From positions 1 to 53,472 of the forward strand of contig CALXRV010000016.1 in the NCBI GenBank assembly GCA_944390945.1: a stretch of 53,472 nt of DNA, read 5' to 3'. Below, in pieces: positions 1 through 53,472 of this stretch (position 1 is its first letter; every line of letters starts with the position of its first letter). The stretch comes from an uncultured Clostridia bacterium. Its GTDB lineage: Bacteria; Bacillota; Dehalobacteriia; UBA4068. The notes below the pieces were generated by a model. It did not search any database. It was not told where the DNA came from and was given only the letters and a program-made list of their open reading frames with translations. The translations under genes were made by a program, and so were the position numbers.

Positions 1-135
1 GATATTTTTATAGCAGAATTCATTTGCTGTTCATTCTTCATGATCTGATGCACAAAACAGGGCATTATTTTGATGATCATATCGCTATGCAGAAGCGCTG
101 AAAAGAGTTTCCTTATGTTGACAAGGAGGAAAAAT

Positions 136-1524
136 ATGTCTCAGACACCAACAACGGCAAAGAAAAAGAAATTTTCCATGCCGGATACTTATGTCATCGT
201 TTTTGCGCTGGTTATCGTGGCTTGCATTCTGACCTATATCATCCCCGCCGGCGTTTATGATACGGTGGAAGGCAGCAAAGCGGTCGATCCGGATTCTTTC
301 CATTTTGTGGAAGAGTCGCCGGCTACGATCGGTGATTTCCTCAACAGCTTTATGGCCGGCCTTTCGCAGGGCCGCAGCACGATCTTCGCCGTGTTCCTGA
401 TCGGCGGCGCGTTCCAGATCCTGATGGATACCGGTTCGGTCGACGCGATGCTGGCGCTGGCGATTAAAAAGACAAAGGGCCGTTACAACCTGATCATTCC
501 GGTGGTGATCACCGTGATGAGCCTGCTCGGCGCACTTGGCGTGGGCAACAATGTCGGCCTGGCTTTTGTCCCGATCCTGATTATTCTCGCCCGAAGGCTG
601 CGTTTGGATACGATTGTGGTGGTCGGCTGCCTCTACCTGGCATCCAATACCGGTTTCTCCATTTCGCCGGTCAACCCGTTCACCGTTCTGCTCGGCCAGG
701 AACTGGCCGGCGTAACGCAGATGTCCGGCGCTATTCCGCGTTTGCTGATGTGGGCGCTGTTCACCGTCACCTGCATCTGGTATGTCCTGCGCTATTGCAA
801 GAAGATCCAGAAGGATCCGAGCCGTTCCATCACCGGCATTCTGGATGCGGAAGGCAATGAGAGCGACGAGATGATGGAAGTCAAGCCGCGTCATCTGATC
901 AACTTCGGCATTCTGATTGCGGTTTTCGCCGTTTATTCTTATGGCGGCATCAAGTTCAACTGGGGCATTGATTCGCTCGGCGCCTGCATGATGGTGCTTG
1001 CCGTGCTGACCGGTATCGTTGGCCGCCTCTCTGCCAATGAGATGGCCGCCTCCTTTGTCAACGGCGCGAAAACGATGATTTATTCCGCGCTGTTGATCGG
1101 CTTTGCCGGTGCAATCAGCGTGATTATGACCAATTCCAGCATCATCCATACGGTCGTCTATTACATCACGCTGCCGCTGGCGAACCTGCCTGCAGCAATC
1201 TCCGCCGTCGGCATGTTCATTGTCAACTTCTTCTTCAACTTCTTGACTTCTTCCGGTTCCGGCCAGTGCTATATCGTTATGCCGATCATGGCGCCGGTGG
1301 CGGACGTGCTGGAGATCTCCCGTCAGGTTGCCATCACCGCCTTCCAGTTCGGCGATGGCCTGGGCAATGTGCTCTCCCCGATTTCCGGCCTGATGATGGG
1401 CACGATCGGTATGGCGCATGTTCCGTATGAGAAGTGGCTGAAATTTGTGATTCCGTTCACGGTAATCCTCTCCGTGTTTGCCGCCATCTTCCTGGTTGCC
1501 GCCACCATGCTTGGCTGGTCCTGA
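136..1524 (+). CDS. YfcC/DcuC-family membrane carrier
   Basis: A polytopic inner-membrane carrier of 462 residues, about 12 hydrophobic segments. It resembles the YfcC branch of the C4-dicarboxylate anaerobic carrier family (PF03606). The conserved glycine- and asparagine-rich stretch GVGNNVGLAFVP near residue 137 and the SPVNPF motif near residue 180 support this. A second hydrophobic half follows a charged loop around residues 235-260. I chose ATG 136 because AAGGAGG lies 7 bases upstream; an ATG at 70 has no ribosome-binding site and adds a 22-residue tail that does not look like this family. The gene is followed by a terminator-like hairpin and then three amidohydrolases. It probably imports their substrate, an amino acid, peptide or acyl-amino acid, but the substrate cannot be read from the sequence. 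Confidence 0.85.
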   Translation: MSQTPTTAKKKKFSMPDTYVIVFALVIVACILTYIIPAGVYDTVEGSKAVDPDSFHFVEESPATIGDFLNSFMAGLSQGRSTIFAVFLIGGAFQILMDTGSVDAMLALAIKKTKGRYNLIIPVVITVMSLLGALGVGNNVGLAFVPILIILARRLRLDTIVVVGCLYLASNTGFSISPVNPFTVLLGQELAGVTQMSGAIPRLLMWALFTVTCIWYVLRYCKKIQKDPSRSITGILDAEGNESDEMMEVKPRHLINFGILIAVFAVYSYGGIKFNWGIDSLGACMMVLAVLTGIVGRLSANEMAASFVNGAKTMIYSALLIGFAGAISVIMTNSSIIHTVVYYITLPLANLPAAISAVGMFIVNFFFNFLTSSGSGQCYIVMPIMAPVADVLEISRQVAITAFQFGDGLGNVLSPISGLMMGTIGMAHVPYEKWLKFVIPFTVILSVFAAIFLVAATMLGWS

Positions 1525-1569
1525 TCTACCATAGCGGGCTGACTGTTTGCAAAACTAAGCACGGAAAAG

Positions 1570-1610
1570 CAGGGGCAGCGCAGCCGTACCCGGCTGCCTG
1601 CCCCTGTTTC
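1570..1610 (+). terminator. Hairpin terminator after the YfcC carrier
   Basis: A 9-bp outer stem (CAGGGGCAG with CTGCCCCTG) encloses a 6-bp inner stem (CAGCCG with CGGCTG, loop tacc). It is followed by the short T-rich run tttct. It may attenuate transcription rather than fully stop it, because the amidohydrolases downstream look functionally linked. Confidence 0.6.
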
Positions 1611-1681
1611 TCACAGTTGGAACAAGCAGTCATATAAAATTAAAGGGCAGTTTAAATAAAAAGAAATGGGAGGAAATGCGA

Positions 1682-2941
1682 ATGGCTTTTACGTTGATCA
1701 AATGTGGAAAACTGTACGATGGTATCAACGACACACTGCAGGACCAGATGGAAATTCTGATCGAGGATGATCTGATTCGCGAAGTGGGCAAGAAGATCAT
1801 CGCACCGCAGGGTGCGGAAGTGATTGACCTCAGCGATTGCACGGTGACACCAGGTATGATCGACGCACATGTCCATACGCAGCATGTGGACTGGCATACC
1901 CGCAACCATGATATCGTGTATCGCGGACCGGCCTGGAAGAGCATGTGCCATCTGTATAATGCGAGAGAAAGCCTGTTCCGCGGCTTTACCGCTTTACGCT
2001 GCATCGGCAGCTCCACCTATGAGGCGCGCGGAAGCCTGGCTGCCCGTGATATGATCGACCTTGGTTATTTTCCCGGTGCGCGCCTGACCGTCACCCCGCA
2101 TTATCTGGCGGATGTCGGCAGCCATGGCGATCATTCGCAGTATCTGCGGACCAATCCGGAGCTGAGCGAATGCTTTGCCAAGATGACGCCCACCATGGGT
2201 ACTGGCGTGGACTTCTTCCGCCATGTGGTGCGCAATGAAGTGAAGATGGGTTCGGATTTCATCAAGATCATGATCAACGGTGGTTTTTCCACGCCGAACG
2301 ATTCGCCGGATGACCAGCAGCTGAGCGATGAAGAGATCAAAGTGATCATCGATACGGCGCATGAGCTCGGCCGCACCGTCACGGCGCACATCTATAATTC
2401 CGAACAGATGAAAAAGGTTGCCCTGATGGGGATTGACGGCATGGAGCATGGTTCTCTCATCACCGAGGATACGGCTCGCGTGATGGAAGAACTGGATGTT
2501 TACCTTGTTCCCACCTTCTGCCCCTATGAGGATATCATTTATCCGAATGAAGAGACTCTGGCGAAAAAACTGCCGCAGTTCCGCGCTAAACTGATTCAGT
2601 ATTCGGAACGCCTGCAGGAAGGCCGCCGTGTGATCGTCAACAGCAAGCTGCGTTTGGGCTATGGCACGGACTTCGTCTCGGTCCATCAGTCTTATGAAAA
2701 TGGCTATGAATATGAAGCCTGGTTGAAATCCGGGATCGATCCTTTCCGCGCCCTGGCGGCTGCGACGCGGATCAATGCCGGCATCCTGCAGATTGCCGAT
2801 CGTGTCGGCACGCTGGAGCCGGGCAAACAGGCGGATATCGCCGGCTGGCGGCGCGATCTGCTGACAGATCCCAAAGCGCTGCTCGACTGCGCCTTTGTCA
2901 TGAAGGACGGCGTGCGCTATCCGACGGTTACCGTTGAATAA
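1682..2941 (+). CDS. Metal-dependent amidohydrolase, paralogue 1
   Basis: A 419-residue amidohydrolase-superfamily protein, related to imidazolonepropionase-like hydrolases and Xaa-Pro/Xaa-Lys dipeptidases. All expected binuclear-site ligands are visible: HVH after GMIDA (about residues 61-63), the probable carboxylated lysine in DFIKI (about 196), His in TAHIYN (about 237), His in MEHG (about 257) and Asp in GYGTDF (about 330). It should hydrolyse an amide bond in the cytoplasm. ATG 1682 has GGGAGG 8 bases upstream; the ATG at 1676 is too close to it. It is the first of three tandem paralogues that share framework sequence but differ just after HVH, where this copy reads TQHVDWHTRNH. That region lines the active site in this fold, so the three copies may differ in substrate. 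Confidence 0.85.
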   Translation: MAFTLIKCGKLYDGINDTLQDQMEILIEDDLIREVGKKIIAPQGAEVIDLSDCTVTPGMIDAHVHTQHVDWHTRNHDIVYRGPAWKSMCHLYNARESLFRGFTALRCIGSSTYEARGSLAARDMIDLGYFPGARLTVTPHYLADVGSHGDHSQYLRTNPELSECFAKMTPTMGTGVDFFRHVVRNEVKMGSDFIKIMINGGFSTPNDSPDDQQLSDEEIKVIIDTAHELGRTVTAHIYNSEQMKKVALMGIDGMEHGSLITEDTARVMEELDVYLVPTFCPYEDIIYPNEETLAKKLPQFRAKLIQYSERLQEGRRVIVNSKLRLGYGTDFVSVHQSYENGYEYEAWLKSGIDPFRALAAATRINAGILQIADRVGTLEPGKQADIAGWRRDLLTDPKALLDCAFVMKDGVRYPTVTVE

Positions 2942-3004
2942 ATTTTCCATTTTGTAGCATGGCACAGTATAGATTGACAGAAAGAATAACAAGGAGGAAT
3001 GATG

Positions 3005-4267
3005 ATGGCCTATACGCTGATTAAATGCGGCAGGCTCTACGATGGTTTGGTCGATGCCATTCAGGAGCAGATGGAGATTCTGGTTGAGGACAACCGGATC
3101 AAAGAAGTTGGGAAAAAGGTTTCCGCGCCTGCTGGCGCTGAAGTGATCGATCTCAGCAAGTTCACCGTGACCCCTGGTCTGATCGACGCGCATGTGCATC
3201 TGGGCATCGGCCGCTGGCCGGAACGCCGCCGCGAGACGGTATATGAAAACCCGGCCTACAAAGGCATGATGGTCCTGGCCAATGCGCGCGAGGCCATGCT
3301 GCGCGGGTTTACCACCCTGCGCGTGGTCGGCAATAACTGCGATGAAGGTTATGGCTCGATCGTTTCCAAGCGCCTGATCAACAGCGGATATTTCGAAGGC
3401 GCGCGCCTGGTGGTGGCGTCCTGCTATACCGGCACCACCCGCAGCCATGCGGATACGACGGCGCTCTTTGCCACCTATCCGGATGTGGCAACCTGGGTTT
3501 GGGAGCGCTATCCTGGCTTCATCAGCGGTGCGGAATCGATGCGCGAATGTATACGCCAGCAGGCAAAATTTGGCGCGGACTTCATCAAGCTGTATGCGAC
3601 CGGCGGCTTTTCCACCCCGGCGGACGGCCCGGAAGACGAATGCCTGACCGACGAAGAGATGAAGGCGGCGATCGATACCGCGCATCAGCTGAACCTGAAG
3701 ATCACCTCGCATTCCTATACGCCGGACCTGATCCGCAAGCAGGTGGAAATGGGCATCGACGGCATTGAGCACGGCGCTCTGCTGGATGACCGTGACCTGC
3801 TGCAGATGATGATCGAGCGCGGCGTGGAACTGGTTCCCACCTTCTGCCCCTATGACGGCATCGTTTATCAGGATGATGCCACGATCAAGCAGTGGCCGTA
3901 TGAGATGCAGATTAAGCTGCGTAAATATGGCGAATGGCTCATCCGCGCCCGCAAGGCGATCGTGGAAAGCGGTATTGCGTTTGGTTATGGTACGGATTTC
4001 GTCGCTTCGCATCACTGCTATGAATGCGGCTATGAATATGAGACCATGATCAAGAGCGGCGTCGATCCTTTCCGCGCCCTGGCGGCTGCGACGCGCGTCA
4101 ACAAAAACATCCTGGAAATGCCGGAAGACATCGGCGCGGTCGCGCCCGGTTATCTGGCGGACATCGCTGCCTGGCGGCGCGACCTGCTGACCGACCCGAA
4201 AGCTTTGCTGGATTGCGCCTTCGTGATGAAGGACGGCGTGGTCTACCAGGCCAAGACCGTGGAATAA
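3005..4267 (+). CDS. Metal-dependent amidohydrolase, paralogue 2
   Basis: The second of three tandem amidohydrolases, 420 residues, with the same complete metal-ligand set: HVH, DFIKL lysine, TSHSY histidine, IEHG histidine and GYGTDF aspartate. ATG 3005 is favoured from three consecutive in-frame ATGs (2999, 3002, 3005) because it sits 7 bases after AAGGAGG. The segment after HVH reads LGIGRWPERRRE, unlike paralogue 1. At the C-terminus the DNA is nearly identical to paralogue 1 for over 30 bases (compare 2740-2774 with 4061-4095), which suggests recent duplication or gene conversion. It lies 63 bases after paralogue 1 and is probably co-transcribed with it. The exact substrate is unknown. 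Confidence 0.85.
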   Translation: MAYTLIKCGRLYDGLVDAIQEQMEILVEDNRIKEVGKKVSAPAGAEVIDLSKFTVTPGLIDAHVHLGIGRWPERRRETVYENPAYKGMMVLANAREAMLRGFTTLRVVGNNCDEGYGSIVSKRLINSGYFEGARLVVASCYTGTTRSHADTTALFATYPDVATWVWERYPGFISGAESMRECIRQQAKFGADFIKLYATGGFSTPADGPEDECLTDEEMKAAIDTAHQLNLKITSHSYTPDLIRKQVEMGIDGIEHGALLDDRDLLQMMIERGVELVPTFCPYDGIVYQDDATIKQWPYEMQIKLRKYGEWLIRARKAIVESGIAFGYGTDFVASHHCYECGYEYETMIKSGVDPFRALAAATRVNKNILEMPEDIGAVAPGYLADIAAWRRDLLTDPKALLDCAFVMKDGVVYQAKTVE

Positions 4268-4297
4268 GCGAGAAAAGCAGAGGAAAGGAATACGCCT

Positions 4298-5560
4298 ATG
4301 AAAACATACATCATCAAATGCGGCAAGCTTTATGACGGCAAAACCGATGTTTTGCAGGACAAGATGGAGATTCTCGTTGAAGATAACCGGATCAAGGAAG
4401 TGGATAAGCATGTGGCGGCGCCGGCCGGCGCCGAGGTGATCGATCTTTCCGACGCTACCGTGACGCCCGGTCTGATCGACGCGCACGTACACTTCAGCTT
4501 TGGCGATTGGCGCACCCGCAGCCATGATGCGATCTATGAAGCGCCGATCTATAAAGGCATGTATGCGCTTTACAATGCCAAGAAATCGATGCTGCGCGGC
4601 TTTACCACCATCCGTCACTGCGGCTGCAACTGTGATGACGGCTATAGCGTGGTCGTGGCCAAGCGCTTGCTGAACGACGGGCATTTTGTCGGTTCGCGCA
4701 TCGTGCAGGCGCCGCATTATGTCAGCACCACGCGTGGCCACGGCGATTTCAGCCAGCTGATCATGACGAACCCCAAGCTTTCCACCTATATCTGGGAAAA
4801 TTATCCCGGCTTTGGTTCCGGTCCGGACATGTTCCGCGAAGTTGTACGCCGGCAGGTGAAGTATGGTGCGGATTTCATCAAGATGTTCGCTTCCGGCGGC
4901 TTCAATTCGGAAGCCGACGGCCCGGAAGACTATACCTTTACCGATGAGGAGATGCAGGCGATCATCGAAGTCTCGCATCAGATGCATATGAAGGTCGCTT
5001 CGCATACCTATTCGCCGGAACTGGCCTATAAGCAGATCGGAATGGGGATCGACGATATCGAGCATGGCGCGCTGTTCAACGATCCGAAACTGCTCGACCT
5101 GATGAAGCAGAAGGGCGTGCATTTCGTGCCGACCTTCACGCCATATGAGAGCGTGATCAAGCTGGATGAGGACAATCTGCGCAAGCAGACGCCCGGCATG
5201 CAGCGCAAGCTGCGCAAATATCAGGAATGGCTGATGGATGCGCGCAAGGTGATCGTCAACAGCGATATCCCGCTGGGCTATGGCACGGACTTTGTCGCCG
5301 TACACAACCCCTACGAAGGCGGCTGGGAATATAACAGTATGCTGACGAGTGGTGTGGATCCTTTCCGCGCGCTGGCCGCTGCGACGCGTGTGAACGCGGA
5401 TATCCTCAGCATGCCGAATGATATCGGCGCGATTGCTCCTGGTTATTATGCCGATATCGCAGCCTGGAAACGTGATCTGCTCACCGATCCGCATGCCCTG
5501 CTCGATTGCTACTTCGTGATGAAGGATGGCGTCGTCTACAAGACGGAGCAGGATATCTAA
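4298..5560 (+). CDS. Metal-dependent amidohydrolase, paralogue 3
   Basis: The third tandem amidohydrolase, 420 residues. The metal ligands are intact: HVH, DFIKM lysine, ASHTY histidine, IEHG histidine, GYGTDF aspartate. The variable segment after HVH reads FSFGDWRTRSHD. The GGFN-x-EADGPED loop after the lysine strand resembles paralogue 2 (GGFSTPADGPED) more than paralogue 1. Its start at ATG 4298 follows AGAGGAAAGGA at normal spacing, and it begins 30 bases after paralogue 2. All three copies end with a shared ADIA-W-RDLLTDP-ALLDC-FVMKDGV block, the metal-free beta-sandwich part of the fold. It is likely cytoplasmic and in the same transcript as its neighbours. Confidence 0.85.
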   Translation: MKTYIIKCGKLYDGKTDVLQDKMEILVEDNRIKEVDKHVAAPAGAEVIDLSDATVTPGLIDAHVHFSFGDWRTRSHDAIYEAPIYKGMYALYNAKKSMLRGFTTIRHCGCNCDDGYSVVVAKRLLNDGHFVGSRIVQAPHYVSTTRGHGDFSQLIMTNPKLSTYIWENYPGFGSGPDMFREVVRRQVKYGADFIKMFASGGFNSEADGPEDYTFTDEEMQAIIEVSHQMHMKVASHTYSPELAYKQIGMGIDDIEHGALFNDPKLLDLMKQKGVHFVPTFTPYESVIKLDEDNLRKQTPGMQRKLRKYQEWLMDARKVIVNSDIPLGYGTDFVAVHNPYEGGWEYNSMLTSGVDPFRALAAATRVNADILSMPNDIGAIAPGYYADIAAWKRDLLTDPHALLDCYFVMKDGVVYKTEQDI

Positions 5561-5570
5561 AGAAAGTGGG

Positions 5571-5661
5571 AGCCGGCGAGCGGCGATGCTGTGCCGCTCC
5601 CGGCTGCCGTTCTTGCGGCCGCGCAGACATGACGGGCCCTTGCCGTGGGCCCGTTATGTCT
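5571..5661 (+). other. Two large hairpins between amidohydrolase 3 and the LarA-like gene
   Basis: Two independent stem-loops fill this gap. The first, 5571-5605, pairs AGCCGG and AGCGGC with GCCGCT and CCGGCT. The second, 5625-5661, has a 15-bp stem (AGACATGACGGGCCC with its complement, one G-T pair) and a 7-base loop. Neither has a run of T after it, so they do not look like ordinary terminators. They may mark an RNA-processing or mRNA-stability boundary. Confidence 0.5.
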
Positions 5662-5695
5662 GTCCGACCGGCAGGAACCGGTAGGGGAGAAAAAT

Positions 5696-6946
5696 ATGGA
5701 AATTACGCTGGGTTATGGCCAACAAAAACTGCAACTGGAAATCGCAGAGAAAAATCTCTGCGGCGTTTTGCTGCCGGGCGAAATGCCATTGCCGGAAGAC
5801 ACGACTGCCCTGCTGGAACAGGCGCTTGATCATCCCATCGGCACGCCGCGCGTGGAGGAGATCGTGCGGTCGGGAGAAAAGGTCGTCATCATCACCAGCG
5901 ATATCACGCGACCGATGCCAACCAGGCTGGTGCTTCCGCCGTTGCTGGCGCGTTTGCAGGCTGCAGGCGTGGCGCCGTCGGATATCACGGTCGTCTTTGC
6001 CATGGGCATACATCGCCATCATACGGAAGAAGAACGGCAGCGCCTGCTGGGAGATGCAGCGGCAATGGGGATACATGCCTTGGACAGCGATGCGGAAGAT
6101 ACCGTGCATCTGGGCGTTACTTCCCGAGGGACGCCGGTGGATATTTTCCGTCTTGTCAGTGAGGCTGACCGGCGGATCTGCCTGGGCAATATCGAATATC
6201 ACTATTTTGCCGGCTATTCCGGCGGCGCAAAGGCGATCATGCCCGGGGTTTCCACGCGCCGGGCGATCCGCAGCAACCACAGCCATATGGCGGAGCCGGC
6301 GGCAGCGGCCGGTTGCCTGGAGGGAAATCCGGTGCGTGCGGATATCGAAGAAGCGGTGCAGCGTTTCTGTCCGGTAGATTTTATCTTTAACGTTGTGCTG
6401 GATACGCATAAGCGGATTGTTTATGCCGTGGCAGGCGACGTTCAGGCCGCGCATCGGGCTGGCTGCCGCTTTCTGGATGCGCATTTTTTGTGCCGCATTC
6501 CTGCGCCGGCGGATATCGTCGTTGTCTCGCAGGGCGGCGCACCGAAGGATTTGAATTTGTATCAGACGCAGAAGGCGCTGGATAATGCAAAATATGCGGT
6601 GCGCGACGGCGGCACGGTGATTTTGGTTGGCGCTTGTGGCGAAGGCTATGGTGAAGAGGTGTTCGCCAGCTGGATCCACGAGGCGAACAGCACGGATGAC
6701 CTGATCCGCCGTGTGCGGCAGGATTTCCAGCTGGGCGGTCATAAAGCGGCTGCCATCGCCATGGTGCGCAGCCGGGCGGAGATCTATTTCGTTTCCGAAA
6801 TGCCGACGGATACTGTGCCGCAGTGGCTGCTGCGCTCGTTCCCCTCGCCACAGCGTGCGCTGGATGCTGCGCTGGCGCGATACGGTACAGATGCATCTGT
6901 GCTTGTCATGCCGTATGGCGGTTCCACGCTGCCCCGTATCGACTGA
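5696..6946 (+). CDS. LarA-family nickel-dependent 2-hydroxyacid racemase
   Basis: A 416-residue member of the LarA/DUF2088 family. These enzymes racemise or epimerise 2-hydroxyacids using a nickel-pincer cofactor tethered to a lysine. The key residues align with lactate racemase: His in GIHRHH (about 105), then His, Lys and His at about 168, 178 and 194 in EYHYFAGYSGGAKAIMPG and the following SNHSHM. The spacing of 10 and 16 residues equals H174-K184-H200 of the Lactobacillus enzyme. ATG 5696 follows GGGGAGA. The cofactor-making genes larB, larC and larE are not in the window, so they must be elsewhere if the enzyme is active. The substrate could be lactate or another hydroxyacid released by the neighbouring amidohydrolases, which is inference. 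Confidence 0.8.
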   Translation: MEITLGYGQQKLQLEIAEKNLCGVLLPGEMPLPEDTTALLEQALDHPIGTPRVEEIVRSGEKVVIITSDITRPMPTRLVLPPLLARLQAAGVAPSDITVVFAMGIHRHHTEEERQRLLGDAAAMGIHALDSDAEDTVHLGVTSRGTPVDIFRLVSEADRRICLGNIEYHYFAGYSGGAKAIMPGVSTRRAIRSNHSHMAEPAAAAGCLEGNPVRADIEEAVQRFCPVDFIFNVVLDTHKRIVYAVAGDVQAAHRAGCRFLDAHFLCRIPAPADIVVVSQGGAPKDLNLYQTQKALDNAKYAVRDGGTVILVGACGEGYGEEVFASWIHEANSTDDLIRRVRQDFQLGGHKAAAIAMVRSRAEIYFVSEMPTDTVPQWLLRSFPSPQRALDAALARYGTDASVLVMPYGGSTLPRID

Positions 6947-6999
6947 ACCATATTTTACAAAACAGGGCCGGTGCTGCGGCCCGGCAAAGGAGAAACAGG

Positions 7000-8115
7000 A
7001 TGAGTGCCTTTCTGATCGTTTTTCTGATTATCTTTTTAGGCTATATCGTCGGTATGATCCGCATCGGCGGGTTCCGCGTCGGGGATGCCGGTGTGTTGTT
7101 GGTCGCATTGGTCTTTGGCCATTATGGCTTTACCGTGCCGGAGAGCATCCGCGATTTTGGGTTGATCGTATTCACGACATCAGTTGGTCTCTATTCCGGA
7201 CCGACCTTTGTTCGCAATATCCGCGGCAAAGCGCTTTCCTTTGCTGCGGTCGGTGCGGTGATCACGCTTTCCTGCCTGCTGTTTTGTTTTCTGATTATCC
7301 GCGGCAGCGGCATTACCGCCCCGCTTTGCGCCGGCATCCTTTCCGGTGCGATGACAAGTACCCCGGCGCTGGCTTCGGCGATCGAGGCTACGGGCGAGGC
7401 GATCGTTTCGGTTGGCTATGGCATCGCCTATCCGTTCGGCGTGCTGTGCGTCGTGCTTTTCGTACAGTTGGTGCCCAAGCTCTATCGGGTTGATCTGACG
7501 AAGATCCCCTTGCCTGCGCAGCCGGACGCTGCGGCTGGTGCATCGCGTGATTTTCGCATGGCGGATCCGCTGGGCCTGTGTAGTTTTGCCCTGGCCGCGC
7601 TGTTGGGTATTCTGCTGGGCAGTATTACGATTCCCCTGCCGGGCGGGGCCTCCTGCTCATTGGGGCTGGCGGGCGGACCGTTGTTTGCCGGTCTTATCGT
7701 CGGCCATTTCGGCCATGTCGGGCCGTACAGTTTGCGACCGCAACGCATTACGCTTGACCTACTGCGCGAAGGCGGTATGCTTCTTTTCTTGCTCAGCGCT
7801 GGCGTGGAAGCTGGCAGTGGCTTTGTCGAGGTGTTACAGCAGTACGGCTTTGGCCTGTTCCTTTGGGGCGTGGTGCTGACTGCTGTTCCGATGCTGCTCG
7901 GCTTTATTGTCGCACACTATTTGCTGAAACTGGATTTGCGCGCTTCTTTGGGCGCGATCTGCGGTGGCATGACGAGCACGCCTTCGCTCGGGACGTTGCT
8001 CACCCTGACGCGGGAAGATCAGGCCTCCAGCGAGGCGGTAAGCGTGGCGTATGCCGGCGCTTATCCGGTGGCCTTGATCATTCTCGTCATCTTTGTTCGT
8101 TTTCTGGTTATCTAG
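7000..8115 (+). CDS. AspT/YidE-family membrane carrier lacking TrkA-C domains
   Basis: A 371-residue membrane protein with two homologous hydrophobic halves. Each contains the AspT-type glycine-rich motif G-x-x-x-G-A/G-MTSTPAL (about residues 116-125 and 325-335). In AspT and YidE the halves are separated by soluble TrkA-C domains; here only a short hydrophilic loop (about 160-185) is present, so this is a minimal version. AspT exchanges aspartate for alanine, but family members differ in substrate. ATG 7000 has AAAGGAG 8 bases upstream. It is 53 bases after the LarA-like gene and likely in its operon. It may export an amino acid or organic acid product of the cluster. Confidence 0.7.
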   Translation: MSAFLIVFLIIFLGYIVGMIRIGGFRVGDAGVLLVALVFGHYGFTVPESIRDFGLIVFTTSVGLYSGPTFVRNIRGKALSFAAVGAVITLSCLLFCFLIIRGSGITAPLCAGILSGAMTSTPALASAIEATGEAIVSVGYGIAYPFGVLCVVLFVQLVPKLYRVDLTKIPLPAQPDAAAGASRDFRMADPLGLCSFALAALLGILLGSITIPLPGGASCSLGLAGGPLFAGLIVGHFGHVGPYSLRPQRITLDLLREGGMLLFLLSAGVEAGSGFVEVLQQYGFGLFLWGVVLTAVPMLLGFIVAHYLLKLDLRASLGAICGGMTSTPSLGTLLTLTREDQASSEAVSVAYAGAYPVALIILVIFVRFLVI

Positions 8116-8212
8116 CGACGCCGGGCTGCTGCCTGACCGGCTGACGCGATAGGCACGCATACGGTCTATTCCTTCACTGCGCGGCATAGGATGTGGCAAG
8201 GAGGGATGCTGT

Positions 8213-8938
8213 ATGCGTGTTTATTATTTGAGCAAACGCGGCGGCAAACTGGCCGCCGCCTATTTTCTCGCGCTGGTGCTGCTGCTGGGTGGGGCCAGCA
8301 TTTTCCTGCCGGAAACCGCCCCTGCCGCCGCACAGCCGGAGCAGGACCCGGCCGCTTACCGCAGCGGCAGCAGCGAGAGCGATCTGGTCTCGCTTGCCAT
8401 CAATGTGGATTGGGGCGAAGAGTATCTGCCGCAGCTGCTTGCCGTGCTGGCGGAGAAAGATGTCCATGCAACATTTTTCCTTACCGGCCGTTGGTGCAAC
8501 AATCAGCCAGAGCTGGCGCGCCAAATTGCAGAGGCCGGTCACGAGATCGGCAATCATGGTTACAGTCACAGCAGCCCCAATGCTTCCAGCGAGGAGCAGA
8601 TTATTGAAGAGATCGAACGGACGGAAGCAGCGATCGAGGCTGCGACCGGCATAACTACGGATCTCTATGCACCGCCCTCGGGGGAAGAGGAGCAGCATGT
8701 ATTGGATGCTGCGGCAGAGGCCGGCTATCATACCATCCTTTGGAGCGTGGATACCATCGACTGGCAGCAGCCAACGGCGGAAACGATCGTCGAACGGGTC
8801 AGCAGCAAGATCCATGGCGGCGCGATCATCCTGGCGCATCCGACAGAACCGACGTTGCTCGCTTTGCCGCAGATCATCGATAGCCTGGAGGAGGAAGGAT
8901 ACCGCTTTGTGTCGGTTTCGGAAAATCTGGGTCTGTAG
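8213..8938 (+). CDS. ylxY: YlxY-type polysaccharide-deacetylase-like protein
   Basis: A 241-residue exported protein with an N-terminal membrane anchor (about residues 13-31) and a NodB-type fold. The catalytic motifs are partly altered. Motif 1 (TFDDG) is NVDWG, with one acidic residue. Motif 2 is intact as NHGYSH. Motif 3 (R-x-P-x-G) is YAPPSGE with the arginine lost. Motif 4 (DTIDW) and motif 5 (LAH) are present. This matches the YlxY group, whose members sit with mlpA and ymxH in Bacillus and Clostridia and whose enzymatic activity is doubtful. The start follows AAGGAGG. The last 32 bases overlap the next gene, so translation is probably coupled. A role at the cell surface or in sporulation is inferred from context. 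Confidence 0.8.
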   Translation: MRVYYLSKRGGKLAAAYFLALVLLLGGASIFLPETAPAAAQPEQDPAAYRSGSSESDLVSLAINVDWGEEYLPQLLAVLAEKDVHATFFLTGRWCNNQPELARQIAEAGHEIGNHGYSHSSPNASSEEQIIEEIERTEAAIEAATGITTDLYAPPSGEEEQHVLDAAAEAGYHTILWSVDTIDWQQPTAETIVERVSSKIHGGAIILAHPTEPTLLALPQIIDSLEEEGYRFVSVSENLGL

Positions 8939-9992
8939 CCTACTGGCGTTGCTGCTGGCATTGCTGCTGCCGGCGGGGACGGGTGCTATGGCTGCAGAAC
9001 CGGCAAACGATGCAGAACCGGCAAACGCTGCAACAGCGGCGGCAACGCCCGGTGCTGCGGCAGCATATGTAATGGAGCTGCACAGCGGGGAAACGATCTT
9101 CTCTCAAAACGGTGAGCAGATGCTGCCGCCTGCTTCCACCGGCAAGATCGTCACCGCACTGCTTACGTTGGACATGGCCGAAGATCTTGACGAGCGGACT
9201 ACGATCAGCGCACAGGCGGCTGCTGTGCCGGAAATGAGTATTGACCTGTGCGCCGGCGAAACGCTCACCCTGGCGGATTTGTTGACTGGCGCGCTGGTCC
9301 ATTCTGGCAATGACGCCTGCTTTGCTTTAGCAGAAGCCGTGGCTGGCAGTGAACCGCTATTTGTACATTGGTTGAATTTGAAGGCGGCCGTGCTTGGCGC
9401 CTATGCGACGCAGCTGTACAATCCGCACGGCTTGCCGGAAGAGGGGCATGCGATGAGTGCCGCCGATCTTGCACATTTGGCCGCTTATGCCATGCAACAC
9501 CCCTTTTTTGCGGAAACGGTGGCCAGCAAGCAGGCAGTGTTTGGCGAAGGGGAGAGCCGCCGCAGCTATACCAATACCAATAAACTGCTCTGGCAAGATG
9601 CGCATATCATCGGCATCAAAACCGGTACGACGGATGATGCCGGCAACTGCCTGGTCGCTGCTTATGCCGACCAGGCTGCGGTCTATCTTAGCGTAGTCTT
9701 TCACAGCCCGGACCGCTATGGCGAATCCCTCGCTCTGTTGCGGCAGGCAGCAGCAGAGCATCTGCTGCTGTTCCCGGTGAAAGCCGGCCAGGCATTGGCT
9801 TATTGGCCGGATGGGGCGGGCGGTGGCGAGCGGCTTTATGCAGCAGAGGATGTTTATATCCTGACAGAACGCGCTGCGGCAGAGGGCATCCGCGTACGCT
9901 GGGAACTGCCGCGGCGGCTGGTGTTCCTGGATGCGGCTGGTGCGGAAATCGCCTCCACCGCGTTGGTGAAGAAGCCGGCAGGGATTTCGTGA
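8907..9992 (+). CDS. D-alanyl-D-alanine carboxypeptidase (S11), TTG start
   Basis: A 361-residue penicillin-binding protein of the DacF/DacB type that trims the terminal D-Ala from peptidoglycan stem peptides outside the cell. The three active-site motifs are present: STGK (Ser about 76), SGN (about 133) and KTG (about 238). I place the start at TTG 8907 because GGAGGAGGAAGG lies 8 bases upstream. This start also gives a classic signal peptide: basic CRFRK, a long leucine-alanine core, and cleavage after GAMA. The start lies 32 bases inside ylxY, in another frame. A C-terminal beta-rich extension after about residue 270 fits the family. It is followed by a terminator hairpin. Confidence 0.88.
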   Translation: MCRFRKIWVCSLLALLLALLLPAGTGAMAAEPANDAEPANAATAAATPGAAAAYVMELHSGETIFSQNGEQMLPPASTGKIVTALLTLDMAEDLDERTTISAQAAAVPEMSIDLCAGETLTLADLLTGALVHSGNDACFALAEAVAGSEPLFVHWLNLKAAVLGAYATQLYNPHGLPEEGHAMSAADLAHLAAYAMQHPFFAETVASKQAVFGEGESRRSYTNTNKLLWQDAHIIGIKTGTTDDAGNCLVAAYADQAAVYLSVVFHSPDRYGESLALLRQAAAEHLLLFPVKAGQALAYWPDGAGGGERLYAAEDVYILTERAAAEGIRVRWELPRRLVFLDAAGAEIASTALVKKPAGIS

Positions 9993-10033
9993 AGACTGAC
10001 GAATGAATAAACCATGAATAATGAATAATAAAC

Positions 10034-10054
10034 AAAACCGCTGCCGGCGGTTTT
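10034..10054 (+). terminator. Small intrinsic terminator after the carboxypeptidase
   Basis: AAAACCGC pairs with GCGGTTTT over 8 bp around a 5-base loop, ending in TTTT. It lies between the carboxypeptidase and mlpA and may only partly stop transcription. Confidence 0.65.
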
Positions 10055-10094
10055 CTGCGGGCAGCCAAGATTGAGGGACAGAGAGGCATTTGGC

Positions 10095-11348
10095 GTGGAA
10101 AAGATTGTTTTGCATAATGGTTTGCGTCTGTTGGTTGAGTACATGCCGCATCTACGCTCCGTATCCACCGGCATTTGGGTGGATACCGGTTCCGCACATG
10201 AACAGGAAGGGCAGTTCGGCATTTCTCATCTGCTGGAGCATATGATGTTCAAAGGCACGACGCATCGTAGTGCGCTGGAGATCTCGTCGGCGATGGATAA
10301 TGTTGGCGGCGTACTCAACGCGTTTACCGGCAGGGAACAGACCTGCTATTATACGCGTTGTTTGGACGAGCAGGTGGAGCTGGCGTTGGATCTGCTGGCG
10401 GACATGTATCAGAATTCCCTGTTCGATGCAGCCGAACTGGAACGGGAAAAGAACGTGGTGATTGAAGAGATCAACATGTATGAGGATACGCCGGATGAGC
10501 GGGTGCTGGATTTGTTCGCACAGACGCTGTGGCCGCAACATGGCTATGGCCGCAGCATCTCCGGCAGTGCAGCGGATGTCGCTGCGCTGGACAGGCAGCA
10601 GGTGGTGGATTATCATCATGCGCATTATACGGCTGGGCAGACCGTGCTGGCGATGGCTGGCAGCATAGCGCCGCAGCGCGCGGCAGAGTTGGTGGAGCGC
10701 CTGTTTACCCCGCGTGCTGCAGCGGCGGCGCCGGAACGGTTGTCTCCGCCGCTGCAGAGCGCAGGGGGCGACGGTTATGTCGCCAAGAATATCGAGCAGA
10801 CGCATGTTTGCCTGGGATTTCCTGCATTTTCTGCCACGGATGATGATTATTATGCCGCTTCGATTTTGAACAGCGCATTTGGCGGCAGCTCTTCGGCACG
10901 CCTGTTCCAGGAGATTCGTGAAAAACGCGGCCTTTCCTATGGTGCCTACAGCTATTTCGATGCCTTTGACTGCGGCGGTTATTTCCTGGCCTATGCCTCG
11001 ACGCAGCCGGCGAATTGTGCAGAGTTGATCGACGTGATGGCAGAGGAGTTTCACCGGCTGGCAGAGGACGGCCTGACCGAAGATGAGGTGGAACGCAGTA
11101 AGCAGCAGCTAAAGGGCGCGATGTTGCTTAATATGGAAAGCACAAGCTATATGATGCGCAAGCTGGGGCGGCATGAGCTGACCTTTGGCCGCGTTTATTC
11201 GGTGGACGAGTTGGTCGCGCAGCTGATGGCCGTGACGCCGGAGGATGTGCGGCGCGTGGCGCGGCGTCTGGTCGTGCCGGGCCGGGCGGTACTGGCGCAG
11301 GTTGGGCCGCAGCAATGTCCGCGTTTTGCGGGGAGGTTGTTTGCATGA
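10095..11348 (+). CDS. mlpA: M16 zinc protease MlpA/YmxG
   Basis: A 417-residue pitrilysin-family protease. The inverted zinc motif HLLEH (His about 45 and 49) and the downstream glutamate in [12 protein letters not shown] (about 124-131) are present, followed by a second homologous half, as in mitochondrial processing peptidase-like proteins. It is probably cytoplasmic. In Bacillus this gene lies between ylxY and ymxH, as here. GTG 10095 is the preferred start because AGAGAGG lies 8 bases before it and the protein then begins [13 protein letters not shown], as in the family. A TTG at 10071 is possible but has no ribosome-binding site. The TGA overlaps the ATG of dut. Confidence 0.85.
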
Positions 11349-11794
11349 TGGAGATCCTGCTGCAAAGATTACCGCATTTTGCCGGCCTGCCGCTGCCCGC
11401 TTATCAGAGTGCGCAGGCGGCAGGGATGGACCTGCCCGCTGCCTGTGCGGCGGATGCGCCGCTCGTGATCGAACCCGGCGAATGGGCCGCGGTGCCGACC
11501 GGGCTGGCTATTGCGCTGCCGGCTGGATATGAAGCGCAGGTACGGCCGCGTTCCGGCCTGGCGGCGAAGCATGGGATCACCGTGCTCAATGCGCCGGGTA
11601 CGATCGACGCGGATTACCGTGGCGAGATCAAGGTGCTGCTGATCAACCATGGCCAGACGCCGTTTGCCGTGGAGCGGGGCATGCGCATCGCACAACTGGT
11701 GATCGCGCCGGTACTGCAGGCCGGGCTGAAGCCGGTGGAGACGCTGCCGGAAAGCGGACGCGGCAGCGGCGGATTCGGCAGCAGCGGCATTTGA
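11345..11794 (+). CDS. dut: dUTP diphosphatase
   Basis: A 149-residue trimeric-type dUTPase that converts dUTP to dUMP, keeping uracil out of DNA and supplying dTMP synthesis. All five family motifs are visible: [31 protein letters not shown] and the glycine-rich tail GSGGFGSSG that closes over the nucleotide. ATG 11345 overlaps the mlpA stop as ATGA and has GGGAGG 8 bases upstream. ATG 11348 is an alternative. Confidence 0.93.
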
Positions 11795-11857
11795 ATAGCC
11801 TGCGGCTGCGCGGCCTTGGGCTGCGACAGCCGAGGAGGAGATAGGCGGACATAGACG

Positions 11858-11887
11858 ACCCCCATACCGCATAGGCTGTATGGGGGT
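11858..11887 (+). promoter_or_regulatory. Hairpin covering the ymxH ribosome-binding site
   Basis: A perfect 10-bp stem (ACCCCCATAC with GTATGGGGGT) and a 10-base loop end 6 bases before the ymxH ATG. The only Shine-Dalgarno-like sequence at proper distance, GGGGGTG, is the 3' arm of the stem. The stem should block ribosome loading unless opened. A better GGAGGAG at 11833-11839 is too far from the start to serve it. Confidence 0.6.
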
Positions 11888-11893
11888 GATTTC

Positions 11894-12127
11894 ATGCGTT
11901 TATCCGAGCTGGCCGGCAAACGGATACTCAATCTGTATGATGGCGAGATCATCGGCTCTGCCGGTGAAAGTGATCTGCTGATCGATCCGAAAAACGGTGC
12001 GATCAGCGAGATCCTGATCCCACCCGGCCGCGGCATGTCCGGCCGTGGCCGTGGGCTTTCCATTCCCTGGGCAGCAGTAAAAAAGGTTGGCGCTGAGGTG
12101 ATCGTCATCGATCTGGAATATGACTGA
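11894..12127 (+). CDS. ymxH: YlmC/YmxH sporulation protein (PRC-barrel)
   Basis: A 77-residue protein of the YlmC/YmxH family, a single PRC-barrel-like beta domain. The typical opening RLSELAGKRILNLYDGE-IG and the ILIP core strand are seen. Family members are linked to sporulation by genome context, but no precise activity is known. The gene order mlpA-ymxH is conserved in spore formers. Its translation start lies just after a strong hairpin that holds the Shine-Dalgarno sequence, so expression may be controlled at translation. Confidence 0.8.
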   Translation: MRLSELAGKRILNLYDGEIIGSAGESDLLIDPKNGAISEILIPPGRGMSGRGRGLSIPWAAVKKVGAEVIVIDLEYD

Positions 12128-12225
12128 GCATTCAGCGGTATAGATTGCGCGCTTTTCGCGCAACAGGCAGGAAAATCCCACCTTTGCTGCGAATTTTAAC
12201 GAATGCCTGCAAAGGAGGGAGACGG

Positions 12226-13026
12226 ATGACAGAACAGATCAAAATTTTGTTGAACGGTGCGGCCGGCAAAATGGGCCGTGCGATGGCTGCCGGTATCCTC
12301 GGTGAGGCGGATATGCAGCTGGTCGGCGCGGTAGACCGCAGCTGCATCGGCTGTGATATCGGTGAGCTTTCCGGCGGCGTGGCCATCGGCGTGAAGGTGA
12401 GCGATGATCTGGCAGCAAGCGTTAAACGCTGCGGCGCGGATGTGATGCTGGATTTTACCACACCAGAGGCGGTAATGCGTAATATCCGCACTGCGCTCAG
12501 CGCCGGCCTGCCCTGCGTGGTCGGTACTACCGGTTTGACGGCAGCCGATCTGGAGGAGGCGGAAGCGCTGGCGCTGGCGAATGACGCACCGCTGTTTGTG
12601 GCGCCCAATTTTGCCCTGACCGCAGTGCTGATGATGCGTTTTGCCGCAGAAGCGGCGAAGTATTTCCCGCATTATGAGATCATCGAGATCCATAATGACC
12701 GCAAGATGGACGCGCCTTCCGGCACTGCGCTTTATACGGCGCAGATGATCGGCCGGGAGCGTGAACCATTTGCGCAGGGCGCGCTGAATTCTTTTGAGAC
12801 CCTACCCGGCTGCCGGGGCGGTGATTATCAGGGAGCGCGTATCCACAGCGTGCGGTTGCCCGGCGTGGTCGCCATCCAGGAGGTACTGTTTGGCGGACCG
12901 GGCCAGATGCTCAGCATCCGTCAGGATTCAACCAACCGGGATTGCTTTTTCCCCGGCGTGGCGCTTGCTTTACGTCGCATCCGCAGTCTGCACGGACTGG
13001 TGCAGGGATTGGAGAAGCTGCTTTAA
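12226..13026 (+). CDS. dapB: 4-hydroxy-tetrahydrodipicolinate reductase
   Basis: A 266-residue DapB, the NAD(P)H-dependent reductase that makes tetrahydrodipicolinate for lysine and diaminopimelate. In spore formers it uses the same precursor as dipicolinate synthesis. The nucleotide-binding loop NGAAGKMG is near residue 10. The signature region reads EIHNDRKMDAPSGTA (about 154-168): catalytic His and Lys are kept, but the usual second His is Asn. The later VAHQEV motif is VAIQEV. FGGPGQ and the FFPGV-LA-R end match the family. ATG 12226 has AAAGGAGGG 6 bases upstream. A short inverted repeat TTGCGCG/CGCGCAA (12144-12162) lies in the leader. Confidence 0.88.
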   Translation: MTEQIKILLNGAAGKMGRAMAAGILGEADMQLVGAVDRSCIGCDIGELSGGVAIGVKVSDDLAASVKRCGADVMLDFTTPEAVMRNIRTALSAGLPCVVGTTGLTAADLEEAEALALANDAPLFVAPNFALTAVLMMRFAAEAAKYFPHYEIIEIHNDRKMDAPSGTALYTAQMIGREREPFAQGALNSFETLPGCRGGDYQGARIHSVRLPGVVAIQEVLFGGPGQMLSIRQDSTNRDCFFPGVALALRRIRSLHGLVQGLEKLL

Positions 13027-13042
13027 GACAAGCCTGCTTGAG

Positions 13043-13077
13043 GGACGCTTTGCTTTTCGCATGGCGTCCTTTTTTTA
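13043..13077 (+). terminator. Intrinsic terminator after dapB
   Basis: GGACGC pairs with GCGTCC (with inner TGC/GCA pairing) and is followed by seven T residues. Confidence 0.8.
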
Positions 13078-13128
13078 TCCTGTTTTCACCGTCTTTAGCG
13101 GGAAAACCAGCGCTGGAAATCAGAGATG

Positions 13129-13160
13129 GAAAAGGCGGAAGCAGCTTGGCTGCTTCCGCC
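13129..13160 (-). terminator. Intrinsic terminator for the DUF881-sbp operon
   Basis: A perfect 12-bp stem (GGCGGAAGCAGC with its complement) and a 3-base loop. Read on the minus strand it is followed by TTTTCC. It lies between the convergent dapB and DUF881 genes. Confidence 0.75.
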
Positions 13161-13214
13161 GCTATGGCAAAAGGGACGCGCGGGCGGAAAGGCCCCGGCG
13201 CGGGTTGGCACGCT

Positions 13215-13985
13215 TTATTCTGTTGTCGTCTCAGGTACAGTGGCATAATGGTAGGCCGGGATGACCGCCGCCGGGATATTCAGGTTTGCCATGCGCTGCA
13301 CGGTCACATTCGCTCCGTAGATGGTGGTCAGCGGTTCGAGCACGCCGCCGGGCATGTTAAGCGCGGTTTCCAGCGTTGCCGCGTCGCCGATCGCACGGAT
13401 GCGGTAGGGCGGCTGCAATTCTTCTCCGCCGACGACATGGATGATCGACTCGCGCTGACCGGTAATCTCGCCGGTTGCCTCGTCTTCGATCTGCTCTACC
13501 TTACGCCGTTCCGTGATCTGCGTATGGATGGTCAGACGCACGGAATTGATCGCCACTGCTTCAGCACCGGCATTGAACAGTTCATTGGCGATATCGATCA
13601 GATCCCAGTAGTAGAGATTGCTGACATTGGTGATCGTGACCAGCACGCCTTCGCCGTTGACTTCATCCCACCCGGTGGCAGCCTTCAGGCTGTCGATGGT
13701 CGCGCTCATCGTATCCTGCAGCGTATCGCCGCTGGCGATCGCGGATTCCAGCTGGGCGAGTTCGCTTTGCAGCTGGGCGTATTCCACATTCAGCGCATCG
13801 TTTGCATCCACTGCGCTGCGCATGATCTGCGCCAGGTTTTCCGGGCTTTCCTCTGTCAGCGAATTGGTACGGTCGATGTTGGTATAATATTGTGTCATCA
13901 GCAACAGGCCAAAGCAAAAGAAGACGGCTGCCAGCAGCAGCTGCCAGAGGAGACCCTGTTTGCCGTTGACCAGTGGTTTTTTCAT
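13215..13985 (-). CDS. DUF881 protein, distal copy (YlxW/YlxX-like)
   Basis: A 256-residue DUF881 protein. It has a short cytoplasmic start, one transmembrane helix (about residues 12-30), an extracytoplasmic coiled-coil (about 40-85) and a C-terminal alpha/beta domain. DUF881 genes flank sbp near division and cell-wall genes in Firmicutes, and their function is unknown. Compared with the other copy at 14428-15198 it shares the AVAINS-R and Y-I-AIGD signatures but carries a longer insert (about 158-180, rich in Glu). The start has GGGGGAAG upstream. It is the last gene of a three-gene minus-strand operon. Confidence 0.8.
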   Translation of the reverse strand: MKKPLVNGKQGLLWQLLLAAVFFCFGLLLMTQYYTNIDRTNSLTEESPENLAQIMRSAVDANDALNVEYAQLQSELAQLESAIASGDTLQDTMSATIDSLKAATGWDEVNGEGVLVTITNVSNLYYWDLIDIANELFNAGAEAVAINSVRLTIHTQITERRKVEQIEDEATGEITGQRESIIHVVGGEELQPPYRIRAIGDAATLETALNMPGGVLEPLTTIYGANVTVQRMANLNIPAAVIPAYHYATVPETTTE

Positions 13986-14005
13986 CGTTGCTTCCCCCGC
14001 TGCAC

Positions 14006-14407
14006 TTATTGCTCGGCACCTGTTTCTTCTAGCGCCTGCTCTGCACGGCGCGCCAGGCTGCGGCGTTTCTGTTCGCGATGGTTGTTGATCATCGCGCGGC
14101 GGACTGCGCCGATATTCTTGAAGATGCGGATGCCAAAGGCGATCACTGCCGCCAGGTAAAGATCCAGCCCGACTTTATCCCCCAGAAAAGCGAGCAGCGC
14201 GGCGACGATGGCATTGACAAAAAACCCGCTGATCAGCACCGGGCCGTCAAATTCCCGTTCCAGCGCGGCACGCCAGCCACCAAGCAGTGAATCCAGGCCA
14301 GCCAGCACGGCGATGGCCAGATAATTGGCATAGACGATCGGAATGCTCAGCGTGAGCAGCGAACCCAGCAACAGGCCGACAACCAGGCCAAGCAAAGGCA
14401 GCCACAT
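14006..14407 (-). CDS. sbp: Small basic protein Sbp (DUF1290)
   Basis: A 133-residue membrane protein with three or four hydrophobic helices and a basic tail (residues about 105-125). It matches the Sbp/DUF1290 family, including ANYLAIAVLAGLDSLLGG and the LYLAAVIAFGIRIF-N motif. In Bacillus sbp lies just upstream of ftsA. Its role is unknown but it is consistently found with DUF881 proteins, here one on each side. AAAGGAGAG precedes the start at normal spacing. The C-terminus is longer than the usual ~120 residues. Confidence 0.85.
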   Translation of the reverse strand: MWLPLLGLVVGLLLGSLLTLSIPIVYANYLAIAVLAGLDSLLGGWRAALEREFDGPVLISGFFVNAIVAALLAFLGDKVGLDLYLAAVIAFGIRIFKNIGAVRRAMINNHREQKRRSLARRAEQALEETGAEQ

Positions 14408-14427
14408 GGATATCTCTCCTTTATCAT

Positions 14428-15198
14428 TTAATAATTCGTGCCCTGCTGCGAAGCACTTGTCTCGTCCTGCAACAGGCTGCTGTATTTGGGCGAAATTACG
14501 CCGGTATAGGCAGGAACAGTGATTTCCTGCGAACGGCTGACCGTGATCGGCATAGCGGCGCGGATCAGCGCCTGGTAGCGTGCAGAATTCTGTAGCACCA
14601 GCTCCAACTGATCCGGGTCGCCGATCACCTGGATGACATAAGGCGGGCTTTCACGCGTCGCATTGATATAAACCGTGGTGCCGACACAACGAATGCTCGT
14701 TGTATCGATGATGCGGATGCCGTTGATGGCAACGGCCTCGCTGTATGGGGCAAGCTCGCGCAGCGTATAGCGCAGGTCTTTATCGTGGATGATATAGTTG
14801 CTGGCATTATAGGAAGAAGGATTATTCTTCTGCGCCAGCTCTGCACCGACGGTATTGTCGTCCATCGTGATCACCAGACCGGGGCCGACCAGCTCGGTCA
14901 GGCCGGCATAGGCACGCAGCTGCTCCAGTTCCACCATCAGATCCGCCAGCTCGCTTTCGCCTGCTGCGCGTTCATTTTGAATAGCGCTGATCTGTTCACG
15001 CGTGGCCTGGATTTGCTCCTGCAGCGTGGCGCTTTCCTCTTCCAGCGATTCGATATAGGCAATCGTTTCCTGCAGCTCATAATCTTCTTTCGCTTCGCCG
15101 GCATGGTTCGTATTGACCGCCGTGATCATCATCACGCCGAGCAGCAGCGAGAGCGCAGTCAGGAACAGCATGTTTTTTTGTTGGCGGTATCTGCCCAT
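14428..15198 (-). CDS. DUF881 protein, proximal copy
   Basis: A 256-residue DUF881 protein with an N-terminal transmembrane helix (about residues 9-27), a strong coiled coil (about 35-95) and a C-terminal domain with the family signatures AVAINGIRI and PPYVIQVIGDPDQLE. I start it at ATG 15198 because the protein then opens MGRYRQQKN directly before the membrane helix; an open frame extends 44 codons upstream but is not family-like. The upstream ribosome-binding site is weak. It is the first gene of the DUF881-sbp-DUF881 operon, divergent from cdaA. Topology suggests a membrane-anchored scaffold, possibly for envelope growth or division. Confidence 0.78.
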   Translation of the reverse strand: MGRYRQQKNMLFLTALSLLLGVMMITAVNTNHAGEAKEDYELQETIAYIESLEEESATLQEQIQATREQISAIQNERAAGESELADLMVELEQLRAYAGLTELVGPGLVITMDDNTVGAELAQKNNPSSYNASNYIIHDKDLRYTLRELAPYSEAVAINGIRIIDTTSIRCVGTTVYINATRESPPYVIQVIGDPDQLELVLQNSARYQALIRAAMPITVSRSQEITVPAYTGVISPKYSSLLQDETSASQQGTNY

Positions 15199-15286
15199 CG
15201 TTTTCCGCAATCCTTTTCCGCAGACCAGGCGGCCTGTTTTTCCGGCCGTATCCCGACGGCCGCACAACTTGGCTTCACTTGCTTTT

Positions 15287-15295
15287 ATTATACCA
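15287..15295 (-). promoter_or_regulatory. Extended -10 promoter for the DUF881-sbp operon
   Basis: On the minus strand TGGTATAAT forms a perfect extended -10 element. No good -35 box is visible. The predicted transcript has a leader of about 80 bases before ATG 15198. Confidence 0.5.
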
Positions 15296-15435
15296 TAATA
15301 CCATAAAAACAGCGATTTCCCTTCAAACAATTTTCTGAAGTTTTAGTGCCGGCGGATCTGCGTGAAAGGTTTTTTTCCCCGAACGGCGAACCATAAAGGA
15401 AAAGCTGTACAATTTGCTGCGGGGAGGTATCCGTC

Positions 15436-16266
15436 TTGCTTCTGTCCGCGATGACCGGCTGGTCGGTCTGGGATTATCTGACAGCGGCGATCGATATCGC
15501 CATCATGACGCTGTTCATCTATAAGCTGCTGTTGTGGATTCGCGGCACGCGTGCCGTGCAGCTGCTGCGTGGCATGTTTATGCTGCTGGCGGTTTTTTTC
15601 CTCAGCGACCTGATCGGGCTGCATGCTGTCAGTTTCCTGATGGAACAGTTCTGGGGCGGCATCATCGTGGCCCTGGCGGTTATCTTTCAGCCGGAGCTGC
15701 GCCGTGCGTTGGAAAAGCTGGGCCGCGGTAATTTGCTCAGCCGCAGTTCGGCGCTTTCCACCAGCGATATCGTGCATATTATCGACGAGATCACCGGCGC
15801 GGCCATCTCTTGCGCCAAGACGCGTACCGGTGCGCTGATGGTGGTGGAGCGGGATACGGGGCTTTCCGATTATATCGAAACCGGTATTCTCGTCGATGCG
15901 CATCTTTCGCAGGAATTGCTGTGCAACATCTTTGTTGTCAATACGCCGCTGCATGACGGCGCAACGATCATCCGTGGCGAACGGGTGGCAGCAGCCGCCT
16001 GCTTTTTGCCATTATCGGATAATCCTTATATCAGCCTTTCGCTCGGCACGCGTCACCGCGCGGGCATTGGCATTTCTGAGGTTTCCGATGCATTGGTCGT
16101 TATTGTTTCGGAAGAGACCGGCGCCATTTCCGTGGCGCAGGAGGGCAAGCTGATTCGGCATCTGGATGAAAAGCAGCTGCGCGAATTTCTTAGCCGCGAG
16201 CTGACGCGCAGCAACAGCGAAATCGCGCTTTTGCGCAGGAAAGGAGGCGGGCCGGATGGGAAGTGA
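15436..16266 (+). CDS. cdaA: Diadenylate cyclase CdaA
   Basis: A 276-residue membrane diadenylate cyclase that joins two ATP into c-di-AMP, the second messenger controlling potassium, osmotic and wall homeostasis. Three N-terminal transmembrane helices (about residues 12-80) precede the DAC domain. Its catalytic motifs LHDGA (about 172-176) and GTRHRAG (about 203-209) are intact. The start is TTG 15436, 8 bases after GGGGAGG; an ATG at 15451 is the alternative. It overlaps cdaR by 11 bases. The cdaA-cdaR-glmM order is conserved in Firmicutes. Confidence 0.95.
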   Translation: MLLSAMTGWSVWDYLTAAIDIAIMTLFIYKLLLWIRGTRAVQLLRGMFMLLAVFFLSDLIGLHAVSFLMEQFWGGIIVALAVIFQPELRRALEKLGRGNLLSRSSALSTSDIVHIIDEITGAAISCAKTRTGALMVVERDTGLSDYIETGILVDAHLSQELLCNIFVVNTPLHDGATIIRGERVAAAACFLPLSDNPYISLSLGTRHRAGIGISEVSDALVVIVSEETGAISVAQEGKLIRHLDEKQLREFLSRELTRSNSEIALLRRKGGGPDGK

Positions 16267-17530
16267 TTTCTGGCAGAAGGAGATCTGGCAACCGCCGCGC
16301 TTTATCGGCTACAAGGTGCTCGCCATCCTGCTGGCAATGGTGATTTGGGCTTATGTGACCGTGCGCGATAATCCGCTTGATGAAGGAACATTTGCGGTGC
16401 CGGTGGAGCTGCGCAATCTGGACGAAACGCTGGTTACGCCGGAGACGAGTTACCAGGTGCAGGTGCGCGTACAGGGCGCAGCCAATATTATTGGCGAGCT
16501 GAGCAGCCGCGATTTTACCGCTTATGTGGATCTTTCCGGTATGCGTGCCGGCGAGGGCTCCCCGCGTGTGCAGGTGGATCTGCCGCCGGATGTATCCCTG
16601 GTTTCGCTTTCGCCAGAGAGTATCGATCTGACGCTGGAGGCAAAGGTGAGTGAGACCTTTGCGGTGGTGGCGAACGTAAGTGGCGAACCGGCTGAAAACT
16701 ATACCGCTTTGCTGGAAAATTTGCTGCTCAGTCCGCAGGAGGTATCGCTTTCTGCCAGCGCAAGCATGATCGAGCAGGTGGGCAGTGTCGTGGTCAACGC
16801 AGATATCAGCGATCTGGAATCCAGCTATAACCGCAATTTGCCGGTAGAGGTGCTGGATCAGAACGGCAATAATATTACGCGTGAATTTACCATTTCGCCG
16901 GAATCGGTCAATCTGGTGGTCAATGTGTTGTATGAAGAGCCGGAAGCGACGGTGGCGGTGCGTGCCAACCTGCTTGGCGAGCCGGCGGAGGGGTATCAGA
17001 TCAGCTATACGGTGATCGAGCCGAATACAGTGCGCGCCTTTGGCGATCTGGCGACCCTGGGCACGCTGTATTACTTGCTGACCGAGCCGATCGATATCAG
17101 CGGTATTTCGCGTACGACGAGCTACAGCGTGGATATCGAACATGACAGCAATATTTCGCTGGCGCAGGAAACGGTGACGGTTACCGTGCGTGTAGAGCCT
17201 GTCGCTACCCAGACCTATACGCGGAACCTGCTGCATACGCAGAATGTGGCGGAAGGATTGGAATGCCTGCTGCCGGATGAGGTGATCGAGATCGAGGTTG
17301 CCGGGCCGGATACGGCGATGCAGGGGCTGGACGAGACGCGGATCGTGCCTTATGTCGATTGCGCCGGCATTACCGAACCGGGTGATTATGAGCTGCCGGT
17401 CAGCTTCAGTTTGCCGGCCAATATTGACCTGGTGCGCGCCACGCCAGAGACCGTAACCGTGACGCTGATCGATACAGCGACGGAAAGCGAGGGCGACGGA
17501 GAAACGGCAGCGGAGGAGGAAGGCGCCTGA
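16256..17530 (+). CDS. cdaR: CdaA regulator CdaR (YbbR domains)
   Basis: A 424-residue protein with one N-terminal transmembrane helix (about residues 17-36) and an extracytoplasmic part of four YbbR repeats, each with a V-V-L pattern and an x-P-E-x-V/I end (SPESIDL, SPESVNL, TPETVTV). CdaR binds CdaA through the membrane and modulates c-di-AMP synthesis. The acidic C-terminal tail (about 410-424) is unusual and probably flexible. Ribosome-binding site AAAGGAGG lies inside the end of cdaA, so the two are translationally coupled. Confidence 0.9.
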   Translation: MGSDFWQKEIWQPPRFIGYKVLAILLAMVIWAYVTVRDNPLDEGTFAVPVELRNLDETLVTPETSYQVQVRVQGAANIIGELSSRDFTAYVDLSGMRAGEGSPRVQVDLPPDVSLVSLSPESIDLTLEAKVSETFAVVANVSGEPAENYTALLENLLLSPQEVSLSASASMIEQVGSVVVNADISDLESSYNRNLPVEVLDQNGNNITREFTISPESVNLVVNVLYEEPEATVAVRANLLGEPAEGYQISYTVIEPNTVRAFGDLATLGTLYYLLTEPIDISGISRTTSYSVDIEHDSNISLAQETVTVTVRVEPVATQTYTRNLLHTQNVAEGLECLLPDEVIEIEVAGPDTAMQGLDETRIVPYVDCAGITEPGDYELPVSFSLPANIDLVRATPETVTVTLIDTATESEGDGETAAEEEGA

Positions 17531-17548
17531 GCTGCGCCGGGCTAGAGT

Positions 17549-19201
17549 ATGGCAGGAACAAAGAGAGGATATCGCGGCTGCCGGCGCTGGCTGCGTCTGC
17601 ATGACCTGCGCCTGCCGCTTGCCGGCATGCACAGCGCAGCTGAAGAGGAAGCCCTGCTGCTGCGGCGGGCTGCAGCGGGCTGTGGTGTCGCGCCGGCTTC
17701 TGTGCTTGAATTGCGGCTGGTCAAAAAATCGCTTGACGCCCGGGATAAAGGGCGTCTTCGGTTCGTCTATACGGTGGATGTGCTGGCCGCAGGCGGCCAT
17801 GGCGAGATCGCGCCGCAGGAAGAGCCGTTGACCGTGGCTTGCTGTGCAGCGCATGGCGGGCCGCGGCCTTATGTGCTGGGCGCAGGACCGGCCGGACTGT
17901 TTGCCGCCTGGGTTCTGGCAAGTGCCGGTCTGCGTCCGGTTGTGATTGAACAAGGCCGCGACGTGCAGCAACGCAGCGACTATGTGGAGCGTTTCTGGCG
18001 GCAGGGCAGGTTAGATCCGGACTGCAATATTCAGTTTGGCGAAGGCGGCGCCGGCGCTTTTTCTGATGGCAAGCTGACTTCGCGCAGCAAAGATCCGCTG
18101 GTGCGTGAGGTGCTTCGTCTTTTGATCGATGCCGGCGCGGAGCCGTCCATCGCCTGGTGGCATAAACCGCATCTGGGCAGCGATCGTCTGCCGGCGATCA
18201 TCGCCAATTTGCGGCAGCGCATCGCAGCTTTGGGTGGCGACTTTCTGTTTACGACGACCTTAAGCGGCTTGCTGCGGCATCAGGGCGGTTTATGTGGGCT
18301 GTTGCTGCGCGATGCCGCAGGCATTACGCATGAGGTGGCGGCGGAGGTGCTGATCCTGGCTCCAGGCAATGGCGGCCGGCAGATCTACCGTCTGCTGGCG
18401 GCTGAAGGAATCGCGCTCGCTGCCAAACCGTTTGCCGTCGGTTTGCGGATCGAGCAGGAGCAGGCTGCAATTGACCGGGCGCAATACGGCAGCTTTGCGC
18501 AGCATCCGCTGTTATCAGCGGCGGATTATGGCTTGACGTATCACGATACAGCCGCAGCGCGCGGCATCTATACCTTTTGTAATTGCCCGGGCGGTTTTGT
18601 CGTCAATGCGTCGAGCGAAGCGGATGGCCTGCTGGTCAACGGGATGAGTTTGGCTGCCCGCGACAGCGGTCGCGCCAATGCGGCGGTCGTGGTGCAGGTT
18701 ATGCCGGAACGGGATTTTGGCGCCGGCCCGCTGGACGGGATGGCATATCAGGAGAAACTGGAGCGCGCTGCGTTTGCGCTGGGTGGCGGTGGACATTGCC
18801 TGCCGGTGATGGCGGTGGAAAGTTTTCTCTGCGGCGCGGCGGCAGACGGGCTTTCCCGCTCAACCGCCTGTACCGCGGCAAAACGGGAAGCGGATTTGCG
18901 CACCCTGTTCCCGGCGGAGATCTACCAGGGAATTTGCGCGGCGTTGCGTCATTGGCAGCATCAGCTGCCAGGTTTTCTTGACCAGGCAGTGCTGGCTGCG
19001 GTGGAAAGCCGGACCAGTGCGCCGCTGCGTATCTTGCGCGGGGAGGATCATGTTTCGCTGAACTGCGCCGGTCTTTATCCGGCCGGTGAGGGCGCAGGGT
19101 ATGCCGGCGGCATTGTCAGCAGTGCGGTGGATGGTATGCGCGCCGCGCTGGCCGTGCTGGCGAGATACGACCGCGCGCACATCCCGGCGACTGCGGAATA
19201 A
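17549..19201 (+). CDS. FAD-dependent oxidoreductase-like protein (COG2509 type)
   Basis: A 550-residue flavoprotein with a dinucleotide-binding motif GAGPAGLFAAWVLASAG starting near residue 110, after a distinct N-terminal domain of about 100 residues that ends each family member's variable region. A second FAD contact region, GEGAGYAGGIVSSAVDG, is near residue 510. It resembles the uncharacterised NAD(FAD)-utilising dehydrogenase group, often found between cdaR and glmM in Clostridia. The reaction is unknown. The C-terminus has a CNCPGG motif (about 347-352) that could hold a redox or metal-binding pair. It sits 18 bases after cdaR and is likely in the same transcript. Confidence 0.8.
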   Translation: MAGTKRGYRGCRRWLRLHDLRLPLAGMHSAAEEEALLLRRAAAGCGVAPASVLELRLVKKSLDARDKGRLRFVYTVDVLAAGGHGEIAPQEEPLTVACCAAHGGPRPYVLGAGPAGLFAAWVLASAGLRPVVIEQGRDVQQRSDYVERFWRQGRLDPDCNIQFGEGGAGAFSDGKLTSRSKDPLVREVLRLLIDAGAEPSIAWWHKPHLGSDRLPAIIANLRQRIAALGGDFLFTTTLSGLLRHQGGLCGLLLRDAAGITHEVAAEVLILAPGNGGRQIYRLLAAEGIALAAKPFAVGLRIEQEQAAIDRAQYGSFAQHPLLSAADYGLTYHDTAAARGIYTFCNCPGGFVVNASSEADGLLVNGMSLAARDSGRANAAVVVQVMPERDFGAGPLDGMAYQEKLERAAFALGGGGHCLPVMAVESFLCGAAADGLSRSTACTAAKREADLRTLFPAEIYQGICAALRHWQHQLPGFLDQAVLAAVESRTSAPLRILRGEDHVSLNCAGLYPAGEGAGYAGGIVSSAVDGMRAALAVLARYDRAHIPATAE

Positions 19202-19287
19202 GAATAGATATTACATAGCGGCTGCCATGCAGCCGGGCCGGCTGGTTTTGCGGCCGGTCAAAATCATAAGATACCGAGGACAAAGGA

Positions 19288-20631
19288 ATGGGAAAATATT
19301 TTGGAACCGACGGCGTGCGCGGGCGCGCCAATGATGATCTGACGCCAGAGCTGGCATATGCAGTGGGCCGTGCGGCAGCGGCGGTGTTTGCCGCCCGGCA
19401 TGAGGCCGCCCGTCCGCTGGTGCTGATCGGCAAGGATACCCGTATTTCCGGCGATATGCTGGAAGCCGCGTTGGCTGCGGGCATTACCTCTGCCGGCTGC
19501 GATGTATTGTTGCTCGGTGTGCTGCCTACGCCCGGGGTCGCTGTGCTGACCCGGCTGCTGCAGGCGGCGGCCGGCGCGGTGATCTCCGCATCGCATAACC
19601 CATATGACGATAATGGCATCAAATTCTTTTCCGCAGATGGCTATAAGTTGCCGGATGCGGTGGAGGCGGAGATCGAGGCGTTGATTGATGCACCGGAGCG
19701 CATCCCGCGCGTGCATGGCGCCGCCCTGGGGCGTATCGAGCGCTGTCAGACCGCGCAGGCAAGATATGGCCGCTGGCTGCTGCAGCAGCTGGCCCCGGAC
19801 CTGCATGGCCTGCGTCTGGTGATCGATGCGGCGAACGGCGCGGCTTCGCCGATCGCAGCAGAGCTGTTTTCCCGGCTGGGCGCGGATGTGGTGGTGACTT
19901 CCGCCGCGCCGGATGGCCTGAATATCAACGATGGCTGTGGCAGCACGCATATGGAGGCACTGCAGCAGCGCGTCGTTGCTGAGCGGGCAGATCTTGGCCT
20001 GGCTTTTGACGGCGATGCTGACCGGATGCTGGCAGTGGATGAAAAGGGCTGCCTGGTGGACGGCGATTTCATCATCACCATTCTCGCCCGATATCTGCGC
20101 GCGCAGGGACGGCTGACGGCAGACTGCGTGGCGGTGACAGTGATGAGCAACCTTGGCCTGCGGCGTGCGTTGGCCGCAATGGGTGTTGGGGTGGAAGAGA
20201 CAAAGGTCGGCGACCGCTATGTGCTGGAGCGCATGCGCGAAAAAGGTCTGGTGCTGGGCGGAGAACAGTCCGGCCATATCATTTTGCACCAGTATAATAC
20301 GACCGGGGACGGCATGTTGGCTGCATTGGCGCTGCTGCAGGCATTGCGTGAAAGCGGCGGAACGCTTTCGCAGCTGGCCAGCGTGATGCGCCGCCTGCCG
20401 CAGGTGCTGGTCAATGTACGCGTGGCAACGAAAGCGGGCTGGGATACGGATGCGGAGATCGCCGCCGCCGCGGCGGCGGCAGAACAGCGGCTGGCCGGTT
20501 GCGGCAGGTTGTTGCTGCGTCCGTCCGGTACCGAGCCTGTGCTGCGCGTGATGGTAGAAGGGGAAAATGAAGCGGAACTGGAGGAGATCGCCGGCCAACT
20601 GGCGGAGACGATCCGGCGCCGGCTGGGTTGA
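19288..20631 (+). CDS. glmM: Phosphoglucosamine mutase
   Basis: A 447-residue GlmM that converts glucosamine-6-phosphate to glucosamine-1-phosphate on the way to UDP-GlcNAc and peptidoglycan. It has the N-terminal GTDGVRG, the phosphoserine loop SASHNPYDDNG (Ser about 101), the metal loop DGDADR (about 241), the sugar loop GGEQSGHI (about 325) and the phosphate-binding RPSGTEPVLRVM near the end. AGGACAAAGGA lies upstream of ATG 19288. GlmM is a known partner and inhibitor of CdaA in Firmicutes, so its place in this operon makes regulatory sense. Confidence 0.96.
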   Translation: MGKYFGTDGVRGRANDDLTPELAYAVGRAAAAVFAARHEAARPLVLIGKDTRISGDMLEAALAAGITSAGCDVLLLGVLPTPGVAVLTRLLQAAAGAVISASHNPYDDNGIKFFSADGYKLPDAVEAEIEALIDAPERIPRVHGAALGRIERCQTAQARYGRWLLQQLAPDLHGLRLVIDAANGAASPIAAELFSRLGADVVVTSAAPDGLNINDGCGSTHMEALQQRVVAERADLGLAFDGDADRMLAVDEKGCLVDGDFIITILARYLRAQGRLTADCVAVTVMSNLGLRRALAAMGVGVEETKVGDRYVLERMREKGLVLGGEQSGHIILHQYNTTGDGMLAALALLQALRESGGTLSQLASVMRRLPQVLVNVRVATKAGWDTDAEIAAAAAAAEQRLAGCGRLLLRPSGTEPVLRVMVEGENEAELEEIAGQLAETIRRRLG

Positions 20632-20669
20632 ATGCCCGCCCGCGGCCGTTTGCCTGTTTTCGCTGCGCT

Positions 20670-20707
20670 TCCTGCCTGCCGGAGCGTTCTGGCTGGCAGG
20701 AGTTTTT
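20670..20707 (+). terminator. Strong intrinsic terminator between glmM and glmS
   Basis: A 14-bp stem with one T-T mismatch and a 4-base loop, followed by GTTTTT. It separates glmS from the cdaA-glmM transcript. Confidence 0.8.
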
Positions 20708-20830
20708 CCAGCGACAGCGAATAACATCCATGGCAGCGCAGCTGCTGCCGGCCGGGGTCAGGATAATCCCGCAGCCGGTGCATAAAGATAAAGTAAGACG
20801 CGATTATGCAAGACCCGGGAGGATAAGGAC

Positions 20831-22663
20831 ATGTGTGGCATCATCGGATATGTCGGGCCGCGGCTGGCGGTACCGATTCTGCTCGAAGGCCTGAAAGCGC
20901 AGGAATACCGCGGCTATGATTCTGCCGGCATCGCAGTGCTGGAGAATGATATGATTCGTCTGATTCGGGCGCAGGGCAAGATTTCGGCATTGGAAGAACG
21001 TATCGGCGGCGAGGTGGGCACTGCGACGGTCGGCATCGGGCATACCCGCTGGGCAACGCATGGCCGGCCTTCGGATATCAATTCGCATCCGCATCTTGAC
21101 TGCAAAAGCGAGATTGCGATGGTGCATAACGGCATCATTGAAAACTATCAGGAGCTGCGCGACTGGTTGATCGAACGCGGGCATGTCTTTGCCTCGCAGA
21201 CGGATACGGAAACGCTGCCGCATCTGGTGGAGCATTATTATAACGGCGACCTGCTGGCGGCGATGATGCAGACGGTGGCGCGGCTGGAGGGTTCTTATGC
21301 AACGGTGGCGCTTTGCAAACATGATCCACGCCGGCTGGTGGCGGCACGGCGCGACAACCCGCTGATCATCGGCATTGGCGAGGGTGAGTATTTCTTTGCT
21401 TCAGATATGGCGGCGTTGATCCAGTATACGCGCAACATGCTCGTACTGCAGAACGGCGATATCGCCCTGATCGATGAAGAGAAGGGCGTTTCCGTCTACA
21501 ATGACGGCAAGCCGGTCACGCGCGAGACGATCTATATCGACTGGGATAAGGACGCCGCACAAAAGGGCGGCTATGAGCATTTCATGCTTAAGGAAATCCA
21601 TGAGCAGCCCTGGGCGCTTGGCCAGACGCTGCGCGGCCGCATTGCGGCGGATGAACGGGATATTGAACTGAAGGAGCTGGATTTCTCAACGGAATACCTG
21701 CGCAGCATCAACAATATCGCCATCGTTGCCTGCGGTACGGCCTATCATGCCGGGCTGGTGGGGAAAAAGGCGATGGAAAGTATGCTGCGTATCCCGGTGG
21801 AGGTGGATATCGCTTCGGAATTCCAGTACCGCGACCCGATTATCGACAGGCATACGTTGGCCATCATCATTTCGCAATCCGGCGAGACGATGGATACGCT
21901 GCTGGCGCTGCGTGAATGCCGCAAACGCGGCGCAAAGATCGTTGCCATCTGCAATGTGCTTGACAGTACGATTTCACGCGAGGCGGATTATGTGCTTTAT
22001 ACCTGGGCCGGGCCGGAGATTGCTGTCGCCTCGACCAAGGCCTATATCACGCAGCTGATGGTGCTCTATATGCTGACCTTTTATCTGGCGCGGCGGATGG
22101 GAATGAAAAGCGGTGATGAGCTGCAGCCGCTGATCTCGCAGCTTTACCGCCTGCCGGAAAAGGTGGGCCAGGTGCTGGATTCCTGCGAGACGGAGATCGA
22201 ACAGGCGGCGCAGCAGCTGAAGGACTGGTCGGATGTATTTTTCATCGGCCGCGGCTATGATTACAGCGTGGCGCTGGAGGGCGCGCTGAAGCTGAAAGAG
22301 ATCAGCTATATCCATGCCGAGGCCTATGCGGCCGGCGAACTAAAGCATGGAACGATCGCGCTGATCGAGCCCGGCATCCCGGTGATCGCACTTGCGACGC
22401 AGCCGGCGATGCATCCGCGCATGGTCAGCAATATCGTGGAATTGAAAGCGCGCGATGCGCATGTGATCGGCCTCAGCTTCGGCGGCTGCCAGGATGTGAT
22501 GGAGGTTTGCGATCAGACCTTGGTGCTGCCGGATATCGATCCGCTGCTCTCGCCGATGTTGAGCGTGGTGCCGCTGCAGCTGCTTGCTTATTATGCAGCG
22601 GTGGCGCGTGGCTGCGAGGTGGATCAGCCGCGCAATCTGGCAAAGAGCGTTACCGTGCTTTAA
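20831..22663 (+). CDS. glmS: Glutamine-fructose-6-phosphate aminotransferase
   Basis: A 610-residue GlmS that makes glucosamine-6-phosphate from fructose-6-phosphate and glutamine, the entry step to amino-sugar synthesis. The class II glutaminase domain begins MCGIIGYVG with catalytic Cys2. Two SIS sugar-isomerase domains follow (about residues 285-420 and 455-590), with SQSGETMDT and the C-terminal LAKSVTV. The 123 bases between the glmM terminator and this gene do not show the core of a glmS ribozyme. GGGAGGATAAGG precedes the ATG. Confidence 0.96.
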   Translation: MCGIIGYVGPRLAVPILLEGLKAQEYRGYDSAGIAVLENDMIRLIRAQGKISALEERIGGEVGTATVGIGHTRWATHGRPSDINSHPHLDCKSEIAMVHNGIIENYQELRDWLIERGHVFASQTDTETLPHLVEHYYNGDLLAAMMQTVARLEGSYATVALCKHDPRRLVAARRDNPLIIGIGEGEYFFASDMAALIQYTRNMLVLQNGDIALIDEEKGVSVYNDGKPVTRETIYIDWDKDAAQKGGYEHFMLKEIHEQPWALGQTLRGRIAADERDIELKELDFSTEYLRSINNIAIVACGTAYHAGLVGKKAMESMLRIPVEVDIASEFQYRDPIIDRHTLAIIISQSGETMDTLLALRECRKRGAKIVAICNVLDSTISREADYVLYTWAGPEIAVASTKAYITQLMVLYMLTFYLARRMGMKSGDELQPLISQLYRLPEKVGQVLDSCETEIEQAAQQLKDWSDVFFIGRGYDYSVALEGALKLKEISYIHAEAYAAGELKHGTIALIEPGIPVIALATQPAMHPRMVSNIVELKARDAHVIGLSFGGCQDVMEVCDQTLVLPDIDPLLSPMLSVVPLQLLAYYAAVARGCEVDQPRNLAKSVTVL

Positions 22664-22687
22664 CGCGTTTGTGCATCTGTTGACAAC

Positions 22688-22719
22688 AGGCCCGCCATTT
22701 CCCGGCGGGCCTGCATTTT
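22688..22719 (+). terminator. Intrinsic terminator after glmS
   Basis: AGGCCCGCC pairs perfectly with GGCGGGCCT across a 7-base loop, followed by gcatttt. Confidence 0.75.
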
Positions 22720-22753
22720 CTGCCGGCAGAGCGCGGCGGAAAGGAGAAGATGG

Positions 22754-22987
22754 ATGGTAGACCGTTATCAGGCTTTTCTGTTAACCCTGGAGCTGGATAG
22801 CCATATAGCGGCTGCGCAGCGGCTTGCCTGCAGCCAAGAAGAAGTGATCCGGGCGATCAGCGCACTTGAGGATGAGCTGGGCGCGCCGCTGATTGTTTGC
22901 CGTAAGACCGGCGCCTGGCTGACCGGCGAAGGGCGCAAGTTGCTGCCGTTGATCCGCAGCCGAGCGGCAGCGCCGGAGATATGCTGA
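22754..22987 (+). CDS. Stand-alone LysR-type HTH domain, 77 residues
   Basis: This short protein covers only the winged helix-turn-helix of a LysR regulator: SHIAAAQRLACSQEEVIRAISALEDELGAPLI, then the wing and GRKLLPLIR. The ~220-residue effector domain is absent; the frame ends at TGA 7 bases before the convergent DUF4363 gene. AAGGAG lies 7 bases before ATG 22754, so it is well set up for translation. It may be a truncated LysR gene or a small DNA-binding protein in its own right. The nearby sequence shows no continuation of an effector domain. Confidence 0.6.
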   Translation: MVDRYQAFLLTLELDSHIAAAQRLACSQEEVIRAISALEDELGAPLIVCRKTGAWLTGEGRKLLPLIRSRAAAPEIC

Positions 22988-22993
22988 ACAAGG

Positions 22994-23374
22994 TCAGAGC
23001 AAATTTCCCCAGTCCACGCGTTCGCTGTCCGGTACATGGGCCAGATAAAAGCGCAGCGCTGCCAGTTCGCGTTCCGCTTCTTGCGCGTCCTGCTGGCGAA
23101 TGGCGGTATGCAGATCGATAAAAGCAAGCTCCAGATCCTGCATATCCTGGTGGTCGATCAGGATGCGCCAGATGGGCGCTGCTTGTTGCCAGGTTGCATC
23201 ACAGGCCTGAAGGGTGGTTTCTGCAGTAGCCCAGTCTTCCTGACGCAGCATGCGCTGCAGCGGCGTTAAGGCAAGGGCAATGCGATCTGCTGAGGCGGAG
23301 AGATAAAAAAAAGAACAGAGGCAGGCGGCGAGCAGCAGCAGAAGCAGCAGGCTGACGAGGATGATCTGACGCAG
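22994..23374 (-). CDS. DUF4363-type membrane-anchored protein, apparent CTG start
   Basis: A protein of about 126 residues: a short basic start (LTLRQ), one leucine-rich transmembrane helix (about residues 5-25) and a helical domain with W-x-x-A, WRILIDHQDMQDLE and FYLAHVPDSERVDWGNLL. The spacing and final motif resemble DUF4363. Read from an internal ATG at 23251, only 85 residues remain and the membrane helix is lost. Upstream the frame has no ATG, GTG or TTG. A CTG at 23374 lies 7 bases after a perfect AAAGGAGG, and the preceding yetF stops at 23377. The family pairing DUF4363-yetF supports the full-length reading. Function unknown. Confidence 0.6.
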   Translation of the reverse strand: MRQIILVSLLLLLLLAACLCSFFYLSASADRIALALTPLQRMLRQEDWATAETTLQACDATWQQAAPIWRILIDHQDMQDLELAFIDLHTAIRQQDAQEAERELAALRFYLAHVPDSERVDWGNLL

Positions 23375-23376
23375 GG

Positions 23377-24066
23377 TTAGCCCTCCTTTCGCGGCGGCTG
23401 TTTTTTTTGCGCAAAAAAGTTGCCGCTGTCATCCAGCCCAGCCAGAAAAAGCTGGGCCGGGCTGTTGCAACCATATTGTTTAAGCTGTGCGTTCAGCCAT
23501 GCCTGGTTGCGTCCCAGCGCGTGCAGGGCATGCTGATTGACATGGCCGTCGAGTATGATCAGCTGTGAGAGCTGCTCTTGCGGCGCATCCGCCAGAATAT
23601 CCGAAACCTGCAGCGGACGTTTTTCTGTGCGCGGCAGGATGGAAAGGCTGCCGTTGGTCTCCATGATCGCATATTCGATGGCCGAAAGATCAAAATAGCC
23701 TTGCGCACGGCAAAGCTCCTGCATGTCGTTAAGATTTAACCGCAGGCGCGCCAGCTCACGCTCGCGCAGCCGGCCGCGTTCGATCAGCATGGCTGGTTTG
23801 CCGCAGATCAGGTCGCGCAGCTTTTCGCTTTTCAGATTGAGCAGCGCCAGCAGGATCTGCAGCAGGGTAAGCGTGACGATCGGCACGATGCTGTAGGCGA
23901 TCGGCGTGGTATTGCTCTGCATGGCGAGCGAGGCCATTTCGGAAATGACCAATACCACGACGAGTTCAAATGGTTGTAATTGTCCAAGCTGCCGCTTGCC
24001 CATCGCCTTCAGCGCGATCAAGGTAAGGAAATACAGCAGCATCGTTCGGATGCAGAGCAGTGCCAT
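23377..24066 (-). CDS. YetF/DUF421 membrane protein
   Basis: A 229-residue protein of the YetF/DUF421 family. Three N-terminal membrane helices (about residues 5-75) are followed by a soluble domain with the family features LRDLICGKPAMLIERG, LNDMQELCRAQGYFDLSAIEYAIMETNGSLSILP. YetF proteins affect germination or envelope properties in spore formers, but the biochemical role is unclear. I start it at ATG 24066 because the family begins just before the first membrane helix; the open frame runs far upstream but overlaps the divergent gene. It is paired with the DUF4363 gene immediately downstream. Confidence 0.85.
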   Translation of the reverse strand: MALLCIRTMLLYFLTLIALKAMGKRQLGQLQPFELVVVLVISEMASLAMQSNTTPIAYSIVPIVTLTLLQILLALLNLKSEKLRDLICGKPAMLIERGRLRERELARLRLNLNDMQELCRAQGYFDLSAIEYAIMETNGSLSILPRTEKRPLQVSDILADAPQEQLSQLIILDGHVNQHALHALGRNQAWLNAQLKQYGCNSPAQLFLAGLDDSGNFFAQKKQPPRKEG

Positions 24067-24168
24067 GGAAATTTTGCACCTCACTTTTGCTATCCGCCAG
24101 TTTGTGCCGTTTCTGGCAGCACTATGCGAACAAAAGCTGAAAGTTAGCTGATTTTTTCCGGATCTGAT

Positions 24169-24197
24169 TTGAGACAGGCTGATGATTGTGATAGAAT
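24169..24197 (+). promoter_or_regulatory. Sigma-A-type promoter for the phosphoesterase lipoprotein
   Basis: TTGAGA, 17 bases, TAGAAT, located 29 bases before the ATG at 24226. Confidence 0.65.
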
Positions 24198-24225
24198 AAA
24201 GACGTTTTGGGAAAGGAGGCTGCAG

Positions 24226-25155
24226 ATGAAACGATATCGGATCCTGTATCTGATCATATGCTTGCTGGCGTCTTGTTGCTTGTTCGGTTGCGGCGCACAG
24301 CAGGAAGCGGTGGAGGAATCCGTGTTGCCGGAGGAGCCCGTAGAAGCTTTGGCGCCTGGCTTTGACGTATTGTTTGTCAGCGACAGCCATATTGCAGCGG
24401 ATACGACGGACGGCATTTTTCGCAACATCCTTACGCAGGGATTGGCTGCTGGAGAAGATGTGCGCATGGTGCTGCATGGCGGCTGCATGACAGTGGATGC
24501 GGCGGACGAGGCGGCCTGGGCTGTCTTTGAACAGCAGATTGCTGTGCTTGGTGAAACGCCGCTTTACCCAGCCTGGGGAGATACAGACCATGCGCAGACG
24601 CAGAACAAATATTTTACCTTGGCGCATAACGGTCCGGCAGATTTGCCGAGCCAGTTCTACAGCTTTGATGAAGAAAACGCGCATTTTATTATGATGGACA
24701 GCAGCTATATGGGGCTGCAGAACGACAGTTATGTGCAGTGGCTGCGTGACGATGTGGCAGCGGCAGGGAAGCAATGGAATATCCTGGTTATGCATCATCC
24801 ACTCTATCCGGCTACAGAAGGCGAAACAGACCAGATGCGGGCGGAAGCACAGCGGGCCATCTGGCTGGCGGCGATCGAAGAAGCCGGGATCGACCTGGTG
24901 CTCTGCGGCCATCAGCATGTCTATCAGCGCAGTGAACCGCTGTTACAGGGCGTGGCGGATGCGGATGGCATCGTTTATCTGATGGTATCGAGCGGTGGCG
25001 CGGCGCCTGCCGGCGCTTTGCTGGCAGATGGCTACGGCGCGATGACGCGCGATGATGTCAGCAGCTATTGCCTGCTGCATATCAGCGAGACGACGATCGA
25101 GATTACCGCATTTGACCAGGATGGCACGGAAATAGATCATTTTACCCTGGAATAA
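24226..25155 (+). CDS. Calcineurin-like metallophosphoesterase lipoprotein, degenerate motifs
   Basis: A 309-residue lipoprotein. The N-terminus has a signal peptide ending LFGC (Cys about 24), so it should be anchored on the outside of the membrane. The fold signature is partial: SDSH (about 52-55), MHHP (about 189-192) and GHQHVYQRSE (about 227-236) match metallophosphoesterases. The usual GD and GNHD motifs are replaced by HGG (about 85) and WGDTDHA (about 121-127), so some metal ligands may be missing or shifted. The GHQHVYQR block is like purple acid phosphatases. It has its own promoter and is not obviously in an operon. It could be an active phosphodiesterase or a binding protein. Confidence 0.7.
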   Translation: MKRYRILYLIICLLASCCLFGCGAQQEAVEESVLPEEPVEALAPGFDVLFVSDSHIAADTTDGIFRNILTQGLAAGEDVRMVLHGGCMTVDAADEAAWAVFEQQIAVLGETPLYPAWGDTDHAQTQNKYFTLAHNGPADLPSQFYSFDEENAHFIMMDSSYMGLQNDSYVQWLRDDVAAAGKQWNILVMHHPLYPATEGETDQMRAEAQRAIWLAAIEEAGIDLVLCGHQHVYQRSEPLLQGVADADGIVYLMVSSGGAAPAGALLADGYGAMTRDDVSSYCLLHISETTIEITAFDQDGTEIDHFTLE

Positions 25156-25163
25156 GATGTTGA

Positions 25164-25298
25164 CGGGAAAGGAATGCAAAATTTCCACCTGCGGTTTTGC
25201 TGCCCGCGGGGTATCCCGATGATGGCTTTGTGGACAGCCCAGCGCTTATGCTGCAGCAGCATGCGGAGGCAGTGCGCCGGAAAAATGATCGGGACTGA
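25164..25298 (+). pseudogene. Possible 3' remnant of a lost gene
   Basis: An open frame without a start codon runs from just after a TGA at 25161 to TGA 25298, ending 4 bases before a strong terminator. It reads KFPPAVLLPAGYPDDGFVDS and then a helical tail ALMLQQHAEAVRRKNDRD. The way it ends, directly before the terminator, is what the last codons of a real gene look like. I do not recognise the family. A start in another frame at 25174 would read across the terminator and looks less like protein. Confidence 0.3.
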
Positions 25299-25302
25299 GG
25301 AC

Positions 25303-25328
25303 GGCACGCTTGATGGCGTGCCTTTTTT
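25303..25328 (+). terminator. Intrinsic terminator
   Basis: GGCACGC pairs with GCGTGCC across a 6-base loop and is followed by six T residues. It serves the plus strand only. Confidence 0.85.
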
Positions 25329-25352
25329 GCCACCTGTCGGAAAGTGCGGTCA

Positions 25353-25733
25353 TTAACCTTTCGGTTTACAGAAGAGCGCAACGAGAAAGCCGAAAACAAC
25401 GGCTGCCGTGATCCCGGCGGATACCGGCTTCAGCATGCCGGTAAGAATGCCGAGAAACCCATCAGCGAGCGCGCCTTCACGCGCGCCGCTGACAAGCAGA
25501 TTGCCGAAATTGAGGATTGGCAGGCTGGCGCCAAAGCCGGCGAAATCGACCAGGGCCGGATAGATGCCGCAGATGGCGAGCAGGCTACCGGTGCTGACCA
25601 GAATGCTCATCGTATGCGCCGGCGTCAGATTGGCCAGATCGAACAACAGTTGTCCGGCTGTACAGAACAGACCACCGATGAGCAGCGCGCGAAAGAACTG
25701 ACGCAACAATTCACCAAACAGCGCTTCAGGCAT
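25353..25733 (-). CDS. spoVAE: Stage V sporulation protein AE
   Basis: A 126-residue membrane protein with four or so helices, matching SpoVAE: AHTMSILVSTGSLLAICGIYPALVDFAGFGASLPILNFGNLL. It is part of the SpoVA channel that moves calcium-dipicolinate into the forespore and out at germination. ATG 25733 has AAGGAGG 8 bases upstream and overlaps the end of spoVAD by 8 bases. It shares the L-F-x-G-GLFC pattern with SpoVAC, as the two are paralogous. Confidence 0.9.
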   Translation of the reverse strand: MPEALFGELLRQFFRALLIGGLFCTAGQLLFDLANLTPAHTMSILVSTGSLLAICGIYPALVDFAGFGASLPILNFGNLLVSGAREGALADGFLGILTGMLKPVSAGITAAVVFGFLVALFCKPKG

Positions 25734-26751
25734 GCGGATTTCCTCCTTCCAGCGCCACGGCATGGCAAATGGCCGGGATGCTTTCTTTTTGTTGGTTTGC
25801 AACAGGCGAGAGCAGGGCGCCAGTGGCGCAAAGCAATACACGACGCAGCTCGCCGCTGGCAAGACGGCGCAGAATATGGCCAAAGCCGACCGCTGCCGCA
25901 CAGCCGCAGCCGCTGCCGCCGGCCAGAACCTCATCTGCGCCCTGGAACAGCAGCAGGCCGCAATCCGCAAAATGGGTGGCGGAAGCATCCACGCCTTGCC
26001 GTGCCAGCAGCTGACCGGCGATGGCGCAACCATCGCGGCCCAGGTCGCCGCTGAGGATCAGATCATAATTTTCCGGTCGCAAGCCAAGCTCGCGCAAATG
26101 TGCCGCTACTGTATCGGCAAAAGCAGGCGCCATTGCCGCACCCATTTGAAACGGATCGCAGACCTGCGCATCGATCACCCGTCCTACGGTGAGCGCGCAA
26201 ATCCGTGCCGCTCCCTGGCCTTCTCCCACGAGCGCTGCGCCTGCTGCAGTTGCCGTATGCTGGGCATAAGGTGGTTTTTGGCTGCCGTATTCGTTCGGAT
26301 AGCGGAATTGCCGTTCCGCGGTACAGGTGTGGCTGCTGGCCAGGGCCAGCGCATGGCGCGCAGCGCCGCTCGCAACGCAGAGCGCGGCTAGGGAAAGCGC
26401 TTCCATCGCAGTAGCGCAGGCGGAAAAAAGGCCGAAAAACGGCGCGCCGAGCTGCCGGGCGGTAAAGCCGGAAGGCGTGATCTGGTTGAGCAGGTCCCCG
26501 GCAAAAAAGATATCGATATCCTGCGGCTGCAGCCCGGCTTTGGCCAGCGCGAGTGAGGCTGCTTTTTCCTGCATCGCCTGCTCGCATTGCTCGAAGCTTT
26601 TTTTATCCCAGCTTAAAGCGGGGTAGATATGATCCAGGTCTGCCCGCAGCGCACCGCCGCCCTCTTTGGGTCCGGCAACCGCAGCGCCGGCAAGAATAGC
26701 GGGTGGCGCAGGGAATACCCAGGTTTGGCGACCTTGCTTTTCAATTGACAT
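25726..26751 (-). CDS. spoVAD: Stage V sporulation protein AD
   Basis: A 341-residue thiolase-fold protein matching SpoVAD, the dipicolinate-binding, peripheral subunit of the SpoVA channel. Family blocks seen include FSACATAMEALSLAALCVASG, SSHTCTAERQFRYPNEYG, DPFQMGAAMAPAF and GGSGCGCAAAVGFG. ATG 26751 has AAGGAGGGG 5 bases upstream. It lies 26 bases after spoVAC. Confidence 0.93.
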   Translation of the reverse strand: MSIEKQGRQTWVFPAPPAILAGAAVAGPKEGGGALRADLDHIYPALSWDKKSFEQCEQAMQEKAASLALAKAGLQPQDIDIFFAGDLLNQITPSGFTARQLGAPFFGLFSACATAMEALSLAALCVASGAARHALALASSHTCTAERQFRYPNEYGSQKPPYAQHTATAAGAALVGEGQGAARICALTVGRVIDAQVCDPFQMGAAMAPAFADTVAAHLRELGLRPENYDLILSGDLGRDGCAIAGQLLARQGVDASATHFADCGLLLFQGADEVLAGGSGCGCAAAVGFGHILRRLASGELRRVLLCATGALLSPVANQQKESIPAICHAVALEGGNPHA

Positions 26752-26777
26752 CTGGCCCCTCCTTTTTCGGCCGGCTC

Positions 26778-27233
26778 TCAGAGCAGGCCGAGCAGCATGG
26801 CGAGCAGGGTGACGGCAAAAGCGGAAGCGCAGCCGAAAACGATGACTGCACCGGCCAGCTTGAAGCTGTTGCAACCGCTGCCCAATACCATGCCTTCATA
26901 TTTGTGTTCCAACATAGAGGCAGCGACAGAATTGGCAAAGCCACTGATCGGCACTGCCAGGCCGGCGCCGAGTTTCTGCGCGGCACGGTCATAGACGCCG
27001 CAGCCGGTGAGCAGCGCGGCCAGTGCGATCGCCCCAACGGTCACCCAGGCGGCTGCCGTCTGCTCCGGCAGCCCTGCCAAACGGATCAGCAGCAGGCGCG
27101 CTGTCTCTGCCAGCGCACAAAACAGGCCGCCGCTGAAAAAGGCGGTCAGGCTGTTGCGGAATACCTGTTTGGGGGGCGTATTTGCTTTGATGATCTCCTG
27201 ATACCAGCGTTCGGGCTGCGGTTTTTTTGTCAT
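26778..27233 (-). CDS. spoVAC: Stage V sporulation protein AC
   Basis: A 151-residue membrane protein with a basic N-terminus and four to five helices. SpoVAC signatures include AFFSGGLFCALAETARLLL, AVPISGFANSVAASMLEHKYEG and GSGCNSFKLAGAVIVFG. In Bacillus SpoVAC is the mechanosensitive channel component for dipicolinate release. It begins the spoVAC-AD-AE operon, divergent from priA. A sigma-G promoter is expected upstream, but I cannot point to a convincing one. Confidence 0.92.
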   Translation of the reverse strand: MTKKPQPERWYQEIIKANTPPKQVFRNSLTAFFSGGLFCALAETARLLLIRLAGLPEQTAAAWVTVGAIALAALLTGCGVYDRAAQKLGAGLAVPISGFANSVAASMLEHKYEGMVLGSGCNSFKLAGAVIVFGCASAFAVTLLAMLLGLL

Positions 27234-27347
27234 CTGTCATCCTCCATGGCGTTTCGCCTAGCTTGTGTCGCGCCATGTTGTTTTATGTATGCGAATTTTG
27301 CAGAGATGAATTTCCTGGATAAAGGCATACGCTTTTTTGCGCAGCAA

Positions 27348-27363
27348 TGGTATAATAGCGAAT
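27348..27363 (+). promoter_or_regulatory. Extended -10 promoter giving a leaderless priA transcript
   Basis: TGGTATAAT (27348-27356) is a perfect extended -10. Seven bases later the priA ATG begins at 27364, so transcription should start at or next to the A of the start codon. No ribosome-binding site and no clear -35 box are present. Confidence 0.6.
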
Positions 27364-29571
27364 ATGGATACCTATGCGGATATTATTATCAATCGAAAAA
27401 GTCCGGCGGTTAACCGCGTTTTTACTTATGCCGTACCGCCGCATTTGCAGGGCGAACTGCAGCGGGGCATGCTGGTGCTCGTTCCGTTCAACCGCGAAAA
27501 GCTGGAAGGCGTGGTGGTGCGGCTGCATGAGGATCCGCCGCAGGGCTTTACGGCGCGCGAGGTGCTTGATTTGCTCTGCGACCGGCCGTTGTTCAGCGAT
27601 GAATTGCTGCAGTTGGCCAGCTGGATCAGCGAATATTATGTCTGCACGCGCGCTGCTGCGCTGCAGGCGATGCTGCCTGCCGGGATGACGCTTTCCGGCC
27701 GGCCGCCGCGCATTTATTACCGCGACCTTTTTCGCCTGGCGGAGGGCTGGCAGCAGGTGCGGATGAGCGCCAGGCGGCAGGAGCTGGTCACGCTTTTGCA
27801 AAGCGCCGGTGCGCTCGATGCGCAGCAGCTGGCGGCGGCGGGCTTTTCACGCGCCTTCCTGCGCACGGCGACGCAGGCTGGATTGCTGACTGTGGAAAGG
27901 CAGCGCGTGCTGGAGGGCGCAGAGCAGCCGCCGGCCGAGCCGGCCGCGCTTAGCGCGGAACAGCAGGCGGTGTTCGATGCCATCCTTTGCGAGCAGGCAG
28001 GCAGGAATAGGCCTTTTCTGCTGCATGGCGTAACCGGCAGTGGCAAGACCGAGCTTTATCTGCGGCTGATCGCGCATGCAGCGCAGGAAGGGCGGCAGAG
28101 TATTGTGCTGGTGCCAGAGATTGCGCTTTCCACCCAGATGGTCGATATGTTGATGCGGCGGCTTGATCTGCCGATGGCTGTTTTGCACAGCGGGTTGAAG
28201 CCAGCTGAGCGGCGGCATATCTGGCAGGAGATCGCCGAGGGCCGCGTGACCTGCGTGGTCGGCGCCCGTTCCGCAATTTTTGCCCCGCTGCCGGCACTGG
28301 GGCAGATCATCATTGATGAAGCGCATGAAAACAGTTATAAACAGGATAGTACGCCACGTTTTTCCGCATTGACTGTGGCAGAGCAACGCGCGCGGTTTTC
28401 CGGTGCTTCGTTGCTGCTGGGCAGTGCGACGCCGAGCGTGGAGCAATATTTCGCTGCGGAGACAGGCCGCTATGCGCTGGGCGAGTTGACCGGGCATTAT
28501 TTTCCCGCGCCGCCGCCGCGGGTGGAGATCGTCGATATGCGTGCCGAGCTGAGAGAAGGCAATAAGACGATTTTTTCCCGCTATCTGCAGCAGGCGTTGG
28601 CAGATGTATTGGCGCAGGGTGAGCAGGCGGTGCTTTTCATGAACCGGCGCGGTTATTATCAGCATTATGCCTGCCGTGATTGCGGGGAAAGCATCCGTTG
28701 TCCGCATTGCGCCGTGGCGATGAGCTTTCATCAGGATGCGCATGGCGGACGTTTGAAATGCCATTATTGCGGCAGGAGCATCGCGCCGCCCAGCCGTTGC
28801 CCGAACTGCGGCAGCACGCATATTCGCCGTTTTGGCGTGGGTACGCAGCGCGTGGCGGATGAGCTGCAGCGCCTGTTTCCTACGGCGCGTGTTGCAAGGC
28901 TGGATAGTGATGTGACCGGCGAGCGTGGCAGTCACGAACGGATCTATCGTGCGATGCGTGCCGGCGAGGTGGATTTTCTGGTTGGGACGCAGATGGTGGC
29001 CAAAGGCCTGGATTTCCCGCGGCTGACCCTGGCGGCGGTGATGGCGGCGGATACCCTGCTTAATCTGCCGGACTGGCGGGCTGGCGAGCGTACATTTCAG
29101 CTGATTACGCAGCTGAGCGGCCGGGCGGGCCGTCGCGAAAAGCAGGGCTTGGCGATCATCCAAACCTATACGCCGGAGGCAGGGCCGGTGATGGCTGCTG
29201 CAGCCGGCGACTACCATGCCTTTTACCGCGCGGAACTGCAGGAGCGCGACCTGCATGGCTACCCGCCTTTTCTGCAGCTGATCCGCGTGCTGTTCAGCAG
29301 CCGTGATGCGCAGGCGCTGGCAGCAGTTGCCCGTGCTTATGCGCATTATCTGCGCCCGCTGGTCTCGGGGAATGACGAGATCTGCGGACCAGCGGAAGCG
29401 CCGCTTGCCAAAATCAAAGACCGTTATCGCCGGCAGCTGATCCTTAAATGCCGGGATGCGGCTGCCGGCGCGGCAGCGGTGGAGCAGGCCGCACAGCTGC
29501 TGCGCAGCGGCGAACGCCTGCCGGCTGATCTGCAGCTGGCGATCGACGTAGACCCATTCAGCGTGATGTAG
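27364..29571 (+). CDS. priA: Primosomal helicase PriA
   Basis: A 735-residue PriA, the 3'-to-5' helicase that reloads the replisome at stalled forks. The N-terminal DNA-binding domain begins YADIIINRKSPAVNRVFTY. It is followed by Walker A GVTGSGKTELY (about 221-231), DEAH (about 317), two zinc sites made by eight cysteines (about 438-484: C-RDC, CPHC, CHYC, CPNC) and the GTQMVAKGLDF motif. The start at ATG 27364 fits the family N-terminus, but there is no ribosome-binding site and the promoter is almost adjacent. The gene heads a conserved translation and cell-cycle cluster. Confidence 0.95.
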   Translation: MDTYADIIINRKSPAVNRVFTYAVPPHLQGELQRGMLVLVPFNREKLEGVVVRLHEDPPQGFTAREVLDLLCDRPLFSDELLQLASWISEYYVCTRAAALQAMLPAGMTLSGRPPRIYYRDLFRLAEGWQQVRMSARRQELVTLLQSAGALDAQQLAAAGFSRAFLRTATQAGLLTVERQRVLEGAEQPPAEPAALSAEQQAVFDAILCEQAGRNRPFLLHGVTGSGKTELYLRLIAHAAQEGRQSIVLVPEIALSTQMVDMLMRRLDLPMAVLHSGLKPAERRHIWQEIAEGRVTCVVGARSAIFAPLPALGQIIIDEAHENSYKQDSTPRFSALTVAEQRARFSGASLLLGSATPSVEQYFAAETGRYALGELTGHYFPAPPPRVEIVDMRAELREGNKTIFSRYLQQALADVLAQGEQAVLFMNRRGYYQHYACRDCGESIRCPHCAVAMSFHQDAHGGRLKCHYCGRSIAPPSRCPNCGSTHIRRFGVGTQRVADELQRLFPTARVARLDSDVTGERGSHERIYRAMRAGEVDFLVGTQMVAKGLDFPRLTLAAVMAADTLLNLPDWRAGERTFQLITQLSGRAGRREKQGLAIIQTYTPEAGPVMAAAAGDYHAFYRAELQERDLHGYPPFLQLIRVLFSSRDAQALAAVARAYAHYLRPLVSGNDEICGPAEAPLAKIKDRYRRQLILKCRDAAAGAAAVEQAAQLLRSGERLPADLQLAIDVDPFSVM

Positions 29572-29590
29572 CTGGCAATAGCGGTAATGG

Positions 29591-29619
29591 TTGTTAGAAT
29601 TTGGGAAATATGATATACT
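29591..29619 (+). promoter_or_regulatory. Promoter upstream of def
   Basis: TTGTTA, 17 bases, TATACT, with a TGA extended -10 in front. The start codon of def is about 31 bases downstream. Confidence 0.65.
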
Positions 29620-29650
29620 ATAAGGTAATCTGCAAAATGGAGGGATGAAA

Positions 29651-30166
29651 ATGGCAGATCTGCGTAAAATCGTCCTGGAGGATGATCCGCAGCTGCATCA
29701 ACCATCCGTGGCGGTGCGGCGTTTCGGCGATTCTTTGCATCGTCTGCTGGATGATATGCGTCTGACCATGTACCGGGCAAACGGTGTCGGGTTGGCTGCG
29801 CCGCAGGTGGGCGTCAATAAATGCGTGATCGTGGTGGACGATCGGGAAAACGGTTTTTTTGAGCTGGTCAACCCGCGTATCGTGGAAGCGAAGGGCACGA
29901 CGGAAGCGGTGGAATACTGTCTTTCCGTACCGGACCGCGGCGGGCTGGTGCGCCGGGCAAAAGAGATCCGTATCGAAGCGCAGGATCGTTACGGTGCGCC
30001 AGTACGGCTGCGCGCCCATGATATGCTGGCGCGTATTTTCCAGCATGAGATCGATCATCTTGACGGCAGGCTGTTTACGGATATCATGCTGCGCGAGGTG
30101 CACAATGATGCGGAACAAGAGGAAGAACCGCGCAAAAAACGGATAACGGCAAAACGCCGCGATTGA
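29651..30166 (+). CDS. def: Peptide deformylase with altered motif 2
   Basis: A 171-residue peptide deformylase that removes the formyl group from new proteins. Motif 1 GVGLAAPQVG (about 46-55) and motif 3 QHEIDHLDG (about 131-139) are intact, giving both metal histidines. Motif 2 is normally EGCLS but reads EYCLSVP here: the metal-binding Cys stays and the glycine is tyrosine. ATG 29651 has GGAGGG 6 bases upstream; ATG 29645 is too close. A basic C-terminal tail (KKRITAKRRD) is present. It lies just before fmt, its functional partner. Confidence 0.88.
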   Translation: MADLRKIVLEDDPQLHQPSVAVRRFGDSLHRLLDDMRLTMYRANGVGLAAPQVGVNKCVIVVDDRENGFFELVNPRIVEAKGTTEAVEYCLSVPDRGGLVRRAKEIRIEAQDRYGAPVRLRAHDMLARIFQHEIDHLDGRLFTDIMLREVHNDAEQEEEPRKKRITAKRRD

Positions 30167-30194
30167 ACTTCGCCTGCGGGAAAGGAGAAAGAGC

Positions 30195-31136
30195 ATGGTG
30201 CGCATCGTTTATCTGGGCAGTCCGGATTTTGCCGTACCACCGCTGTCAGCGCTGGCAGCGGCAGGATATGAGATTGCAGCCGTGGTGACGCAGCCGGACA
30301 AACCGCGCAGCCGTGGCAGACTACAGCCGACGCCGGTGAAACAGAAAGCCTTGGAGCTGGGCATCCCGGTGCTGACCCCGCAGCGGATTAAAACGGCGGA
30401 AAGCGTGGCCGCCCTGCGTGCACTCGCGCCGGAGCTGATGATTGTTGTGGCTTATGGCCAGATTCTGAGCCGGGAGATTCTGCAGATCCCGCAGCTGGGT
30501 GCGGTAAATATCCATGCTTCCCTGCTGCCGGCTTATCGCGGCGCGGCGCCGATCCATTGGGCGATCCGCAACGGGGAAAAAGAGAGCGGCGTGACGTTGA
30601 TGTATCTGGATGAAGGCATGGATACTGGCGATATGATCTGCAGCGCAGCCGTACCGATCGCCGCAGAGGAGACGACAGGCGAATTGCATGACCGGCTGTG
30701 CGCGCTGGGAACAGAGCTGCTGCTTGCCACGCTGCCGCAGATCGCCTCCGGCACTGCGCCGCGCATGGCGCAGCAGGAAGCGCTGGCCAGTTATGCGCCA
30801 TTGTTGAAAAAGGAGCATGAGCTGGTCGATTGGCAGTGCACTGCGCAGGCTTTGCATGATCAGATCCGTGGTATGGATCCCTGGCCGGGCACATATACCT
30901 TTTATGCCGGCAAAAGGTTGAAATTATGGCAGAGCCGTCTGTTACCCCCGCCGCCGGATGCATTGGCGACGGCGGCGCCGGGCGAGGTGGCTGCCGTGGG
31001 GCCGGCAGGCATCTGGGTGCGCTGCGGCGACGGGCTGCTTTGTCTGCAGCAGTTGCAGCCAGAAGGAAAAACACGTATGGACGCCGCGGCCTTTCTGCGC
31101 GGCAATTCGATCCAACCTGGCGACAAGCTGGGCTAA
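30195..31136 (+). CDS. fmt: Methionyl-tRNA formyltransferase
   Basis: A 313-residue Fmt that formylates initiator Met-tRNA using 10-formyl-tetrahydrofolate. It has the N-terminal LGSPDFAVPPL, the catalytic HASLLPAYRGAAPIHWAI (about 108-125), the DEGMDTGD loop and the C-terminal OB-fold domain (from about residue 205). AAAGGAG lies 8 bases upstream of ATG 30195. It partners with def. Confidence 0.95.
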   Translation: MVRIVYLGSPDFAVPPLSALAAAGYEIAAVVTQPDKPRSRGRLQPTPVKQKALELGIPVLTPQRIKTAESVAALRALAPELMIVVAYGQILSREILQIPQLGAVNIHASLLPAYRGAAPIHWAIRNGEKESGVTLMYLDEGMDTGDMICSAAVPIAAEETTGELHDRLCALGTELLLATLPQIASGTAPRMAQQEALASYAPLLKKEHELVDWQCTAQALHDQIRGMDPWPGTYTFYAGKRLKLWQSRLLPPPPDALATAAPGEVAAVGPAGIWVRCGDGLLCLQQLQPEGKTRMDAAAFLRGNSIQPGDKLG

Positions 31137-31159
31137 AACAGAAAAAGAGAGGGAAATTT

Positions 31160-31843
31160 ATGTTCATCTATGACTGGACGATGATCCTGTTATTGCCGGC
31201 GCTGCTGTTGAGCGTATATGCGCAGGCCAAGGTCAGCAGCACTTACCGGAAATACGCCAAGGTGCGCGCCGGCTCGGGCTATGCCGCTTGCGATGTTGCG
31301 CGCCAAATGCTGGATATGAACGGCCTGCGCGAGGTGCGGATCGAACAGGTACGCGGCAGCCTGACGGATCATTATGATCCGCGCAGCCGTGTGCTGCGGC
31401 TTTCCGAAAGCACCTATCACAGCAATTCCGTGGCTGCGATCGGCGTGGCGGCGCATGAATGCGGCCATGCGCTGCAGGATGCGGAGGGATACGCGCCGCT
31501 GAAAATCCGCGGCGCTCTGGTGCCGGTGGCCAATTTTGGCTCTTCCGCCTCCTGGATCCTGATCCTGCTCGGCATATTTTTCAGCGCGGCCAATCTGATC
31601 TCCATCGGTGTGCTCGCCTTTGCTGCGGTCGTGGTGTTCCAGCTGGTCACCTTGCCGGTGGAATTCAATGCTTCCAACCGCGCGCTGGCTGCACTGGAAG
31701 GCGGCGGCTTCCTGACGCGGGACGAGGTGGCGCAGACGAATAAGGTGCTGCGTGCGGCTGCCCTGACCTATGTGGCTGCTGCATTGACCGCAGTGCTGCA
31801 GCTGCTGCGTCTGTTGTTGCTTTTCGGCAGGCGGAGCGAATGA
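31160..31843 (+). CDS. Membrane zinc metallopeptidase (YugP/Zn_peptidase_2 type)
   Basis: A 227-residue integral membrane protease with an N-terminal helix, the zinc motif AHECGHALQD (about residue 100) and two or three C-terminal membrane helices (about 125-165, 195-220). It matches the YugP family (PF04298). LPVEFNASNRALAALE follows the membrane hairpin as in the family. The substrate is unknown. AGAGGGAAA precedes ATG 31160. It overlaps rsmB by 4 bases and so is probably translated with it. Confidence 0.88.
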   Translation: MFIYDWTMILLLPALLLSVYAQAKVSSTYRKYAKVRAGSGYAACDVARQMLDMNGLREVRIEQVRGSLTDHYDPRSRVLRLSESTYHSNSVAAIGVAAHECGHALQDAEGYAPLKIRGALVPVANFGSSASWILILLGIFFSAANLISIGVLAFAAVVVFQLVTLPVEFNASNRALAALEGGGFLTRDEVAQTNKVLRAAALTYVAAALTAVLQLLRLLLLFGRRSE

Positions 31844-33228
31844 ACGCGGCCGTACAGTCGGGCGGGCATACTGCCCGCGAGGCGGCTTATCTGGCGCTGA
31901 TCGAGGTGGAACAGGAAGGCGCCTATGCGAATCTTGCGCTGAAGCGCCTGCTTGCCACCTATACGCTGCCGGCGCGGGAAGCTCGGCTCGCTTCGCAGAT
32001 CGTCTATGGTACGCTGCGGCGAAAGTTTGCACTGGACCATATTCTGGCGCAGTTTTTGCACCAGCCGATCGGTAAATTGATGCCGGAGGCGCTGGTCGTC
32101 CTGCGTCTGAGCCTGTTCCAGCTGCATTATCTCGACCATGCGGAGCCTTACGCGGTGACGGATGAGGCGGTGAAGCTGGCGAAAAAATATGCCAACCCGC
32201 CCCTGGCGCGGATGGTCAACGCCGTGTTGCGCAATTATCTGCGCTGCAGCGACCGGGCCGCGCTGCTGCCAGACCGTGCGGATCTGCCACGTTACCTGGC
32301 GATTACGCTTTCTTATCCGCGTTGGCTGGTCGATTATCTACTCGCCATTTTTCCGCCGGCAGAGGCGTTGCGCTTTTGCGAGCTCGCTAACCAACCGGCC
32401 GGGCTATTCCTGCGCGTCAATACCTTGCGGCAGGACAGGCCGGCGCTTTGTGCTGCTCTGCGAGAGGAAGGAATCGAAGCCGATGCCGCTGGCTTTGCCC
32501 CGGAGACGGCGCGTATCCGCGGCGGCAGCGGGGATCTGGCGCACTGCCGCGCATTCCGCAACGGCGGCTTTCTGATGCAGGGTGCTGCCTCCCAGCTGGT
32601 GGCGCATGCGCTCGCACCGGCGCCCGGCAGCCGGGTACTCGACCTCTGCGCTGCGCCGGGGGGCAAGACGACGCATCTTGCCGCCCTGATGGGCGACCGC
32701 GGGGAGATCCATGCTTTTGATCTGTATGCACATAAGATTAAGTTGATTGCGGATAATGCGGCGCGGCTGGGCATACGCAGCATTCGGCCGCAGGCCTGCG
32801 ACGCCGCCTGTTTGCCACCCGCCTACCGGCAATGGGCAGATTATATCCTGCTCGACGCGCCTTGCAGCGGGCTGGGCGTGCTTGATGCACGTCCGGACAG
32901 CCGCTATCATAAGCAGCGCGGCGATATCGCTGAGCTGGCCAAACTTGCGCGCCGCTTGCTGGACGCGGCGGCCGGCTATCTTAGGCCGGGTGGCCTGCTC
33001 TGTTTTTCCACCTGCACGATTACGCGCGAGGAAAATCAGGATCAGGTGCGTGCTTTTCTTGCTGCGCATCCGGAATTTCGACCGGCGCCGATGACCGCGC
33101 TTGCCGCCTGGTTGCCACAGGCAGAGGATCGTGCGGCTGCGCTGGCTGGCGAGATTCAGCTTTTGCCGCAACGGCATGGCTGCGAAGGCTTTTTTATCGC
33201 TTTGCTGCAGAAGGGGGCAGGCGCATGA
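31840..33228 (+). CDS. rsmB: 16S rRNA m5C967 methyltransferase
   Basis: A 462-residue RsmB/Sun protein that methylates cytosine 967 (E. coli numbering) of 16S rRNA. An N-terminal NusB-like RNA-binding domain (about 1-150) is followed by an S-adenosylmethionine domain with LDLCAAPGGKTTHLA, the DAPCSGLGVLDARPD motif and the catalytic Cys in FSTCTI. The start overlaps the peptidase stop as ATGA. Confidence 0.94.
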   Translation: MNAAVQSGGHTAREAAYLALIEVEQEGAYANLALKRLLATYTLPAREARLASQIVYGTLRRKFALDHILAQFLHQPIGKLMPEALVVLRLSLFQLHYLDHAEPYAVTDEAVKLAKKYANPPLARMVNAVLRNYLRCSDRAALLPDRADLPRYLAITLSYPRWLVDYLLAIFPPAEALRFCELANQPAGLFLRVNTLRQDRPALCAALREEGIEADAAGFAPETARIRGGSGDLAHCRAFRNGGFLMQGAASQLVAHALAPAPGSRVLDLCAAPGGKTTHLAALMGDRGEIHAFDLYAHKIKLIADNAARLGIRSIRPQACDAACLPPAYRQWADYILLDAPCSGLGVLDARPDSRYHKQRGDIAELAKLARRLLDAAAGYLRPGGLLCFSTCTITREENQDQVRAFLAAHPEFRPAPMTALAAWLPQAEDRAAALAGEIQLLPQRHGCEGFFIALLQKGAGA

Positions 33229-34376
33229 AACCGGATCTGCGTTCTTTCACCGCAGTGGAGCTGGTTTCCTATCTGCAGGAGATGGGGCAGCCAGCTTATC
33301 GCGGCCGGCAGCTTTTCCGCCAGGCGCAGGCATTGGCTGCGCCGGATTTTGCCGCGATGAGCGATCTGCCGCGCAGCCTGCGGGAACAGTTGGCCGCGCA
33401 GGCCAGGCTTTCTCAGCCACAGATCTGTGCGCGCCATCTTTCTGCTGCGCGTGATACGGCCAAGCTGTTGTTGGAATTTGAGGACGGCGAGCGGGTGGAG
33501 ATGGCGCTGATGCTCTATGCACGCGAGCAGAGCCGTGACCGCGCCACCTGCTGCGTCAGCAGCCAGAGCGGCTGCGCGATGGGCTGTGCTTTCTGTGCCA
33601 CCGGCATGTTCCGGCAGTTTCGCAATCTGAGCGCTGGCGAGATCGTCGCGCAGGTACAGGCAGGCGATGCGCTTGCCCGTGAACTTGGCTTCAGCGGCGT
33701 GACGAATGTCGTCTATATGGGGATGGGCGAACCACTGGCCAATCCGCAGCAGGTGCTGCGTTCGATCGAACTGCTCAACGATGCGCAGGGCATGCGCATT
33801 GGCGCGCGCAGAATCACGGTTTCGACCTGCGGCTTGGTGCCGCAGATTCGCAAAATGGCAGATTGGGGGCTGCAGGTGGGGCTGGCGGTTTCCCTGCATA
33901 GCGCGGATGCAGAAAAACGGCGGCGGCTGATGCCAGGCGCTGCACATTGGAAGCTTGACGAGTTGCTGGCGGCCATGCTCTATTATCAGGAACGTACGGG
34001 AAGACGGGTGACCTGCGAATATGCATTGATTGCCGGCGTCAACGACAGTCTGTCGGATGCGCGGAAATTGGTGCGTTTCTTGACAGGAAGCCGGATTCTT
34101 GTTAATATTATCCCAGCGAACGCTCTGCCGGAGCGTGGCATTCATGCGCCTGCGGCCGCGCAATGCGCCGCTTTTTGTCGTGCGGTGCGTGAAGCCGGGA
34201 TTGAGCTGGCAGTGCGGGAACTGCGCGGCGCAGATATTGAAGCTGCTTGTGGCCAGCTGCGCAAACGCTGCGGAACAGACCGCAAGGCTAAAGCGGAAAC
34301 AGGCGAAAAGACAGCAGCGGCGGATACGCCGGAAAAAGCGCGGCAGCGCGAAGAGAATAAGGCAGAGTGCGAATAA
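33225..34376 (+). CDS. rlmN: Dual-specificity RNA methyltransferase RlmN
   Basis: A 383-residue radical SAM enzyme that makes 2-methyladenosine in 23S rRNA position 2503 and in tRNA. The cluster motif CAMGCAFC is near residue 117, with the methyl-carrying cysteine in ACGQL near residue 340. TCCVSSQSGC and MGMGEP are typical. A lysine- and glutamate-rich tail of about 38 residues after ACGQLRKRCG is longer than in most homologues and probably disordered. GTG-ATGA-type overlap with rsmB indicates coupling. Confidence 0.94.
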   Translation: MKPDLRSFTAVELVSYLQEMGQPAYRGRQLFRQAQALAAPDFAAMSDLPRSLREQLAAQARLSQPQICARHLSAARDTAKLLLEFEDGERVEMALMLYAREQSRDRATCCVSSQSGCAMGCAFCATGMFRQFRNLSAGEIVAQVQAGDALARELGFSGVTNVVYMGMGEPLANPQQVLRSIELLNDAQGMRIGARRITVSTCGLVPQIRKMADWGLQVGLAVSLHSADAEKRRRLMPGAAHWKLDELLAAMLYYQERTGRRVTCEYALIAGVNDSLSDARKLVRFLTGSRILVNIIPANALPERGIHAPAAAQCAAFCRAVREAGIELAVRELRGADIEAACGQLRKRCGTDRKAKAETGEKTAAADTPEKARQREENKAECE

Positions 34377-34474
34377 GCGGCGGATAGTCATACGCGGCGC
34401 GGTGGCGGAATATAAGAAAACACGGCCCGCGCCGGAAAAGCCTGCCGCAAACGGATGTTCTGCCAGGAGGTCAT

Positions 34475-35182
34475 ATGCGAGCCGAATATCTCTCTCATGT
34501 GGGAGCGGTAAGAGAAAATAATGAAGATGCGATCTTCTGCGACGCACAGGCCGGCCTGTTTATTGTAGCGGACGGCATCGGCGGCAAGGAAGCGGGTGAG
34601 ATCGCTTCCGCCACAGCGGTGCGCATCGTAGCGGAAAAATCCTGGTCCGCCCCGGACGCGCCACCAGCGGAAATGCTGCGTGAAGCGTTTTACGAGGCGA
34701 ATGATTTTTTATTCAGCCGCGGCAAGAAGCCCGGCATGACCGGAATGGGCACCACGCTGACCGCAGCGCTTTGCCAGGAGGACAGCATCACCATCGTCCA
34801 TGTGGGCGACAGCCGGGCATATCTGCTTAACCGGCAGGGCATCCGCCAGCTGACGGCTGATCATTCCCTGGTCGCTGAAATGCAGCGCGAAGGGAAGCTG
34901 ACGGCAGCGGAGGCAAAGCATCATCCGCACCGCAATATATTGCTGCGGGCGATCGGTCAGGAAGCGCTGGTCGAGGTGGATATGCTGGAGGCTTCCTGGC
35001 AGCGTGGAGATTATCTGCTGCTTTGTACGGATGGTTTGTACAATCTTGTAGATGAAGAGGAGATGCGCGAGGTCACATTGCGCACAGCGGAACTGAGCAC
35101 AGCCGTCACCTTCCTGGCTGAGGCAGCTTATAACCGCGGCGGTTATGACAACATTTCCCTGATCATCGCTGCGCATGATTAA
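34475..35182 (+). CDS. prpC: PP2C-type protein phosphatase PrpC (Stp)
   Basis: A 235-residue Mg/Mn-dependent serine/threonine phosphatase, the partner of the PrkC kinase. Its metal-binding motifs are visible: RENNEDA (about 13-19), VADGIGG (about 31-37), GDSRAY (about 111-116), CTDGL (about 185-189) and GGYDNISLI near the end. CAGGAGG precedes the ATG. It lies 98 bases after rlmN and 40 before prkC. Confidence 0.94.
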   Translation: MRAEYLSHVGAVRENNEDAIFCDAQAGLFIVADGIGGKEAGEIASATAVRIVAEKSWSAPDAPPAEMLREAFYEANDFLFSRGKKPGMTGMGTTLTAALCQEDSITIVHVGDSRAYLLNRQGIRQLTADHSLVAEMQREGKLTAAEAKHHPHRNILLRAIGQEALVEVDMLEASWQRGDYLLLCTDGLYNLVDEEEMREVTLRTAELSTAVTFLAEAAYNRGGYDNISLIIAAHD

Positions 35183-35222
35183 CGGATGCCGGTGAGGCGC
35201 GCCGGAAAAGAGGAGAGAAGAA

Positions 35223-37139
35223 ATGATCGGCAAACTTTTTAATCAGCGTTACCAGATCATCGAAAAGCTGGGAGCAGGGGGTACGGCCATCGTTTATCGC
35301 GGCCAGGATACGCTGCTCAATCGCGCGGTGACGATCAAGATCCTGCGCGAGGAATATGCCGGCAACAATGATTTCGTGCGCCGTTTCCGCCATGAAGCGC
35401 AGGCGGTCGCCAGCCTTTCGCATCCCAATATCGTCGCTGTTTATGATGTGGGCTTCGAAGAAAACATGCACTATATCGTCATGGAATTCGTCGAAGGCGA
35501 AAGCCTGAAGGAATATATCAAACGCAAGGGCGTACTTAAGCTGTCCGAAGCCTGCAATATTATCACGCAGATCCTGGCCGGCGTGCAGCATGCGCATGAG
35601 CACGGGATTATTCACCGCGATATCAAACCGCATAATATCCTGCTTGGTAAGGATGGACGCGCCAAGGTGACGGATTTTGGTATTGCTGTAGGTATGAGCG
35701 ACGTCACGCTGACCTATAATACGAGCAGCCGGATCATGGGTTCAGTACATTATATTTCGCCGGAACAGGTGCAGGGGACGGCAGTTACCGAGAAATCAGA
35801 TATTTATTCCGCCGGCGTCGTCTTCTATGAGATGCTGACCGGCAGGCTGCCTTTTGTCGGCGAAACGCCGATCAGCATTGCCATGCAGCATGTTCAGGGG
35901 GAATTGATCCTGCCGCATCAGGTGAATCCGGATGTGCCGATGGGCATTTCCTATGTCGTGATGCGCGCCATGCGTAAAAATCCGGAAACGCGCTATGCCA
36001 GTGCTTCGGAAATGGCGGAAGCGGTACGCGCCGCTTATCAGGGCAGTATGGACGGCGTACCGGTAGAGGCGCCGACAGATGAGCCCGTCGTCGTTTCACA
36101 GCGCAAGCGACAGCAGAAAAAGGAGGAACATAACTATCCGGATGAAGAGGCAAAGCGTAGCGCGCGCCGCTTCACTGCGGGCCGCGTGGTATTGTTCGCG
36201 CTTGCTGCCGTGCTGGTGGTGGGGATCGTCTGGATGGCCGGCCGTCTGTTCGATGCATTGAACCGTGAGGAAACGGTGACCGTGCCATATGTGGTTGGCA
36301 TGACGCAGGAGCAGGCGGAAACTGCGCTGATCGATCGCCAGCTGGTTCCGGTGGTGGTGGAAAAGAACAGCACGACGGTCGCATCCGGGCTTGTGATCAC
36401 GCAGAGTGTTGCAGCGGAGCAGGAGGTTTCACCGGGACGCGAGATCGAGATCACGGTCAGTCTGGGAGAACCGCTGATCGACGTACCCAGCCTGGTTGGC
36501 AGCTCGCAACGTATCGCCGAAATGACGTTGACCAATTTGGGCCTGCTCTATGTCGTGAATACGGAATATAATGAAGAGATACCGGAAGGGCAGGTCATCA
36601 TGCAGAGCCCGGATGAAAACGCGCAGGTGGCTGCCGGCAGCACGGTGACTTTGCTGGTCAGCCTGGGCAAGGAGCCGGTGAAGTTCAGCATGCAGCCGTT
36701 GGTTGGCAAAACGCTGGAGGAAGCGCAGGCATACATTGAGGAAAATGGCCTGGTGCTGACGATCGTCACCCCAACTGCCAGCTATGAATATGAAGAGAAT
36801 GTCGTGGTTACGCAAAGCCTGGCGCCCGGGACAGAGGTGGAGACCGGTGATGAGATTGAACTGACGGTCAGCGAGGGCCCCGGTCCAACGGCAAAGACCT
36901 ATATCATGGAATATGATCTGCCGCAGGATTATGAAGAAGATGAGGATGGCGACGAGCGACCGGTGGAGATTGAACACAGCGTGGTGATTACTGTGGAGGA
37001 CGTCAAGGGCCTGCGCGAAGTGTTCAATCAGGTTTTGGCTGGCGGTAGCCTGGTCACCCATGCGGTGGAATACTATAATGAAGCGGTGATCACGCTGCTG
37101 GTCGACGGCGTTGTTGTCGATTCGGTGGAAGTGGACTGA
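35223..37139 (+). CDS. prkC: PASTA-domain serine/threonine kinase PrkC
   Basis: A 638-residue receptor kinase. Residues 1-270 form the kinase domain, with the glycine loop GAGGTAIVYRG, the lysine in VTIKIL, HRDIKPHNILL and DFG. A basic juxtamembrane segment leads to one transmembrane helix (about 321-342). Three extracytoplasmic PASTA repeats follow (from about 352, 418 and 487), which bind muropeptides in this family and trigger spore germination or growth. After the last PASTA an additional C-terminal domain of about 80 residues, beginning KTYIMEYDLPQDY, has no clear assignment and is often seen in Clostridia. ATG overlaps rsgA at the stop. Confidence 0.95.
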   Translation: MIGKLFNQRYQIIEKLGAGGTAIVYRGQDTLLNRAVTIKILREEYAGNNDFVRRFRHEAQAVASLSHPNIVAVYDVGFEENMHYIVMEFVEGESLKEYIKRKGVLKLSEACNIITQILAGVQHAHEHGIIHRDIKPHNILLGKDGRAKVTDFGIAVGMSDVTLTYNTSSRIMGSVHYISPEQVQGTAVTEKSDIYSAGVVFYEMLTGRLPFVGETPISIAMQHVQGELILPHQVNPDVPMGISYVVMRAMRKNPETRYASASEMAEAVRAAYQGSMDGVPVEAPTDEPVVVSQRKRQQKKEEHNYPDEEAKRSARRFTAGRVVLFALAAVLVVGIVWMAGRLFDALNREETVTVPYVVGMTQEQAETALIDRQLVPVVVEKNSTTVASGLVITQSVAAEQEVSPGREIEITVSLGEPLIDVPSLVGSSQRIAEMTLTNLGLLYVVNTEYNEEIPEGQVIMQSPDENAQVAAGSTVTLLVSLGKEPVKFSMQPLVGKTLEEAQAYIEENGLVLTIVTPTASYEYEENVVVTQSLAPGTEVETGDEIELTVSEGPGPTAKTYIMEYDLPQDYEEDEDGDERPVEIEHSVVITVEDVKGLREVFNQVLAGGSLVTHAVEYYNEAVITLLVDGVVVDSVEVD

Positions 37140-38098
37140 TGACAGCGGCAGCGATGGATGAGTTGACAAAGGACTGGCTGCCCGCTACGGTTGTCTCCGG
37201 ATATGGCGGGTTTTACCAGGCATTGCCAGAAGGCGGCGGCACGGCGGTCAACTGCCGTTGCCGCGGGCGGCTGAAGAAGAGCGGCGGCGGTATTCAGATC
37301 GGCGATCATGTACTGATTTCGCTGCTGGCGGAACAGGGAGAAAATGAGGTGGGCGGCATGATCGAACAGATCATGCCGCGGCGTAATTGCCTGATTCGCC
37401 CCCATATTGCCAATATCGACCAGGCGGTGATCGTTTTGGCCTGGCATTTGCCGGATTATGATTTGCTGTTGCTCGACCGTATGTTGCTGATGTGCCGTTT
37501 GGCAGGCGTGGAAGCGGTGGTTTGCCTGAATAAGGCGGATTTGATGCTGCCGCAGGAGGAAGCGGATCTGGCTGCGATCCGCGCCGCCTATGCAGCTGCC
37601 GGCTGCGAGGTGCTGGCGGTATCGGCTGCGCAGGGGACGCTGGGCCCTCTGCGCGAATTGCTTTCCGGCAAGCGCAGCGTTTTGGCAGGCCCTTCCGGCG
37701 TGGGAAAATCAAGCCTGCTCAACTGTCTGCTCCCCACAGAATATGCCGAGACCGGTATGGTCAGCGAAAGATTGCGGCGCGGCCGGCATACGACGCGTTA
37801 TGTCCGTCTGCTGCCATTATCCTGGGATCCGGCAGGTGGTATGCTGGCGGATACACCGGGGTTTTTCGTGCTTGATGCGCCGGCTGCGGTGGATCAGGAC
37901 ATGCTGCCGCGCCTCTACCCCGAATATTTGCGGCTGCAGGATGCGGCGGACGGCTGCCGCTTTGACGGCTGCCGCCACGACCGCGAGCCTGGTTGCGCAG
38001 TGCGCGCGGCAGTGGCAGCGGGCGGGTTGGACGAAGGACGCTATCAGCGTTATCTGCGGATTTTGCATGAGATACAGACGAGGGAGGTCAGGTATTGA
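37139..38098 (+). CDS. rsgA: Ribosome-small-subunit GTPase RsgA
   Basis: A 319-residue circularly permuted GTPase that helps mature the 30S subunit. It has an N-terminal OB fold, then G4 NKAD, G1 GPSGVGKSSLLN and G3 DTPGF in the permuted order, and a C-terminal zinc site with C-RFDGCRHDREPGC. Its ATG shares an A with the prkC stop; ATG 37154 is an alternative. The order prpC-prkC-rsgA-rpe is common in Firmicutes. Confidence 0.94.
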   Translation: MTAAAMDELTKDWLPATVVSGYGGFYQALPEGGGTAVNCRCRGRLKKSGGGIQIGDHVLISLLAEQGENEVGGMIEQIMPRRNCLIRPHIANIDQAVIVLAWHLPDYDLLLLDRMLLMCRLAGVEAVVCLNKADLMLPQEEADLAAIRAAYAAAGCEVLAVSAAQGTLGPLRELLSGKRSVLAGPSGVGKSSLLNCLLPTEYAETGMVSERLRRGRHTTRYVRLLPLSWDPAGGMLADTPGFFVLDAPAAVDQDMLPRLYPEYLRLQDAADGCRFDGCRHDREPGCAVRAAVAAGGLDEGRYQRYLRILHEIQTREVRY

Positions 38099-38763
38099 TG
38101 AAGCGGATCGCGCCATCATTCCTGTCAGCGGACATCACCCGCTGCGCGGAACAGTTGACTTTGTTGGAACAGGCGGGCTGCAGTTGCCTGCATCTGGATA
38201 TCATGGATGGACATTTTGTGCCGAATATCAGCTTTGGCCCGGCCTGGGTCAAGCAGCTGCGCGCTGCCTGTGGCATGACTTTTGACGTGCACCTGATGGT
38301 GGAAGAGCCTGGTTTCCTGCTGCCTGCCTTTGCCGAGGCGGGTGCAGAGATCTGCACCGTTCATGCGGAGGCGGTACGCCATCTTGACCGCACGCTGCAT
38401 CAGATTCGCGACCTTGGCATGCGTCCCGGCGTGGCATTGAATCCTGCTTCTCCACTGGCTTTAGTGGAAGAAGTGCTTGATTTGGCAGACCTGGTGCTGA
38501 TCATGAGCGTGAACCCTGGTTTTGGCGGCCAGAAGTTCATCCCCAATGCGCTGCGGCGTCTGCAGCGGGTGGCAGAACTGCGCACGGCCGGCGGATATGA
38601 TTTTCTGATCGAAGTGGATGGCGGCGTGACGGCTGGCAATGCGGCGCAGGTGGCGGCGGCGGGTGCGGACTGGCTGGTGGCCGGCAGTGCAGTGCTGGGC
38701 GCGGCGGACCCGGCGGTTGCTTATGCAACCCTGGCCGCTGCAATCGGGGAGGAAAAAGCATGA
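38098..38763 (+). CDS. rpe: Ribulose-phosphate 3-epimerase
   Basis: A 221-residue TIM-barrel epimerase that interconverts ribulose-5-phosphate and xylulose-5-phosphate. The start PSFLSAD, LDIMDGHFVPNISFGP, DVHLMV, MSVNPGFGGQKF and EVDGGV are diagnostic; His and Asp metal ligands are present. AGGGAGG is 10 bases upstream of ATG 38098; TTG 38095 is an alternative. The ATG overlaps the rsgA stop. Confidence 0.95.
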   Translation: MKRIAPSFLSADITRCAEQLTLLEQAGCSCLHLDIMDGHFVPNISFGPAWVKQLRAACGMTFDVHLMVEEPGFLLPAFAEAGAEICTVHAEAVRHLDRTLHQIRDLGMRPGVALNPASPLALVEEVLDLADLVLIMSVNPGFGGQKFIPNALRRLQRVAELRTAGGYDFLIEVDGGVTAGNAAQVAAAGADWLVAGSAVLGAADPAVAYATLAAAIGEEKA

Positions 38764-39635
38764 GGATTTCCGGATTGTTCCAGCAGGGGCGGCCGGTGCT
38801 TTCCTTTGAGGTGTTCCCACCCAAGCGCGATAGTTCGATCGATACGATCTACCGCATGTTGGACGAGCTGGAGGGTTTGCATCCGGATTTCATCAGCGTT
38901 ACCTATGGGGCTGGTGGCAGCCAGGCTGACCATGCTACCTTTGATCTGGCGAATCTGATCAAAACGCGCTATGGCATCGAGCCGTTGATGCATCTGACCT
39001 GCATCAATTACAGCCGCGAAGAAGTGGCGGAACGGGTACGTATGCTGGAAGAAAGCCATATTGACAATGTGATGGCGCTGCGCGGCGATCTTAACCCTGA
39101 TTTGCCGCCGAAGCATGATTTCCGCTATGCGAGCGAGCTGGTGCGCTATATTCGTGAAAACAGTGGGCTTGCCATTTCCGGCGCCTGTTATCCGGAGGGG
39201 CATGTTGAATGCGAGGATCTGGTCAGTGATATCCTGCATTTACGGCAGAAGGTGGATGCCGGCTGTGAGCACCTGGTTTCTCAGCTCTTTTTTGACAATA
39301 ATCTTTTCTATGCGTTTTTAGAGCGTGCGCGCATTGCCGGCATTCATGTGCCGATCGAGGCGGGGATCATGCCGGTGACCAATAAAAAGCAGATCGAACG
39401 CATGGTGACCTTATGCGGCGCCAGTCTGCCGACGAAATTTGCCAAGATGATGCAGCGCTATGAGCATTTTCCAGAAGCGCTGCGCGATGCCGGCATCGCC
39501 TATGCGGTCAACCAGATCGTTGACCTGGCGGCGCAGGGCGTGGACGGCGTACATTTGTATACGATGAACAATCCACTTGTCGCGCGCCGCATCAGCGAAA
39601 GCGTGCAAAGTCTGTTTGCTGCAGCGCCGGCCTGA
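38760..39635 (+). CDS. metF: Methylenetetrahydrofolate reductase
   Basis: A 291-residue MetF that reduces 5,10-methylene- to 5-methyl-tetrahydrofolate with a flavin. Family features include SFEVFPPKR, the ISVTYGAGGS motif, MALRGD and GIMPVTNKKQI. It overlaps rpe by 4 bases (ATGA). In acetogenic or amino-acid-fermenting Clostridia it also serves C1 metabolism; which role applies here cannot be told from this window. Confidence 0.93.
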   Translation: MRISGLFQQGRPVLSFEVFPPKRDSSIDTIYRMLDELEGLHPDFISVTYGAGGSQADHATFDLANLIKTRYGIEPLMHLTCINYSREEVAERVRMLEESHIDNVMALRGDLNPDLPPKHDFRYASELVRYIRENSGLAISGACYPEGHVECEDLVSDILHLRQKVDAGCEHLVSQLFFDNNLFYAFLERARIAGIHVPIEAGIMPVTNKKQIERMVTLCGASLPTKFAKMMQRYEHFPEALRDAGIAYAVNQIVDLAAQGVDGVHLYTMNNPLVARRISESVQSLFAAAPA

Positions 39636-39700
39636 ACGCGGCATGCCGGCCAGGCCGAATGTGACGGGGGAAGAAAGTTACTGGGCGGAATATATTCAGC

Positions 39701-40564
39701 ATGAAACATTTATCCGGTTGGAAACGATATCAGCAGGAGGCGTTGCGTGGCGTTTACTTTGCCTGCGGCCATTTTGACGGTATGCATCTTGGGCATCGCG
39801 CGCTGGCTGCAAGGCTGGCGACTGCAGCCAGGCAGGCGGGACGGCCGTCGGTGCTGGTCAGTTTATACGATCCGGCGCAGCCGGCGCTGACCACCGAACG
39901 CGAAAAGGCCTACCTGTTGCAAGAAAGCGGGATCGACCTGCTCTTTTCTTTGCCACGTGCCGAAGCGCTGGGGCTGTCTCCCGCTGCGCTGGCCGCACGG
40001 CTGGATGCGGCGGCTGTGGTCACGGTGAAAGCAGATGCCGCCCGCTGGCGGCGTTGTGACCTGCCGATTTTATTTTGCGATCTGGTTCGGCAGGAGGGGC
40101 AGATCTGTTCTGACCGTCTGCGCGCAGCGTTGCGGCAGGCGGATATGACGCGCTATACGGAACTGGCGGGGCGCGCTTATCTGCTTTTGGGCCCGGTAGT
40201 GCATGGCGCAGGGCGGGGCAGAACTGTGGGCCAGCCGACAGCGAACCTTGGCTTGCCTGCGCGCAAGCTGCTGCCGCCGCATGGCGTATATGCGACGATT
40301 TCACGCGTGGCAGGCGGCGTGCATATGGGGTTAACCAATATTGGCCGCCGGCCGACGGTTGATGATTTTAGTTATGTGACGGTGGAGACTTTCCTGTTGG
40401 ATTTTGACCGCGATATTTATGGCGAATGGGAAGCGCTGGAGCTCTGCTTTTTGATTCGCGGCGTGCGGAAATTCGACAGTCTGGCGGCTGTCCGGGAACA
40501 GGTGCAGCGTGATCTGCAGCAGGCGCGGCAGCGGCTTGCCGCGATCTACAACGCGCAGTGTTAA
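39701..40564 (+). CDS. ribF: RibF-like riboflavin kinase with eroded FAD-synthetase half
   Basis: A 287-residue RibF. The C-terminal kinase half looks complete: GRTVGQPTANL, GVYA, NIGRRPTVDD and the ETFLLDFDRDIYGE strand. The N-terminal adenylyltransferase half keeps the first nucleotide motif GHFDGMHLGH (about 22-31). However, the usual V-V-G-x-D-F-x-F-G block is replaced by VVTVKADAARWRR, and the half is about 25 residues shorter than normal. FAD synthesis may be lost or altered. The ATG 39701 fits the family start but has no good ribosome-binding site. Confidence 0.85.
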   Translation: MKHLSGWKRYQQEALRGVYFACGHFDGMHLGHRALAARLATAARQAGRPSVLVSLYDPAQPALTTEREKAYLLQESGIDLLFSLPRAEALGLSPAALAARLDAAAVVTVKADAARWRRCDLPILFCDLVRQEGQICSDRLRAALRQADMTRYTELAGRAYLLLGPVVHGAGRGRTVGQPTANLGLPARKLLPPHGVYATISRVAGGVHMGLTNIGRRPTVDDFSYVTVETFLLDFDRDIYGEWEALELCFLIRGVRKFDSLAAVREQVQRDLQQARQRLAAIYNAQC

Positions 40565-40568
40565 GCAG

Positions 40569-40602
40569 ACAGACCGCGTGCGAAAGCACGCGGCTGTTTT
40601 TT
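40569..40602 (+). terminator. Intrinsic terminator after ribF
   Basis: CCGCGTGC pairs with GCACGCGG around a GAAA tetraloop, extended by ACAG/CTGT, and ends in TTTTTT. This likely closes the long priA-to-ribF gene run. Confidence 0.9.
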
Positions 40603-40670
40603 GCGGCAGCCGCAGCCGCATGGTCTATCTGCCGGCAGCAGGGAATAGACTGCTGGCAGGAGGTGTTACC

Positions 40671-41225
40671 ATGCAAAAGCGAAGTGGAGCTTTTCCGGCG
40701 GACCTGCCGCCGGTGCGGTTGGCGGAAGCTTATCCGCCGTTGCGTGTAGCGGGAAAAAATGCAGCTTATGCGCAGATGATGTTGGATAACCTGGGGGGCG
40801 GTAATTCCGAGATGACGGCTGCCGCCGCCTATTTCTATGCCGGCCTGATGTTGCCACCACAGAACCCAACCTTGATTTTTGCCTGCCGTGAGCTGGAACG
40901 CTGTGAAGTGGAGCATGCCCGTCTGTTCGGCGCGTTGGCCAGGCTGCTTGGCGCCGACCCCAGACTGTGGAGCCTGCCCTGCGGCATGCCGGTTTACTGG
41001 ACGCCGGGTTATCTGGCTTATCCGCGTACTGCGCGGGAAATGCTGGAGGCTTTGCTCGAGGGAGAACTGGCGGCGATCGCCAAATATGAAATGCAGGTAA
41101 AGCGGATTCGGGATGCGGATATCATCGCTTTGCTGCAGCGGATCATCCAGGAGGAAACGCAGCATGCCGCGCTGCTGCGCGCATTGCAACAGCGCCTGGA
41201 TGGAGAAGCCGGCGGCTATAGATGA
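40671..41225 (+). CDS. Ferritin-like di-iron/manganese protein
   Basis: A 184-residue all-helical protein of the ferritin-like superfamily. Four candidate metal-binding helices are seen: NSEMTAAAAYFYAGL, CEVEHARLFG (E-x-x-H), EGELAAIAKYE and EETQHAALL (E-x-x-H). The spacing of two E-x-x-H motifs supports a dinuclear metal site. The N-terminal ~35 residues are proline-rich. It could be a rubrerythrin-like peroxidase, a ferritin or a spore-coat-linked protein. CAGGAGG lies 6 bases upstream of ATG 40671. It appears to be expressed alone. Confidence 0.75.
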   Translation: MQKRSGAFPADLPPVRLAEAYPPLRVAGKNAAYAQMMLDNLGGGNSEMTAAAAYFYAGLMLPPQNPTLIFACRELERCEVEHARLFGALARLLGADPRLWSLPCGMPVYWTPGYLAYPRTAREMLEALLEGELAAIAKYEMQVKRIRDADIIALLQRIIQEETQHAALLRALQQRLDGEAGGYR

Positions 41226-41278
41226 TTTTGAAAAAAGAGCATCTGCATCGAGATTATCTATTTTTATCCGGCATGGCC

Positions 41279-41307
41279 TTGACGTGGTATGCGCTTTGGG
41301 ATATGCT
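41279..41307 (+). promoter_or_regulatory. Promoter for yedF-DUF3343
   Basis: TTGACG, 17 bases, TATGCT. A perfect 14-bp palindrome CGGCAGCGCTGCCG follows at 41350-41363, in the 5' leader, and could be a regulator site or RNA hairpin. Confidence 0.6.
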
Positions 41308-41413
41308 GGCAATATAGCAGATCTGCCAGGGCAGCGGATCTGGCCGAGGCGGCAGCGCTGCCGGGCGCTAGTTTTGCCAAGGCGGAAAATCCAGCCAGAA
41401 AGAAGGAACGCTT

Positions 41414-41992
41414 ATGTTGATCGATGCGCGGGGGAAAAATTGTCCGATCCCGGTGCTGTTGACGAAAAAGGAGATCGATGCAGGCGCGACAGAATTGACT
41501 GTGCTTGTTGATAATGCCGTGGCGGTGGAAAATGTCAAGCGGCTGGCGGCGGCGAATCAGTTTGTTGTGGCCGTGACTGGCGAAGCGCCGGAATTCCGTC
41601 TTTCGTTGCAGCGGGCGGCAGCAAGCGATGAAGCGGTATGCACGGCTGCTGAGCGACCGGCCTGGGCGCTGTTTGCCGGGCGCGACGTGATTGGCGCCGG
41701 AGAACGCGAACTGGGCGAGGCGTTGATGAAATCCTTTTTCTTCACGCTGCGTGAATCAGATGATCCGCCACGCTATCTGTTGCTGATGAACAGCGGCGTA
41801 CGGTTGGCAGTGGAAAATGAGCAGGTAATCGAACATCTGCGCCAGCTGGCTGAGCAAGGTACGGAGATCCTCGTCTGCGGCACCTGCCTTAACTATTACG
41901 GCCTTACCGAGCGTCTGCAGGTGGGCACGGTGAGTAACATGTATGATATCCTGGGCCGTATGCAGGCGGCGGCAAAGGTGATTTCGCTGTGA
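41414..41992 (+). CDS. yedF: Selenium-metabolism protein YedF
   Basis: A 192-residue YedF. The N-terminal TusA-like domain (1-70) has the C-P-I-P motif (Cys about 10), which carries sulfur or selenium as a persulfide-like adduct. The C-terminal domain (about 85-192) is DsrE-like with ILVCGTCLNYYGL. YedF occurs with selenium-donor genes in many anaerobes. selD and the selenocysteine tRNA are not in this window. GTG of the DUF3343 gene overlaps the stop, so the two are co-translated. Confidence 0.88.
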   Translation: MLIDARGKNCPIPVLLTKKEIDAGATELTVLVDNAVAVENVKRLAAANQFVVAVTGEAPEFRLSLQRAAASDEAVCTAAERPAWALFAGRDVIGAGERELGEALMKSFFFTLRESDDPPRYLLLMNSGVRLAVENEQVIEHLRQLAEQGTEILVCGTCLNYYGLTERLQVGTVSNMYDILGRMQAAAKVISL

Positions 41993-42222
41993 ACGATTAC
42001 AGTCTGCTGCTCTTTCCCTCCTCGCATGATGCGATCCGGACGGAAAAGCTGCTGCGCGACAGATTTGCCGTGACCATGATGCCGACGCCGCGCCGTTACA
42101 GCACGAGCTGCGGGCTTTGTCTGCGTTTCTGCGCGGCAGATCAGGCTGCTGTGTTGGCGGCACTGGATGGTCAGGCGGTGCGTTTCCAGCTTGTGGCAGC
42201 GGGGGCTGAGCCTTCTGCCTGA
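41989..42222 (+). CDS. DUF3343 protein, putative Se/S carrier
   Basis: A 77-residue DUF3343 protein. The sequence SSHDAIRTEKLLRDR, PTPRRYSTSCGLCLRF matches the family, with conserved Cys residues in SCGLCL (about 38-43) that could carry Se or S. DUF3343 proteins are predicted partners of YedF in selenium metabolism. The start is GTG, overlapping the yedF TGA as GTGA. Confidence 0.8.
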   Translation: MNDYSLLLFPSSHDAIRTEKLLRDRFAVTMMPTPRRYSTSCGLCLRFCAADQAAVLAALDGQAVRFQLVAAGAEPSA

Positions 42223-42461
42223 GCAGTGGAGCGCAGGGGCAGCCGGCAATGCTACAGCCGGCAGCAGGATTCCTCTGGTTAACGATAAAGCGTGCGGTTG
42301 CAGTGGCTTTCCACCCTGTGCCACACGCTTTTTGCTTTTGGCTGCGGCGGTTGGGGCGGGCTGTGGGTTAAGCCGTCTGCCGCGTCGCGGGAGGGACGGC
42401 AGGGTGACGATCGTGCAGCCAGCTGCTTTCTGAACATTGGCTGAAAAGGAAAAGGGAATGA
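42223..42461 (+). other. Gene-free stretch after DUF3343
   Basis: I see no gene here. It contains a terminator hairpin (42287-42337) and a GC-rich inverted-repeat-bearing segment (about 42360-42410) without a known RNA signature. I looked for a selenocysteine tRNA and found none. Confidence 0.6.
42287..42337 (+). terminator. Terminator after yedF-DUF3343
   Basis: AAAGCGTG pairs with CACGCTTT, with an inner GTGG-cttt-CCAC stem, followed by a T run. Confidence 0.65.
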
Positions 42462-42491
42462 TTGACAATGATATGGCGTTTATCGTATATT
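42462..42491 (+). promoter_or_regulatory. Promoter for the zinc-ribbon/DUF5685/J-domain module
   Basis: A perfect -35 TTGACA, an 18-base spacer and TATATT. The first start codon follows about 60 bases later. Confidence 0.7.
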
Positions 42492-42551
42492 GAAAATGTC
42501 GGAACTGCTCACCGCAGCTCTGTATAGGAAGGATGGATGGTGGGAGAAGAT

Positions 42552-42950
42552 ATGTTTCGTGATAAGTTACAGCGTTTTATGCTGGGGCGCTATGGCAGCG
42601 ATAATTGCAACCGCTTTTTGCTGATCGTCGCGCTGGTATTGCTTGTCTTGTCGATGCTGCTCCGCAGCCAGCTGCTTTCCCTGCTGGCCTGGGTGCTGGT
42701 TCTGCTGGCCTGGTTCCGCATGTTTTCGCGCAATATCGCCCGCCGGCGGCAGGAGAACGTGCTTTACCTGCGTTATCATGAACAGGTGCGCAGGTATCTC
42801 GCTTATCAGCGCAGCCGTTGGCGCGACCGCAAAACGCACCGTTATTTCAGCTGTCCGCGCTGCCATGCGCATCTGCGCGTGCCCAAGGGGCGGGGGCGGA
42901 TCAGTATCCGTTGTAACCGCTGCGGGCATGAATTTGAAAGGAAGACCTGA
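42552..42950 (+). CDS. Membrane protein with C-terminal zinc ribbon
   Basis: A 132-residue protein with two adjacent transmembrane helices (about residues 22-36 and 40-57) and a basic cytoplasmic tail. The tail ends in a rubredoxin-like zinc ribbon: CPRCHAHLRVP followed by CNRCGHEF (about 100-128). ATG 42552 gives the family-like start MFRDKLQRFMLGRYG. An upstream ATG at 42537 would add five residues. It is likely the first gene of a three-gene module with a DUF5685 protein and a J-domain protein. Its role is unknown. Confidence 0.75.
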   Translation: MFRDKLQRFMLGRYGSDNCNRFLLIVALVLLVLSMLLRSQLLSLLAWVLVLLAWFRMFSRNIARRRQENVLYLRYHEQVRRYLAYQRSRWRDRKTHRYFSCPRCHAHLRVPKGRGRISIRCNRCGHEFERKT

Positions 42951-42955
42951 GCCGG

Positions 42956-43822
42956 ATGTTCGGATATGTGACGATCAATGAGGCGGAGCTGAAGATCAAG
43001 GATTTCCGCCTTTACCGCAGCTTTTATTGCGGCGTCTGCCGCTCGCTGCGCCGTTACGGCATTAAGGGCAGGCTGATGCTCAATTACGACCTGACTTTCC
43101 TCGCCGTGCTGCTGACCGCGCTTTATGAGGATGCGGATACGACGGTGCGCTTTCGCTGCCCGCTGCACCCGATGCGCAAGAGCGAGGCAATCAAGAATGC
43201 TTATTGCGATTATGCGGCGGATATGACGGTGCTGCTTGCCTATTATCAATGCCTGGATCATTGGCGCGATGAGCGCCAGCCGCTTTATCGCGCAGAAGCC
43301 GCGCTGCTTAAGCCGAGCATAAAGCGGCTGGCTGAGCAATATCCGCGCCAGGCAGAGGCGGTGGCGCGTTATGTGGCCTCGCTGCATCTGGCCGAGGCGG
43401 AACACGACCTTTCCCTGGACGAGCTGTGCGGCCTGACCGGCGCCATGCTGGCAGAGATCTGCGTGCTGCGGGAGGATGTCTACAGTGCGAACCTGCGCAG
43501 CCTGGGCTTTTATCTTGGCAAATTCATCTATCTGATGGATGCGGTGGAGGATCTGGAGCGCGACGGCAAAAAGGGCTGCTTTAACCCGCTGCTGGCGCAG
43601 GGCTGTCCGTCGGAGTTGGCTGCCCGCTGCGAAGATATGCTGACCGCGCTGATGGCGGAATGCGCACGCGCATTCGAACGGCTGCCGGTATTGCTCTACA
43701 GCGATATCCTGCGCAATATCCTCTATTCCGGCGTCTGGAGCAAATATGAGCTGCTGTTGGCAAGGCGGCAGAAAAACGCGGAAACGCAGAAGGAAAAGGA
43801 AAACGGAAATGGATCCCTATAA
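42956..43822 (+). CDS. DUF5685 family protein
   Basis: A 288-residue mostly helical protein of the DUF5685 family. It begins MFGYVTINEAELKIKDF and has a CxxC-type pair in YCGVCRSL (about 24-27), with further conserved Cys in RCPLHP and YCDYAADM. GLTGAMLAEI and LGKFIYLMDAVEDLERD resemble a helical active-site face with two Asp (D-x-x-D), reminiscent of prenyl-transferring folds, but this is only a resemblance. It starts 6 bases after the zinc-ribbon gene and overlaps the J-domain gene by 14 bases. Confidence 0.75.
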   Translation: MFGYVTINEAELKIKDFRLYRSFYCGVCRSLRRYGIKGRLMLNYDLTFLAVLLTALYEDADTTVRFRCPLHPMRKSEAIKNAYCDYAADMTVLLAYYQCLDHWRDERQPLYRAEAALLKPSIKRLAEQYPRQAEAVARYVASLHLAEAEHDLSLDELCGLTGAMLAEICVLREDVYSANLRSLGFYLGKFIYLMDAVEDLERDGKKGCFNPLLAQGCPSELAARCEDMLTALMAECARAFERLPVLLYSDILRNILYSGVWSKYELLLARRQKNAETQKEKENGNGSL

Positions 43823-44462
43823 AGTGCTCGGCGTCCCGCCTTCAGCCAGCGACGACGAGGTGAAAAAGGCATATAAGACCCTGGTCAAGAAATACCATCC
43901 GGATATGAACGTCGGCGCACCGAATATCCGCGAACTGGAGCAGCGTTTTAAGCAGGTGCAGGAAGCATATGATCTGATCATGCAGCAGCGCCAGGGCGGC
44001 GGCCCTTCTTATGGCGGTACGGGTTATGGCCAGGCGGGGGGCTTCGGCGGATTTGGTGGATTTGGCCAAAGCGGCGAAAGACAAGGAAGCGGTGCATATC
44101 AGGAAGAGCCACGCCTGCAGGCAGCGGCCAATTATATCAATGCCGGCCACTATCGCGAGGCGCGCAATGTGCTGATGATGATTGAACGCCGCGACGCGCA
44201 GTGGTATTATCTTTCCGCCCTGGCGAATGCCGGGCTGGGCAACAATATGATCGCCCGCGAGCATGCGGCGACAGCCTGCCGCATGGAACCGAACAATATG
44301 CGTTATCGCGAACTGGCGGATATGCTGGCGATGGGACAGACGACCTACCGCCAGCGCGGCTATACCTATACGCGGCCGGCAGCCAGTCCGGGCAATCTCT
44401 GCTGTTATTGCATCGGGCTGAATCTGCTTTGCAACTGCTGCTGCCGTTACCGTCCGTTCTGA
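43809..44462 (+). CDS. J-domain protein with glycine-rich linker and cysteine-rich tail
   Basis: A 217-residue J-domain protein. Residues 1-65 are a DnaJ-type domain with the HPD motif (about 32-34), which stimulates Hsp70/DnaK. A Gly-rich linker (about 66-100) follows. Then comes a short TPR-like helical region (about 105-170: ANYINAGHYREARNVL, ALANAGLGN). The C-terminus is strikingly Cys-rich, with CCYCIGLNLLCNCCC as the near-terminal segment, which could bind metal or be acylated at a membrane. It overlaps the DUF5685 gene and is probably co-translated. It may deliver DnaK to a membrane or client fixed by the other two proteins. Confidence 0.82.
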   Translation: MDPYKVLGVPPSASDDEVKKAYKTLVKKYHPDMNVGAPNIRELEQRFKQVQEAYDLIMQQRQGGGPSYGGTGYGQAGGFGGFGGFGQSGERQGSGAYQEEPRLQAAANYINAGHYREARNVLMMIERRDAQWYYLSALANAGLGNNMIAREHAATACRMEPNNMRYRELADMLAMGQTTYRQRGYTYTRPAASPGNLCCYCIGLNLLCNCCCRYRPF

Positions 44463-44558
44463 GCACCCTGCTGCCTGGCCGGCGGCACGGAACCGGCTGT
44501 ATACGGCTGAATATCCGGTCGAGCGGATATCCTGGGGGCGGGGATGAAGGGGGAAAAC

Positions 44559-44612
44559 AAACCGGCCCGCTGCCGGAGAGCGCTTTTTGCGTTCCCGGCT
44601 GCGGGCCGGTTT
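44559..44612. terminator. Bidirectional terminator
   Basis: A 12-bp outer stem (AAACCGGCCCGC with its complement) and an inner GCCGG/CCGGC stem lie between the convergent J-domain and M20 genes. A-rich and T-rich flanks allow action on both strands. Confidence 0.7.
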
Positions 44613-44702
44613 TGGTTCTATCCGGCTGCGCGGCATGTTTCATCATCTGCAAGCAAGCTGCTGCTCTGCGTGCCGGCCCGGCAACAGATGCAGCCCCTGG
44701 TT

Positions 44703-45869
44703 TTAGGCAAAATGCTGCGCTGCCTCCAGCGCATACTGGACATAGAGCGCTGTGCCAATCGGTAGCGCTGCCTCATCCACATCGAACCGCTCATGATGAT
44801 GTGGCCAGCATTGTCCGGCCGCTTCGTTGCGGCCGCCCAGGAAGGCGAGACAGCCGGGAGCCTCTCCCATGAATAGCGAAAAGTCTTCGCTGATCATCGT
44901 TTCCTGCAGTTGCGAAGTAACAGCCGGAGCGCCCATTTTAGCTACTGCCTGCTCCGCCAATGCGCTGCAGGTCGTGTCGTTGATGACCGGCGGCACGCGG
45001 CTTTCATATTCGAGCTTTGCTTCGGCGCCGACTTCAGCTGCCGCATGCGCGGCGATTTCGCCGATCAGGCGGGGCAGGGTTTCTGTCAATGCGGGATCAA
45101 AATAGCGCGTTGTCCCAGCCAGCTCCGCTTCCCCCGCCATGATATTGAACGCTGTACCGGCTGTCATCTTGCCGATATTGAGCACGACTGGTGCAAACGG
45201 ATCCATGCGGCGGCTGACCACGCTTTGCAGCGCCTGCACGACATTTGCCGCTGCCAGCACCGCATCCGCACCATCCTGCGGCCGGCCGCAATGGCTGTTG
45301 CGGCCGCGGATATGGATCTTGAACGCACCGGCGGCAGCCATGCGCGGTCCGGCTTCCAGCGAGATCTTGCCCAGTTCGAGATAGCTCCAGATATGGATGG
45401 CAAATACGGTATCCATGCCTTGCAGCGCCGGGTGGCCGATGATGGAGGCCGCGCCGGTGACAGTTTCCTCTGCCGGCTGGAAGATCAGGCGCACGCTGCA
45501 ATCCAGTTCGTCGCGCATTCCCTGCAGCAGCTGCGCCGCGCCGAGCAGCATCGCCATATGGCAATCGTGACCGCAGGCATGCATGCAGCCGTCGTTCTGC
45601 GAAGCGAACGGCAGTCCGGTCTGCTCGCGGATCGGCAGTGCATCCATATCCGCGCGCAGGCCGATCAGCGGGTGTTCCTTGCGACCGCGGATCAGCGCCA
45701 GTACGGCGGTAGCTTCGCGCTGATAGGGAATCCCCATCTCATCGAGGCGGGCGCAGATAAATTCTTGCGCAAAATGTTCGTTTCGCCCCAGCTCCGGATG
45801 GCGATGCAGCTCGCGCCGCCAGCTGCGGAGCTCATTTTCCATTGCTTTTGCCAGTTCATATGTCGTCAT
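44703..45869 (-). CDS. M20-family amidohydrolase (hippurate/N-acyl-amino-acid hydrolase type)
   Basis: A 388-residue zinc amidohydrolase of the M20D family. Metal-ligand motifs are CMHACGHDCHMAML (about 97-110) and FQPAEE (about 132-137), with a further ligand His in HHHERFD near the end. The dimerisation domain has NSHCGRPQDGADAV. Such enzymes cleave N-acyl-amino acids, hippurate or indole-acetyl conjugates. The exact substrate is unclear. It is convergent with the J-domain gene and followed on the minus strand by the bidirectional terminator. Confidence 0.87.
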   Translation of the reverse strand: MTTYELAKAMENELRSWRRELHRHPELGRNEHFAQEFICARLDEMGIPYQREATAVLALIRGRKEHPLIGLRADMDALPIREQTGLPFASQNDGCMHACGHDCHMAMLLGAAQLLQGMRDELDCSVRLIFQPAEETVTGAASIIGHPALQGMDTVFAIHIWSYLELGKISLEAGPRMAAAGAFKIHIRGRNSHCGRPQDGADAVLAAANVVQALQSVVSRRMDPFAPVVLNIGKMTAGTAFNIMAGEAELAGTTRYFDPALTETLPRLIGEIAAHAAAEVGAEAKLEYESRVPPVINDTTCSALAEQAVAKMGAPAVTSQLQETMISEDFSLFMGEAPGCLAFLGGRNEAAGQCWPHHHERFDVDEAALPIGTALYVQYALEAAQHFA

Positions 45870-45928
45870 GCCGATTCCTCCTTGGGCAGACGCACTGCGA
45901 TTGCCCGGCCGGCGGCTGCCGCTTTGTT

Positions 45929-46408
45929 TTATTTATGGTAGGTTTCATGATGGTTGATCTTGAATGCGCGGTAGATCTGTTCCAGCAGGATGATGCGCAT
46001 CAGCTGATGCGGAAAGGTCATGGCGGAAAAGGAAAGGCGCCGGTCCGCGGCTGCCAGCACGGCGGGGGAAAGCCCCAGCGAGCCGCCGATCAGAAAAGAG
46101 ATGCTGCTACGCCCGCTGAGCGCCAGCTGTTCAAGATCTGCTGCCAACTGTTCGGAGCTGCTGCTTTTGCCGCGGATGTCGAGCGCGATGCGGTAGCTGT
46201 CCGCACGGCAGGCACGCAGAATGGCTTCGCCTTCTGCTGCGACAGCAGCCGCCTCTTCTGCCGGCGATGCATTTTCCGGCAGGCGCTCTTCCTTTAGCTC
46301 CAGCACAGAAAGTCGGCAGAACCGGCCCAGACGTTTGCTGTATTCCGCCTCTGCCTCCCGCCAGTAGCGTTCTTTTAGCTTTCCAATGCAAATGATACGG
46401 ATCTCCAT
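45929..46408 (-). CDS. rlmH: 23S rRNA pseudouridine methyltransferase RlmH
   Basis: A 159-residue RlmH, the SPOUT-fold enzyme that methylates N3 of pseudouridine 1915 in 23S rRNA. The knot signature FLIGGSLGLS and the C-terminal LEQIYRAFKINHHETYHK are diagnostic. The start ATG 46408 lies at the predicted transcription start of an overlapping promoter and has no ribosome-binding site, so it appears leaderless. Confidence 0.93.
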   Translation of the reverse strand: MEIRIICIGKLKERYWREAEAEYSKRLGRFCRLSVLELKEERLPENASPAEEAAAVAAEGEAILRACRADSYRIALDIRGKSSSSEQLAADLEQLALSGRSSISFLIGGSLGLSPAVLAAADRRLSFSAMTFPHQLMRIILLEQIYRAFKINHHETYHK

Positions 46409-46414
46409 ATCTGT

Positions 46415-46464
46415 AGCGTATCACATTCCGTCCGGTTGCGCAACCGGCAGCGCTGTGCTACAAT
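46415..46464. promoter_or_regulatory. Divergent promoters built on a 16-bp palindrome
   Basis: CCGGTTGCGCAACCGG (46432-46447) is a perfect palindrome. It supplies a TTGCGC -35 to each direction. Plus strand: TTGCGC 46436, 17 bases, TACAAT 46459 for the YcxB-like gene. Minus strand: TTGCGC, 17 bases, TGA-TACGCT (46415-46420) for rlmH. The two -35 elements overlap, so only one polymerase or repressor could sit there at a time. Confidence 0.6.
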
Positions 46465-46484
46465 AAAAAAAAGGAGGAATGCCC

Positions 46485-46979
46485 ATGGCGGAGCGCCTGG
46501 AAGCGGATATCCGGATCTGCCGGGCTGATCTGCGGTCGTTTTTTCTTTATACGCTCTGGCTGAAAAAGCGTCTGACTGTGCCGGTGCTGATCTTCGTGGC
46601 CGGTGTTGGCCTGTTGTTAGTCCTGCAGGATGGACAGCCCTGGTTGGGTATAGCTTTGTTGGCGCTGACCGGCTGCTATGTCGCCTGGCGGATGAACGGC
46701 TGGAGCGTATTCCGGCAAAGCATACCGGAGCAGGGGTTGCGTTATCATCTTTCCCTGACCGGGCGCGAGCTGGTCCTGGAAAATCAGACGCAGGGCGGCG
46801 GCTCGAAATACCGCCTGGAGAAGTTTGCCGAAGCGCGCGAGACTGGCGCGCATTTCTTCCTTTATCACGGGCCGATGACTGCTGTTATCCTGCCCAAGCG
46901 CGAGCTGCCGGATGAGCTGGCGCTTGCGCTGCGGCAGCAGCTGCGCGAACGTTTGGGCAGCCGTTACGGCCGGATCTAG
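46485..46979 (+). CDS. YcxB-like membrane protein
   Basis: A 164-residue protein with two membrane helices (about residues 30-60) and a C-terminal soluble YcxB-like domain. The region LSLTGRELVLENQTQGGGSKYRLEKF and the FLYHGPMTAVILPKRELPDE end fit the family (PF14317-like). Function unknown. ATG 46485 lies 7 bases after AAGGAGG; ATG 46479 is too close. Confidence 0.65.
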   Translation: MAERLEADIRICRADLRSFFLYTLWLKKRLTVPVLIFVAGVGLLLVLQDGQPWLGIALLALTGCYVAWRMNGWSVFRQSIPEQGLRYHLSLTGRELVLENQTQGGGSKYRLEKFAEARETGAHFFLYHGPMTAVILPKRELPDELALALRQQLRERLGSRYGRI

Positions 46980-47015
46980 CCGGATAGCCAAGTTCGGCCT
47001 GATCAGGAGGAAAAC

Positions 47016-47513
47016 ATGCTCAGCATCTATACCTATCAGACGCCGGTCGGTCCGCTCAGTATTGTAGCGGATGCACGGGCCTTGTTGCAGATTGCCTGTC
47101 CGGATAGGCTGCAGCCGGAAAAGGAGCAGCTATGCTGGCAGGAAAGCGAACTGACGTCGCTGGCAGCGGCACAGCTGGCAGAATATTTTGCCGGCAGGCG
47201 CCGTTGTTTTGATTTGCCGTTGCAGCCACGCGGGACTTCTTTTCAACAGCGTGTTTGGCAGGTGCTGCGGACGATCCCCTATGGCGAGACACGCAGCTAC
47301 AGGCAGGTTGCTGAGCTGGCCGGCAGTCCACGCGGTTATCGCGCTGTCGGCATGGCCAACCATCGTAATCCTTTGTTGATCGTCATTCCCTGTCATCGTG
47401 TGATCGGTGCGGATGGTTCGCTGACTGGTTTTGGCGGCGGCATGGAGATGAAACGTGCTTTGCTCGATCTGGAGCAGAAAGGAGGCGCTTATCATGGAAT
47501 ACAGATGCTTTGA
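47016..47513 (+). CDS. ogt: Methylated-DNA-protein cysteine methyltransferase
   Basis: A 165-residue O6-alkylguanine-DNA alkyltransferase that repairs O6-methylguanine by transferring the methyl group to its own cysteine. The active-site motif IPCHRVIG (Cys about 128) and the upstream FQQRVWQVLRTIPYGET (helix-turn-helix entry) are intact. AGGAGG precedes ATG 47016. Its stop lies 20 bases inside the PPC gene. Confidence 0.94.
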   Translation: MLSIYTYQTPVGPLSIVADARALLQIACPDRLQPEKEQLCWQESELTSLAAAQLAEYFAGRRRCFDLPLQPRGTSFQQRVWQVLRTIPYGETRSYRQVAELAGSPRGYRAVGMANHRNPLLIVIPCHRVIGADGSLTGFGGGMEMKRALLDLEQKGGAYHGIQML

Positions 47514-47916
47514 CAATACCTATGTTGTGCGCTTGGAACGCGGGGAGGAACTGACGGCTTGCCTGCTGCAGCTGGCGGAAGCAGAAATGATCGATCTTGC
47601 TTCCGTGCAGGGCATCGGTGCGGCGGATCATATCGTGGCCGGCGTGTACGACGTGGCGGAAAAGCAGTATCATCAGCAGACTTTCAGCGGTGCTTTCGAG
47701 ATTACGGCGCTGGCCGGCAATCTTACGCGGATGGATGGCAAGCCTTATTTGCATCTGCATATCACGGCAGCGGATCCGCATCATGGCGTGATTGCTGCCG
47801 GGCATCTGAACAGCGCGACGATCAGCGCAACGGCAGAGATCTTTGTCGTCGTCTGCAAAGGACGCGTCGGCCGTCGCGCGGATGCGGAGATTGGCCTCAA
47901 CCTGTTGGCGTTTTAG
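47494..47916 (+). CDS. PPC/DUF296-domain protein
   Basis: A 140-residue single PPC (DUF296) domain. LHLHITAADPHHGVIAAGHL supplies the three clustered His typical of the family's putative metal site, near residues 91-105. Bacterial members are small trimeric proteins of unclear role, sometimes thought to bind DNA. ATG 47494 follows AAAGGAGG and overlaps ogt by 20 bases. The gene ends before a strong terminator. Confidence 0.8.
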   Translation: MEYRCFDNTYVVRLERGEELTACLLQLAEAEMIDLASVQGIGAADHIVAGVYDVAEKQYHQQTFSGAFEITALAGNLTRMDGKPYLHLHITAADPHHGVIAAGHLNSATISATAEIFVVVCKGRVGRRADAEIGLNLLAF

Positions 47917-47919
47917 GCG

Positions 47920-47955
47920 ACAGAACCGCCCTTAAGGGCGGTTCTGTCCTTTATT
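47920..47955 (+). terminator. Intrinsic terminator after the PPC gene
   Basis: ACAGAACCGCCC pairs perfectly with GGGCGGTTCTGT around a TTAA loop, followed by ccttt. The stop codon of the opposing small gene falls in the loop. Confidence 0.8.
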
Positions 47956-48186
47956 TGTCGGATGCTGCGGTTGCTTTTTTCTGATGCCGCTTGCCGGCTG
48001 ACTGCCTAAAGCAAGCAGCGTTTCTGCAGCTGCCGGATCTGCCGGCGTTTGGAGCAGCCCGGTGCAATCCTGTGCGGAAACGACGCCTACCGTATCATCC
48101 GCCAGCGCTCCGGGGCGCGGACCGAAGAATTCCGCGCCGCTGCTGGCTGGCTTTGGCTTATCTTGCGCATTTCTTTTCTGTTCCAT
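47932..48186 (-). CDS. Small uncharacterised protein, 84 residues
   Basis: Read on the minus strand, AGGAGG lies 6 bases before ATG 48186, an excellent ribosome-binding site. The protein is rich in Pro, Ala and Gly without membrane helices. It has a motif-like core SSGAEFFGPRPGALADDTVGVVSAQDCTGLLQTP. I recognise no named family. A CATACTGTA element (48207-48215, minus) resembles sporulation sigma -10 boxes of the CATA-N3-TA type, so expression during sporulation is possible. The stop codon TAA lies in the loop of the opposing terminator. Confidence 0.55.
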   Translation of the reverse strand: MEQKRNAQDKPKPASSGAEFFGPRPGALADDTVGVVSAQDCTGLLQTPADPAAAETLLALGSQPASGIRKKQPQHPTNKGQNRP

Positions 48187-48350
48187 CCCGTGCCTCCTGC
48201 GTTTTTTACAGTATGTACCTATGGTGAAATTTTATCCGCCGGCAGGAGGGAAAGCGGCGTTAATGGCAGGAAAGTAGGCGTAGAGTGTGAAATTGAATAA
48301 ACAGAAGACTGGATTGGAAAGCGGAGAAAAAGCAAAAAGGGGAGATCAGA

Positions 48351-49487
48351 ATGATTTATCGCGATTTCAAAGGGTTGCAGCTTTCTTTGCTGGGGATGGG
48401 ATGCATGCGCCTGCCGGTGCATGACGGCAATGATGCGCAGGTGAACGAAGCTGCTGTTGCTGAGATGGTCGATTATGCCATGCAGCATGGCGTCAATTAT
48501 TATGATACTGCCTGGGGATATCACGGCGGCCATTCGGAAGCTGCGGTTGGAAAAGCGCTGGCCAAATATCCGCGCGAAAGCTTTTTCCTGGCTGATAAAT
48601 TCCCCGGCTATGACCTGAAGAATATGGATAAGGTAGAAGAGATCTTTGCGCAGCAGCTCAAACGCTGCGGCGTGGAATATTTTGATTTCTATATGTTCCA
48701 TAATGTCTGTGAGATGAATATTGATGAATACCTCGACCTGCGGCACGGCATCTTGCCCTATCTGCTGTCGCAGAAGATCAACGGCCGCATCCGCCATCTT
48801 GGCTTCTCCGCGCATGGCGCGCTGCCGGTGATGCGGCGTTTTCTGGAGGCTTATGGCGAACATATGGAATTCTGCCAGCTGCAGGTCAATTATGTGGACT
48901 GGGAATTCCAGCAGGCGGCGGAGAAGGTTGCGCTTTGCACGGAATATGGTCTGCCGGTGTGGGTGATGGAACCGCTGCGCGGCGGCCAGCTGGTACGCCT
49001 GGCCGAGGAAGATGTTGCCCGCCTGCGGGCATTACGTCCGGCGGAAAGCCAGGCAGGCTGGGCGATGCGTTTCCTGCAGGGAATGCCGGAAGTCAAGGTC
49101 ATTCTCTCCGGCATGTCAGACCTGGCGCAGATGAAGGAAAATATCGCCATTTTCGAGACCATGCAGCCGGTGGATGCCGCAGAGAAGCAGGCGCTGCTCG
49201 ATATCGCTGCGGAAATGGTGCAGCGCATTGCGCTGCCCTGCACAGCCTGCCATTACTGCGTTTCGCATTGCCCGCAGGGGTTGGATATCCCGACTTTGCT
49301 CAATCTGTACAATGAGCACTGCTTTACCGGCGGCGGCTTTATCGCGCCGATGCTGATTTCCTCTCTGCCGGAGGATAAGCGGCCTGCCGCCTGCTTGGGC
49401 TGCGGCAGCTGTGAAGCCGTTTGCCCGCAACAGTTGAAGATCGCCGCCGCAATGGCTGATTTTGCCCAGAAGCTGGCGAAGAAATGA
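48351..49487 (+). CDS. Aldo/keto reductase with ferredoxin domain
   Basis: A 378-residue aldo/keto reductase with a C-terminal [4Fe-4S] ferredoxin-type domain. The catalytic tetrad is visible: Asp-Tyr region in YDTAWGYHGG (about 52-61), Lys in ADKFPGYD and His in FYMFHN. CTACHYC-x3-CPQGLDIP (about 296-312) and CLGCGSCEAVCPQ (about 347-359) supply eight cysteines for two clusters. Such proteins are common in Clostridia and Bacteroides. The substrate is unknown. AAGGGGAG lies upstream. Confidence 0.88.
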   Translation: MIYRDFKGLQLSLLGMGCMRLPVHDGNDAQVNEAAVAEMVDYAMQHGVNYYDTAWGYHGGHSEAAVGKALAKYPRESFFLADKFPGYDLKNMDKVEEIFAQQLKRCGVEYFDFYMFHNVCEMNIDEYLDLRHGILPYLLSQKINGRIRHLGFSAHGALPVMRRFLEAYGEHMEFCQLQVNYVDWEFQQAAEKVALCTEYGLPVWVMEPLRGGQLVRLAEEDVARLRALRPAESQAGWAMRFLQGMPEVKVILSGMSDLAQMKENIAIFETMQPVDAAEKQALLDIAAEMVQRIALPCTACHYCVSHCPQGLDIPTLLNLYNEHCFTGGGFIAPMLISSLPEDKRPAACLGCGSCEAVCPQQLKIAAAMADFAQKLAKK

Positions 49488-49541
49488 TCAGAACGGCGCT
49501 CTGTCCGCTGTCGCGCCGTACGGAAGGAAGGGGATAGAAAA

Positions 49542-50075
49542 ATGAACGTATTGCAAGCGATGTTGGCCCGGCGTTCCTGCCGTGATTTTACGGCAGAGCC
49601 GGTTACGGAAAAAGAGATCGAGCAGCTTTTGCTTGCGGCAAACGCTGCGCCGGTGGGGATGGCCCGCTTTGACGCTATCGCGCTGAGCGTGATCCAGGAC
49701 CCGGCGCTGCTATCTGGGATCGAAGCGGCTGCCTGCGCCGCTGCCCCTGAGGCGGCGAACAAGCATCCGCTCTACCATGCGCCGGCTGGTATTCTGGTCA
49801 GCGTGAAGCAGGAGGAGGGCCGCACGGGGGAAATGCACCGGATGAGCGCTGCCTGCGTGATGGAAAACATCCTGGTTGAAGCGGCGGAGCTGGGGCTGGG
49901 GTCGGTCTATCTGATGGGCGTAATGGCTGCGCTCTCGCAGGATGCGGCGCTTTGCGCTGCGGCAAAGGTGCCGGCAGGCTTTGTGCCGGTGGCGATGGCG
50001 GCAGTCGGGCATAGCGCGGCAGAGCTGGAGCCGCATCCGGCAACAGCAGAACGGTTCGCCTGCGCGCGCGTTTGA
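49542..50075 (+). CDS. Nitroreductase-family FMN oxidoreductase
   Basis: A 177-residue nitroreductase-family protein: the N-terminal ARRSCRDFTAEPV FMN-binding motif, AANAAPVGMARFD, and MENILVEAAELGLGSVYLMG. It reduces quinones, nitro groups or flavins with NAD(P)H. It is 54 bases after the aldo/keto reductase and likely in its operon. Confidence 0.87.
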   Translation: MNVLQAMLARRSCRDFTAEPVTEKEIEQLLLAANAAPVGMARFDAIALSVIQDPALLSGIEAAACAAAPEAANKHPLYHAPAGILVSVKQEEGRTGEMHRMSAACVMENILVEAAELGLGSVYLMGVMAALSQDAALCAAAKVPAGFVPVAMAAVGHSAAELEPHPATAERFACARV

Positions 50076-50200
50076 TGATGTAATTCCCGGCCAGCTCCAG
50101 GAAAACAGAAAAACAGTCGACAAATAAGGCCAGGCGAGATCATGTTTGCCAATTTGCCAGCCATGGGGCGCTCGTGTTTCCTGTGCCGGGGGAAATCCAT

Positions 50201-50254
50201 CTGGGCAGGCATGGGGAACGCTTTATGCGTAACCCGTGCCTGCCCAGATTTTTC
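50201..50254 (+). terminator. Terminator after the nitroreductase
   Basis: CTGGGCAGGCA pairs with TGCCTGCCCAG across a long loop with further GGG/CCC pairing, followed by atttttc. It lies 39 bases before the flavodoxin-like gene. Confidence 0.75.
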
Positions 50255-50292
50255 TGCGTTCGGTTGGTAGAGGTAGCGGAGGTGGAGCAGGG

Positions 50293-50844
50293 ATGAAGCT
50301 GTTGATTGTAAATTGCAGCCCGGTCAAAAACGGTGCGACCGCTGAAATGGTAAACCTTATCAGAGGATATGCTGCGGCGGCAGGTAATACGGTGAAATGC
50401 GTATGTATCGATGATTTTGATATCAAATTTTGCCGGGGCTGCAGGCAATGTCATATCACGGCAAATTGTTTTCAAGCAGACGACACAAAGAAGCTAATGG
50501 CGCAGTATATATGGGCCGATAAGATCGTATCCGTTTCCCCCTCGTATTGGGCCGGTGTTCCAGGCCAGTTCAAAGCATTTATTGATCGCTGCACGCCCTG
50601 GAGCAATACCCATGAACCGCATGCAGCGATACCGCGGGGAAAATATGGTTATGTGATCGCGCTCAGGACGGGTTCCAAAATGGCGGAATGCCAAAAAATA
50701 ATGGACAGCATAGAGCATTTCTATGGTCATCTTGAAATAAAACCAGGCGGCCGTCTTGGGCTATGTGCTGTTGAATCGAAAGAAGATGTCGCAGACAGAA
50801 CTGAGGAAATAAAGTCATTCTGCGAAGAGTATATCCTGGCTTAG
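50293..50844 (+). CDS. Flavodoxin-like NAD(P)H-dependent FMN reductase
   Basis: A 183-residue flavodoxin-fold reductase. The FMN phosphate-binding loop NCSPVKNGATAEM (about 7-19) and SPSYWAGVPGQFKAFIDR (about 83-100) match the NADPH-dependent FMN reductase family. The CRGC-x2-C motif (about 48-54) is typical of iron-sulfur flavoproteins' N-side, although a full cluster motif is not complete. The gene is visibly more AT-rich than its neighbours, which suggests separate acquisition. GGAGGTGGAG precedes the ATG at 50293. Confidence 0.8.
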   Translation: MKLLIVNCSPVKNGATAEMVNLIRGYAAAAGNTVKCVCIDDFDIKFCRGCRQCHITANCFQADDTKKLMAQYIWADKIVSVSPSYWAGVPGQFKAFIDRCTPWSNTHEPHAAIPRGKYGYVIALRTGSKMAECQKIMDSIEHFYGHLEIKPGGRLGLCAVESKEDVADRTEEIKSFCEEYILA

Positions 50845-51051
50845 ATTTGCCCGGTGCAGGGGTTTTGCTAAGCGGGAGAAGCAGAAGCGACCGCCGGCTT
50901 GGGCCGCACTGAACTGCGGAAATCATCCGCGCAGCAATGGAGATGGTTATTATTCAGCGGCAGAGATGCGGCGGTAAATGCAAGAAAAACAGGACTTAAG
51001 CGATACCTTTCTTTTGGGAAAGAAAGGTTAAACGCGATATTTCTGGTTTAA
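50845..51051. other. Gene-free stretch after the flavodoxin gene
   Basis: No gene seen. It contains one hairpin at 51005-51028 (ACCTTTCTT with AAGAAAGGT, 9 bp). Nothing else is recognised. Confidence 0.5.
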
Positions 51052-51166
51052 GAAAAAAGCCGTCCGCAGGACGGCTCCCAATCACGACCCAACAAGGCGC
51101 TCGTGATTGCGAAAGGAGGAGCAGGAAAGCGGACGGAGGACATCTTTTTGTCATCGCATAAAAAAT
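51052..51166 (-). ncRNA. Structured minus-strand segment downstream of the tRNA operon
   Basis: After the tRNA terminator the minus strand continues through a pyrimidine-rich stretch with CTCCTCCTTT (complementary to a Shine-Dalgarno). Then come an 8-bp hairpin (AATCACGA with TCGTGATT, 51080-51108) and a second 8-bp hairpin (AGCCGTCC with GGACGGCT, 51058-51076) followed by six T residues. That is the form of a small RNA or read-through leader ending at its own intrinsic terminator. No start of transcription is identified. A short open frame beginning at ATG about 51155 runs across the hairpins and is not convincing as a protein. Confidence 0.35.
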
Positions 51167-51198
51167 ACGTCGGAGCAAAGCGGACTTTGCTCCGACGT
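51160..51198 (-). terminator. Terminator of the tRNA operon
   Basis: A perfect 14-bp stem (ACGTCGGAGCAAAG with its complement, loop of 4) begins at the CCA end of tRNA-Arg on the minus strand and is followed by ATTTTTT. Confidence 0.9.
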
Positions 51199-51274
51199 GG
51201 TGCGCCCAGCAGGACTCGAACCTGCGACCTTTTGGTTCGTAGCCAAACACTCTATCCGGCTGAGCTATGAGCGC
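51198..51274 (-). tRNA. tRNA-Arg (anticodon ACG)
   Basis: The cloverleaf is complete. The acceptor stem GCGCTCA pairs with TGGGCGC, the anticodon loop is CTACGAA between TTTGG and CCAAA, and the T arm is GCAGGTTCGAGTCCTGC. CCA is encoded. The ACG anticodon needs deamination to inosine by TadA to read CGU, CGC and CGA. Confidence 0.97.
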
Positions 51275-51319
51275 ACGATCACTTTTGCGTCGATGGAAAG
51301 CGCCGTCAACACAAAAGTG

Positions 51320-51414
51320 TGGCGGAGAGCAAGGGATTCGAACCCTCGATACAGGTTTTGGCCCGTATACTCGCTTAGCAGGCGAGCGCCTTCGACCGAC
51401 TCGGCCAACTCTCC
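51320..51414 (-). tRNA. tRNA-Ser (anticodon GCT)
   Basis: A long-variable-arm tRNA of about 95 bases. The anticodon loop is CTGCTAA between CTCGC and GCGAG. The acceptor stem is GGAGAGT with GCTCTCC and CCA is encoded. It reads AGC and AGU serine codons. Confidence 0.96.
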
Positions 51415-51434
51415 ACAAGCCCCGGCGGGTGCTG

Positions 51435-51524
51435 TGGCGGAGGAGGTGGGATTCGAACCCACGGGACCTGTTACAGCCCAACGGTTTTCAAGACCGTCAC
51501 CTTAAACCGCTCGGACACCCCTCC
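51435..51524 (-). tRNA. tRNA-Ser (anticodon TGA)
   Basis: A long-variable-arm tRNA of about 90 bases. The anticodon loop is CTTGAAA between ACGGT and ACCGT. The acceptor stem GGAGGGG pairs with CCTCCTCC-type 3' sequence and CCA is encoded. It is the first gene of the three-tRNA operon. Confidence 0.96.
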
Positions 51525-51551
51525 AAAGTTGGGACATGAGCTACATGAAAC

Positions 51552-51580
51552 ATAATACCACGCCGTTTTGCGGCTGTCAA
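51552..51580 (-). promoter_or_regulatory. Promoter of the tRNA operon
   Basis: On the minus strand: TTGACA, exactly 17 bases, TATTAT, placed about 28 bases before the first tRNA. Confidence 0.8.
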
Positions 51581-51681
51581 TGGATGCAGCCGATTTTTTT
51601 CTGAAAAACGGAGATGGCTTTTTTCTCCCTGCCGGCGAAGCGGCTCCGCCCGCTCCTGTCCTGGCTGCGGCAAAGTTTGTA

Positions 51682-51710
51682 TTGAATAATGGTGAATGTT
51701 ATATTATAAT
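51682..51710 (+). promoter_or_regulatory. Promoter of serS
   Basis: TTGAAT, 17 bases, TATAAT. The leader to serS is about 60 bases and is too short for a T-box; no T-box sequence was seen. Confidence 0.75.
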
Positions 51711-51721
51711 AGAAAAACTAA

Positions 51722-53044
<1,323 letters not shown>

Positions 53045-53064
53045 AGGCATGCGCGCCTGAATTC

Positions 53065-53090
53065 GCGGCAGCATGGGGTTTTGCTGCCGC
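53065..53090 (+). repeat. Inverted repeat downstream of serS
   Basis: GCGGCAGC pairs with GCTGCCGC over a 10-base loop, without a T run. The real terminator follows at 53131. Confidence 0.5.
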
Positions 53091-53130
53091 CTGCGGGAAA
53101 ATTGTGCATGCTGGCATGATCAGTAGGCCT

Positions 53131-53166
53131 TGGAGCAGGCATTATTTTGCCTGCTCCATTTTTTTT
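53131..53166 (+). terminator. Intrinsic terminator before the rRNA operon
   Basis: TGGAGCAGGCA pairs with TGCCTGCTCCA (11 bp) and is followed by eight T residues. Confidence 0.9.
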
Positions 53167-53186
53167 GGGATTTTAGGAAAAAACTG

Positions 53187-53215
53187 TTGACAGGCCATGG
53201 GCGATATGATATATT
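53187..53215 (+). promoter_or_regulatory. rRNA operon promoter P1
   Basis: TTGACA, 17 bases, TATATT. It begins the tandem promoter pair at the window end. A GCACCC/GGGTGC hairpin and a TTTCCCGGGAAA palindrome lie between P1 and P2. Confidence 0.8.
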
Positions 53216-53298
53216 AAACAAGCACCCCACCGCGCGGGTGCCTAAATTTCCCGGGAAACCGGGCAACAAAAAATCGCGAAAAATCGCGAAAAAAGTTG

Positions 53299-53327
53299 TT
53301 GACAAGCGACGCGTAAAGGAATATACT
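53299..53327 (+). promoter_or_regulatory. rRNA operon promoter P2
   Basis: TTGACA, 17 bases, TATACT. Just upstream, AAAAATCGCG occurs twice in tandem (53269-53290), making an A-tract-rich UP-element-like region. Confidence 0.85.
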
Positions 53328-53472
53328 AGAAAACGCGTCAAGCGCGAGAGGTCTTTGAGAACTGAACAGTAAACGAGCCAAAGAAGCGAACGCAGCCGCG
53401 GAAGCCGGGAGGCGGAAGCGGCAGCAAAAAAGTCCTGAATATTCTTATTGAGTATAGGGAAAAGAAAGAGCC
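53328..53472 (+). other. 5' leader of an rRNA operon (16S beyond the window)
   Basis: After P2 the sequence GGTCTTTGAGAACTGAACAG (about 53350-53369) matches the boxA-like antitermination region seen in Firmicute rRNA leaders. The rest runs to the window edge without reaching the conserved 5' end of 16S rRNA. Confidence 0.75.

Follow-up and report, generated by a model that had tools for sequence, protein, structure and literature searches.

Do the six genes at the start of this contig form one catabolic system for hydroxyacid amides, as the original prediction proposed, or do they serve separate functions? The window covers contig C16 in full (53,472 nucleotides); the contig belongs to a draft genome of 1.89 Mb with an estimated completeness of 85%, and the block begins at the contig start. 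The ORF listing and the Pfam and NCBIfam profiles placed six contiguous, unbroken genes at 136–8115, all on the plus strand, and the coordinates and gene calls given originally were correct. A YfcC-type carrier of the DcuC family (136–1524, 462 aa; PF03606, 291 bits, 2e-86) is followed by three amidohydrolases of the M38/cog1228 group, which matched PF01979 with 78–130 bits: AH1 (1682–2941; alternative start 1676, with 1682 the probable one), AH2 (3005–4267; alternative start 2999, with 3005 the probable one), and AH3 (4298–5560). Next come a LarA-family racemase (5696–6946; Lar_N 227 bits, LarA_C 66 bits) and a short AspT/YidE-type carrier (7000–8115, 371 aa; PF06826, 240 bits, 2e-71, two half-repeats). 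The intergenic gaps across the block measure 30–157 bp, and each gene is preceded by a plausible ribosome-binding site. A 1166-aa open frame on the minus strand (1994–5494), antisense to the whole triplet, was dismissed as a mechanical shadow of codon usage and not a gene.

Contamination as the source of the block was rejected: the M16 gene downstream on the same contig best matches the genus (60–62%), and the genes beyond the block are arranged as they are in the genus. The PdaB-, DacF-, M16-, Dut-, and DapB-like genes (window 8213–13026) keep their order across the family, and the region upstream of PdaB varies by genome. In the same-genus genome G001, a CwlD-like gene, not the six-gene block, precedes PdaB-DacF-M16-Dut-DapB.

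The three adjacent amidohydrolases were aligned with their family, which confirmed that they are paralogues with intact metal ligands; they are, however, three of eight such paralogues in the genome. Pairwise identity among them is 51–61%, with AH2 and AH3 at 61%. All six metal ligands (H63, H65, K195, H236, H256, and D331 in AH3 numbering) are present in AH1–AH3, and they are kept in all 39 family rows of the alignment bar one gap and one exception. An oxyanion histidine (His148) and an alpha-carboxylate tyrosine (Tyr238) are also present in the three proteins; the tyrosine is invariant in the 39 rows and the histidine is kept in 36 of them. These two roles have been assigned in PmAcy (H162, Y255)/3MKV (PMC10781821). 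The best structural-database matches of AH1–AH3 were solved M38/cog1228 amidohydrolases, including the ochratoxin hydrolases 8ihq and 4c5y. Every solved relative for which PMC11342369 lists a known activity (3DUG, 2QS8, 3MKV, 3MTW, and 4C5Z/ADH3) frees the C-terminal amino acid of its substrate, be this a dipeptide, a peptide, or an acyl conjugate. The class originally assigned, enzymes that split acyl-amino-acid or dipeptide bonds, is supported by the active-site residues and by the activities of these relatives. The general chemistry predicted for AH1–AH3, in which a dipeptide or acyl conjugate loses its C-terminal amino acid, is well founded; the specificity for dipeptides or acyl-amino acids we infer.

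Comparison with individual relatives sets the clade apart. The M38/cog1228 aminoacylases and prolidases PmAcy, Sgx9260b (3MKV), and Sgx9260c (3FEQ/3N2C) have the same binuclear HxH/Lys/His/His/Asp centre, oxyanion His, and alpha-carboxylate Tyr, but AH1–AH3 are distant from them in sequence, carry GGF where those enzymes have GGV after the bridging Lys, and have a C-terminal W-x-R-D-L-L-x-D signature. Ochratoxinase and ADH3-type enzymes (4C5Y, 8IHQ) share the fold group, the metal ligands, and the release of a C-terminal amino acid, whereas the position that contacts the carboxylate is His in them and Tyr in AH1–AH3, and the pocket Val is Phe in AH1–AH3. Since the position of the AnOTA pocket Val253 is Phe (GGF) in all 39 family rows, the substrate lists of relatives do not transfer to the clade. 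Against the Xaa-Pro dipeptidase model NF051886, AH1–AH3 scored 211–240 bits, far below the 500-bit cut-off. We know of no activity for any enzyme of this clade. Membership in the MetalloBSH group was considered and rejected, as AH1–AH3 are ~420 aa long, match Amidohydro_1 best, and have no room for an extra domain. The MetalloBSH of Bilophila, a gut anaerobe, likewise hydrolyses amides and belongs to the amidohydrolase superfamily, and it is sometimes found in tandem, but it is of the Amidohydro_3/YtcJ type, 945 aa long, and secreted, with an extra C-terminal domain (PMC13081902).

The eight close copies of the hydrolase in the genome are spread over six contigs, the five further paralogues being located at C11:1065–2330, C18:41112–42392, C28:24475–25734, C30:11416–12675, and C38:15–1190. 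At E ≤ 1e-90, no member of the clade was found in the 398 further genomes sampled from the phylum. The same-class genome G041, which came from a separate genome draw, carries one clade hydrolase (52%), and no additional genome of the class was found to have one. Beyond the phylum, the scan gave 29 loci of 40–77% identity, mostly in gut and rumen MAGs and isolates of Lachnospiraceae, Erysipelotrichaceae, and Oscillospiraceae, together with single members of Synergistaceae, Coriobacteriales, and Halobacteroidaceae. The clade is an uncharacterised one whose members come mainly from gut Firmicutes. A tree of 39 sequences placed the eight copies of this genome in scattered positions. AH2 and AH3 were sisters, and AH1 was sister, with support 100/100, to its nearest relative, a Lachnospiraceae MAG gene (L046, 77%); the C18 copy paired with an Erysipelotrichaceae gene, the C11 copy with a Lachnospiraceae gene, and the C30 copy with a Synergistaceae gene. 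The closest relatives of the individual copies thus come from different lineages, and repeated horizontal acquisition is the best explanation for their presence in this genome.

Two further amidohydrolase types were observed in these neighbourhoods. A second, more distant type (29–34% identity) lies repeatedly beside or near the first (L041:1303–2478, on C38; L059:7820–9007; L064:15528–16736; L071:4809–6182; L072:12614–13825), and in Bittarella it takes the third place in a tandem triplet. A third type (C18b) recurs, at 51% identity, near the first in Oscillospiraceae loci (L038:5533–6762, L051:1648–2751, L113:1541–2698), which also hold Dpp-like ABC genes and an M32 carboxypeptidase.

A recognised carrier was located at most two genes from the hydrolase in 16 of the 29 loci (at least 40% identity; raw counts, with some neighbours read by eye): AbgT in seven, SSS in three, YfcC in one, MFS in two, and a Dpp-type ABC system in three. 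DUF5058 was found at two more of the 29, and M32, S9, or M24 peptidases lie between or beside hydrolases in related loci. At the Bittarella locus, the three amidohydrolases in tandem are accompanied by an M20 peptidase and by a gene that resembles one for a membrane protein but had no match in Pfam. Carriers also adjoin the paralogues of this genome: SSS on C11, YfcC and SSS on C18, and AbgT on C28.

For the window carrier, the association could be followed within its own family. It is 54–58% identical to three YfcC proteins encoded directly beside clade hydrolases and 28% identical to an unlinked YfcC; mutually, the four hydrolase-linked YfcCs are 54–66% identical, against about 28–30% to the unlinked one. 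Among 399 genomes of the phylum, the linked subfamily occurs in one, the present genome, where both copies adjoin hydrolases, and the clade hydrolases are likewise confined to one of the 399. In the hydrolase tree, the C18 copy groups with those of L048 and G041, all YfcC-paired, and the C11 copy with that of L059, both SSS-paired. The YfcC-type carrier of the window is co-inherited with the hydrolases, and it is probably the importer of their substrates, the direction of transport being predicted. At 298 bits against NF008611 (putative basic amino acid antiporter; cut-off 500), it is below the cut-off and hence not the named YfcC equivalog. In G041, the YfcC carrier lies directly upstream of the hydrolase (L142:6263–8969), and methylmalonyl-CoA-mutase-like genes, read by eye, are found a few genes off.

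Similar pairings occur in known systems. In E. coli, abgABT serves p-aminobenzoyl-glutamate use and places an AbgT-type carrier beside an acyl-amino-acid-type hydrolase. In C. difficile, yfcC and the gene of an M20D amidohydrolase apparently form an operon that is preceded by a lysine riboswitch (PMC11477304). These two systems and the window have in common that a hydrolase of the acyl-amino-acid type adjoins an AbgT/DcuC-group carrier, but the hydrolase is of the M20 type in both of them and M38 in the window. No lysine riboswitch was found ahead of the window carrier, where 135 bp of upstream sequence is present. Rfam models detected no riboswitch that would point to a substrate, either in the window or in 17 related loci; two matches within the AspT gene of the window fell below threshold and were taken as chance. 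A literature search for AbgT/amidohydrolase clusters gave no match.

These neighbourhoods also bear on a non-nutritional reading, in which the hydrolases would serve detoxification, their substrate being an amide among xenobiotics or secondary metabolites, as it is for the ochratoxin hydrolases of the same group. The place of 8ihq and 4c5y among the closest solved structures speaks for it. Eight copies in one genome, together with carriers, and the peptidases found elsewhere point to nutrition instead, and ochratoxinase itself acts as a carboxypeptidase on dipeptides (PMC11342369), so that we regard detoxification as distinctly unlikely.

The racemase was assigned by profile scores and by alignment. 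LarA scored 548 bits against the LarAH6 malate racemase model NF052593, above its cut-off of 500, which supports the 2-hydroxyacid racemase originally named; against the lactate racemase model NF033504 it reached 339 bits, below the cut-off of 460. It aligned end to end with Mar2 (PDB 6D6Z, 3e-117) and keeps the catalytic, cofactor-binding, and substrate residues R72, H106, H169, K179, H195, Q292-K293, and GHK 348–350, the last of these motifs having been assigned to the second carboxylate of malate (PMC7583248). The second loop residue differs, Phe171 in the window protein and Lys173 in Mar2, and the two genes have different neighbours. The malate racemases LarAH6 and LarAH62 accept few substrates: malate and, with minor activity, tartrate (PMC11770544). 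The gene is single-copy, and larB, larC, and larE, for NPN synthesis, are all encoded in the genome. The larC gene is in two pieces (G000:C45:7828–8580 and G000:C27:3–617), probably owing to a contig break inside it. Two LarA relatives elsewhere adjoin hydro-lyases of the aconitase/isopropylmalate-dehydratase type, which fits a dicarboxylic hydroxyacid. LarA is, as judged from these sequence comparisons, predicted to be a nickel-pincer-nucleotide malate racemase of the LarAH6 (Mar2) family and not a lactate racemase. Lactoyl-amino acids, offered originally as an example substrate, are disfavoured by the score against the lactate model and by the absence of lactate activity in LarAH6/Mar2 (PMC7583248); a literature search for bacterial lactoyl-amino-acid hydrolysis gave no match.

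The last gene of the block contains no domain besides PF06826, in two stretches. Its product scored 155 bits against the aspartate-alanine antiporter model TIGR03802, below the cut-off of 547 set for the full-length protein, at its own length of 371 aa. It is probably a carboxylate or amino-acid exchanger. A conserved AspT-LarA pair was considered and was not seen in other genomes.

Whether the two halves of the block belong together was judged from related loci and from the gaps between the genes. LarA and the AspT-type carrier were found in none of the 29 related hydrolase loci (a few contigs were short), and a clade hydrolase or AspT-type gene in none of the 20 LarA loci inspected outside the window, 13 of which were viewed with several kilobases of flank and the remainder with ~1.5 kb. 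The single pathway for N-(2-hydroxyacyl)-amino acids proposed originally is left unsupported by these counts. The neighbourhood check suggested originally, with unrelated neighbours as its refuting condition, went against LarA, which was never beside hydrolase homologues in these loci; the tie between a carrier and the hydrolases stands. The observation behind the original prediction is confirmed and its interpretation partly supported. A literature search for hydrolase/LarA/AspT clusters gave no match.

The 135-bp gap between AH3 and LarA contains a hairpin at 5623–5663 (plus strand) with an uninterrupted 17-bp stem, G-T pairs allowed, and no T tail. It is the longest perfect-stem hairpin in the window; its core was found at one place in the genome, and the region 5555–5700 folds with z −6.8. 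A second strong hairpin, with a weak T tail, lies between the carrier and AH1 (1565–1614, plus strand; 1545–1630 folds at −43.8 kcal/mol, z −5.7) and is a possible terminator or attenuator. The absence of LarA from hydrolase loci and the hairpin-bearing gap favour two neighbouring units, and we consider it reasonably probable that the YfcC-type carrier and AH1–AH3 form an uptake-and-cleavage cassette and that LarA and the AspT-type carrier are separate from it.

A version of the single pathway could be built on malate: N-malyl (or other 2-hydroxydicarboxyl) conjugates would be imported, AH1–AH3 would free malate, LarA would invert it, and the AspT-type carrier would exchange it. The six genes are co-directional and contiguous, the LarA family acts on malate, and the whole block is missing upstream of PdaB-DacF-M16-Dut in G001, all of which agree with this scheme. 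It is nevertheless highly improbable, given that LarA stands beside hydrolases in none of the 29 loci elsewhere, that as a single-copy gene it cannot accompany the five paralogues on other contigs, and that strong hairpins and the 135-bp gap part it from AH3. The genes could also make up one operon lacking a common substrate, with LarA and the AspT-type gene co-transcribed since amino-acid fermentation handles malate or fumarate intermediates. The common strand, the short gaps, and the ribosome-binding sites throughout would suit such an operon; the hairpins at both unit borders and the lack of linkage of the LarA and AspT-type genes in other genomes make it unlikely. Under the two-unit reading, we infer separate transcription, a single transcript being possible for co-directional genes with short gaps.

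In the two-unit arrangement, the first unit would be a horizontally acquired cassette through which dipeptides or N-acyl-amino acids are taken up by the YfcC-type carrier and cleaved. AH1–AH3 would be cytoplasmic binuclear-metal hydrolases of diverged specificities that detach the C-terminal amino acid by cleaving its amide bond, and the amino acids freed would enter fermentation. Independently, LarA of the second unit would interconvert D- and L-malate, and the AspT-type carrier may exchange a C4-dicarboxylate or a related amino acid.

The chemistry is ordinary and LarA appears to be a routine malate racemase; the interest lies in an uncharacterised, mobile, carrier-swapping hydrolase family. 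Enzymes that form or cleave N-acyl- and peptidyl-amino acids control gut signalling metabolites and toxins, and most gut amidohydrolases are without an assigned substrate. Tentatively, and with more doubt than confidence, we suggest that the clade may be a toolkit that spreads by horizontal transfer throughout the gut. A single hydrolase scaffold would time and again have gained new carrier partners, every pair being dedicated to its own amino-acid conjugate from host or diet, perhaps including lactoyl-, malyl-, or other acyl-amino acids, and this bacterium would have gathered at least eight of the enzymes. Being mobile, linked to carriers, and recognisable by a clear signature in its sequences, the clade offers directly testable enzyme-substrate pairs: in each subclade, the carrier and the peptidase nearby narrow the range of likely substrates.
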